39,556 nt of DNA from Defluviitaleaceae bacterium (GTDB taxonomy: Bacteria; Bacillota; Clostridia; Lachnospirales; UBA5962). Positions 1 through 39,556 of the stretch are shown piece by piece (position 1 is the stretch's first letter; the number at the start of each line of letters is the position of its first letter). A program made the translations under genes and the position numbers. A model generated the notes under the pieces. The model did no database searches and was not told the DNA's origin. It worked only from the letters and a program-made list of their open reading frames with translations. Where the stretch lies: contig WRKF01000181.1 in assembly GCA_009778165.1 (NCBI GenBank), positions 1 to 39,556 on the forward strand, in the 5' to 3' direction.

Positions 1-147
1 TGGGTTCTATTTGTATGCTCTTTTTTGTTTGATTTTTACCTAAAAAAATTTTAATTTTTTTTTTTTTTTAAAAGGGTTGACATTTCATAGTTGGTCTTGA
101 AAAAATGTTTGATATAAGGGAATCCAGTGCAAGTAACGGGCAAAACC

Positions 148-192
148 TGCTCCCGGGCTGTTTACTTTACGAATAGCTCGGGAGCATTTTTT
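148..192 (+). terminator. Intrinsic terminator-like hairpin, plus strand
   Basis: A 12-bp stem pairs 148-159 (TGCTCCCGGGCT) with 175-186 (AGCTCGGGAGCA), with one G-U pair, followed directly by six T on the plus strand. No plus-strand gene lies upstream inside the window, so it may end a small transcript or a gene starting outside. It also lies just beyond the 3' end of iorB on the minus strand but has no T-run in that direction. The rest of 1-210 is AT-rich, with a poly-T tract at about 55-69, and shows no gene. Confidence 0.6.
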
Positions 193-210
193 ATATTAAT
201 CAACACGCTC

Positions 211-780
211 CTATACCAACTCTTGCCCTCGAGAAAATGCCTTTTGATTAATTTCCACAAAAGCCGGTTTTACGTTGTTAGCTATTATTGCATGCCAGTC
301 TATATCGTGAAGATCCATGATTTTTGTGGCAGCTCCTACAAGTAATATGTTAAGGGCACGAGCGTTCCCCAGTGCAAGGGCTTCCCCTTGGGCATCTAAT
401 ATTGTAGTGTCGGCTTTAGATTCAAGCTCGGTAGGTATTTTGTCAGAATACCCGGCGTTGCCGAGCAGAACAGGAACCGGCTTTATCGCCAAGCTGTTAA
501 CAACAGCTCTGGCACCGGGCCGCAAATATCCCAACCAGCGCAAAGCCTCCATTTGTTCAAATGCAATAAGAACGTCTGCACCGCCTCGTTCAATAACAGG
601 AGAATGAACCTTACTTCCATAACGTACATGAGAAGAAACGGCACCCCCCCGCTGGCTCATACCGTGTATCTCGCTCATTTTCACATCGTGACCCGCTTCC
701 ATTAGCCCCAATGTAAGTATTTTGGCTGCCAATATCGTCCCTTGACCGCCTACTCCTACTAATAATATGCTTTTCGTCAT
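211..780 (-). CDS. iorB: Indolepyruvate:ferredoxin oxidoreductase, beta subunit
   Basis: Small (gamma-type) subunit of the ferredoxin-dependent oxidoreductase that converts arylpyruvates such as indolepyruvate to aryl-acyl-CoA, CO2 and reduced ferredoxin in the cytoplasm. The 189-residue length is normal for the family. The N-terminus has the typical glycine-rich stretch (LLVGVGGQGTILAAKIL), followed by the family motif SEIHGMSQRGGAVSSHVR at about 36-53. The ATG lies one base after the iorA stop codon, with a GA-rich ribosome site inside the iorA end, so the two are translationally coupled. The function rests on family motifs and on the iorA neighbour. Substrate preference among aromatic and branched 2-oxo acids cannot be read from the sequence. 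Confidence 0.93.
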   Translation of the reverse strand: MTKSILLVGVGGQGTILAAKILTLGLMEAGHDVKMSEIHGMSQRGGAVSSHVRYGSKVHSPVIERGGADVLIAFEQMEALRWLGYLRPGARAVVNSLAIKPVPVLLGNAGYSDKIPTELESKADTTILDAQGEALALGNARALNILLVGAATKIMDLHDIDWHAIIANNVKPAFVEINQKAFSRGQELV

Positions 781-781
781 G

Positions 782-2584
782 TTAGCTACCCCCTTCTTTA
801 GATATAGCGGCTATTTTTGGTGGGCAAATTTGTGCGCAAACACTACAACCCACACACGACAAGGAATCAATAACCATTTTCCCCGTAACTTCGTCCATAG
901 ATGTGGATGGGCAACCGGCTCGTATGCAAGCACGACAGGATATACACGCATCCGGGTCAACTTTATACTTTGTTTTAAATAAATCTTCCCCAAACTCGTT
1001 GTAGTCCTCTTGGCTCATTGGTTTTAGAACACACGGCCAACGTGTTATTATTACAGATGGCTCGGTTCTTTCGTAGGCCTCGTTTAGTGCTTTCCGTACA
1101 GCTTTTAAATCGTTAGGGTCTATCGTTGTTACGTGTTTTGCTCCCAAGGCTTTGCAAGTAGTTTCTATGTCTATTTCGTGGGCAGCGTTGCGGCGTATAT
1201 CACGACCGGTCCCGGGATGTTCTTGGTGTCCTGTCATGCCTGTGGAGCGGTTGTCCAGTATTACACATATCGTGTCGCTATTGTTATACAAAACTTCTAT
1301 AAGGCCGTTTATACCCATGTGAAAAAATGTAGAATCCCCCATTACACCCACCACTCGTGTAGATTTTCCGGCTGCCGCAAGGGCTTTTCTGGTACCGTGT
1401 CCCGAGCTAAAGGCAGCACCCATGCACACGATATAGTCTATACCGTTAAACGGCTCGGCAAAACCTAGGCTATAACAGCCTATATCGCCAGCCACTACAG
1501 TATCTTTCTTTTTGGCAAGCTCATAAAAGAAGCCACGGTGAGGGCACCCCGAGCAAAGAACGGGAGGCCTTGGAACAACTAACGCTTCGTCGTAAGATAT
1601 TGTAGGTAATTGTGATGTGCCAAGGTTGTCGGCAAGAGCTTTGCGTAACACATCGGCAGTCATTTCACCGTAAGGGGGAACAATCGGTTTGCCAATAGCC
1701 TTGTAACCCAAACGCTCCACCCAGTTTTGGATATATGGATCATTTTCTTCTATAATATAAATTGTGTCTACCTGTTCAGCAAATTTTGCGAGGAGTCCGT
1801 TGGGCAAAGGGTTAGTGTAACCCAGTTTCAAATATGTGGCATCGTCGCCAAACACCTCTCTAGCGTAATTGTAACACATACCCGAAGCTATTACGCCAAT
1901 CCGCCCTCCGGGTTCGATACGATTGTGAGGGGTGCTTTCGGTGTACAATGCAAGTTTTGCCATACGCTCCTCTACAACCAAACGGCGACGTGCGGCAATA
2001 GCCGGCACAGCCACATATTTTTGTATATTTTTTTTGTATTCTTTTATTGGCACATTTTGACGTTCATTAGGAGTTATTATGCTTTTAGAATGACATATCC
2101 TGGTTGTAACACGCATTAGTACAGGAGTGTCGTACTCTTCGCTCAAATCATAAGCAGTTTTTAGCATGTCTATACATTCTTGACTATCTGACGGCTCAAA
2201 CATTGGTAGCTTTGCAGAAATGGCATACCATCGGTTGTCCTGTTCGTTTTGGGAAGAGTGCATACCTGGCTCGTCTGCCGATATTAGCACAAGCCCACCA
2301 CCTACCCCCGTGTAGGAAAAAGTAAAAAGCGGATCTGCAGCCACATTTACACCAACGTGTTTCATCGCCGCAAGGCTTCTTGCCCCACCTATAGATGCAC
2401 CGGCAGCTGCTTCCAACGCTACCTTTTCGTTAGGAGCCCATTCAGATACTATTTCATTATATTTTGCTACATTTTCTAAAATTTCTGTGCTAGGTGTACC
2501 CGGGTAGGCGGAGGCAAAAGTAACACCGGCTTCATATGCACCACGGGCTATAGCTTCATCTCCCGTCAAAAGTAATTTTTTCAT
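782..2584 (-). CDS. iorA: Indolepyruvate:ferredoxin oxidoreductase, alpha subunit
   Basis: Large thiamine-diphosphate subunit of IorAB, which decarboxylates arylpyruvates oxidatively and passes electrons to ferredoxin. About 600 residues. The N-terminal pyruvate:ferredoxin-oxidoreductase-like domain shows ASAYPGTPSTEI near residues 25-37. The TPP-binding domain in the second half shows VVAGDIGCYSLGF and CMGAAFSSGHG. The C-terminus carries two 4Fe-4S motifs, CxxCxxCxxxxCP at about 547-559 and CxxCxxCxxxCP at about 577-588, so the electron-transfer module is intact. The start at 2584 gives the family N-terminus MKKLLLTGDEAIARGAYEAG and leaves room after the AAAGGA site; an ATG four codons upstream abuts that site. 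It is followed directly by iorB. Confidence 0.94.
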   Translation of the reverse strand: MKKLLLTGDEAIARGAYEAGVTFASAYPGTPSTEILENVAKYNEIVSEWAPNEKVALEAAAGASIGGARSLAAMKHVGVNVAADPLFTFSYTGVGGGLVLISADEPGMHSSQNEQDNRWYAISAKLPMFEPSDSQECIDMLKTAYDLSEEYDTPVLMRVTTRICHSKSIITPNERQNVPIKEYKKNIQKYVAVPAIAARRRLVVEERMAKLALYTESTPHNRIEPGGRIGVIASGMCYNYAREVFGDDATYLKLGYTNPLPNGLLAKFAEQVDTIYIIEENDPYIQNWVERLGYKAIGKPIVPPYGEMTADVLRKALADNLGTSQLPTISYDEALVVPRPPVLCSGCPHRGFFYELAKKKDTVVAGDIGCYSLGFAEPFNGIDYIVCMGAAFSSGHGTRKALAAAGKSTRVVGVMGDSTFFHMGINGLIEVLYNNSDTICVILDNRSTGMTGHQEHPGTGRDIRRNAAHEIDIETTCKALGAKHVTTIDPNDLKAVRKALNEAYERTEPSVIITRWPCVLKPMSQEDYNEFGEDLFKTKYKVDPDACISCRACIRAGCPSTSMDEVTGKMVIDSLSCVGCSVCAQICPPKIAAISKEGGS

Positions 2585-2668
2585 TTTTATAACCATTCCT
2601 TTCGCTGTAGCAGTTTAACTTGAAATCGACAAGCAATTTTTAAGCTAAATGCCGAGTTGGGTGTGTTG

Positions 2669-2677
2669 ATTATAGCA
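2669..2677 (-). promoter_or_regulatory. Extended -10 promoter for iorAB
   Basis: On the minus strand the sequence reads TGCTATAAT, an extended -10 element, about 85 bases before the iorA start. No good -35 hexamer lies 16-18 bases upstream, which fits an extended -10 promoter. It suggests iorAB can be transcribed separately from ptb. Confidence 0.45.
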
Positions 2678-2730
2678 GTTCCGTTTTAAATTAGCCCTTT
2701 AAATTCACACCAAAACTGCTGAATTTAGGA

Positions 2731-2783
2731 AGCTATTCCACTTAATTTCATTTTAAAAAGGGCTAGAATTAAGTGGAATAGCT
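2731..2783. repeat. 17-bp perfect inverted repeat between ptb and iorA
   Basis: AGCTATTCCACTTAATT at 2731-2747 is the exact inverse of AATTAAGTGGAATAGCT at 2767-2783, with a 19-base loop. It lies after the ptb stop and before the iorA promoter. There is no T-run on the minus-strand exit side, so it is not a classic terminator. It could stabilise the ptb 3' end, act as a protein-binding palindrome or be a small mobile remnant. Confidence 0.7.
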
Positions 2784-2815
2784 ATAGTGTAAAAAAATGC
2801 TCCTGCTATATTTGG

Positions 2816-3712
2816 TCATATAGCCGCAAGAGCTAATAAAAAAGATAAATATTTTTCTTCCGCAGTGGCTCCGCGAGATGTAAGTATTATCGGAACTTTT
2901 GCTCCAATCACACAACCTGCCATTTTGGCGTTACCAAGATACTGCAATGCCTTGGCGAGTATGTTGCCCGAAGAAATATCGGGTGCAAGGAAAATATCGG
3001 TCTCGCCTGCAATCTTCGATTCAAACCCTTTTATTTTAGCAGACACCTTGCTTATGGCTAAATCAAAAGAGATAGGTCCCTCTACGGTACAACCCAAAAT
3101 CTCCCCGGTCTCAGATTCCTTGCCAAGCAGGAATGCATCTTGTGTTCCCGGTACTTTTTCGCTTGCCTTTTCCACGGCGGCCAATGCAGCCACATTTGGG
3201 CTTTCGTACCCCAGTTTATGCAAAAAACCTATAGCATTCAATAAAATGCCTTTTTTTTGGGAATAGTCCGGAGCGGGGTTAATGCCGCCATCTGTTATGT
3301 ACATAAGGCGGTCATAGGCAGGGCTTTCCAAAGCGGCTATATGAGACATTAAAGTACCATGGCGTATCCCTGTTTCTTTGTTTAGGACGGCTTTTAACAA
3401 TGTGGCAGTCTGCAACTTGCCTTTCATTAGAAGGTTTGCCTCACCTTTTTTTACTAATGCAACGGCATCTGCCGCGGCTTCCTCTTCACTTTGGGCTTCA
3501 ATAATATCCACCCCACTCAAATCTAACCCTACATCTTGGGAAAGACGTGTTATTTCCTTGCCATCCCCAACAAGCATATACTGCATATCGAACTGTTCAC
3601 GCAAATCTCTCAAAGCCTCTAAAGAGTGTTTGTCCTGTGCGGAGGCAACGGCAACCCTTGCGTCTTTTTTACTTTGAACCATTTTTTGCAAATCATCAAA
3701 TTTTGCGTACAT
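2816..3712 (-). CDS. ptb: Phosphate acyltransferase (phosphotransbutyrylase family)
   Basis: 298-residue member of the phosphate acetyl/butyryltransferase family, which exchanges CoA for phosphate on an acyl-CoA to give the acyl-phosphate used for ATP synthesis by a kinase. Family features visible are the NLLMKGKLQTATLLKAVL segment, HGTLMSHIAALESP, YITDGGINPAPDYSQK and the C-terminal FLAPDISSGNILAKAL stretch. The start at 3712 (MYAKFDDLQKMV) follows AGGAG by about seven bases; an upstream in-frame start would add 16 non-family residues. A possible minus-strand -10 (TATAAT) lies just upstream near 3730. Next to iorAB it probably handles aryl- or branched-acyl-CoA. No butyrate kinase gene lies in the window. 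Confidence 0.88.
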   Translation of the reverse strand: MYAKFDDLQKMVQSKKDARVAVASAQDKHSLEALRDLREQFDMQYMLVGDGKEITRLSQDVGLDLSGVDIIEAQSEEEAAADAVALVKKGEANLLMKGKLQTATLLKAVLNKETGIRHGTLMSHIAALESPAYDRLMYITDGGINPAPDYSQKKGILLNAIGFLHKLGYESPNVAALAAVEKASEKVPGTQDAFLLGKESETGEILGCTVEGPISFDLAISKVSAKIKGFESKIAGETDIFLAPDISSGNILAKALQYLGNAKMAGCVIGAKVPIILTSRGATAEEKYLSFLLALAAI

Positions 3713-3917
3713 TACTGAACTCCTGTTTGAAATTATAACAGTTACATTTTTTGGTTTCACGAAACAAAATCGTAAAACCTTGCGAAAACTTTTCGTAACC
3801 GCTAGTGAAATAGTAAAAGTGACATAACCATTACACCTTTTTTTGTTAAATATATTTTGAACTATTTTGCGAGATTTGTCAAGAACTGGAAAAGGAGTTT
3901 TGGGGATCGCCTATAAC

Positions 3918-3959
3918 AAAAGGCTACGAGAGGGCAAAACGCCACCCTGGCAGCCTTTT
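3918..3959 (-). terminator. Terminator after the stalk-domain gene
   Basis: AAAAGGCT (3918-3925) pairs with AGCCTTTT (3952-3959), and a smaller CCCT/AGGG stem lies inside. On the minus strand the stem ends in CCTTTTGTTAT. It sits about 35 bases past the stop of the 3992-5746 gene, as expected for its 3' end. Confidence 0.55.
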
Positions 3960-3991
3960 GAGAATTTGCTATGGATTTGTTATGGTATTTG

Positions 3992-5746
3992 TTATGGAAT
4001 AAGTACTCTTATTATAAAGTCGTGGGCTTCCCGTTGTATATTCGGTATATTTGTGTGGTTAAAAGTTAGGGGAGCAGAAGTCATTGCAAAACTTCTGAAA
4101 TGTATCATTGTTGGGTGAGTTACGGTGTTGTTCCCCAAAGCCAGGCGTAACCAAGCCAAATCGTCGTGGGTGTGGGTAACGGTATTTGAAGACAAATTAA
4201 CAGCGTATACCCCTCTAAGGGACGCAATGGCAGCATCTCGTATGGCTTCCGCAATCGGCATGGTGTTTGCAACTTGACTGTCATAAACTACAACAACAAA
4301 ATCCTCTCCCCTGTTAAACATGTTTAATATTGTGCTTGCAGAGCTGTTTATAAAATTGTTGTGGTGTAGGTCAACAAAGTTTTGGTTAGGGGAGGTATCC
4401 GGTTGGGTTGCTCCTGCAAAAAACAGGCTGTTGTTTAAAAATTCCCCTAGGAGATTAGTTGCAGTAAACAAATTACCGGGTCTGTCAGATACAGTTGTAT
4501 TGTTTTGATTGTCCGGGCTATATACCAAAAACACCATCGGCATACGGTGTGACAGGTTTGGGGTAAGCCCCGGGGCAAAGTCGAGATGGATACGGTAATG
4601 TGGGTTAATGTCCACATCTACAGCAAAAATCCTATGCTGTGCATCTCTTGCGGCAGCTTTTAAAACCGGCACATAAAAGTAAGAATTTTCGTTTTGGCTG
4701 TCGTACAGCACAAAAATAAATTCATCGTTTCTGCTGTACATCTGCAAAATATCGGCAGAGCTAACATTTGTAAACCAGTTTGTGTTACGAAAATCGCCGG
4801 GGTTAAATCCGGTTTCAGATAATATCCTAAAGTTGTTAATTGCATTGTCTAAATTGAAACTATGATGTACCAGTGTCGGCATGGTAGTCATTTCTACATG
4901 GTTACGATTGTGTATGAAAAGTACAGCTGGCTCTTGAAAAGCAGCTTCTCGCACAAAGTTCCATATCCAGTTATTTTCGCTCTCTATATTTGTTGGAGCG
5001 GCTCTATCCAAACCAAACACACGGTGTCCCACACGTTGGGCAGCGTCTTGTATGTCCGGCACAACGAGGCGGCTTTGGTGTTGGTCGCTATTGTACACTA
5101 CCAAAATTAGAGGGTGTTCGTTGCTGTCGTTGTGTCGAGCCTGTGCTTGGCGAGAAGATATTATGCTAAAGTGGCTTGTGTTGGAAAAATCTCCATAGTT
5201 TGGAGGCAAGTTAGTGTCTTGCACTTCTTCCTCTTCATCTTCCTGTTCTTGTTCCCTTGCTTCCGGCAAAGGAGTTAGAGTTGTAATGGTTGCAGTGCTT
5301 GTAACAGGATTCCAATCCACAACCGCCCCCAGGCTTTCGGCAACTGCACGCAAAGGTATATATGTTAGGTCGTTGTGCAACATTGCAGGACTATCCATAA
5401 CAGCGTTGTTTTGCGTTATAAGTTGCGTCTGCCCCCAAGCAGTTATAACAAACTCGCCATGCTGAACTATATCACTGCCAATATGCAAAATAGAGTACAT
5501 GTTGTCTCTAAACATAGTAATACGCTGAAAATCGCCGTACCAGCCAACTTCTGCTCCGAGCGCATACCCAAACTCTCTAAAAGGTACCATTAGCCTGTCA
5601 TTAACATTTAACAAGGGGGCTACGGTATAAAAAGGTAGGCCATTTAGCTCAACCCTTTGATTAGCCTGAAACACATCTTGCCCAAAGGCAGTTGTGTACC
5701 CTGCTAAAAATAAAAATAGAGCTAGTGCAAAAAATGATTTTTTCAT
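3992..5746 (-). CDS. Secreted stalk-domain protein with three thioredoxin-like repeats
   Basis: 584 residues, exported. An N-terminal signal peptide (MKKSFFALALFLFLAGYTTAFG) is followed by two copper-amine-oxidase-N-like stalk motifs (about 30-80 and 110-155, the second reading YIPLRAVAESLGAVVDWNP), then an acidic linker rich in E, Q and D. The rest holds three divergent repeats, each with a strand ending VVYNSD or LYDSQ or VYDSQ, a helix with AA(Q/R), and a strand HRVFGLD, HRIFAVD or RGVYAVN. This order resembles the thioredoxin fold, but the CxxC position reads YNSD or YDSQ, so redox activity is not expected. ATG 5746 follows AAGGAG by nine bases. It starts 37 bases after ftsW and is probably co-transcribed with it, which suggests a role in the cell envelope. 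The enzyme or binding role is unknown. Confidence 0.75.
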   Translation of the reverse strand: MKKSFFALALFLFLAGYTTAFGQDVFQANQRVELNGLPFYTVAPLLNVNDRLMVPFREFGYALGAEVGWYGDFQRITMFRDNMYSILHIGSDIVQHGEFVITAWGQTQLITQNNAVMDSPAMLHNDLTYIPLRAVAESLGAVVDWNPVTSTATITTLTPLPEAREQEQEDEEEEVQDTNLPPNYGDFSNTSHFSIISSRQAQARHNDSNEHPLILVVYNSDQHQSRLVVPDIQDAAQRVGHRVFGLDRAAPTNIESENNWIWNFVREAAFQEPAVLFIHNRNHVEMTTMPTLVHHSFNLDNAINNFRILSETGFNPGDFRNTNWFTNVSSADILQMYSRNDEFIFVLYDSQNENSYFYVPVLKAAARDAQHRIFAVDVDINPHYRIHLDFAPGLTPNLSHRMPMVFLVYSPDNQNNTTVSDRPGNLFTATNLLGEFLNNSLFFAGATQPDTSPNQNFVDLHHNNFINSSASTILNMFNRGEDFVVVVYDSQVANTMPIAEAIRDAAIASLRGVYAVNLSSNTVTHTHDDLAWLRLALGNNTVTHPTMIHFRSFAMTSAPLTFNHTNIPNIQREAHDFIIRVLIP

Positions 5747-5783
5747 AAGTAACACTCCTTTCGCTCATAGGGAAAATTCCCGC

Positions 5784-6986
5784 TTAATCCAATTTTTTTC
5801 TGTAGCGTGAAATAGAAAGTAAAAGCCCCACGCCGGCTAATGTTATAACTAAAGACGTACCGCCATAACTAATGAAGGGAAGTTGAATGCCGGTATTTGG
5901 CATAGCACCTGTCGCAACACCAATGTTTATCATAGCTTGCCCCACAATTGCTATGGCGATTCCCGTTGCTACAAGCGATCCAAACAAATCCCCCGCATTT
6001 ATCGCTATTTTTGTTGCACGCCACAAAAACACAGCAAACAAGAAAAGTACAAGCCCCCCACCCAAAAGACCCAACTCTTCTACTATTATAGAAAATATCA
6101 TGTCGTTGTGAGCTTCCGGCAAAAAACCTCCAAGTTTTTGTCGGCTTTGCCCAAGCCCCAGTCCAAAAAAACCCCCGGAACCAATGGCATAGAGTGACTG
6201 TACAGTTTGAAAACCTACATCCGTTATATGTTCCGGTGCAAAGGGATTTCGCCAAGCAGCAATCCTTTCCATCCTAAAATCTTCCGCAAAATAAATGAGA
6301 GCCACAAATATGGCGGAAACTAAAGCGCCAAGCCCCACAAAGGGCAATGTGAAAGGACTTGCCACAAACAGAACACCAAGGCCAACAAGAGCGAGCATTA
6401 CAACAGCACTAAGGTTTGATGTGTTTATAATTAAAATAGGCACTGCAATGAAAAAGAAAATAATCATATGCCCCCAAAAAGTTTTTAACATTCCCCTGCG
6501 TTTAGATAGGGTATAGCTAATCATGAGAATCAAGGCAAGGGTTGCTATTTCTGAGGGCTGGAAAGTAAAATTGGTATTTGGTACACCTAACCACCGCACT
6601 GCTCCCGGAGGGCCAATACCAAATAACACAGTCAAAATCAAAAGTGATATTGAAGCTAGATAAAACAGCCTAACAAACCGCTTTATGTAACGATAGTTTA
6701 AATTGGCGACAACAACCATAACAAAAAAACCCAAACCGGCAGCAAAAGCCTGCACAGCTAGATAATTAAAGCGATTTTGACCAACTCGAATAGCGGAATA
6801 ATAACTTGCACTAAAAACCATAATAATGCCAATAAGCACTAAAATCAACACGGACAAAAACAAGGTATAATCTATGGAAACCACGTGTATTTTTTTAACT
6901 TGTCCGGCAGCGGCTTTGGCAGGATTGGTTATTGTTCTTCCCGACCGTGCTATCACTCCTCTGTCGTACCTATTAGCACCTTGCAT
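5784..6986 (-). CDS. ftsW: Peptidoglycan glycosyltransferase FtsW (SEDS family)
   Basis: Polytopic SEDS protein that polymerises lipid II into septal glycan together with a class B penicillin-binding protein. 400 residues with about ten hydrophobic segments. SEDS hallmarks are PSEIATLALILMISY near the middle, the extracellular loop GGFLPEAHNDMIFSIIVEELG, which holds the conserved Asp region, and the C-terminal PFISYGGTSLVITLAGVGLL. The ATG at 6986 follows AAAGGTG by six bases and lies five bases after the murD stop; an upstream GTG overlaps that site and is unlikely. The mraY-murD-ftsW order is that of the dcw cluster and favours FtsW over RodA. The murG and ftsQ genes that often follow are absent here. 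Confidence 0.93.
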   Translation of the reverse strand: MQGANRYDRGVIARSGRTITNPAKAAAGQVKKIHVVSIDYTLFLSVLILVLIGIIMVFSASYYSAIRVGQNRFNYLAVQAFAAGLGFFVMVVVANLNYRYIKRFVRLFYLASISLLILTVLFGIGPPGAVRWLGVPNTNFTFQPSEIATLALILMISYTLSKRRGMLKTFWGHMIIFFFIAVPILIINTSNLSAVVMLALVGLGVLFVASPFTLPFVGLGALVSAIFVALIYFAEDFRMERIAAWRNPFAPEHITDVGFQTVQSLYAIGSGGFFGLGLGQSRQKLGGFLPEAHNDMIFSIIVEELGLLGGGLVLFLFAVFLWRATKIAINAGDLFGSLVATGIAIAIVGQAMINIGVATGAMPNTGIQLPFISYGGTSLVITLAGVGLLLSISRYRKKLD

Positions 6987-6991
6987 ATGTA

Positions 6992-8323
6992 TCACCTTTT
7001 GTTTTTTACTAGTCTTTTAAAAACTCTACCCCTGTGTTCATAATCTTTAAACATATCAAAACTGGCACACGCCGGGGACAGCAATATGTTATCTCCCGGT
7101 TCTGCGGATTTTTCAGCTAAATCTAATGCTTCCTCTAGGGTGTTTGCTTCCAATGCGTCTATGCGTCCTTGGCAAACCTGCATTATTTTATCTTTATCTT
7201 GACCTATTGCTACCACTAGCTTTGCTTTGGTAGCGGCAGCTGTAGCCCAAGGGATATAATCGGCTTTTTTTGCCAAGCCTCCGGCGATTAAAATAATAGG
7301 GGCTTGCAACGCTTCTATACTTGTTACTGAAGCCTGGGGGTTTGTAGCTTTTGAGTCGTTGTAATAGTTTATGTTGTTAATTGTTTCTATATATTCTAAA
7401 CGGTGCTGAGGTTGCTCAAATGTGTCAACTGCATTTTGTATTACATCTTCTGTAATACCGGCTAATATTCCAATACCAATAGCCGCCATTGCGTTTTCTA
7501 TGTTGTGGCTGCCCAGCAGTTTAAAATTTTCTATATTGATGGTCGTTGTTTCACCATTTATCTCTGCTATTATGTTGTTGTTCCAAAAATAAATATCTTG
7601 CTTGGATTTTGTACTAAAAAATATCACTTTACTTTTGGCACGATTAGCCATATTTTTTGTGTAGTCATTGTCGTAGTTTAGTATAACATAATTTTCTTTT
7701 TTTTGCTCCCTAAAAATATTTTCCTTAATTGAGCCGTAATTATCCATTGTTACATGTCTATCTAAATGGTCTTCGGATAAGTTTAGGACAACTGCCACTT
7801 GCGGACAAAATGTATGGACAGTTTCCAGTTGAAAACTACTAACTTCAGCCACGCATGGCATGAATTTTTGTGAAATTTGTTTTGTTATTGGTTGCCCAAT
7901 GTTACCGGCTGTTACAACAGGCCCATTTTGCCCTATTATATGAGACGCCAACATGGTAGTTGTTGTTTTTCCATTGGTGCCGGTTATGGCATAAAAAGGA
8001 CCGTTATATAACTGTGTACCTAGCTCAAACTCCCCTATCACATAAATCCCCGCTTGTTTTGCCGCCTGCACAAAGGGGGTGTTATATGGTATACCAGGGC
8101 TTAATATTATCGCATCAAAATCTTGTATTATTTTATCAGGGTTTTCCCCCATATGTAATTTAATGTTTGTTTGAGAAATCTCCTTCGATACAGGCTTTTC
8201 TTTTATATCTTGCAAAGTAACATTTGCCCCCAGCTTATCCAAAAAGAGTGCAGCAGCTATGCCACTGCGGGCCATTCCACAAACAAGTACATTTTTACCT
8301 CTGTATTCCACTTTATGTTCCAT
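6992..8323 (-). CDS. murD: UDP-N-acetylmuramoyl-L-alanine:D-glutamate ligase
   Basis: Cytoplasmic ATP-dependent ligase that adds D-glutamate to UDP-MurNAc-L-Ala in peptidoglycan precursor synthesis. 443 residues, normal length. The N-terminal nucleotide-binding domain has VLVCGMARSGIAAALFL. The ATP loop AITGTNGKTTTTMLA lies near residue 113. The Mur ligase signature LNLSEDHLDRH is in the central domain and NDSKATNPQA in the last third. The start follows AAGGAG. It lies between mraY and ftsW, and its stop is five bases before the ftsW start. A copy of the AT-rich leader hairpin element fills the gap in front of it. Confidence 0.96.
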   Translation of the reverse strand: MEHKVEYRGKNVLVCGMARSGIAAALFLDKLGANVTLQDIKEKPVSKEISQTNIKLHMGENPDKIIQDFDAIILSPGIPYNTPFVQAAKQAGIYVIGEFELGTQLYNGPFYAITGTNGKTTTTMLASHIIGQNGPVVTAGNIGQPITKQISQKFMPCVAEVSSFQLETVHTFCPQVAVVLNLSEDHLDRHVTMDNYGSIKENIFREQKKENYVILNYDNDYTKNMANRAKSKVIFFSTKSKQDIYFWNNNIIAEINGETTTINIENFKLLGSHNIENAMAAIGIGILAGITEDVIQNAVDTFEQPQHRLEYIETINNINYYNDSKATNPQASVTSIEALQAPIILIAGGLAKKADYIPWATAAATKAKLVVAIGQDKDKIMQVCQGRIDALEANTLEEALDLAEKSAEPGDNILLSPACASFDMFKDYEHRGRVFKRLVKNKR

Positions 8324-8335
8324 TAAAAAGACTCC

Positions 8336-8430
8336 TTCTCTACAACAAGCTAACTTTTCGTTGTCCCTCTTTGCTTAATTCAGCACTTTGCGATTTTTAA
8401 AATTGGGACAACTGCTAAGAAAAGTGTTAT
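8336..8430 (-). promoter_or_regulatory. Leader hairpin element in front of murD
   Basis: Copy of the AT-rich element that also precedes mraY and the diguanylate cyclase gene, in the same orientation relative to the gene. The outer stem is GCACTTT (8383-8389) against AAAGTGT around 8421-8427. The loop carries GGGACAAC at 8405-8412, which is the exact inverse of GTTGTCCC at 8360-8367, so an alternative 8-bp pairing is possible. No promoter is visible in the gap, so it lies in the mraY-murD transcript. Confidence 0.5.
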
Positions 8431-8431
8431 A

Positions 8432-9415
8432 TTAAGCGGCAAAGCCAAACATCGCCAAAAAACCAAACAACACCATTATTATAGTAAAAATACAAAACAT
8501 TGCAACCACTTTCGCTTCCGGTATACCCATCAACTCAAAATGGTGATGCAATGGCGCCATTTTAAACAACCTTTTCCCCTTAGTTAACTTAAAATAACCT
8601 ACTTGCAATACTACACTCAAAACTTCAAACACATACACAAGGCCTACTATTGCCAAAAAAAGTTGCATTTCCAACACCACCGCAATAGCTCCAACAAACC
8701 CCCCAAGAGCCAAAGAACCGGTGTCTCCCATAAAAACTTTTGCAGGATGGGAGTTAAACAAAAGAAACCCCAACAAGCTACCTGCAACCGCCCCAATGAT
8801 AGGCAAAAGCTCGTTATTACCAAGGATATAAGCCCCCAGTAAAAAAAACACAGCCACAATCGCCGTAACACTGGACGCTAAACCATCTAACCCATCTGTA
8901 AAATTTACCCCGTTTACCGTACCTAAGAGTATAAAAAGAGTAGCGGGTACAAAAAACCAACCCATATTTATACTATGTCCATTCATGAAAGGTACCAAAA
9001 AATAGTTGTAACCGTCGCTGACAGTGCTTAGCAAAAACAGAAACAGCCCACCAACAAAAATTTGGAGCATAAACTTTGTTGCAGCCCTCAACCCCAAAGA
9101 ACGTTTTTTTATAACTTTCACATAATCATCTAAAAATCCGATAACCCCAAAGGCTATAGTAACAGCAACAACTAAAACTCCTGTAGTATTACCTTGCAAA
9201 AAAAATGCCACACCAGCTAAAAAGCTGACGATAATTATAATCCCCCCCATAGTTGGGGTGCCGGTCTTTTGCAAATGGCTTTTTGGACCGTCATCTCTAA
9301 CGTTTTGGCCAAACTTTATTTTTTTTAGTATTGGTATAAGCAAAGGGCAAAGTATCACATTCGCAAAAAAAGCAATCAATGCCGCAAAAATTGCAGTTTC
9401 TAATGAAAAATCCAT
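8432..9415 (-). CDS. mraY: Phospho-N-acetylmuramoyl-pentapeptide transferase
   Basis: Integral membrane enzyme that transfers phospho-MurNAc-pentapeptide to undecaprenyl phosphate, forming lipid I. 327 residues, about ten membrane segments. The catalytic motifs are present: GFLDDYVKVIKKRSLGL near residue 100, NGVNFTDGLDGLASS in the middle and PLHHHFELMGIPEAKVV near the C-terminus. The early GTPTMGGI motif is also intact. The start at 9415 follows TAGGAG by about five bases; an in-frame start seven codons upstream has no site. It is the first gene of a probable mraY-murD-ftsW-stalk operon, read from the promoter at 9586-9614 through a leader of about 160 bases. Confidence 0.96.
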   Translation of the reverse strand: MDFSLETAIFAALIAFFANVILCPLLIPILKKIKFGQNVRDDGPKSHLQKTGTPTMGGIIIIVSFLAGVAFFLQGNTTGVLVVAVTIAFGVIGFLDDYVKVIKKRSLGLRAATKFMLQIFVGGLFLFLLSTVSDGYNYFLVPFMNGHSINMGWFFVPATLFILLGTVNGVNFTDGLDGLASSVTAIVAVFFLLGAYILGNNELLPIIGAVAGSLLGFLLFNSHPAKVFMGDTGSLALGGFVGAIAVVLEMQLFLAIVGLVYVFEVLSVVLQVGYFKLTKGKRLFKMAPLHHHFELMGIPEAKVVAMFCIFTIIMVLFGFLAMFGFAA

Positions 9416-9431
9416 ATTTCTCCTACATACT

Positions 9432-9552
9432 AACAAATTAACTTTTCGTTGCCCCTTTTAAATCGGAAAAGTAAATTTGCTCTCCTTCAATTTCAATATC
9501 AGCACTTTTATCGCTTTTAAAATGGCCAACCATCGGTAAAAAGTGCCATAAC
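9432..9552 (-). promoter_or_regulatory. Leader hairpin element in the mraY 5' region
   Basis: Most of the predicted mraY leader is this element. One hairpin is GCACTTTT (9502-9509) with AAAAGTGC (9539-9546), its loop containing TGGCCAAC. A second, shorter unit at about 9436-9472 pairs AAATTAACTTTTC with GGAAAAGTAAATTT and carries GTTGCCCC at 9448-9455. Most of the first hairpin is shared with the elements before murD and the diguanylate cyclase. Confidence 0.5.
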
Positions 9553-9585
9553 ATCATCTTCTCCATACTTTTGCTGTAGACAGTA

Positions 9586-9614
9586 ATTATAACAGAAATA
9601 TTTATATTTGGCAA
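9586..9614 (-). promoter_or_regulatory. Promoter of the mraY operon
   Basis: On the minus strand TTGCCA (9614-9609), a 17-base spacer, then TATAAT (9591-9586). The predicted start is near 9579, giving a leader of about 160 bases before the mraY ATG. Confidence 0.65.
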
Positions 9615-9642
9615 AACACACTAAAATTAGGATGTATAGCAA

Positions 9643-9685
9643 ATCAACTTTTTGTTGTCCCTTTTAAGTAGGAGAAAAAGTTGAT
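9643..9685. repeat. Shorter copy of the AT-rich hairpin element
   Basis: ATCAACTTTTT (9643-9653) pairs perfectly with AAAAAGTTGAT (9675-9685). The loop GTTGTCCCTTTTAAG matches the shorter unit seen before mraY and murD. It lies upstream of the mraY promoter, so it is not part of that leader. Confidence 0.6.
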
Positions 9686-9951
9686 GCACCCCGCTCGGAA
9701 CCCGGACATTTTTTACTTGTTTCGTTACCAGGCATACTGTATAATGGGATTATCTTTCTAATCAAGATTTTTTCTGTTTTTTCTTTTTTCTAATATGAAG
9801 TACCACATAGAGTCACACATCGGGTGTGACATAGAGAGTGACATAGAGAGTTTCAAAGTTCGCATTAGAATAACATTTCCGAAAGCAATTTTTAACGATT
9901 TTCAGCCATTTCTAAAAGCCCAACTACGATTTTTCGGTTAATTTAATTACG
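9686..9951. other. Gene-free stretch with short repeats
   Basis: No coding potential seen. It contains a plus-strand TTGTTT-17-TATAAT promoter-like pair near 9718-9746 with no gene behind it, a small hairpin GTCACAC/GTGTGAC at 9812-9830, and a 12-base unit GTGACATAGAGA repeated head to tail at 9826-9849, with a further ACATAGAG just upstream near 9805. Confidence 0.5.
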
Positions 9952-9992
9952 AAAATCGGTTGTGTCATATTGCTTATGACACAACCGATTTT
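9952..9992 (-). terminator. Strong hairpin terminator after the 10000 gene
   Basis: An 18-bp perfect stem (9952-9969 with 9975-9992) and a 5-base loop, with A-rich and T-rich flanks on both sides. It begins eight bases past the stop of the minus-strand oxidoreductase gene and probably works in both directions. Confidence 0.8.
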
Positions 9993-9999
9993 TAAGTTG

Positions 10000-11166
10000 C
10001 TATTTAACTTTTTCCCATTTGCTGTTGTTTGCAGATATTTTAATAGCTTCACATACTTTTTCTATACCATAACCTACGCCAAAATGAGTGCTTGGTTGCT
10101 TGTTTTCAACAATGGCAGTTATGAAATCGAAAATTTCTATCGCTTTTAGCTCACCATAACCAATGTTCATGCCGGGTATGTTCCAAGTAGCGGGTCCGTA
10201 GTAGTGTGCAGGGCCTGTATGTACGGTTTTAAAACCGCGAAAATGTTCGGGGTCATCTGCAAAACATACTTGCAACTCGTTTAGCCTTTCGTAATTAAAT
10301 AAAATACTGCCTTTTGTACCGTGTATTTCTACTGCCAGGTAATTATTGCGTCCCCAAGCGTTTCTTGTGGCTTCTAAGCTGCCTATTGCTCCATTTTTAA
10401 ACTTAACCAAGCAGGACACTTCATCTTCCACATCCACAGGGGCTTTTTTTGCATCTGCATTTAACTTGACAGTACCCAACAAATCCACACCGCCCTCTTG
10501 TATTGGGCGTTGAGGTATATATGTTTTTAGCATAGACACAACCTCGTCTATATCTCCTGCCATATATTGTGCTATATCTATTATGTGTGAGCCAATATCG
10601 CCCAAAGTACCTGCCCCTGCAATATCCTTTTGGAAACGCCAAGACAAAGGAGAATTGGGGTCTGCCGACCAGCTTTGCAAATACACACAACGTATGTTTA
10701 ATATATTGCCCAGCTTGCCCTCGTCCACAAATCTTTTCGCTAAAACCACAGCAGGCACACGACGGTATTGATAGGCACTCATCGTTATAACATTTGGCAC
10801 TTTTTCGGCTGCATCTGCCATATCTTTTGCAGCTTTTAGAGTAGATGCAAGGGGCTTTTCGCAAAGCACATGCTTGCCGGCTTTTATGGCTGCTATAGAT
10901 ATTTCTGCGTGTGTATCATTTGGAGTGCAAACGCTCACCACATCTATATCGGGGTCGTTTACTATATCACGCCAGTCTGTTACAGATTTTTCAAAACCGA
11001 AGCGATCCTTTGCCTCCGCCGCTATTTGCGGATCTATATCGCAGACTGTTTTCATTACCGGAACTGCGTGTGCTGGCCAAAAAAGTTTTGGCATATTGGA
11101 ATAACCAACAACATGGGCTTTTCCCATAAAGCCCGCACCTATTATACCTACGTTAAGTTTTTTCAT
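10000..11166 (-). CDS. Gfo/Idh/MocA family oxidoreductase, levoglucosan dehydrogenase-like
   Basis: NAD(P)-dependent sugar oxidoreductase, 388 residues. N-terminal Rossmann fold with VGIIGAGFMGKAHVVGYSNM; the EKP motif is in HVLCEKPLAST near residue 100; the catalytic-region motif GDIGSHIIDIAQYM is in the second domain. The stretch around WSADPNSPLSWRFQKDIAG and the C-terminal NIGYGELKAIEIFDF strongly recall levoglucosan dehydrogenase, which oxidises C3 of 1,6-anhydroglucose. It is clearly paralogous to the 14564 gene across its whole length. It lies downstream of a TIM-barrel gene (gap 27 bases) in a two-gene minus-strand operon. In a levoglucosan-type route it would do either the first oxidation or the last reduction; the sequence does not decide which. 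Family certain, substrate inferred. Confidence 0.87.
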   Translation of the reverse strand: MKKLNVGIIGAGFMGKAHVVGYSNMPKLFWPAHAVPVMKTVCDIDPQIAAEAKDRFGFEKSVTDWRDIVNDPDIDVVSVCTPNDTHAEISIAAIKAGKHVLCEKPLASTLKAAKDMADAAEKVPNVITMSAYQYRRVPAVVLAKRFVDEGKLGNILNIRCVYLQSWSADPNSPLSWRFQKDIAGAGTLGDIGSHIIDIAQYMAGDIDEVVSMLKTYIPQRPIQEGGVDLLGTVKLNADAKKAPVDVEDEVSCLVKFKNGAIGSLEATRNAWGRNNYLAVEIHGTKGSILFNYERLNELQVCFADDPEHFRGFKTVHTGPAHYYGPATWNIPGMNIGYGELKAIEIFDFITAIVENKQPSTHFGVGYGIEKVCEAIKISANNSKWEKVK

Positions 11167-11193
11167 TTGATGCCCTCCTATCCTATAGCGGGT

Positions 11194-12009
11194 CTATATT
11201 AATAAACCTTTTAAAAAATCAAAGGAAGTTTTGCATGCTTCCTCCGGATCTCCCGGGTATCCGTCAATTTCTGCAAGCCAGTCCCCCTCGTATCCTTTGC
11301 TTAAAAAGAATTGTACAATTCCTCTAATATTCGCTTGCCCTTTACCCAAAGGCACAAACGCACCATTGTCTATATCTTTGAGATGAATATAGGGTATGCG
11401 GTCGTAGTATTTTTCTAAAATTTGCATAATGTTGCAACCACCGGCAATAAGGTGTGCAATATCCGGGCAAAACAATGTATTGCTAAGGCTAAACAATTTG
11501 TCTATTTGCTGTGGAGTTTCTGCAAGAGAGCCAAGATGAGGATGGTAAGAAGGTGTAAGGCCATATTCTTTTACAACTTCGCTCACAGCATCTATTCCGC
11601 TTGCAAGCAGTTTATAGTCGTCTTCTTGTATACCCTTTGCTCTAATGGAACCTCCTCCTAAAACCAAGTGCTTTGCACCAAATTCTTTAGCCAAGGTAGC
11701 TACTTTATGCACCTTCGCAATTTCGTCCGGTAACGCATCCGGGTAGATAAAGTGGCAACCCACATACACTCCGAGCAGAGAGATATTATGCTTTTTCATT
11801 AAACCCAAAAAATCCTTGGGATTTTTAGCAAAATTACATATATTCCCCTCAAACATTTCAAAATATTTGAAACCAACATCCGAAACTTTTTTAAGCAAAA
11901 CCGTTTCGTTTTCTAGAGTTAAGTAACCCACGTCTTTCATAGAGGTTACACCGCCACCTGTCCCTACAAGCGGCCCAAAAGCATTTGTCATGTATCCTAC
12001 TGTAGCCAT
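11194..12009 (-). CDS. Xylose isomerase-like TIM barrel protein (IolE-like)
   Basis: 271 residues of the sugar phosphate isomerase/epimerase superfamily, cytoplasmic and metal dependent. Candidate metal ligands are the Glu of YFEMFEGN, the His of SYHPHLGS, the Asp of FCPDIAHL, the His of YIHLKDID and the Glu of LAEIDGYPG. The FVPLGKGQANIRGI stretch resembles inosose dehydratase IolE, an enzyme that removes water from a keto-cyclitol. That chemistry would suit the elimination or hydration step on a 3-keto sugar. ATG 12009 follows AAAGGAG; an in-frame start ten codons upstream lacks a site. It is the first gene of the minus-strand operon, with its own promoter at 12080-12108. Confidence 0.83.
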   Translation of the reverse strand: MATVGYMTNAFGPLVGTGGGVTSMKDVGYLTLENETVLLKKVSDVGFKYFEMFEGNICNFAKNPKDFLGLMKKHNISLLGVYVGCHFIYPDALPDEIAKVHKVATLAKEFGAKHLVLGGGSIRAKGIQEDDYKLLASGIDAVSEVVKEYGLTPSYHPHLGSLAETPQQIDKLFSLSNTLFCPDIAHLIAGGCNIMQILEKYYDRIPYIHLKDIDNGAFVPLGKGQANIRGIVQFFLSKGYEGDWLAEIDGYPGDPEEACKTSFDFLKGLLI

Positions 12010-12049
12010 TTTTACTCCTTTCTTGTTATACAACAACAAAATAAAAAAG

Positions 12050-12060
12050 TTGCGTAAATT
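12050..12060 (-). promoter_or_regulatory. Candidate operator site 1 (TTGCGTAAATT)
   Basis: One of three copies of a TTTGCGTAAA-like sequence in this divergent gap. It lies about 13-23 bases downstream of the predicted start of the minus-strand transcript, where a bound repressor would block elongation. Confidence 0.45.
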
Positions 12061-12079
12061 TTTCTGTTACGACTTCATG

Positions 12080-12108
12080 ATTTTAAATTATTTACGCAAA
12101 AATGTCAA
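12080..12108 (-). promoter_or_regulatory. Promoter of the minus-strand sugar operon
   Basis: On the minus strand TTGACA (12108-12103), 17-base spacer, TAAAAT (12085-12080). The spacer itself contains TTTGCGTAAA, the putative operator. Confidence 0.7.
12090..12100 (-). promoter_or_regulatory. Candidate operator site 2 (TTTGCGTAAAT)
   Basis: Lies between the -35 and -10 of the minus-strand promoter. It matches sites 1 and 3 in the core TTGCGTAAA, so one regulator probably acts on both directions. Confidence 0.5.
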
Positions 12109-12155
12109 GTCTAATTCAATTTATTCTTGTTTTGATGAATAATTCTAAAAAAGTC

Positions 12156-12185
12156 TTGACATTTATTTCGATATCGTGTTATAAT
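12156..12185 (+). promoter_or_regulatory. Promoter of the plus-strand sugar operon
   Basis: TTGACA (12156-12161), 18-base spacer, TATAAT (12180-12185). Predicted start near 12192, about 60 bases before the ATG at 12252. Confidence 0.75.
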
Positions 12186-12213
12186 TTGTGTGTAGAAGTT
12201 AAATTTAAGAAAA

Positions 12214-12223
12214 TTTGCGTAAA
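12214..12223 (+). promoter_or_regulatory. Candidate operator site 3 (TTTGCGTAAA)
   Basis: Lies about 22 bases downstream of the predicted plus-strand start, mirroring the position of site 1 on the other strand. No regulator gene is in the window. Confidence 0.5.
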
Positions 12224-12251
12224 AATATAAAAAAATGAAAGGAGGTAAAAA

Positions 12252-13169
12252 ATGAAATTAGGTTTTGTAACTTCTATATTGGGTCAATATACACTGGAAC
12301 AAGTTATAACCACAGCTGCTGAAATAGGCTACGAATGTTTAGAGGTGGCATGTTGGCCGCACGGTAAAGTAGAAAGAAGGTATGCCGGCGTTTCTCATAT
12401 AGATTTAGAAAATCCGGCGAAAATTTCTGTTTCATCCGATTTATATAGGCTTTTAGAAAAAAAGAACATTTCCATTTCTGCTTTGGCATATTACCCAAAC
12501 ACCATTACAGAGGATTTGGAGCAGAGGCATTTGCATACAGCACACCTAAACAAATTAATAGATACAGCCCAAAAACTGGGTGTAAACATGGTAACAACAT
12601 TTGTAGGCAGAGTTCAACACAAAACTGTAGAGGAAAATTTGGAAATTTTTAAAGAAGTGTGGTCGCCAATTATTGAACATGCAGAGGCCAAAAATGTGAA
12701 AATTGCAGTAGAAAACTGTCCAATGCTGTTTGGAGCTGACCAATGGCCGGGGGGGCAAAATTTGATGACAACCCCTGCGATTTGGCGAAAAATATTTAAT
12801 ATTATACCCAGCAAAAATTTCGGTATAAACTATGATCCTTCCCACTTTGTGTGGCAGGGAATCGATTATGTAAAGCCGTTATACGAGTTTAAAGACCGTA
12901 TTTTTCACGTACATTTTAAAGACATAAAACTTTACAAAGATAAGCTGAACGACCACGGTATAATGGCATATCCACTGGAGTTTATGTCACCCAAAATTCC
13001 GGGGTTAGGTGATGTGGACTGGGGAAAATACGTAAGTGCCTTAACAGACATAGGTTACAGCGGGTATGCTTGTGTAGAAATAGAAGACAAAGCGTTTGAA
13101 ACAGACGAAAAAAGTGTATTGGACGCTTTAAAACTTAGCTATCGTTATATGAGGAACTTCGTTATTTAG
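12252..13169 (+). CDS. Xylose isomerase-like TIM barrel protein
   Basis: 305-residue member of the sugar phosphate isomerase/epimerase superfamily. Likely metal ligands are in VENCPMLF, NYDPSHFVW, HVHFKDIK and CVEIED, the usual Glu/Asp/His/Glu set of this fold. The GADQWPGGQNL stretch after VENCPM is typical of the subgroup found beside Gfo/Idh/MocA dehydrogenases, for example around YcjR-type 3-keto-glycoside epimerases. ATG follows GAAAGGAGG with good spacing. It is the first gene of a plus-strand operon with binding protein, oxidoreductase, ATPase and permease. Expected to act on a 3-keto sugar (elimination, hydration or epimerisation); the exact reaction is not visible. It is only distantly similar to the barrel at 11194, so the two are not recent duplicates. 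Confidence 0.83.
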   Translation: MKLGFVTSILGQYTLEQVITTAAEIGYECLEVACWPHGKVERRYAGVSHIDLENPAKISVSSDLYRLLEKKNISISALAYYPNTITEDLEQRHLHTAHLNKLIDTAQKLGVNMVTTFVGRVQHKTVEENLEIFKEVWSPIIEHAEAKNVKIAVENCPMLFGADQWPGGQNLMTTPAIWRKIFNIIPSKNFGINYDPSHFVWQGIDYVKPLYEFKDRIFHVHFKDIKLYKDKLNDHGIMAYPLEFMSPKIPGLGDVDWGKYVSALTDIGYSGYACVEIEDKAFETDEKSVLDALKLSYRYMRNFVI

Positions 13170-13203
13170 TGTTATTTAGTATTATTTAGCAAGGAGATAA
13201 GCT

Positions 13204-14352
13204 ATGAAACCAAAAAAATTTTTAACAGTTGCAACATTTGTATTTTTGCTGTCGTTTGTGGTGGCTTGTGGAAACGATGCCCAGCAAGCAACATCCGGCA
13301 CTCAAGGACATACTGAACTGCCAACCATAGTGGTAGAGGCAGGCCCTGTGCTTGCTCGAGGCCCTCATGGAGAAGAGGCGTATAACGCCTTTGATCTCTA
13401 CTTAACAGACGCAGAAATACAGCAAATTAGGGCAGGGGGATATACCGCCGTTATAGCTTTCCATTACTCCGGCGATGACTGGAGCCGAGCCCAGCTAGAG
13501 GGTATGAGCGGTAAGTTTGACTATCTGGGAATAGAGCTGCTGGCAGTAACAAATGCAGGGTTTAGTGCAGAGCAGCAAGTATCGGATGTGGAAACTCTGT
13601 TGGCATTAACCCCCGACATTTTAATTTCTATCCCCGTTGACCCCGTAGCAACAGCCAACGTGTTTATGAGAGCGGCACAAGAAGGGGTGCATATTGTTTT
13701 TATGGACAATGTGCCATCGGGCATGGTGGCAGGCGTAGACTATATTTCTGTTGTTAGTGCCGACAATTATGGCAACGGCGTAGTTGCGGCAGAGATTATG
13801 GGACAGGCATTATCGGGGCAAGGAAGTATAGGTATTGTATACCATGCCGCCGACTTTTTCGTTACAAACCAGCGTGTAGAAGCATTTGAAAATACTATAA
13901 GAGAGCGTTTTCCCGGCATAGAAATTGTAGACAGGGCGGGTTTTACCGACCCCAATATGGTAAGCGGTGTGGCAGATGCAATGCTTATACGCCAACCCAA
14001 TATAGACGGCATTTTTGGTAACTGGGACATACCCGCAGAAGCCATTGCGGCATCTGCAATAGCGGCAGGCCGTTCGGATCTGGTTGTAACTACAATAGAT
14101 TTGGGGGACAATGCCGCAAGGATAATAGCCGAGCGCGGCCCAATAGTTGGGTTGGGTGCACAACTGCCCTACGACCAGGGGGTAGCACAGGTAATATTGG
14201 CGGCATATGCCTTGGTAGGGCGTACAGCTCCCGCATTTGCCGCAGTGCCGGCTCAACCCGTCATATTTGACAACCTACTGCAAGCATATGAAATAGTGTA
14301 TCACATACCGGCTCCAACCTGGCTTGCAGAGCTACACGAACAAAACAGGTAA
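13204..14352 (+). CDS. Sugar ABC transporter substrate-binding lipoprotein
   Basis: 382-residue lipoprotein of the periplasmic-binding-protein-4-like (RbsB) family, which captures a sugar outside the membrane for the transporter encoded by the 15726 and 17206 genes. Signal peptide with lipobox VVAC, lipidated Cys at residue 22, then a short low-complexity linker. Typical internal features are the ISIPVDPVATANVFMRAAQEG segment, VFMDNVPSGM, the Asp-containing SVVSADNYGNG near the hinge, and IDGIFGNWDIPAEA in the second lobe. The start follows AAGGAG. It precedes a GC-rich inverted repeat, which might lower expression of the downstream genes relative to the binding protein, a common need in such operons (inference). 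Confidence 0.9.
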   Translation: MKPKKFLTVATFVFLLSFVVACGNDAQQATSGTQGHTELPTIVVEAGPVLARGPHGEEAYNAFDLYLTDAEIQQIRAGGYTAVIAFHYSGDDWSRAQLEGMSGKFDYLGIELLAVTNAGFSAEQQVSDVETLLALTPDILISIPVDPVATANVFMRAAQEGVHIVFMDNVPSGMVAGVDYISVVSADNYGNGVVAAEIMGQALSGQGSIGIVYHAADFFVTNQRVEAFENTIRERFPGIEIVDRAGFTDPNMVSGVADAMLIRQPNIDGIFGNWDIPAEAIAASAIAAGRSDLVVTTIDLGDNAARIIAERGPIVGLGAQLPYDQGVAQVILAAYALVGRTAPAFAAVPAQPVIFDNLLQAYEIVYHIPAPTWLAELHEQNR

Positions 14353-14356
14353 TTTG

Positions 14357-14541
14357 AGGGTAAATTGGGCGCTACCCCACCCCGCAAGGGGCGATGGCCC
14401 CTTGACCCTCAAAATTGTGAAACACTTAAATTCACTACAATTTTGGGGGTCGAGGGGGCTAGTCCCGGGATGCATGGGCGAGCAGCAACCGTAGGTTGCG
14501 ACCAGCCCCCTCGCGGGGTGTGGGGCAGCGCCCCACGGTTT
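14357..14541. repeat. Two GC-rich repeat units facing each other
   Basis: The left arm (about 14367-14420) and right arm (about 14437-14537) are inverted copies of the GC-rich element seen at four other places. The arms meet at AAAATTGT (14411-14418) and ACAATTTT (14437-14444), and the outer ends share GGGCGCTA and CAGCGCCC. The right arm has about 40 extra bases, including GCATGGGCGA, absent from the left arm; a similar insert occurs in the 32063 copy. The whole could fold into a hairpin of about 170 bases inside the operon. Confidence 0.75.
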
Positions 14542-14563
14542 TACAACAAACAAGGAGGACAAA

Positions 14564-15724
14564 TTGAAAAATTATAATATTGGCTTAATAGGGGCGGGGT
14601 TTATGGCAAAGGCTCATTCTTTAGCATATGCCACCATGCCTATGTTTTTTTGGCCGGCTCCCGGCATACCGATTCGCAAGTCAATCTGTGATGTGAGCAT
14701 AGACATAGCCAAAGATGCGGCACAAAAAATGGGGTACGAAAAATTTACCGACAGCTGGAAAGATATTGTATCAGACCCTGATATTGATATAGTAGACATT
14801 TGCACGCCAAACAATATACACGCAGAAATCGCTATAGCGGCAGCAAAAAACGGCAAGCATGTTTTTTGCGAAAAACCTATAGCTATGACAGCCCAAGAAG
14901 CAAAAGATATGTTGGATGCAGTGCAAAAAGCCGGCGTAAAACATATGCTTGCATTTAACTACCGCCGCACCCCCGCCGTTGCCTTGGCAAAGGATATAAT
15001 AACAAAGGGGGAGATTGGCGAGATACAGAGCTTTCGCGGAATGTATTTTCAGGACTGGTCTGCAAGCCCCGAATCTACACTTTCCTGGCGTTTCCAAAAG
15101 GAAATTTGCGGCACGGGGGCCCTTGGAGATATAGGTACGCACGTTATAGATATGGCTCAATATCTGGTTGGGGATATAGATATGGTGAGCGGTTTTCTTA
15201 AAACATACATAAAGGAAAGGCCACTGCAAGAAGCGGGGCAAGATAAGCTAGGTGCATTGCAAGGCGGCAACAAAACGGGGGCGGTTACGGTAGATGATGA
15301 AACGGCGTTTTCCATGCGGTTCAAGAACGGTGCATTGGGGCATATAGAAGCTAGCCGAAACGCCTGGGGTCGCAACAATTACATCGCATTTGAAATACAC
15401 GGTTCTGCCGGTTCGATTTTTTTTAATTATGAAAGACGTGACGAACTGCAATTATGTTACGCAACAGACCCCCAAGACCGCCGCGGGTTCAAAACAATAT
15501 ACACCGGTCCTAACCACGCCTACGGTGAGCTATGGCCAATAGCGGCACTTGGCATTGGATACAGTGAAACAAAAATAGCCGAATGTTACGACCTAATAAA
15601 AGCCATCGCACAAGATGAGGAAGCCACCCCAAATTTTAACGAGGGATACAAAATTGCTCTTGTGTGTGATGCGGTCGTAAAGTCTGATAAGCAAAACGGG
15701 GCTTGGATTTTTACGGGGGTTTAG
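14564..15724 (+). CDS. Gfo/Idh/MocA family oxidoreductase, levoglucosan dehydrogenase-like
   Basis: 386-residue NAD(P)-dependent oxidoreductase. Rossmann motif GLIGAGFMAKAHSLAYATMP, EKP motif in HVFCEKPIAMT, FNYRRTPAVALAKD, then SWRFQKEICGTGALGDIG and THVIDMAQYLVGD. These blocks, with RNAWGRNNYIAFEIHG, FFNYERRDELQL and ALGIGYSETKI, agree closely with the levoglucosan dehydrogenase family as I recall it, which oxidises C3 of 1,6-anhydro-beta-D-glucose with NAD. The start codon is TTG, placed seven to eight bases after AAGGAGG; no ATG or GTG gives a better family start. The ATPase gene starts one base after its stop. It is paralogous to the 10000 gene. Best candidate for the first oxidation, because it sits in the transporter operon. 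Confidence 0.88.
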   Translation: MKNYNIGLIGAGFMAKAHSLAYATMPMFFWPAPGIPIRKSICDVSIDIAKDAAQKMGYEKFTDSWKDIVSDPDIDIVDICTPNNIHAEIAIAAAKNGKHVFCEKPIAMTAQEAKDMLDAVQKAGVKHMLAFNYRRTPAVALAKDIITKGEIGEIQSFRGMYFQDWSASPESTLSWRFQKEICGTGALGDIGTHVIDMAQYLVGDIDMVSGFLKTYIKERPLQEAGQDKLGALQGGNKTGAVTVDDETAFSMRFKNGALGHIEASRNAWGRNNYIAFEIHGSAGSIFFNYERRDELQLCYATDPQDRRGFKTIYTGPNHAYGELWPIAALGIGYSETKIAECYDLIKAIAQDEEATPNFNEGYKIALVCDAVVKSDKQNGAWIFTGV

Positions 15725-15725
15725 C

Positions 15726-17222
15726 ATGAAACCTATATTGGAGATGAAGGGTATAGACAAATCTTTTAACGGTATACCGGTGTTGCAAAAAATTGATTTT
15801 AGCTTAGGGGAAGGGCAGGTTGTGGCTTTGGTGGGAGGCAACGGTGCGGGCAAATCTACTCTAATGAAAATACTGACGGGAGTATACGCAAGGGATAGCG
15901 GTCGTATTCTTTTAAACGGCAAATCGGTAAACTTTTCATCTTATGCAGATGCAAACCGCTATGGGCTTCGCATGATATTTCAAGAGCTAAGCCTTGTACC
16001 AACGCTCGCAGTATACGAAAACATTTTCCTAAACAACGAAATCAGAAAAGGCTTCACACTTGATAAAAATAAAATGATAGCCCAAACAAATGAATTGTTG
16101 GAATCGTTGGGTATGAGATTTTCGCCAAACGTCATTACTGCGGGGCTAGATGTAGGGTATCAGCAAATGACAGAAATAGCTAAGGCATTATCTGCCAAGG
16201 CAAAAATCTTGGTGCTGGATGAACCCACCGCTTCTCTTTCCGACAGCGAGGTAAAAGTTTTATTTGAAACCATCAGAAATTTAAAGACGCAAGGTGTGAG
16301 CATGGTATATATTTCTCACAGAATGAATGAAATCTTGGAAATATCGGACCAAGTAACAATTTTGAAAGATGGCAAGGTAGTAGCTGACGAAAGTGCCAAA
16401 AACCTAACGGTGGCAGATATGGTAAGTCATATGTTGGGAGGCAGTGCCGAAAAAAGATTTGCCTGGACTCCTCGAAAAAACCCGCCAACAACAGAAGATA
16501 TGTTAGTTGTGCAAGAACTAAAAATAAACGGACTCGACACACCAATTTCCTTTAATGTGAAAAAGGGGGAGGTTGTAGGCATAGCCGGGTTAATGGGCAG
16601 TGGTCGTACAGAGATTTTGGAAACTCTTTTTGGTATAAGACAATATACGGCGGGGAAAATTGCTGTAGATGGCGAAGAGGTAAAAATAAAAAATGTGTCT
16701 GACGCAGTAAATGCAGGGATTGCTCTCGTTCCGGAGGACAGACGAACCCAAGGGTTGGTGCTTACGCATACGGTCAAACACAATGCCATTTTGCCGGTGC
16801 TTAATCGCATAAAATCCTGGGTAATGATAGACGAAAAAAGGGCAGACGCAATCGTAAACGAAAAGGTTAGCGAGCTAAATGTAAAAACCGACAGTATCCA
16901 TAAAACAATCTCTTTGCTTAGCGGTGGCAACCAACAAAAAGTTGTTTTAGGCAAGTGGCTTTCATCTGAACCAAAAATTTTGCTGCTAGACGAACCCACA
17001 GCAGGGATAGATATTGGGGCAAAAGGGGAAATAACCGATATTATACGCAATTTTGCCGATACCGGCAATTCTGTAATAATGGTTTCTTCCGAGTTGGTAG
17101 AAATGATGGCAGTATGCGACAGAATCATAATATTATGCGACGGAAAAATAACAGGGGAATATACAAGGGAAAACATTGCAGACATTACAGAGGAGGTGTT
17201 GCAAAATGCAATTCAAGGTTAA
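15726..17222 (+). CDS. Sugar ABC transporter ATP-binding protein (RbsA/MglA type)
   Basis: 498 residues with two fused nucleotide-binding domains, the arrangement of the CUT2 carbohydrate uptake class. First domain: Walker A GGNGAGKSTLMK near residue 38, degenerate signature VGYQQMTEIAKAL, Walker B ILVLDEPTASLSD. Second domain: degenerate Walker A GLMGSGRTEI, the typical PEDRRTQGL motif, signature LSGGNQQKVVLGKWL and Walker B ILLLDEPTAGIDIG. One intact and one degenerate site is normal for this class. The ATG is one base after the upstream oxidoreductase stop, and the permease start overlaps its 3' end, so translation is coupled. Energises import of the sugar used by this locus. Confidence 0.94.
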   Translation: MKPILEMKGIDKSFNGIPVLQKIDFSLGEGQVVALVGGNGAGKSTLMKILTGVYARDSGRILLNGKSVNFSSYADANRYGLRMIFQELSLVPTLAVYENIFLNNEIRKGFTLDKNKMIAQTNELLESLGMRFSPNVITAGLDVGYQQMTEIAKALSAKAKILVLDEPTASLSDSEVKVLFETIRNLKTQGVSMVYISHRMNEILEISDQVTILKDGKVVADESAKNLTVADMVSHMLGGSAEKRFAWTPRKNPPTTEDMLVVQELKINGLDTPISFNVKKGEVVGIAGLMGSGRTEILETLFGIRQYTAGKIAVDGEEVKIKNVSDAVNAGIALVPEDRRTQGLVLTHTVKHNAILPVLNRIKSWVMIDEKRADAIVNEKVSELNVKTDSIHKTISLLSGGNQQKVVLGKWLSSEPKILLLDEPTAGIDIGAKGEITDIIRNFADTGNSVIMVSSELVEMMAVCDRIIILCDGKITGEYTRENIADITEEVLQNAIQG

Positions 17223-18207
17223 CAGTTTTACCGATTTCAAAAAAAGGCTATTTTCACATAACATCATTGTTTATATTGCACTGGTTATAATTTTTGCATT
17301 TTTCGCCCTTACTTTAGGCAGCACATTTGTATCTGTAAACAATATCTTGAATATAACGCGCCAAACAGCTATGATCTCTATTATGGCTGTAGCTATGACA
17401 TTTGTTATAAGTGCGGGATTAATAGATCTCTCCATCGGCTCTACTGCTGCCATGTCAGCTATGATGGTATCCGTTATTCTCCGAGAAACAAACAGTATAG
17501 CTCTCGCTCTTGCCGGGGGCATTGCGGTAGGTGTGGTTGTGGGACTTGCAAATGGCCTGCTTATTACAAAAGCAAAAATACCGGCGTTTTTGACAACCCT
17601 GGGCATGATGGGTATAGTGCGGGGTTTTGCTATGTGGATAACAAACACAGCCGCTGTTCCGATATTAAATCCAAACTTTAACTTTATTTTTGGAACGGGA
17701 AACATAGCGGGAATCCCTGTTTTGCTGTACTGGACAGTCGTGTTTGGGGCGGTGGGGTATTTTATGTTAAACAAAATCCCGTTTGGAAAGCATGTGCTAG
17801 CCACGGGCGGCAACGAAACCGCCGCCAGGTTTTCCGGTGTTAATACCGACAGGATAAAAATAGCTGTTATGGTGCTAAGCGGGGCATTTGCCGCTTTTGC
17901 AGGGATATTGTATGCAGGGCGTATGCAGGCGGGGCGTTTTACCTTTGGCGAGGGGGATGAACTGTCTGTAATAGCGGCAGTTATTATAGGCGGAACGAGC
18001 ATGGCAGGAGGCACTGGGGCTATTATTGGTGCTATAACCGGCTCGTTTTTGATGGGGATTATAAACAATGGGCTAATACTGGCTGGGTTTACCGTTTCAC
18101 AACAAATGATAATACGCGGAGCAATAATTATATTGGCTGTAGCAATAGGCAGCAGATATAGTCATTTTAAAAGCAATAAAAGCGCTGAATCAAGGAAAGC
18201 AAATTAA
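17206..18207 (+). CDS. Sugar ABC transporter permease (RbsC type)
   Basis: 333 residues, about eight to ten membrane segments, of the CUT2 permease family. Conserved stretches are MAVAMTFVISAGLIDLSIGS, the GLLITKAKIPAFLTTLGMMGIVRG segment and TFGEGDELSVIAAVIIGGTSMAGGTG, the usual contact region for the ATPase. ATG 17206 follows GAGGAGGTG and overlaps the ATPase gene by 17 bases; an upstream start ten codons earlier would place the ribosome site inside the coding region. Last gene of the plus-strand sugar operon. It converges with the DASS transporter gene with only nine bases between the stops, so the two transcripts must overlap or share a termination region. Confidence 0.94.
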   Translation: MQFKVNSFTDFKKRLFSHNIIVYIALVIIFAFFALTLGSTFVSVNNILNITRQTAMISIMAVAMTFVISAGLIDLSIGSTAAMSAMMVSVILRETNSIALALAGGIAVGVVVGLANGLLITKAKIPAFLTTLGMMGIVRGFAMWITNTAAVPILNPNFNFIFGTGNIAGIPVLLYWTVVFGAVGYFMLNKIPFGKHVLATGGNETAARFSGVNTDRIKIAVMVLSGAFAAFAGILYAGRMQAGRFTFGEGDELSVIAAVIIGGTSMAGGTGAIIGAITGSFLMGIINNGLILAGFTVSQQMIIRGAIIILAVAIGSRYSHFKSNKSAESRKAN

Positions 18208-18216
18208 GAACACGCC

Positions 18217-19734
18217 CTAAAACAAAATCAAAGAAATCGGCATAATAACAGCGATAGCAATAATTGTTGAGACAATCACAATGAATCCTCCGTATTTTAA
18301 AATTTGTTTACCGGCTATCCATTCTCTATTGCTCCATAGCATGGCAGCAGATAGTGATGCAGATGGCAAAATAATAGAATAATGCATTAATAGTATGAGC
18401 GTAGCTGTTGCGGCGGGCAAGTTTACCCCTGCGTCTATCCCAAAGGCGACATGTACCGGCATAATCGCAATACCCAACACCATTGCACTAGCAAAAGATG
18501 TGGCAAAGATTCCAAACAACAGCATAATCACAAAAAAAGCCGCAGGGGTATGCCCGCCCAATATTGGCTCAAGGGTACTTAGCATTAAAGCCACAAAACC
18601 CGTGGCATCGTCTGTTAAAGCTCCGGATATAGCCAAAGCAGTAGCCACCATAACATAAACATCCCAGTTCACCGACTTTGCAGCAACAGCCCTAAAATCC
18701 AAAATCGGCTTACCTTCTATCTTTAGAACACACAAAACCCCCGTAATCATTATTGCTATACCGGTAGCACCGAGGGTATTAAGCGCCTCTACCAAAACAA
18801 AGTTGTAAGGCAAAAAGCTGGGTGTCAGCACAAGAAAAACAAAGCTCAACATGCCATAAAAATTGGCTTTTTGCAGTTTATTCATTGGCGGGAGGGGTTC
18901 TTTGTTAAACATATCTACACTAACATTTGCTATTTTGCTCAAATCGGCAGGGTTTAGCACAACCTTCATAAACAGACAATAAATGACGAAAACAACAACG
19001 GAATTTATGAAACCCAAAAGCATATATTGCGGTATAGGCACAATCATCCCCGAAGCCCCCTGAAAAACGCTAAGAATTGCAAGGGTTGAGCCGGTAAAGG
19101 GCAAAGAAGCCTGACCGGATATAGCCCCCAAAAACGTACCCACAACCATAAGAGATGTGAATTTTTCGCCTTTTTTATAACCCAATTCTTTTAAAACACC
19201 ATAAAGCACTTTCCACATCAGTATTAATGCGGGGGTTACATTTACCGCAATCGCCAAAACATAAGTGGCAAAAATAAAAACAAAGCTGAACACTATCGGT
19301 CTATTGTTAGAAATTTTTCTAGTTAAAAACCATCGAGTGATGTATGGCGTAGCGCCCACATGTTCCGGAGAGCCAAAAAGGATCATTGTGAAAAGCAGAA
19401 GCACTGCCACTCCGCCCCCAAAGGACATTGTCATTATTTGCCCAAAACTTGCAAACCCGGTTAACCCAAAAGCAACCAACGCAATTAAGCTGGGCCACAA
19501 AAGCCCAACAAAACACCAAAGCCATATAACACCAACAAACACTCCCATAACCAACATACCCACCTGTGTCAAAGGCTCTATGGGTGCAAAAATGCGTCCA
19601 AAAAAGAACATAAAAAACAACCCTATACCAACATGTAGGTAAAATAATGCACTAGGTCTAAGAGGAAACATTCGTTTGTTTCGGTTAATTCGGTTAAAAT
19701 CTTTTTCTATCGTAAATTTCTTTTTACTATTCAT
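18217..19734 (-). CDS. SLC13/DASS family anion:sodium symporter-like permease
   Basis: 505-residue polytopic membrane protein resembling divalent anion:sodium symporters and the related ArsB/CitT-type permeases, which import di- or tricarboxylates or sulfate. Visible features are about eleven to twelve hydrophobic segments, the mid-protein GQASLPFTGSTLAILSVFQGASG region with polar residues suited to ion binding, and a C-terminal ATATLILLMHYSIILPSASLSAAML block. The N-terminus has a basic cytoplasmic stretch of about 25 residues before the first segment. There is no Shine-Dalgarno before ATG 19734, and a promoter ends six bases before it, so it may be read from a leaderless transcript. The substrate cannot be read from the sequence. 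Confidence 0.78.
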   Translation of the reverse strand: MNSKKKFTIEKDFNRINRNKRMFPLRPSALFYLHVGIGLFFMFFFGRIFAPIEPLTQVGMLVMGVFVGVIWLWCFVGLLWPSLIALVAFGLTGFASFGQIMTMSFGGGVAVLLLFTMILFGSPEHVGATPYITRWFLTRKISNNRPIVFSFVFIFATYVLAIAVNVTPALILMWKVLYGVLKELGYKKGEKFTSLMVVGTFLGAISGQASLPFTGSTLAILSVFQGASGMIVPIPQYMLLGFINSVVVFVIYCLFMKVVLNPADLSKIANVSVDMFNKEPLPPMNKLQKANFYGMLSFVFLVLTPSFLPYNFVLVEALNTLGATGIAIMITGVLCVLKIEGKPILDFRAVAAKSVNWDVYVMVATALAISGALTDDATGFVALMLSTLEPILGGHTPAAFFVIMLLFGIFATSFASAMVLGIAIMPVHVAFGIDAGVNLPAATATLILLMHYSIILPSASLSAAMLWSNREWIAGKQILKYGGFIVIVSTIIAIAVIMPISLILF

Positions 19735-19740
19735 AATGCT

Positions 19741-19769
19741 ATTTTAGCACACTTCAAAGTTGATGTAAA
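19741..19769 (-). promoter_or_regulatory. Promoter of the DASS transporter gene
   Basis: On the minus strand TTTACA (19769-19764), 17-base spacer, TAAAAT (19746-19741), then AGCATT and the ATG. The predicted first transcribed base coincides with the A of the start codon. Confidence 0.6.
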
Positions 19770-19833
19770 CTGTAGCCATTTAACTTAAAAGTGAAACATT
19801 TTCAAGCTAAAATGAATATATCTCGAAAAAAAC

Positions 19834-19862
19834 TTGAACTTTTTCAAAAAAAATGCTATACT
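19834..19862 (+). promoter_or_regulatory. Promoter of the Asp23-fakA operon
   Basis: TTGAAC (19834-19839), 17-base spacer, TATACT (19857-19862). The predicted start near 19869 leaves about 65 bases before the ATG at 19934. Confidence 0.6.
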
Positions 19863-19933
19863 ATTGTAGTAAGGTTGCAATGCAACTCTTAGCAGATTTC
19901 AAACAGGCTCTAAGAGGAAATAGGAGGCTTAAT

Positions 19934-20281
19934 ATGTCCCAGATAGTTAATGAATATGGCACAATTAAAATAGACCGCGAGGTAGTAGCACGTGTCGCCG
20001 GTCTTGCTGCCATGGACTGTTACGGTGTTGTTGGTATGGGAGCAAAAAGTGTAAAAGATGGGCTGGTACACCTTTTAAAAAGAGAGAGTTTTACAAAAGG
20101 GATTCACGTGTCTATGGTTAGTAACACTACCGTAATAGATATTCATATAATAGTAGAATATGGTACAAATATCGTTGCCATAGCAGAAACACTAATTAAA
20201 AATGTAAGCTACAAAGTAAAGGAGTTTGTTGGCTTAGATGTGGACCAAGTTGTAATTTATGTGGTAGGTATTAGGTTGTAG
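19934..20281 (+). CDS. Asp23/Gls24 family envelope stress protein
   Basis: 115-residue cytoplasmic protein of the Asp23/Gls24 (YloU) family, small proteins tied to envelope stress in Firmicutes. Family pattern: YGTIKIDREVVARVAGLAAMDCYGVVGM at the N-terminus, then VDIHIIVEYGTNI-like strands (here IDIHIIVEYGTNIVAIAETL) and the C-terminal VGLDVDQVVIYVVGIRL. ATG 19934 follows TAGGAGG with good spacing; upstream in-frame codons are not needed for the family. It precedes fakA by 100 bases, the conserved yloU-yloV order of Clostridia and Bacilli. Confidence 0.9.
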   Translation: MSQIVNEYGTIKIDREVVARVAGLAAMDCYGVVGMGAKSVKDGLVHLLKRESFTKGIHVSMVSNTTVIDIHIIVEYGTNIVAIAETLIKNVSYKVKEFVGLDVDQVVIYVVGIRL

Positions 20282-20381
20282 AAAAATGTTGATTTGCTCA
20301 ACATTGTTATAGTATACCCTATATCAAATATATTTTTGCACAAACGTCTTGAGTTAAAAGTTACAGGGGATAGCAAACAAA

Positions 20382-22046
20382 ATGAAAACAATAAACGGTA
20401 ATATTTTAAGAAAGGCTATTATTTTTGGTATAAATGAACTGGACAAAAATAAAGGAGAAATAAACTCTTTAAATGTTTTTCCTGTACCGGATGGAGATAC
20501 AGGAACAAATATGACAATGACTGCCTACAGTGCAGGCAAAGAAGTTGAAAAACTGTCTACAACAAATATATCTACAGTTGCAAAAGCCGCTTCTTCCGGA
20601 TCTTTGCGGGGGGCTCGCGGCAATAGTGGAGTTATATTATCCCAACTCTTTCGCGGGTTTGCAAAAGGTGTAGAGGGAAAAGAAGAGATAGATGCAAAAG
20701 GTTTTTCGGTAGGTTTTGTAAAAGCGATGGAAGCGGCGTATAAAGCTGTAATGAAGCCAAAAGAAGGAACAATCCTGACGATAGCAAAAGCCCTTGCCGA
20801 ATCCGCTACAGAAATTTCTAAGCGTGAAGAAAATATAGAAATAATGCTTAAAGAAATGATAGTTCATGGGCACAAAGTTCTTGTAAAAACCCAGTTCATG
20901 CTACCGGAGTTGCGAGAAGCAAAGGTAATAGATGCCGGCGGAAGAGGCTTGTTGTATGTGTTGGAGGGAGCTTTGAATGCAAACTATTCCCATGATGTGG
21001 CATTAAATAGCTTAACTGCGGCAAAAGACCCGCAGCCTACAGGGGTTTTGGCGGCTACAGGCGCAGATATAAAATTCGCGTATTGCACTGAAATGTTTAT
21101 AGATCTTGCCACAAAAAGCAAAAAAAACTTTGAAGAAATAGAAGACGAAATGCTAAAATACCTAGATAGTATGGGTGATAGTGTTGTTTTGGTCGGAGAT
21201 GAAAACATAGTAAAGATTCATATTCACACAAATAATCCCGGTGCTGTTTTAGAAAACAGCCTAAAATACGGTGATTTATCCAACATAAAAATAGACAATA
21301 TGCGTCTTCAGCACGAAGAAATTGTTAGTTTTGCTACAGATATACAAACGAAACCCACAATTGCAAGTGATACGGATGTAGTTGCAAAGAAAATCGCTAT
21401 TTTAGCTGTTGCTTCCGGTGCCGGGTTTAAAGACATATTTTTGAAATTGAATGCAGATACGGTTATAGAAGGCGGGCAAACGATGAACCCCTCTACAGAC
21501 TGCTTTTTGCAAGCAATAGACAAAATGCAGGCTGCCGATATTCTGATTTTGCCAAACAACAGCAATATAATACTTGCAGCCCAACAGGCACAAAAAATGA
21601 CGAAAAAAAGCGTTCATGTGCTAAACACAAAAACCCTGCCGGAAGGTATAGCTGCCATGTACAACTACAACATAGATGCAGATATTTTTGATAATTTGGC
21701 ATCAATGGAGGAAGGTGTAAAAAACACATTTACAGGGCAAGTAACATATGCGGTAAAAGACAGTGCATATAAAGACATTACGATAAAAAAGGGCGACATA
21801 ATATGTATGCTAAACAATGAGATTGTAGATACCAAAACAAATGTGCAAGAAGCGGCAACAGCCCTAATAACTACAATGGCAGAAACAAAAAAACCCGAGT
21901 TCATCAACATATACTACGGTGAAGAAGCCGACGAAAAAGGGGCAAACCTGCTAAAGGAACACATAGAAACTAATTATCCGAGTATTGAAGTGGAAGCGTA
22001 CAACGGTGGTCAGTCACATTACTATTATGTGATTTCGGCTGAATAG
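20382..22046 (+). CDS. fakA: Fatty acid kinase catalytic subunit FakA (DAK2 domain, YloV)
   Basis: 554 residues, the usual length. FakA phosphorylates fatty acids bound to a FakB (DegV-family) partner, feeding exogenous or recycled fatty acids into phospholipid synthesis. The N-terminal DAK2 kinase domain shows NVFPVPDGDTGTNMTMT at about 27-43, with the Asp residues that bind Mg-ATP, and RGARGNSGVILSQLFRGF at about 75-92. The middle domain shows VIDAGGRGLLYVLEGAL, and the C-terminal DegV-like domain ends with EVEAYNGGQSHYYYVISAE. A weak AGGGGA site precedes the ATG. No fakB is in the window. The next gene begins 17 bases later, so the transporter genes are probably in the same operon. Confidence 0.9.
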   Translation: MKTINGNILRKAIIFGINELDKNKGEINSLNVFPVPDGDTGTNMTMTAYSAGKEVEKLSTTNISTVAKAASSGSLRGARGNSGVILSQLFRGFAKGVEGKEEIDAKGFSVGFVKAMEAAYKAVMKPKEGTILTIAKALAESATEISKREENIEIMLKEMIVHGHKVLVKTQFMLPELREAKVIDAGGRGLLYVLEGALNANYSHDVALNSLTAAKDPQPTGVLAATGADIKFAYCTEMFIDLATKSKKNFEEIEDEMLKYLDSMGDSVVLVGDENIVKIHIHTNNPGAVLENSLKYGDLSNIKIDNMRLQHEEIVSFATDIQTKPTIASDTDVVAKKIAILAVASGAGFKDIFLKLNADTVIEGGQTMNPSTDCFLQAIDKMQAADILILPNNSNIILAAQQAQKMTKKSVHVLNTKTLPEGIAAMYNYNIDADIFDNLASMEEGVKNTFTGQVTYAVKDSAYKDITIKKGDIICMLNNEIVDTKTNVQEAATALITTMAETKKPEFINIYYGEEADEKGANLLKEHIETNYPSIEVEAYNGGQSHYYYVISAE

Positions 22047-22063
22047 TGGAGGAGATAGCCAAA

Positions 22064-23554
22064 ATGAAAAACAAAAAAAAGCTCATAATTATTGTAGCTG
22101 CTGTGTTGGTTGTAGGTGTTGGTATATTTGTGTTGGCAAGCCCAAATATTGGGCAGGGGGAACCGACGGGGCCAAACGTAGCCGTTGCCCCTGTTAGCCG
22201 TAGCACATTGGAAAGCAACGTAACAGCCCAAGGCGAGGTGCTTATGTTAGGCACGGGCAACGTTGCATTTATAAACAACACATTGGAAGTGTCTGAAATA
22301 CTTGTTTCTGAAAACGATGTGGTAGAAGAAGGACAACCCCTTATTACTTTTAACACGCAAATGCTGGAACGTACTCGCCAGCGAGATGCATTGTTGCATC
22401 AATTGCACGACACACAGCTCATGTTGCAAAGCCAACGGGTTCAAGTGGAAAGTATGCGCCTAGGGCCCACCAACATAGAAATAGAAAACGCAAACTTTAA
22501 TATATCCAGGGCCCGGCAAGGTATACTAGACGCTTATTTTGCACAGGAACAAATAGAAACATCCGTTACCTTGCAAGAAATAAGTATCGGGCTAATACAA
22601 ACCAATTTGCTCGATGCCGCCAATACATTTTTAAATACTCAAACATTGTTTAATATAGGTGCGGCAACCCAAGTGCAACTAGACAACGCCACAAGGGCAG
22701 TAGAAAATTTGGAAGTGGAACTGCGTAGTGCTCAAGAAAACTTGATAACACTGGGCAACCAACGTATTCAGGCAACCCAAAACATAACGGCTGCATATGA
22801 CAACTTGCGTTTGGCAGAGATACAGCTAGAGGATTTGCAAAACCGTGTAACAAGCCCCCAAAACCAAAACGCCATAGCTCAACAAGAAATAGCGATACAG
22901 CGCACACAACTGGCAATACAAGACATAAACCGCAACATAGACAATTTGGACGATGTAGAAGAAGTGCTGTTCAGCCCTGTGGCAGGTACAGTTACGGCAA
23001 TAAACGTTGTGGCAGGTGGGATGGCTGCACAGGGTTCACCTCTTGTGCAAATATCCGATGTAGACGACTATGTTGTGAGAGCTTTTATTAATCAACTACA
23101 CGCCGGTCAGCTTAGCATCGGTCAAAACGTAACAATAGAAGGATCTATACTGGGCAACCAAGTGTTGCAAGGGCGAATATACAGCATTTCCACCATTGCC
23201 ACAACACAGGCTATTGCAGGCATTATGGAGCGGGTTATCCCGATAGAAATAACCGTAGACAGCCAAGACACAGACCTACTCATCCCCGGGGTTACGCTAG
23301 ATATTACCGTAACAACAGATGTGCGTGAAAATGTAATAGCAATCCCCCTTCTTTCTACTTTGATAGACCCTGCCGGTAGCAGCTTTGTGTTTGTTGTGGC
23401 CGGTGATAACACAATAGAGCAACGTTTTGTAGATGTTATCACATACGCCGAAATGTACATAGAAGTAACAGGCTTGGAAGAAGGCGAGTTAATAGTATTG
23501 CAGCCCCTGCCCACAATGGAAAGCGGCATGTTAATAACTCCTATAGGGGGTTAG
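22064..23554 (+). CDS. HlyD/MacA-type periplasmic adaptor protein of an ABC exporter
   Basis: 496 residues. One N-terminal membrane anchor (KLIIIVAAVLVVGVGIFVLA), then the two halves of a biotinyl-lipoyl-like domain around a long alpha-helical hairpin rich in Q, E, L and N (roughly residues 95-290), and a beta-barrel and membrane-proximal domain. This is the adaptor layout of RND and MacAB-like exporters; in Firmicutes such proteins work with an ATPase and FtsX-fold permeases, as in YknXYZ. The start at 22064 follows GGAGGAG; it lies 17 bases after fakA. The ATPase gene begins four bases after its stop. Cargo unknown (peptide, lipid or antimicrobial are possible). Confidence 0.88.
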   Translation: MKNKKKLIIIVAAVLVVGVGIFVLASPNIGQGEPTGPNVAVAPVSRSTLESNVTAQGEVLMLGTGNVAFINNTLEVSEILVSENDVVEEGQPLITFNTQMLERTRQRDALLHQLHDTQLMLQSQRVQVESMRLGPTNIEIENANFNISRARQGILDAYFAQEQIETSVTLQEISIGLIQTNLLDAANTFLNTQTLFNIGAATQVQLDNATRAVENLEVELRSAQENLITLGNQRIQATQNITAAYDNLRLAEIQLEDLQNRVTSPQNQNAIAQQEIAIQRTQLAIQDINRNIDNLDDVEEVLFSPVAGTVTAINVVAGGMAAQGSPLVQISDVDDYVVRAFINQLHAGQLSIGQNVTIEGSILGNQVLQGRIYSISTIATTQAIAGIMERVIPIEITVDSQDTDLLIPGVTLDITVTTDVRENVIAIPLLSTLIDPAGSSFVFVVAGDNTIEQRFVDVITYAEMYIEVTGLEEGELIVLQPLPTMESGMLITPIGG

Positions 23555-23558
23555 CATA

Positions 23559-24287
23559 ATGAAATCTGTTATTGAGGTAAAAAACCTTCGCAAAATATAC
23601 AAAAACGGACATTTAGAATTAGAGGCCCTAACAGACGTTAATTTTTCTGTGGAAGAAAATGAATTTTTGACCATAATGGGCAAAAGTGGTTCGGGAAAAT
23701 CTACATTAATGAATATATTGGGCTGTTTAGACACCGTATCTTATGGAGAGTACATACTGGACGGGGAAAATGTAGCAGGGCTTTCCCAAAACCGCTTGGC
23801 AGGCATACGCAACAAAAAACTGGGGTTTGTTTTTCAGTCTTTTAATCTGCTGCCTAGGCTAACGGCTCAGCAAAATGTGGAGTTGCCTATGGTATACGGT
23901 GGGGTTAGCCGTAGCAAGCGGCGAGAGGCAGCCAAAATCGCCCTTAGCCGTGTTGGGCTTAGCGATAGGGGGCATCATCGCCCAAACGAGCTGAGCGGTG
24001 GGCAACGCCAACGTGTTGCTATAGCACGGGCTCTTGTGAACAACCCCGCAATCCTGTTGGCAGACGAGCCAACAGGCAACCTAGACAGCCGCTCCACAGA
24101 GGACGTAATAGCCATATTTCAACAGCTGAACAGGGAAGGCTCCACAATCATAATTGTTACCCACGAACCGGAGGTAGCAGAGCATACAAGTCGTATAATA
24201 ACGTTTAAAGACGGAATGATAATCTCCAACAAAAATGTAGAAAATCGAAAAATAGCAGTAGCAAGACCACCAGAAGAAATAGAATAA
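23559..24287 (+). CDS. ABC transporter ATP-binding protein (MacB/LolD class)
   Basis: 242 residues. Walker [14 protein letters not shown] near residue 40, Q-loop [14 protein letters not shown], signature [15 protein letters not shown], Walker [17 protein letters not shown] and H-loop [13 protein letters not shown], all intact. Sequence style is that of the LolD/MacB/YknY class, which energises FtsX-fold permeases that move substrates by conformational change rather than through a channel. It is the only ATPase in the operon, while three permease genes follow, so it probably serves all three. The small hicA and hicB genes separate it from the first permease. Confidence 0.95.
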
Positions 24288-24351
24288 GGAAGGGGTAACT
24301 TATTTCAGTTTAAATAACTATAGCAGAAATAGGTTTTGCTAGTTCATTTAT

Positions 24352-24537
24352 ATGACCACATCAGAATTTGTAAGAAAAATCAAAAAACACGGATGTGAAT
24401 TTTATAAGCATGATAAAAAGCACGATGTATACATTAACCCTTCAAATGGCAAAAAAACAAGAATTCCAAGACATGCAAAGAAGGAATTAGGTGCAGGTAT
24501 AACAAGCTCAATGTTGGAGGATTTAGGATTGAAATAA
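24352..24537 (+). CDS. hicA: HicA family toxin (mRNA interferase)
   Basis: 61 residues, the usual HicA length. HicA cleaves mRNA through a conserved His in a small double-stranded-RNA-binding-like fold. The pattern is clear: an N-terminal SEFVRKIKKHGCEF helix and strand, the KHDKKHDVYINP segment with the candidate His, the basic RIPRHAKKEL turn and the C-terminal SSMLEDLGL helix. No good Shine-Dalgarno precedes the ATG, so its translation is expected to be weak. Its antitoxin hicB follows after 38 bases. The pair lies between the ATPase and the first permease of an exporter operon, an unusual place for such a module. Confidence 0.85.
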   Translation: MTTSEFVRKIKKHGCEFYKHDKKHDVYINPSNGKKTRIPRHAKKELGAGITSSMLEDLGLK

Positions 24538-24575
24538 CCTAATTTCCTCTAATAATAATCAGTTGGGAGGTTAAT

Positions 24576-24851
24576 ATGAGATATGTTTTTCCGGCAGTTT
24601 TTCGCAAACAAACAGACGTTGCAGGTTATCATATCTTTTTCCCTGATATACAGGGCGCAGGTACTGTTGGCGAAGATTTGTATGATGGTATAGACATGGC
24701 ACAAGATTGGCTGTGTGGCAGGCTTTTTGAAATGGAAGAGAATGGCGAAATTGTCCCTAGACCTAGCGATACAAATGAGATAAAGTATGAAAAAGACGAT
24801 ATTGTAACACTTATAGCAACTGATACAGATAATTACAGGCATTTTTTATAG
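24576..24851 (+). CDS. hicB: HicB family antitoxin, without a DNA-binding domain
   Basis: 91 residues. The partial RNase-H-like fold of HicB is seen in YVFPAVFRKQTDVAGYHIFFPDIQGAGTVGED, followed by the DLYDGIDMAQDWLCGRLFEME helix and the conserved end VTLIATDTDNY. HicB proteins often continue with a helix-turn-helix or ribbon-helix-helix domain that binds their own promoter; here the protein stops just after the toxin-binding fold. A strong GGGAGG site precedes the ATG, better than that of hicA, which favours antitoxin excess. Without a DNA-binding part the pair may depend on the exporter operon for regulation. Confidence 0.82.
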   Translation: MRYVFPAVFRKQTDVAGYHIFFPDIQGAGTVGEDLYDGIDMAQDWLCGRLFEMEENGEIVPRPSDTNEIKYEKDDIVTLIATDTDNYRHFL

Positions 24852-24910
24852 ATATTAGTTATAGTTGTTTAGCTTAAAAATCGTTTAACGATTTTAAAGG
24901 GGGTATGACC

Positions 24911-26131
24911 ATGGCATTGTTTGAAAGCATAACATCTGCAATAAAAAGCATATATTCGTACAAAATGCGTTCGGTTCTTACTATGCTTGGAATAATAATA
25001 GGCATTAGCTCTGTAATAATGATAACAAGTATCGGAGATGGGGTGTACCAGGCTATCTATTCTGAGTTGGAGGCTTTTAACACCACATCTATACAAGCTA
25101 TGCCCCGCAACATGTTTGGACCGCCCATTTTGGAATTGGACGATATGCACGCCGCAAAAGCATTGCCAAATGTGATAAACGTTACAGGCATGTTAGAACT
25201 GGGCGGACAGCAGCTGGCGTTGCGCACCCCTGGAGAGTTTCGTCGGGGCAGCGGGTGGGGGCTAGACCACAACTACGGCACACTGGAAAATGTAAACATG
25301 CTGTACGGCCGTTTTATAACTCAACAAGATGTAGATGCAGAGGCGTTTGTTGCAGTCATCTCCCCGGAGGTGAGTTTGGATGTGTTTGGGTTTGTGGACA
25401 GCGTTGGTCATACATTGCAGGTAACGGGCCCGCGTGGCCGTTACAGGCTAACCGTTGTGGGCATATTAGACATTTCTCCGGTAGAGATGGCTCCGCAAAC
25501 CCCTCTTAACCTGAGCATGTTTATTGTGCCTCTTACTACTGCCGGTGCATTGCGTAACGTTCCCGGTCGTATAGACAACTTTTCCTTATCAGTAGAAAAC
25601 CCCTTCCTTAGCTTAGCTACAGCAGACCAAGTGGCCCGCTTGCTCAACATCCGCCACGGCACAGACGACGCTTTTTTGGTTATGAGTGCCACAGAAATAA
25701 TGGACGGTATAGACGTTATTTTTAACGGAGTAACGGGTTTTATTGCCTTTGTGGCGGGTATATCCCTCTTTGTTGGTGGGGTAGGGGTAATGAATATAAT
25801 GATGGTAACGGTGACAGAACGCACAAGGGAGATTGGTATACGCAAATCCCTCGGGGCTACCGGCATGCTGATACGCTTGCAGTTTGTGTTCGAGGCAATT
25901 TTTATTACATTTATCGGGGGCGTTATTGGCATTGTGTTTGGGCTGTTGGGGGCAGCTGCTTTAACCACCGCCGCCACGCACTTTTCCGGAATGTCTATTT
26001 ACGCCTACGTGGATATAACTGCCATAATAATTGCCGTGGTGGTAAGTGTTTTGGTCGGGTTAGTTTTTGGGGTGTACCCTGCGGCAAAAGCTGCCAATTT
26101 AGACCCCGTAGATTCGTTGCGGTATGAATAG
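24911..26131 (+). CDS. MacB-type ABC permease (FtsX fold), first copy
   Basis: 406 residues. An N-terminal membrane segment (SVLTMLGIIIGISSVIMITSIG), a long extracytoplasmic MacB-PCD domain and three C-terminal membrane segments, the FtsX/MacB layout. The cytoplasmic loop VTERTREIGIRKSLGAT, which contacts the ATPase, and the end VYPAAKAANLDPVDSLRYE are shared with the second permease. ATG 24911 is chosen over the one two codons upstream because it gives proper distance from AAAGGGGG and matches the starts of the two paralogs. Works with the HlyD and ATPase proteins encoded just upstream. Confidence 0.92.
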   Translation: MALFESITSAIKSIYSYKMRSVLTMLGIIIGISSVIMITSIGDGVYQAIYSELEAFNTTSIQAMPRNMFGPPILELDDMHAAKALPNVINVTGMLELGGQQLALRTPGEFRRGSGWGLDHNYGTLENVNMLYGRFITQQDVDAEAFVAVISPEVSLDVFGFVDSVGHTLQVTGPRGRYRLTVVGILDISPVEMAPQTPLNLSMFIVPLTTAGALRNVPGRIDNFSLSVENPFLSLATADQVARLLNIRHGTDDAFLVMSATEIMDGIDVIFNGVTGFIAFVAGISLFVGGVGVMNIMMVTVTERTREIGIRKSLGATGMLIRLQFVFEAIFITFIGGVIGIVFGLLGAAALTTAATHFSGMSIYAYVDITAIIIAVVVSVLVGLVFGVYPAAKAANLDPVDSLRYE

Positions 26132-26169
26132 GAGAAAAAATATCAAACTGGGATTTTAACACTAAAAAA

Positions 26170-26223
26170 TGGGGTCAAGGGGTTAGCCCCTTGCGGGGTG
26201 TGGGGCAGAGCCCCACGGTTTTA
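26170..26223. repeat. GC-rich palindromic repeat, copy between permeases 1 and 2
   Basis: Begins GGGGTCAAGGGG and has two hairpins in a row: AAGGGGTTAGCCCCTT and GTGGGGCAGAGCCCCAC, ending CGGTTTTA. Nearly the exact inverse of the copy at 33777. Confidence 0.8.
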
Positions 26224-26251
26224 TGACGCTACCTAAAACAAGGAGTAACAA

Positions 26252-27496
26252 ATGCAATTATTAGAAAGTTTTAGCTCGGCAATAAAAAGTATATTTTCTT
26301 ACAAAATGCGCTCCCTGCTTACTATGCTTGGCATAATAATAGGAATTAGCTCTGTAATAACTATAACAAGCCTGGGGGACGGTGTGTACAACGCTATGCA
26401 CGAGGCTTTTGCCGATTTTAATATGAACAGTATACAAGTGTTCCCAAGAGGAATACATATAACAGAAGATGGCGGGTTTGGAATAGAACAATTGCTGCAC
26501 ATAGACGACGTTGCTGCAATAAACTCTGTACACAATGTGGTTGACACCAGTGCAATTGTAGAGTTATCTAACCATAGGATAACCCTACGGAACGGCGAAA
26601 CTCGTTTGGGTATGGCGATAGGAACAGACCCAAACTGGTCATCTTTTGAATCGTTTACAATGCTACATGGTCGGTTTATACAAGAGCAGGATATGATTGC
26701 TAATTCTTTTGTGGCAGTGCTTGCCCCATGGGTTAGCGTAGATATTTTTGGCTTTGTAAACAGTGTTGGCAGGACATTTGACGTAACAGGAGATCACGGC
26801 AGGTTTACACTAACAGTTATTGGCATAGTAGATGTGGAAAGGGACGTTATGGCCGCCGGTGGTGTCATTAACACAGACATGTTTGCCATGCCCGTAACAA
26901 CAGCCGGTTTAATACGAAACACTCCGGGGATTGTAGATGCGTTTCAGATAACTTTAGATGACCCGGCTTTAACAACGGCTACATCTGATCAAATAGTGCG
27001 CCTGCTTAACCATATTCACGATAGAGAAGATGCCTTTGGTGCTATGGGCATGACAGAAGCTCTGGACATGCTAGATGCCGTAATGCTTGGAGTTACTGCA
27101 TTTATCGCCTTTGTTGCCGGCATATCTCTTTTTGTGGGCGGAGTAGGGGTAATGAATATAATGATGGTAACTGTAACAGAACGCACAAGAGAGATTGGTA
27201 TACGCAAATCCCTCGGTGCTACCGGGCTTATAATACGTTTGCAGTTTGTGCTGGAGGCTGTTATATTAACGCTAATGGGCGGTATTATCGGCATTGCTTT
27301 TGGCTTGGCATCGTCTTTTGCCTTAACCGCAGTAATTAACATGGCTGTACCTGAAATGGAGATAATATCTACCGTAAACCCCGGGGTTATTGCTATTGCC
27401 ATTGCTGTGTCTATGATGGTTGGGATTGTGTTTGGGGTGTACCCGGCGGCAAAAGCAGCCAATTTGGACCCTGTAGATTCGCTGCGATATGAGTAA
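26252..27496 (+). CDS. MacB-type ABC permease (FtsX fold), second copy
   Basis: 414 residues, same four-segment layout as the preceding permease. Conserved ends are MRSLLTMLGIIIGISSVITITSLG at the N-terminus and VTERTREIGIRKSLGATG plus VYPAAKAANLDPVDSLRYE at the C-terminus. The extracytoplasmic domain differs more than the membrane parts, as expected if substrate or partner contacts differ. The ATG follows AAGGAG. With the first copy it probably arose by tandem duplication: the stretch coding for the ATPase-contact loop is nearly identical at the DNA level. The two could pair as a heterodimer. Confidence 0.92.
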   Translation: MQLLESFSSAIKSIFSYKMRSLLTMLGIIIGISSVITITSLGDGVYNAMHEAFADFNMNSIQVFPRGIHITEDGGFGIEQLLHIDDVAAINSVHNVVDTSAIVELSNHRITLRNGETRLGMAIGTDPNWSSFESFTMLHGRFIQEQDMIANSFVAVLAPWVSVDIFGFVNSVGRTFDVTGDHGRFTLTVIGIVDVERDVMAAGGVINTDMFAMPVTTAGLIRNTPGIVDAFQITLDDPALTTATSDQIVRLLNHIHDREDAFGAMGMTEALDMLDAVMLGVTAFIAFVAGISLFVGGVGVMNIMMVTVTERTREIGIRKSLGATGLIIRLQFVLEAVILTLMGGIIGIAFGLASSFALTAVINMAVPEMEIISTVNPGVIAIAIAVSMMVGIVFGVYPAAKAANLDPVDSLRYE

Positions 27497-27512
27497 AAAA
27501 GGGGGGTATTAT

Positions 27513-27704
27513 ATGGCATCTGAAATTGAGTTGGTTGTATTGCAAAAAGAAAAGCTGTTTGATCTGCTAGAGATAGAAGCTGCAAAAACAGAAGAGGAAA
27601 GACTGAAAATACTGCAAAGACAGATAATGAAAGCCGAAACAGCAATGAAAAAAGAAGATGTGGCACTGGTAAGGGAAAATATAGAAGCGATGAAAAAGGC
27701 ATAA
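27513..27704 (+). CDS. Small charged helical protein, unknown
   Basis: 63 residues beginning MASEIELVVLQKEKL. Composition is Glu, Lys, Leu and Met rich with heptad-like spacing over most of the length, so a single helix or coiled coil is expected. There is no signal peptide or membrane segment. ATG 27513 follows a GGGGGG-rich site after the second permease stop. I do not recognise a family. Its place between permease genes next to a MazE-like fragment suggests a small accessory or toxin-antitoxin-type protein, but nothing in the sequence proves this. Confidence 0.55.
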   Translation: MASEIELVVLQKEKLFDLLEIEAAKTEEERLKILQRQIMKAETAMKKEDVALVRENIEAMKKA

Positions 27705-27719
27705 GAGAGGGTTTTAATA

Positions 27720-27944
27720 ATGTATTCTGCAATGTATTCTGCTACAACGAAACTAAATAAAAGAGAAAATACTACTCTTGAAACACATCAGGAACTGCTT
27801 GCTTTTAAAAAGCCGTATAAACACAAGACCTTACGACAAAGAGTAGAGGAGTTTTATGGTGTTGATTTTGAAACAGTTATAAAAGAAAATCTCTACGATT
27901 TTGAAGAAATTCCATATAGCGGTCCTGTGGGGCAAGAAGTGTAA
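27720..27944 (+). CDS. Short protein resembling the C-terminal half of MazE-type antitoxins
   Basis: 74 residues. The part from about residue 35 to the end (TLRQRVEEFYGVDFET, then an acidic stretch and GPVGQEV) resembles the toxin-binding tail of AbrB/MazE-type antitoxins, which usually ends in a WGxPVGxEVW-like motif. The AbrB DNA-binding half is missing and the usual final Trp is absent. No MazF or other toxin gene follows. It may be an orphan antitoxin, an antitoxin against a distant toxin, or a remnant. An AGAGAGGG site precedes the ATG. Similarity judged by eye only. Confidence 0.45.
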   Translation: MYSAMYSATTKLNKRENTTLETHQELLAFKKPYKHKTLRQRVEEFYGVDFETVIKENLYDFEEIPYSGPVGQEV

Positions 27945-28007
27945 TTAACCATGGAAAAGAACAACATTTCCTTGGTCGAAATCGGGCTAACTATTAACCT
28001 AAATGAT

Positions 28008-28061
28008 GGGGTCAAGGGGCTTGCCCCTTGTGGGGGTTTGGGGGCAACGCCCCCAAGGTTT
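28008..28061. repeat. GC-rich palindromic repeat, copy between permeases 2 and 3
   Basis: Begins GGGGTCAAGGGG and shows hairpins AAGGGGCTTGCCCCTT and TTGGGGGCAACGCCCCCAA, ending in GGTTTTTAA. Both stems keep full pairing despite base changes relative to the 26170 copy. Confidence 0.8.
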
Positions 28062-28097
28062 TTAATGGATTTAAAACATTAGCAAAAGGAGGGCGTT

Positions 28098-29342
28098 ATG
28101 CCAATACTAGAAACTATATCGTCTGCTGTGGCGAGCATTCTTGCAAATAAAATGCGGGCGGCGTTCACTATGTTTGGGATAGTTGTGGGGATTGCTTCTG
28201 TTATGCTTATAACGAGCGTGGGCGACGGGTTCAGAAACACCATTAACGCCCAGTTCGAGGACATGGGGCTAGATGAAATACAACTGTTCCACACCGGTGC
28301 GGCACGCCCGATAGAATGGCACGAGCGAATGGTAATGGACGATGCAGAGTTTTTGCGTAACCACCAAAACTTGACTGCCGTTACTACACTTGCCAGCACA
28401 ACTTTCAACAATGCTGTAGATATACTAACAAGCAACGACCCGCGTGCAGTACAGCTAATGGGCGTTGACCAATACAGGCAGTTTTTTAGCGGTCCCACAA
28501 TAATATACGGTCGCCCAATAATGGCACCGGATGTAGCCACTGGATCAAACGTTATTATTATAGACGAGCATTTTAGCATGGCGGCGTTTGGTAGATCAAA
28601 CAGCGTAGGGCAAACCCTAAACATTCGCACACCAAACGCAGGAACGCAAGCATTTACCGTAATAGGCATATTTGAAGGTAGCGATGCCTTTGCCCTAATG
28701 GAAATGTTCCAAATGCCGTTTGAAACAGAGGTGCCAATAACAACGGTGCAACGGTTGCAGGGGATAGGCGAGGTTGTAGGACAGATTAGGGTACAGGTAG
28801 GGTACGAGTACCGCCCCGCTATCCATGGGATAGGTGATAATCTTATCCGTATTATGGAAATAAGAAAAAATGCCGACGATATTTTTAACGCATTTAGCAT
28901 GGCAAGCGTTTTAAATGAGGTGGATACAATAATAACGATATTTACCGTGTTTTTAACTATAGTGGCAAGTATTAGCCTAATGGTTGGCGGTATTGGCGTT
29001 ATGAACATTATGCTTGTTAGCGTTACAGAACGCACAAGAGAGATAGGTATTCGCAAATCTCTCGGTGCTACAAACTTTAACATAGTATTTCAGTTTTTGC
29101 TAGAGGCATCTATTTTAACTGCAATAGGAGGAGCTTTTGGGATTGTTATTGGTTACGCAGGGGGGATAGGTGTTGGTTATCTCACATATTTGATTTTGGA
29201 TTTAAGTTTAGTGCCAACGGTAGACATAGTAACTATTGCTGTAATAGTTGCAATATCTGCGTCTATTGGTTTGCTGTTTGGCGTTTATCCCGCTCGCAAA
29301 GCATCTAAACTGGACCCGGTGGAGAGCTTACGATTTGAATAG
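28098..29342 (+). CDS. MacB-type ABC permease (FtsX fold), third copy
   Basis: 414 residues. Same layout as the two other permeases, with VTERTREIGIRKSLGAT and FGVYPARKASKLDPVESLRFE conserved, but the N-terminal segment (MRAAFTMFGIVVGIASVMLI) and the extracytoplasmic domain have diverged clearly, so this is an older paralog. The ATG follows AAAAGGAGG. It is the last gene of the exporter group; about 140 bases with a new promoter separate it from the chemoreceptor gene. It may partner with one of the other permeases or form a separate complex with the same ATPase. Confidence 0.92.
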   Translation: MPILETISSAVASILANKMRAAFTMFGIVVGIASVMLITSVGDGFRNTINAQFEDMGLDEIQLFHTGAARPIEWHERMVMDDAEFLRNHQNLTAVTTLASTTFNNAVDILTSNDPRAVQLMGVDQYRQFFSGPTIIYGRPIMAPDVATGSNVIIIDEHFSMAAFGRSNSVGQTLNIRTPNAGTQAFTVIGIFEGSDAFALMEMFQMPFETEVPITTVQRLQGIGEVVGQIRVQVGYEYRPAIHGIGDNLIRIMEIRKNADDIFNAFSMASVLNEVDTIITIFTVFLTIVASISLMVGGIGVMNIMLVSVTERTREIGIRKSLGATNFNIVFQFLLEASILTAIGGAFGIVIGYAGGIGVGYLTYLILDLSLVPTVDIVTIAVIVAISASIGLLFGVYPARKASKLDPVESLRFE

Positions 29343-29390
29343 ATGCGGGGAAAACTTTATATCTCTATTTCCAAATTTCCGAATAATAAT

Positions 29391-29420
29391 TTGACAAATG
29401 CTTGTTAGCTGTGTTATTAT
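29391..29420 (+). promoter_or_regulatory. Promoter of the chemoreceptor gene
   Basis: TTGACA (29391-29396), 18-base spacer, TATTAT (29415-29420), about 65 bases before the ATG at 29485. Confidence 0.55.
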
Positions 29421-29484
29421 TGTTTCAATTGTTATTGCTTTATGATGTAATATGAGGACTTGCGGAAATGTAAGGAGGTATTTT

Positions 29485-32055
29485 ATGTTTGGGAAAAACC
29501 GTAATACAAAGCTATCAACAAAATTGGCTCTCAGCATTTTGTTAACTTTTACTGCCGGGTTAATTGTTGCTGTTTTTGTTGTAAATGCTTTTGTGCAGGG
29601 GATAATTTACGATAACATTATGGAAAAAAACCAAATACAAATGGCAGTTTATGCAAGCGAGTTAGATGCTTGGTTTTTAGCTAGACAGCAGATAGTTGAC
29701 AACATTGGTACTGTAATTGAACATCTTGGCATGGATTACATAATGGATTTGACCGCTCATTTCCAAGAATATTATGATGACATGGCATTGGTTTTTGTTG
29801 GTGGCAGTACGGGAAACTGGGTAATGTCTGGAACGCTAGGTTATGGATGGCAAGGACCGCCGGGTTTTTATGTAGAAGAAAGACCTTGGTATGTTCCCGC
29901 TGTTGTTGCTGATGGTGCTGTTGTGTTCTCTGAACCATACGTTTCTGCTGGCTATCCATATGGTTTGGTTATAACTGCCTCCAGGCTTTTGCCTAACCTT
30001 GGCGGTGCTGTTTTGGGTGTGGACATTTTGCTTGACGAAATTGTAAGCATGGTAGATATATATGCTGACGTAGCAGATGGGTATGTATTTTTAATGACTT
30101 CCTATGGTTATGTTGTGCATCATCCCAGCCTTGATATTGCACCGGGTCCGGATGGTCTTTCGCATGTAACTGACTTTGCTGTTTATGATCCTTTGTATGA
30201 GATTATGCAACTCCCCGACACCATTACAAACTTTACTACAGCAGATGGTATTCCATCTTATCTAATGACACTTGAGTTACCGCATACAGACTGGTATCTT
30301 GTTGTTGCACTGCCAACTTATGTTGCGATGGGACCGGTTTCTCAAGCGATGTATGCCATATTTATCAGCTTTGCCATCGTTTTGCTTGCTCTTGGCATAT
30401 TTGTTGCGTTTTTTGTCTCTTATAGTGTAAAAGGGACGGTCGAAGCAAAAATAAATTATTTCAGAACCTATTCCCGAAGGAAATCTGTTGCATTATCTAG
30501 AGGAGATCTTACACTTACCGAAGAAGAACAGGACATAAGCACTGACAAATCGTTTGGGTTTGGCGTAATAGACGGCGAATTTGAGCAAGTTGTTGATAAT
30601 CTCATAAAGGTGTGTTACGACGTAAACAAATTTTATACCGAAACCCTTAAAGGCAATTATCGATATTCAATCGATATTGGGAGTTATACCGGAATATACA
30701 TGGGGATCGTCGCCAATGTAAACATTTTGTCTGACTCTCTTATAAAAAGCAGAAGTGATATTATAGACTTTTTTAGAAAAGTGGCAGATGGGGACTTTAA
30801 CGCTAACTGTGATACTACCTTTGTGGGAGAAGAAGCCTATATTAACGATGTTTTGAACACAGTAAAACAAAATATTGGAGACGTTGCTGCTGCCATTCGC
30901 GGTTTGGTTAATCAGGCTTCTGAAGGAGATTTGACAGTTAGAGCAGATGCAAGCAAATTTAATGGAGACTGGCAAAGTTTAGTAGAAGAGCTAAATGAAC
31001 TTATGGAATCTATCTCGGTTCCTTTGTCAGAAATTGAAAACAATGTTGAAATAATGGCACAAGGAGATTTTGCCCGTTTAGAGGGCGAGTACCTTGGCGT
31101 GTTTGGAGACCTTCAAAGAGCCTGTAATTTGGTTAACGATATTGCCGAATCTTATGTTGATGAAATAGCAGAGGTTCTCCATGCTATGTCTAACGGAGAT
31201 TTGACCGTAAAACTTCGTCAAAAATATGTTGGCTCTTATGCACCAATAGAAGTGGCAATAAATGTGATCTTGGACAACTTAAATTCTACCCTGTCAGACG
31301 TTCAGGGAGCAGTTAATCACGTAGCTCTTGGGGCAGAGCAAGTGTCAGAAAACGCCATGAGCTTTGCGATGGGTGCCACAAAACAAACCGGTACCCTAGA
31401 GGGCCTCAAAAACTCTATTAACCTTATCCATGAAAAAGCTGTGAAAGCTAGCAGTAATGCCATATCAGCAGAAGAAAATGCTACACAAACAGAGAAGCAT
31501 GTAATTGACGGAAATAAAGCTATAAGCTCTATGACAGATACGATGAGTAAGATCAGAGAATCCAGCGAAGATATTGCGAGGATTATTGATATTATAACAA
31601 ATATTTCTTTCCAAACTAACCTGCTTGCCTTAAACGCTTCTGTAGAGGCTGCTCGTGCAGGAGAGCATGGGAGAGGGTTTTCTGTTGTGGCAGACGAAGT
31701 ACGCAGTTTGGCAGGTCGTAGCCAACAATCAGCTTCAGAAACATCGGGCATAATAGAAGAAAACGAAAGGACAGTAACGGAGATTATACAGACTACAGAC
31801 AACGTTGTAAATTCCTTTGGAATCATATCAAACAATATATCCAATATTACTGATTTAATAAAGGATATATCTGAAATCTCTGCTGAACAGTTGGAATCTA
31901 TTGTAGATATTAATGCTGCTATTTTGGAAATAAACGACGTTGCTATCGGCGCCGCAGCAACATCAGAAGAGTCAGCGGCAGTTTCTCAAGAGCTAAACTC
32001 TCAATCTGAAACTCTTAGAGAAAAAGTTTCTTTCTTTAAACTTAGAGATAAATAA
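29485..32055 (+). CDS. Methyl-accepting chemotaxis protein with Cache sensor and several HAMP-like units
   Basis: 856 residues. First membrane segment near 14-36, an extracytoplasmic double-Cache-like sensor with [25 protein letters not shown] (split family motif ending in ERPWY) and [15 protein letters not shown], second membrane segment near 290-315, then about 280 residues with repeated HAMP-like DGDF, EGDLTVR, QGDF and NGDLTVKL motifs. The signalling tip is intact: [20 protein letters not shown] followed by [23 protein letters not shown]. The start follows TAAGGAGG. Small organic ligands such as amino acids or carboxylates are usual for Cache sensors. No other che genes are in the window. 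It converges with a diguanylate cyclase gene. Confidence 0.92.
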
Positions 32056-32062
32056 TTGGGAT

Positions 32063-32176
32063 AAAACTGTGGGGTACTTGCCCTGAGACGCATGGGCGAC
32101 CAGCCCCACACCCCCTTGGGGGGCTTTGCCCCCAAACCCTCAGCAGGGGACTCGTCCCCTGCACCCCTTTATTTTA
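32063..32176. repeat. GC-rich palindromic repeat, long copy between convergent genes
   Basis: In inverse orientation to the 26170 copy. It carries hairpins such as GGGGGGCTTTGCCCCC and AGGGGACTCGTCCCCT, and an extra segment with GCATGGGCGACCAG that recalls the insert in the 14357 copy. It lies between the ends of the chemoreceptor and diguanylate cyclase genes and could terminate both. Confidence 0.7.
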
Positions 32177-32201
32177 TGAATTTTGGGGACTTGGCAAGGC
32201 A

Positions 32202-33104
32202 CTAACCGGTATAAGATATCCTGTTTTTTCCTTTCTTTTTGCTTGCTCTCATCATCTCATCGGCTCGGCTAATAGCGGTAAAGATGGTATCTGTAGCTCT
32301 AATAATGGTGCAACCCAAAGATGCCGTAACCGATAACTTAACCCCATTGTTAGAATCAATAATAGAATTTTCTATAAGCATTCGCAATTTTTCGGCAACA
32401 ATACTAGTTTCAAAATCTTGCTTTACCTCAAAAACACCAATAAACTCCTCGCCGCCCCAGCGACCAAACATATCAGTATTCCTTACTGTTTTAACAACAG
32501 ATTCAGCTACATTTTTAAGAACCAAATCTCCCAATTCGTGTCCAAACTCCTTATTAAAACTCCCAAAATTATCTATGTCTAAAAATATAATACCAAAAAT
32601 TCTGTCGAAACGTTTAGTTTCACCTAATTTAAATTCAATAAAGGATTCCAAACTCTTCCTATTGGGGAGTCCCGTTAGCGCATCTGTAGAGGCATTGTTT
32701 TTCAAACCTTCAATTAAGGCATTATCGTAAATTAGTGGAGAACTTTGAGAAAAAATCTCTACCGCACCAATAATTTGTCCATCTCTTTCGATAGGGAATA
32801 TATTGACTTTTATAGGCACCCTAGCTCCGTCTTTGTTTCGCAAAAAAACGTTTGCTGTTCTCTTACAGCCATCGATTATTGTGGCATACAAAGGGCAACC
32901 GACTTTGCAAAGCTGCGTTCCGTTTTCATCGATATGGTTCAAATTTGTGTTTTCACATGCAACACCAAGAACTTCATCTTTGCTATAACCCGAAATTTTT
33001 TCCGCTGCCTTGTTCCAAAAAATAATACGCTTCTCTGTGTCCACAAAATATACACCACTATCAATAATATCAATAATTTCAGAGTAGAGCCTTTCTTTGT
33101 CCAT
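32202..33104 (-). CDS. PAS-GGDEF diguanylate cyclase
   Basis: 300 residues, no membrane segment, cytoplasmic. PAS domain at about 5-125 with GVYFVDTEKRIIFWNKAAEKISGYS and a Cys-containing loop (GVACENTNLNHIDENG then LCKVGCPLYATI), a known PAS subtype found in front of GGDEF domains. GGDEF domain at about 135-300 with active site GGEEF at 217-221, so it should make cyclic di-GMP from GTP. RNTD at 208-211, five residues before the active site, is a proper RxxD inhibitory site. The ATG follows GGAGG. Transcribed from 33204-33232 through a leader with the AT-rich hairpin element. The loop cysteines might sense redox state or bind metal (inference). Confidence 0.93.
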   Translation of the reverse strand: MDKERLYSEIIDIIDSGVYFVDTEKRIIFWNKAAEKISGYSKDEVLGVACENTNLNHIDENGTQLCKVGCPLYATIIDGCKRTANVFLRNKDGARVPIKVNIFPIERDGQIIGAVEIFSQSSPLIYDNALIEGLKNNASTDALTGLPNRKSLESFIEFKLGETKRFDRIFGIIFLDIDNFGSFNKEFGHELGDLVLKNVAESVVKTVRNTDMFGRWGGEEFIGVFEVKQDFETSIVAEKLRMLIENSIIDSNNGVKLSVTASLGCTIIRATDTIFTAISRADEMMRASKKKGKNRISYTG

Positions 33105-33139
33105 ATAAACCTCCGTTTAAGAATTTGCTTTCCTTAATT

Positions 33140-33192
33140 TAGCACTTTTATTGTTTTAAAAATGGGCAACCACAGGCAAAAGTGCCATAGTT
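33140..33192 (-). promoter_or_regulatory. Leader hairpin element in front of the diguanylate cyclase gene
   Basis: Stem GCACTTTT (33142-33149) with AAAAGTGC (33178-33185); loop includes TTTTAAAAATGGGCAACCA on the plus strand. Same orientation relative to the gene as the copies before mraY and murD, with AAGGAAAGCAAATT following on the minus strand as in the mraY copy. It starts within about ten bases of the predicted transcript start. Confidence 0.55.
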
Positions 33193-33203
33193 ATAACAAT
33201 GAC

Positions 33204-33232
33204 ATTTTACTTTATTATTGCCTTTTAGTCAA
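33204..33232 (-). promoter_or_regulatory. Promoter of the diguanylate cyclase gene
   Basis: On the minus strand TTGACT (33232-33227), 17-base spacer, TAAAAT (33209-33204). Predicted start near 33197, giving a leader of about 93 bases. Confidence 0.6.
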
Positions 33233-33261
33233 TGGGGTTTTTTGAGGTTCAAATTTAACTT

Positions 33262-33290
33262 TTGATTCGATGCCAACCATATGTTATAAT
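33262..33290 (+). promoter_or_regulatory. Promoter of the VOC protein gene
   Basis: TTGATT (33262-33267), 17-base spacer, TATAAT (33285-33290); about 50 bases before the ATG at 33340. Confidence 0.65.
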
Positions 33291-33339
33291 GGATATACAA
33301 AAAATGCACTAAAGAATGTGCTTAAAATGGAGGAAAGCG

Positions 33340-33759
33340 ATGAAACCCCGAATATATCTAACTTTTGACGGTCAATGTAGCGAAGCAATTGAATTATACA
33401 AACGTGCCTTTAAAACAGACACATTGGAGCTTATGCTTTTTGATCAAATGCCGGCAATACCCGGATACACTCTACCTGAAAAATATAAAACTAGAGTTAT
33501 GCAAGCTACACTAAAATTCGGTAATGATTTTATACGCATGAGCGATTGCGGTTACGCACCAGGCTTTAAACTAAATGAGCAGGAAACCGAGCGTATATCT
33601 GTTTCTGTTGAAATGGGGGTAGATGAAACAAAACACGCCTTTGCTATTCTTTCCGAGGAGGGTCGTGTGGGGATTCCTTTAGCCGGAACATTTTACAGCC
33701 CCTGTGCCGGCGTTGTGTTTGACAAGTTTGGTGTAATGTGGAATTTTTCGGCAGTATAG
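33340..33759 (+). CDS. VOC superfamily protein (PhnB/YjdN-like)
   Basis: 139 residues of the glyoxalase/bleomycin-resistance/dioxygenase (VOC) superfamily, PhnB-like subgroup. The pattern is MKPRIYLTFDGQCSEAIELYKRAF at the N-terminus, LMLFDQMP, then a second beta-alpha-beta unit with ERISVSVEM and the C-terminal DKFGVMWNFS, matching the usual FGVxW ending. The start at 33340 follows GGAGG with good spacing. It has its own promoter and a GC-rich repeat with a T-run behind it, so it is probably a single-gene transcript. Substrate unknown; many of these proteins are annotated only by fold. Confidence 0.85.
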   Translation: MKPRIYLTFDGQCSEAIELYKRAFKTDTLELMLFDQMPAIPGYTLPEKYKTRVMQATLKFGNDFIRMSDCGYAPGFKLNEQETERISVSVEMGVDETKHAFAILSEEGRVGIPLAGTFYSPCAGVVFDKFGVMWNFSAV

Positions 33760-33776
33760 TCGATTAAACCGTGTCA

Positions 33777-33838
33777 TAAAACCGTGGGGCGCTTGCCTCA
33801 CACCCCGCAAGGGGCTAGCCCCTTGACCATTTTTTTGT
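33777..33838 (+). terminator. GC-rich palindromic repeat acting as terminator of the VOC gene
   Basis: Inverse copy of the 26170 repeat (begins TAAAACCGTGGGGC, ends AAGGGGCTAGCCCCTTGACC), followed by a run of seven T. The last stem plus T-run is a good intrinsic terminator shortly after the stop at 33759. Confidence 0.7.
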
Positions 33839-34136
33839 GGGTTTTTATCAGACAAAGTTCAACCTACTTATAACACAATCTAATCAATCTAATCTTTGTT
33901 TTGTGCATTTCGTTCAAATCCACCTGTTTTTTCGTTGAAAATCCGTCAATATTGACTATATACAGTTTTTGCCTATAATGTTATACTATATTTGTTTTTT
34001 GTTGTGAATTTTTATGGAAATTTCTTTAAACTCTTATAGCCATCTGAGAGTGAAGGGGTTTTATAAAAAGTTAATGCGGTTTACTTTATAATGAGTAACT
34101 ACCGATAAAAGTATTATATTTGTATTGAAAGAGGTG
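33839..34136 (+). promoter_or_regulatory. Upstream region of the PTS operon with promoter at 33952-33979
   Basis: TTGACT (33952-33957), 16-base spacer, TATAAT (33974-33979). A second -10-like TATACT lies just behind. The leader of about 150 bases before the PTS genes is AT-rich; I see no strong hairpin, CcpA-like site or antiterminator pair in it. No gene is seen in this stretch. Confidence 0.5.
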
Positions 34137-34577
34137 ATGAAAATATTAAGCGGCCTGTTAACCAAAGACCGAATACAAAAATTAACGACAGTGGCATGTT
34201 GGCGTACTGGCATACGTGTTGCAGCACAGCCTTTGGTAGATGATGATTCTATAACGGAAGATTATATAGTCGAAATGATTGCTGCGGTAGACAAGTTTGG
34301 ACCATATATTGTTCTTATAGACAATTTTGCACTACCTCATGCACAAGGCACAGGAAGTGTTAAACGCATGGCAATGTCGCTGTTAGTAACAGAAGAAAAG
34401 ATAGATATGAGGGGGGTTCCTGTTACTATGTTTATGGTTTTGGCTCCCACAGACAAAGAGAGCCATGTTCAGGCACTAAAAGAACTATCGGATATATTGG
34501 AGGAGGAGAAAAACTTGGCGATTGTTGCTACAGGAGATAGCGATAAAATTTTAGACCTAATAAAAGGAAAGGAGTAA
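34137..34577 (+). CDS. PTS sugar transporter subunit IIA (ascorbate/mannitol-type)
   Basis: 146 residues of the PTS EIIA type 2 fold, which takes phosphate from HPr and passes it to IIB. The active-site His is in DNFALPHAQGTGSVKRMAMS near residue 60; the preceding MIAAVDKFGPYIVLI strand and the later VFMVLAPTDKESHVQALKELSDIL are typical. The ATG at 34137 overlaps the end of the AGAGGTG site, so spacing is tight; a TTG four codons earlier has no site of its own. First gene of a IIA-IIB-IIC-SIS operon. Confidence 0.88.
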   Translation: MKILSGLLTKDRIQKLTTVACWRTGIRVAAQPLVDDDSITEDYIVEMIAAVDKFGPYIVLIDNFALPHAQGTGSVKRMAMSLLVTEEKIDMRGVPVTMFMVLAPTDKESHVQALKELSDILEEEKNLAIVATGDSDKILDLIKGKE

Positions 34578-34583
34578 GCAACA

Positions 34584-34865
34584 ATGAAGATATTAGCTGT
34601 TTGTGGTTTTGGTGTTGGTTCATCTATGATACTAAAAATGAGCTTGGAAACTGTGTTCAAAAATCAAGGGGTAGCTGTAGAAGTGGACAACACAGACGTT
34701 ACCACCGCAAAGTCCGTGAACTGCGACGCAATTTTTACGAGTGCAGAACTAAAGGATGAAATACAGAGTTCCGTTTCCGTTCCGGTGTATGCGGTTAAGA
34801 AATACATGGATAAAACGGAGATAAATACTCTTGTAACTCAATTTTTATCTGAAAGGAGAAAATAG
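34584..34865 (+). CDS. PTS sugar transporter subunit IIB (ascorbate-type)
   Basis: 93 residues of the lactose/ascorbate-type IIB fold. The phosphorylated Cys is residue 7 in LAVCGFGVGSSMILKM, which agrees with the UlaB P-loop. The rest (VEVDNTDVTTAKSVNCDAIFTSAELKDEI) follows the family. It starts six bases after the IIA stop, with AAAGGAG in the IIA end, and the IIC gene starts two bases after its stop, so all are coupled. Confidence 0.92.
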   Translation: MKILAVCGFGVGSSMILKMSLETVFKNQGVAVEVDNTDVTTAKSVNCDAIFTSAELKDEIQSSVSVPVYAVKKYMDKTEINTLVTQFLSERRK

Positions 34866-34867
34866 TT

Positions 34868-36112
34868 ATGGATTTTATTACAGACAACATTTTGCGTAAC
34901 CCACCAATATTGCTTGGTCTTATTGCCGCTATTGGTCTTATTTTACAGAAAAAAGGCTTTGCTGATATTGTAAAAGGAACTCTTTTAACTGCTTTTGGTA
35001 TGGTTATATTACAGATTGGTGTAGGGATGCTCGTTACATCTATTTTGCCTATAAATATAGCGTTCCAAGAGGTTTTGACAGGCGTAACACCGGAAGGGCT
35101 AAATGACGCTACATTTACCGCAGATTTTGGCGGTGATATTGGTTTAGCTATGTTTATTGGGCTTGGGCTACACCTCCTAATTGCACGTTTTACCCCCTTC
35201 AAAGTTATATTTTTGACCGGCCACATGTTGTGGTGGTTCCCCTTCATATTTGTAGCTGCCGGTGTAGAGGGCGGGCTTAGAGGTATGCCTCTCGTTATGT
35301 TTGGTGCGGTTACATCTGCATTGTACTGGTCCATCATGCCTTGGTTGCTGCGTAAATATGTTTTTGCTGTTATCGGCGACGAATCTTTTACCCTGGGTCA
35401 CCCGACGGGTATACTCGCTCTTGTGTCCGGGTTTGTGGCAAGCAAAGTTGGAGACAAAAGTAAATCGACAGAAGATATTAATATCCCCAAGGGGTTGTCC
35501 TTTTTTAGGGAAATATCCATAACGGGAGGGCTGGTTGTTTTTCTTGTTTTTGTTATAACCGGTCTTTTTGTATTGCCAGGGGTTGTGGCAGGCAATCTTG
35601 TAATGGACTCTATTGCTCAAGGTTTGGAGTTTGGTGCAGGGCTTATTATATTGCTTCAAGGTGTTCGTATGCTTATATCTCAAATAGTGCCGGCGTTTAA
35701 AGGGATTTCCGAAAAAGTTGTACCAAACGCCCTACCTGCATTCGACTGTCCTATTATTTTTAACTACAAGCCAAACGCTGTGCTTATCGGCTTTGTTGTG
35801 GCTATGGTAGTTTCTACTATCCTAATTATTATTACAAATACAATGGGGCTGTTTGGCGTAATGCTTATCCCACTTGTTATAACATCCTTCTTTGAATGTG
35901 GTTCTGCCGCGGTTATTGGTGAAGGCCAAGGTGGGCTGCGAGGCGCCATCGTAGGAACGGTTGTTGCGGCAGTTGTAATGGTTGCTCTTGTGGGAATATC
36001 CGCTATTATTTACGCAACAACAATTCAAAACTGGATGCTTATTTTTGGAGGCAACGACCTGTCTTTGTTTGGTATAATAGGGCGGGGGATAGCCGGTATA
36101 TTTGGAGGTTAG
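34868..36112 (+). CDS. PTS sugar transporter subunit IIC (UlaA/SgaT family)
   Basis: 414-residue integral membrane transporter of the ascorbate (AG) PTS family, about ten to eleven membrane segments. Family features are the N-terminal NPPILLGLIAAIGLILQKKGFADIVKGTLLTAFGMVILQIG, LTGHMLWWFPF, GDESFTLGHPTG and near the end TSFFECGSAAVIGEGQGGLRGA. It is somewhat shorter than UlaA of enterics. Together with IIA and IIB it forms a complete importer that phosphorylates its substrate; since no ulaD-, ulaE- or ulaG-like gene follows, the substrate need not be ascorbate. Confidence 0.9.
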   Translation: MDFITDNILRNPPILLGLIAAIGLILQKKGFADIVKGTLLTAFGMVILQIGVGMLVTSILPINIAFQEVLTGVTPEGLNDATFTADFGGDIGLAMFIGLGLHLLIARFTPFKVIFLTGHMLWWFPFIFVAAGVEGGLRGMPLVMFGAVTSALYWSIMPWLLRKYVFAVIGDESFTLGHPTGILALVSGFVASKVGDKSKSTEDINIPKGLSFFREISITGGLVVFLVFVITGLFVLPGVVAGNLVMDSIAQGLEFGAGLIILLQGVRMLISQIVPAFKGISEKVVPNALPAFDCPIIFNYKPNAVLIGFVVAMVVSTILIIITNTMGLFGVMLIPLVITSFFECGSAAVIGEGQGGLRGAIVGTVVAAVVMVALVGISAIIYATTIQNWMLIFGGNDLSLFGIIGRGIAGIFGG

Positions 36113-36115
36113 TAA

Positions 36116-36859
36116 ATGACCTTTAAATATATAGCCGAAATAAAAAAGCAGCTAGAGCGGCTAGAAAAAGAAGGGCAAGAAGCTATGGCACAGGCGGTAG
36201 ATGTAATAACTACCGCCATTGTGGCAAAGCAGTCTATATTTGGCTTTGGAGCGAGCCATGCGGGCATACTAATAGAAGAAATGTATTACCGAGCCGGAGG
36301 GTTGGTGGTGTTTAACCCAATTTTTGGGCGGGAGCTAATGTTAGACACTGTACCCGTTAGCCACACAAGCAAAATGGAACGCCTTGTTGGTTATGGTGAT
36401 GCTTTGCTAAAAAATACGCCAATCAAAAAAGGCGATGTGCTGATAGCACACTCCGTTTCCGGTCGTAACCCTGTTACAATAGAGATTGCTCAAGGGGCAA
36501 GAGATGTTGGTGCAACAGTTATTGCCGTCACAAATGTGCAATATTCTGAAAGTGTAACTAGCCGCCACCCAAACGGTAAGCGTTTGTTTGAACTGGCTGA
36601 CATTGTTTTGGACAACTATGGGCATATCGGAGATGCCTGCGTTGATTTGCCCGGGCTTTCGCAAAAAGTTGCTCCGTCGTCTACTGTAATTGGTGCAACT
36701 ATACTGAATGCAGTAGTGGCACAAGTAGCAGAAGAGTTGATTAAAAAAGGGTTGAGTACCCCCCCGATATTTTACAGCGCTAACCTAGATGGAGGCGACC
36801 AGCTAAACCGCAAAATATACAACGAATTCAAAGAGGGGATACATTACAAATTTGTGTAA
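36116..36859 (+). CDS. SIS domain protein (phosphosugar isomerase/etherase-like)
   Basis: 247 residues of the SIS (sugar isomerase) fold, related to the UPF0309/MurQ-like group. Phosphosugar-binding signatures are FGFGASHAGILIEEMYYRAGG near residues 41-61 and HSVSGRNPVTIEIAQGARD near 117-135. The start is three bases after the IIC stop, within the same operon, so it most likely acts on the phosphorylated sugar delivered by the PTS. The reaction (isomerisation, deamination or ether cleavage) is not determined by the sequence. No transcription factor is encoded next to it. Confidence 0.87.
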   Translation: MTFKYIAEIKKQLERLEKEGQEAMAQAVDVITTAIVAKQSIFGFGASHAGILIEEMYYRAGGLVVFNPIFGRELMLDTVPVSHTSKMERLVGYGDALLKNTPIKKGDVLIAHSVSGRNPVTIEIAQGARDVGATVIAVTNVQYSESVTSRHPNGKRLFELADIVLDNYGHIGDACVDLPGLSQKVAPSSTVIGATILNAVVAQVAEELIKKGLSTPPIFYSANLDGGDQLNRKIYNEFKEGIHYKFV

Positions 36860-36900
36860 GATTTGTTGTTAGACTTAGCTTAAAATTCGTTATAAAATAG

Positions 36901-36951
36901 GCTTCCACGGCATCTGAAATGTGATTGTAATCACATGATTTCTGTGGAAGT
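36901..36951 (+). terminator. Two-level hairpin after the PTS-SIS operon
   Basis: Outer stem GCTTCCAC (36901-36908) with GTGGAAGT (36944-36951); inner stem ATGTGATT (36919-36926) with AATCACAT (36929-36936). No long T-run follows, so termination is uncertain; the inner palindrome is also a possible protein site. Confidence 0.45.
36920..36935. promoter_or_regulatory. CRP/FNR-family-like palindrome
   Basis: TGTGA-N6-TCACA, a perfect match to the half-site spacing of Crp/Fnr-family operators, about 75 bases before the radical SAM gene start. No such regulator is encoded in the window. Confidence 0.4.
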
Positions 36952-37010
36952 CTAGTAATTTCTAAAACAATTCGATTGTATTTAAAATACCAAAAAAAGA
37001 GGATTACCGC

Positions 37011-38666
37011 ATGAAAGTGGTTTTAGTTGCTGTAAATGCAAAGTATATTCATAGCTGCTTGGCAGTTCACAGCCTTTACACTTACCTAAACAAAGAAAAT
37101 GAAAATATAGATGATGCAAAAAATATAGTAGTCAAAGAATTTACAATCAACAATTCAGAAGATATAATAATCTCCGAGTTGTTTGCGTTAAAGCCGCACG
37201 TTTTGGCTTTTTCTTGTTATATTTGGAACATTAACATGGTACTATCCATTACTCGTAGCTTAAAGATTATTATGCCGGAAGTTAAAATTATTGCAGGGGG
37301 TCCGGAGGTGTCTTATGATTGGGAAGGCTTGGCGGAGCATGGCATTGATTTTATTGTTAAAGGGGAGGGAGAAAAGGCGTTTAGAACTTTGATTGCTTTG
37401 TTGCAAAATGGGGAAGAATGTGAGCCGGTTTGGGATGGGCAGCAAATCCCCCTTGAATCTATACCTTTTCCCTATCAAGATGGGTTTGCCGAGTTTGAGA
37501 ACAGAATCATTTATTATGAATCTTCCAGGGGGTGCTTTAATAATTGCAGTTTCTGCTTGTCCGGAGCCGGTTCTAAAGGTTTGCGTTTTTTGCCAATTGA
37601 ACGAACAAAAGCAGATTTGCTGGCATTTATTCTAGCAAAGGTTGCCCAGGTAAAGTTTGTTGATAGGACTTTTAACTGCGACAAAGAGCGCGCTAAAAAT
37701 ATTTGGGCTTATTTAATACAAAAAGATAACGGTGTTACTAATTTTCATTTTGAAATATCAGCAGATTTGTTAGATGATGAAGCAGTTGAGTTGTTGGGGC
37801 AGGCACGGAAAGGCTTATTTCAATTTGAGATAGGAGTGCAATCTACTAATCCCAAAACATTAGCCGCTGTTGGTCGTGCTACTGATACAAGGAAATTGTT
37901 TGAAAACGTTCGCAAATTAAAGCTATTGGGCAATATTTGTTGCTATTTAGACTTAATCGCAGGGTTACCTTATGAAGATTATGAATCTTTTATTACGTCC
38001 TTTAACGATGTAATAGCTTGTAACCCGGACAAACTGCACCTAGGATTTTTAAAACTGCTAAAGGGTAGCGCTTTGCGAAAAAATGCCAATCAGTTTGGAA
38101 TCAAATTCAAAAATGTATCTCCCTATGAGATTTTAACGAATAATTTTATGGGGTTCGATGTTTTGGATAAACTTAAAAATGTAGAGCATGTGGTTGGGGT
38201 GTTTTATAACACGGGTGGTTTTGGTGGGTACGTAAAATTTATGATGGGGCAGTTTAAGACACCCTATGATTTTTTTGAGGCTTTGTCTACTTATTGGAAA
38301 ATAAATAACTGTCATTTAATTTCTCACAAAAAAATGGCTCTTTACACCATTTTGTATGATTTTTTTAGATATAGCCAAAATAGCCGGGATAGCGAAAGCA
38401 GCAAATTAATATGTGAGTTACTTAGATTTGATATGTTAACGAAAGAAAATATTAGGACTTTTCCTGATTGGATTTCTGAATATTATTCATATGACGCAAA
38501 AAAAGTTACGAGGACAAGCGCCATACACACATTTGAATATGACATAGTTACCTGGCTAAAACAAACGGGAGAAAATAGCTCTATTGAAATTAAAAGGGTT
38601 AATGTGGAAGTGGAGTTCTATTATGAAGTTAGCCCAATTCGTTGGCAACTGCTGGAAGTCATTTAG
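37011..38666 (+). CDS. B12-binding domain radical SAM protein (DUF4080 type)
   Basis: 551 residues. N-terminal cobalamin-binding-like domain (about 1-130) with VLVAVNAKYIHSCLAVHSLY, VLAFSCYIWNINM and the IIAGGPEVSYDWEG motif. The radical SAM centre is SSRGCFNNCSFCLSG near 170-184, giving the CxxxCxxC that holds a 4Fe-4S cluster. The barrel continues with FEISADLLDDEAVELL and FQFEIGVQSTNPKTLAAVGR. The C-terminal 200 residues correspond to the DUF4080 part. AGAGGA precedes the ATG. Single gene, no partner substrate gene beside it. Members are mostly uncharacterised; many relatives act as methylthiotransferases or methylases, but the reaction here is unknown. Confidence 0.88.
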   Translation: MKVVLVAVNAKYIHSCLAVHSLYTYLNKENENIDDAKNIVVKEFTINNSEDIIISELFALKPHVLAFSCYIWNINMVLSITRSLKIIMPEVKIIAGGPEVSYDWEGLAEHGIDFIVKGEGEKAFRTLIALLQNGEECEPVWDGQQIPLESIPFPYQDGFAEFENRIIYYESSRGCFNNCSFCLSGAGSKGLRFLPIERTKADLLAFILAKVAQVKFVDRTFNCDKERAKNIWAYLIQKDNGVTNFHFEISADLLDDEAVELLGQARKGLFQFEIGVQSTNPKTLAAVGRATDTRKLFENVRKLKLLGNICCYLDLIAGLPYEDYESFITSFNDVIACNPDKLHLGFLKLLKGSALRKNANQFGIKFKNVSPYEILTNNFMGFDVLDKLKNVEHVVGVFYNTGGFGGYVKFMMGQFKTPYDFFEALSTYWKINNCHLISHKKMALYTILYDFFRYSQNSRDSESSKLICELLRFDMLTKENIRTFPDWISEYYSYDAKKVTRTSAIHTFEYDIVTWLKQTGENSSIEIKRVNVEVEFYYEVSPIRWQLLEVI

Positions 38667-38669
38667 TGA

Positions 38670-38789
38670 TGGTGGTCAAAAACATGAAGGACTTGATGGA
38701 GAAATGTTGGATAAAATATATCGTAAAAGGATAGACATGTTCCTATTAGTGATGCAATTTATGTTGTTAATGTGAATGGACATTCTTGA
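38670..38789 (+). pseudogene. Remnant of a small conserved protein, frameshifted
   Basis: Translation of the first part gives HEGLDGEMLDKIYRKRIDM, and after an apparent 8-base insertion (TTCCTATT) the next frame continues SDAIYVVNVNG and ends at TGA 38787-38789. Joined together this resembles a motif of small nucleoside-deoxyribosyltransferase-like (DUF4406-type) proteins, in which a KxxID(M/L)(A/S)D segment leads into (I/Y)VxNVxGYIG. The start and the end of the gene are missing. It lies directly behind the radical SAM gene and runs into the promoter of the next gene. Recognition is by eye from a short stretch. Confidence 0.45.
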
Positions 38790-38814
38790 AAACTCGAACA
38801 AAATAGCTTATAAT
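38786..38814 (+). promoter_or_regulatory. Promoter upstream of the 38863 gene
   Basis: TTGAAA (38786-38791), 17-base spacer, TATAAT (38809-38814), about 50 bases before ATG 38863. Confidence 0.6.
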
Positions 38815-38862
38815 GATTGTAGAGGGGTTAAAAATTCCACTATCAAAATTTGCGAGGGCATT

Positions 38863-39556
38863 ATGGATAAAGACAATAATCAACAAGATATAGGTAAAGA
38901 GAATGGCAAGTAAGACAAAATATATTGGCATGACGCTTTTTTCGCCGCCCTCCAATTAGAGCTACATGATTATAAAGACGTTCTAACCTTTGAAGAGGAA
39001 CACCAATTAAGCAAAGAAGCCCTCAAAATGGACGTTCTTATAATCAAAAAGACGGCAGATGTTAAGATAGACAAAAACATAGGACGGATATTTAAAAATA
39101 ATAATATTTTTGAATACAAATCCGAAAAAGACAATCTTTCTATTTGGGATTATAATAAAGTTATAGGCTATGCAATGATATACTCCGCTTTTGAGGAAAT
39201 TCCCACGGAAGATATAACCATCAGCTTTGTAGTTACCCCAAAACCCATGAAGTTATTTGACAACCTTATAAATGGCAGAGGATTTGAGGTTGAAGAAGTT
39301 AATAACGGCATATATTACATTAAAGGCGATACTTTTAAGATACAGATAATTGAAAGCAAGAGATTGACCGCGGAAGAAAATGTATTTTTGAAAAATTTGC
39401 GGAGTAACCTAACAAAAATGGATATGCAAGAAGTGTTTGAGGCTTACAGGAAATACGGATTATTGGAAAAAGTAAATGTTTATCTTGATAGAGTGTTGGG
39501 TGCAAACCAATCAACTTTGGAGGAGGTTTTAGCGATGACTAATGTTGCTGTGAGGA
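38863..39556 (+). pseudogene. Conserved hypothetical protein with possible PD-(D/E)XK nuclease core, early stop, cut by window end
   Basis: ATG 38863 opens 16 codons (MDKDNNQQDIGKENGK), then an in-frame TAA at 38911-38913, after which the same frame stays open to the window end, about 214 codons. The rest reads like an intact, widespread clostridial hypothetical protein: YWHDAFFAALQLELHDYKDVL, QLSKEALKMDVLII, then NIFEYKSEKDNLSIWDYNKV and QIIESKRLTAEENVFLKNL. The spacing of Asp in MDVLII and Glu-Tyr-Lys in FEYKS fits a PD-(D/E)XK nuclease-like core (inference). Possible causes of the stop are a real nonsense mutation, a sequencing error or a non-AUG start behind the stop. A good promoter lies upstream. 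Confidence 0.6.

Follow-up and report, generated by a model that had tools for sequence, protein, structure and literature searches.

Compact hicAB pairs and the exporter operon

The closest described counterparts of the toxin-antitoxin genes studied here are the Class 1 hicAB pairs. According to the sections of Gerdes (2024; PMC10865869) that deal with this class, its members combine a HicA of 60–85 aa with a HicB of 60–90 aa that has no DNA-binding domain; most Class 1 HicBs of such size are thought to be functional, and the same sections warn that some are fresh truncations. That HicBs commonly lack a DNA-binding domain is already on record in the relevant passages of PMC10865869 and PMC11594946, and the corresponding part of the latter paper treats the conserved His of HicA as catalytic.

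The window, by which we mean the whole analysed stretch of 39,556 nucleotides from a Defluviitaleaceae bacterium (contig WRKF01000181.1), belongs to a draft genome of 2.67 Mb in 189 contigs that is 91% complete. A membrane fusion protein of the MacA/HlyD type (22046..23554, + strand; PF13437 HlyD_3, 8.2e-14), a MacB-type ABC ATPase (23559..24287, +; PF00005 ABC_tran, 1.3e-32) and three MacB-like permeases (24905..26131, 26252..27496 and 28098..29342, all +), each with the MacB_PCD (PF12704) and FtsX (PF02687) domains, are encoded together, which identifies a MacAB-type exporter. The order of fusion protein, ATPase and permeases is that of a MacAB-type tripartite exporter operon; unlike such an operon, this one has three permease genes, the first two of which are 58% identical, and foreign small genes between its members. 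Among the genomes compared, the closest relatives by permease 1 are the Defluviitaleaceae bacterium isolates Nc150P1bin1 and Mp193P1bin2, which we take to be from termite guts.

All four small ORFs that the sequence-only reading had placed in the operon are present on the + strand at those positions and in that order: hicA and hicB between the ATPase and permease 1 genes, and a 63-aa ORF followed by a MazE-like ORF between permeases 2 and 3. Their G+C content is 0.32–0.38 versus 0.44–0.48 for the exporter genes, and their GC3 is 0.24–0.33 versus 0.40–0.50, as expected of separately acquired DNA. No RNA element was matched in Rfam between positions 21500 and 30000.

The hicA–hicB pair

The toxin gene hicA (24352..24537, +) encodes 61 aa that match PF07927 (HicA_toxin) with 40.4 bits against a cut-off of 27, and it keeps His24, which is invariant across six aligned HicA proteins. 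The antitoxin gene hicB (24576..24851, +) encodes 91 aa that match PF15919 (HicB_lk_antitox) with 28.4 bits (cut-off 27), and this match covers only positions 1–81 of 123. The predicted model of HicB is a bare partial RNase H fold, beta-beta-beta-alpha-beta with a short end helix (pLDDT 90.4). When searched by sequence against the PDB, HicB matched four HicB chains, with 5yrz as the best, and HicA had no match; HicB was not confirmed in any viral contig searched. We aligned five HicB relatives from the same genome and the same family, one of which is 41% identical to the HicB of the window. A C-terminal stretch is common to four of them and the window HicB ends before it, while the fifth, encoded on contig C92 of this genome, ends within it. 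Pfam coverage, alignment and model thus agree with the earlier claim that HicB stops after its toxin-binding fold and has no C-terminal DNA-binding part.

Compared with their nearest relatives, hicA shows a pS of 0.91 and a pN of 0.29, and hicB a pS of 0.79 and a pN of 0.41. Since the differences are proportionally far more often synonymous in both genes, the pair has been kept; these values span the time before any truncation and do not date that of HicB.

Against the Class 1 description as far as those sections of PMC10865869 give it, HicA falls within the size range and has the HicA domain, and HicB has the expected make-up at a length one residue above the typical ~60–90 aa. The pair resembles Class 1 in having hicA first, a HicA of ~60 aa and a HicB of ~90 aa with the partial RNase H fold only. 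It differs in its 38-base gap, in place of tight coupling or overlap, in its position inside an exporter operon, and in that the family homologues of its HicB mostly have the C-terminal part. We call it a Class 1-like pair, which, judged by its sequence, may be a working pair or may carry a recent truncation of HicB. That such HicBs are common in the parts of the literature cited above also weakens the sequence-only interpretation. A direct repeat of 8 bases (24351 and 24904) flanks hicAB; by our estimate, a single match of this kind in stretches of this size is near chance. A candidate sigma-70-like site (10 of 12 positions) lies at 24529–24556, upstream of hicB.

The MazE-like ORF

The MazE-like ORF (27720..27944, +; 74 aa) appears from alignment to MazE relatives as a 5'-truncated remnant of an AbrB-type mazE without mazF. 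Its alignment with an AbrB-type MazE (G260) is restricted to the second half of that protein and shows 46% identity over 65 residues. Like the MazE of MazEF modules it has the C-terminal half, with the end of the AbrB domain and the tail; unlike that protein it has lost the first ~23 residues, and hence the DNA-binding N-terminal half of AbrB type, as well as the terminal Trp, and no mazF follows directly downstream. A search of all six frames of positions 27440–28100 recovered no remnant of mazF, of the missing start or of the terminal Trp.

MazE matches were found in 11 of 295 genomes of the order, its own genome counted. We read the loci of seven of the other ten (L019, L020, L021, L023, and L016–L018 via L043–L045, leaving aside L022, L024 and L025). 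A full AbrB-type MazE is present in all seven and is directly followed by MazF in six, none being listed at L021. The two viral contigs with a MazE both carry a full mazEF. Elsewhere in the same genome there are two PemK/MazF genes, on contig C177, with small upstream ORFs of their own that are unrelated to the MazE-like ORF.

Because no MazF is adjacent and the other PemK/MazF genes have different upstream ORFs, the MazE-like ORF is most likely debris of mazE as far as its sequence tells. The sequence-only reading had taken it for an antitoxin with only the toxin-binding half: the first half of the AbrB domain is indeed missing, whereas the lack of a MazF neighbour makes it look more like debris than like a regulated antitoxin. 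A specialised toxin-binding antitoxin is not our first choice either, as the ORF lacks its start and its last residue and has no toxin gene beside it. As an open frame, the 74-aa piece might still bind some MazF in trans.

Related exporter loci and hairpin repeats

The permease search covered 146 genomes of the order; at E≤1e-70 it gave 41 places in 36 genomes, and the window accounts for two of these places. We compared 17 regions, which cover 19 of the other 39 permease places. HicA, HicB, the 63-aa ORF and the MazE piece are found in none of these 17 loci at E≤1e-3, a threshold at which remoter relatives could be missed. The ATPase gene lies beside the permease in 15 of the 17 (tblastn matches 60–84% identical), and in 14 the match ends are within ~70 bases of each other; at L041 the gap is ~188 bases and holds no hicAB-like or other such small genes. 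Two adjacent permeases with nothing between them occur in four of the 17 loci (L027, L029, L030 and L032). The insertion is thus not conserved in the related exporter loci compared, a comparison made across genera of the order, an outcome that the sequence-only reading had itself named as speaking against its proposal.

Two copies of a dispersed G+C-rich, terminator-like hairpin repeat, each followed by a T run, lie inside the operon, at 26162..26223 (+; hairpin at 26199) and 27999..28062 (+; hairpin at 28037). Their core pattern occurs 22 times across the genome when up to three mismatches are allowed and both strands are counted, and the reversed control has no match. The two copies fold no better than shuffles of the same composition (z -1.09 and -0.74, respectively), and scanning for terminators gave 2 sites, fewer than the 7.2 in shuffles, so the count is not significant. 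Likewise, 21 sigma-70-like sites were found where 17.1 are expected by chance, which makes the promoter scan uninformative. In view of the hairpins, a single uninterrupted exporter transcript is uncertain from the sequence, yet they do not disprove it. The small genes, which had been proposed to follow exporter transcription, need not do so.

Probable origin of the small genes

We consider it probable that the MacAB-like operon received two independent acquisitions, a compact hicAB in one place and a member of the 63-aa family with a decayed 3' part of mazE in the other, and that the exporter is the landing site. This reading draws on the Pfam matches and gene order of hicA and hicB, the alignment and bare-fold model of HicB, the absence of the genes from all 17 related loci, their lower G+C, the missing MazE start and mazF, the presence of 63-aa copies elsewhere and the hairpins. 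In one of them, a compact hicAB would have arrived behind the ATPase gene and ahead of permease 1, and its HicB would lack the C-terminal DNA-binding part either through loss or from the outset; by analogy with known HicAB complexes, such a HicB would remain able to silence HicA by blocking the active site of the toxin, and read-through from the exporter or a weak local promoter would presumably supply the pair. In the other, one copy of the 63-aa family, whose members inhabit many housekeeping operons, and the 3' part of a decayed mazE, its mazF gone, would have come to lie between permeases 2 and 3. What counts against the two-acquisition reading is that hicA and hicB are intact ORFs and that the pair has been kept, with pN far below pS. 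The open frame of the MazE piece, with its potential to bind a MazF in trans, and the low count of the terminator scan weigh on the same side.

Next in order comes the decay of the toxin-antitoxin genes, in which hicB would be a truncated pseudogene, hicA weakly or not expressed, mazE a remnant and the whole locus disappearing. The HicB sequence breaks off directly ahead of the conserved C-terminal part, the mazE remnant demonstrates that decay occurs at this locus, and by eye hicA has no strong Shine-Dalgarno stretch. We nevertheless regard general decay as unlikely, since HicA is complete and above the Pfam cut-off, the fold of HicB is well predicted in the model, and HicBs of this size are mostly thought functional in the Class 1 sections of PMC10865869.

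The sequence-only reading had also proposed that neither HicB nor the MazE-like protein can repress its own promoter and that the toxin-antitoxin genes could make the exporter addictive to the cell. Neither protein looks able to repress itself, with the C-terminal part of HicB and half of the AbrB domain missing; addiction itself is weakly supported, and there is no sign that toxin genes were recruited for it. That transcription of hicAB is tied entirely to that of the exporter, such that loss of the operon would free HicA and select for retention of the exporter, agrees with the gene order in the operon, the HicB without a DNA-binding part and the intact HicA with its conserved His, but it is quite improbable given the 17 related exporter loci without the genes, the terminator-like hairpin sites within the operon, the MazE piece without a toxin, and the ordinary logic of toxin-antitoxin systems, which would stabilise any neighbouring gene and so does not single out the exporter. 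Our literature searches for toxin-antitoxin genes in exporter or housekeeping operons and for decayed toxin-antitoxin genes found nothing on point, which is not proof of absence.

A multicopy family of 63-aa proteins

The finding as originally posed is a modest one, namely another Class 1-like hicAB, unusually placed, together with a mazE relic; the family of the 63-aa ORF is the part most worth following. This ORF (27513..27704, +; best start ATG 27513) had been described as a coiled-coil ORF. Its position was correct, but it is a member of a family of its own that occurs across many operons unrelated to one another, and three short helices are predicted for it (AlphaFold2, pLDDT 94.5, pTM 0.68). 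The comparison of this model with solved structures by Foldseek gave 34 matches, none at E≤0.001, and the best Z in VIA-align was 4.3, with no convincing relative.

With the protein as query, 295 genomes of the order yielded 30 with a match at E≤0.05; some matches are weak and lie inside long proteins. A profile of 18 members, run over 392 genomes of the order, matched 26 at E≤0.001, with up to 15 matches per genome and six in its own. Across the phylum, a 67-member profile matched three of 398 genomes at E≤1e-4, that is, its own genome and two weak ones. From the places found with the 18-member profile we sampled 60 regions, leaving out the weaker places; together with the window these make 61 stretches, 60 of which (all except L147) contain members by the family's own profile, 78 members in total. 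In Pfam, PHROGs and NCBIfam, the 18 members searched had no matches beyond isolated ones, each to a single member, at E 0.003 or worse, the member of the window had no PADLOC match, and no literature on point was found for the family, which again does not prove absence. As judged from these sequence searches, the family is apparently unnamed, dwells in operons and looks new. An origin from plasmids or phages was considered and set aside, because one member used as query had no match in plasmids or phages and two members used as queries gave no confirmed match in viral contigs.

We ran 40 proteins flanking family members against Pfam, five of which had no family at the limits used. Members were found between the genes of L2 and S19 (rplB-rpsS), gpmI and enolase, SecA and release factor (prfB-secA), biotin carboxylase (accC) and ACCA, NfeD and FloA, and two flagellar rod proteins; moreover, pyruvate kinase, HSP70 (dnaK), flagellin and Cas9 each adjoin a member. 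One genome has S12, a member, S7, a second member and EF-G in that order (S7 assigned by place and length), and another has S7, a member and EF-G. At L138, S7 was recognised by eye before a member, and the EF-G after it is 85–92% identical to the other two. The gene pairs that members split are normally adjacent. The upstream neighbour is on the same strand for 56 of 76 members versus 141 of 205 control ORF pairs, no clear excess over background with a crude ORF caller.

There are 56 pairs of members with at least 52% identity over at least 50 residues, seven of them within one locus. Eight pairs share some homologous flanking gene, three of these only at 27–39% identity, and 41 pairs, including some at 73–83% identity, have no homologous flanking gene. 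On this sequence evidence, similar members in unrelated surroundings fit copying into new places, and rearrangement or horizontal transfer of larger pieces may be responsible instead. DNA similarity between dispersed copies is confined to the ORF; since copies at 71–75% identity would in any case have diverged in flanks that are not under selection, this does not mark the ends of an insertion.

Dispersed small bacterial repeats are known as many short copies scattered between genes. The 63-aa family likewise has many short copies between genes; it differs in encoding a folded, selected protein and in having copies inside ribosomal and glycolytic operons. One tentative possibility is that a lineage-restricted three-helix microprotein family has colonised operons one copy at a time, among them rpsL-rpsG-fusA, rplB-rpsS, gpmI-eno and prfB-secA, and has been kept translated and selected, either as a mobile element of one gene that rides along with strong operons or as a set of operon-specific protein partners. 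If the former is true, a single gene of 60 codons would be able to multiply and settle harmlessly among ribosomal and glycolytic genes of one operon, and for a coding element that is mobile or hitch-hikes this would be an unusually small size; if the latter, the members would act as partner proteins specific to their operons, a layer that has so far gone unrecognised. Either form is directly testable because the rpsG-fusA site is common to three genomes of one family. At this site the members are 51–57% identical, the EF-G proteins 83–92%, and pN between the members is 0.29–0.37 versus a pS of 0.68–0.76, which indicates a real, fast-evolving protein under purifying selection.

Small proteins of the 63-aa family in other genomic settings

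Members of the unnamed multicopy 63-aa family, three-helix small proteins, are also found in ribosomal operons. At the rpsG/fusA junction, they are present in three genomes of one family (genome regions L145:2505-6149, L154:2460-4690 and L138:2531-5336, coordinates being those within each region), one of which has an additional member in the gap between rpsL and rpsG. The ribosomal genes rplB and rpsS are neighbours as a rule; in L126:2068-3698, they are separated by a member of the 63-aa family together with another small ORF. Moreover, three or four members are arranged in tandem in L146:2617-3383, L156:3045-3877 and L151:4019-4663, and another member precedes a Cas9-like gene by 23 bases (L165:1-3196).

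Repeats and hicAB flanks

The G+C-rich hairpin repeat is dispersed in the window (14507-14543, 26162-26223, 27999-28062 and 33808-33830), and its pattern has 22 matches genome-wide when up to three mismatches are allowed and both strands are counted. In other genomes, sequence resembling this repeat adjoins some of the 63-aa family members.

The hicAB pair is flanked by two copies of one 8-base sequence, located at the hicA start codon (24351-24358) and at the start of permease 1 (24904-24911); this short repeat could be a target-site duplication or could have arisen by chance. A second HicB is encoded in the same genome, on contig C92 (L010:1483-1809), and it also ends within the C-terminal part.
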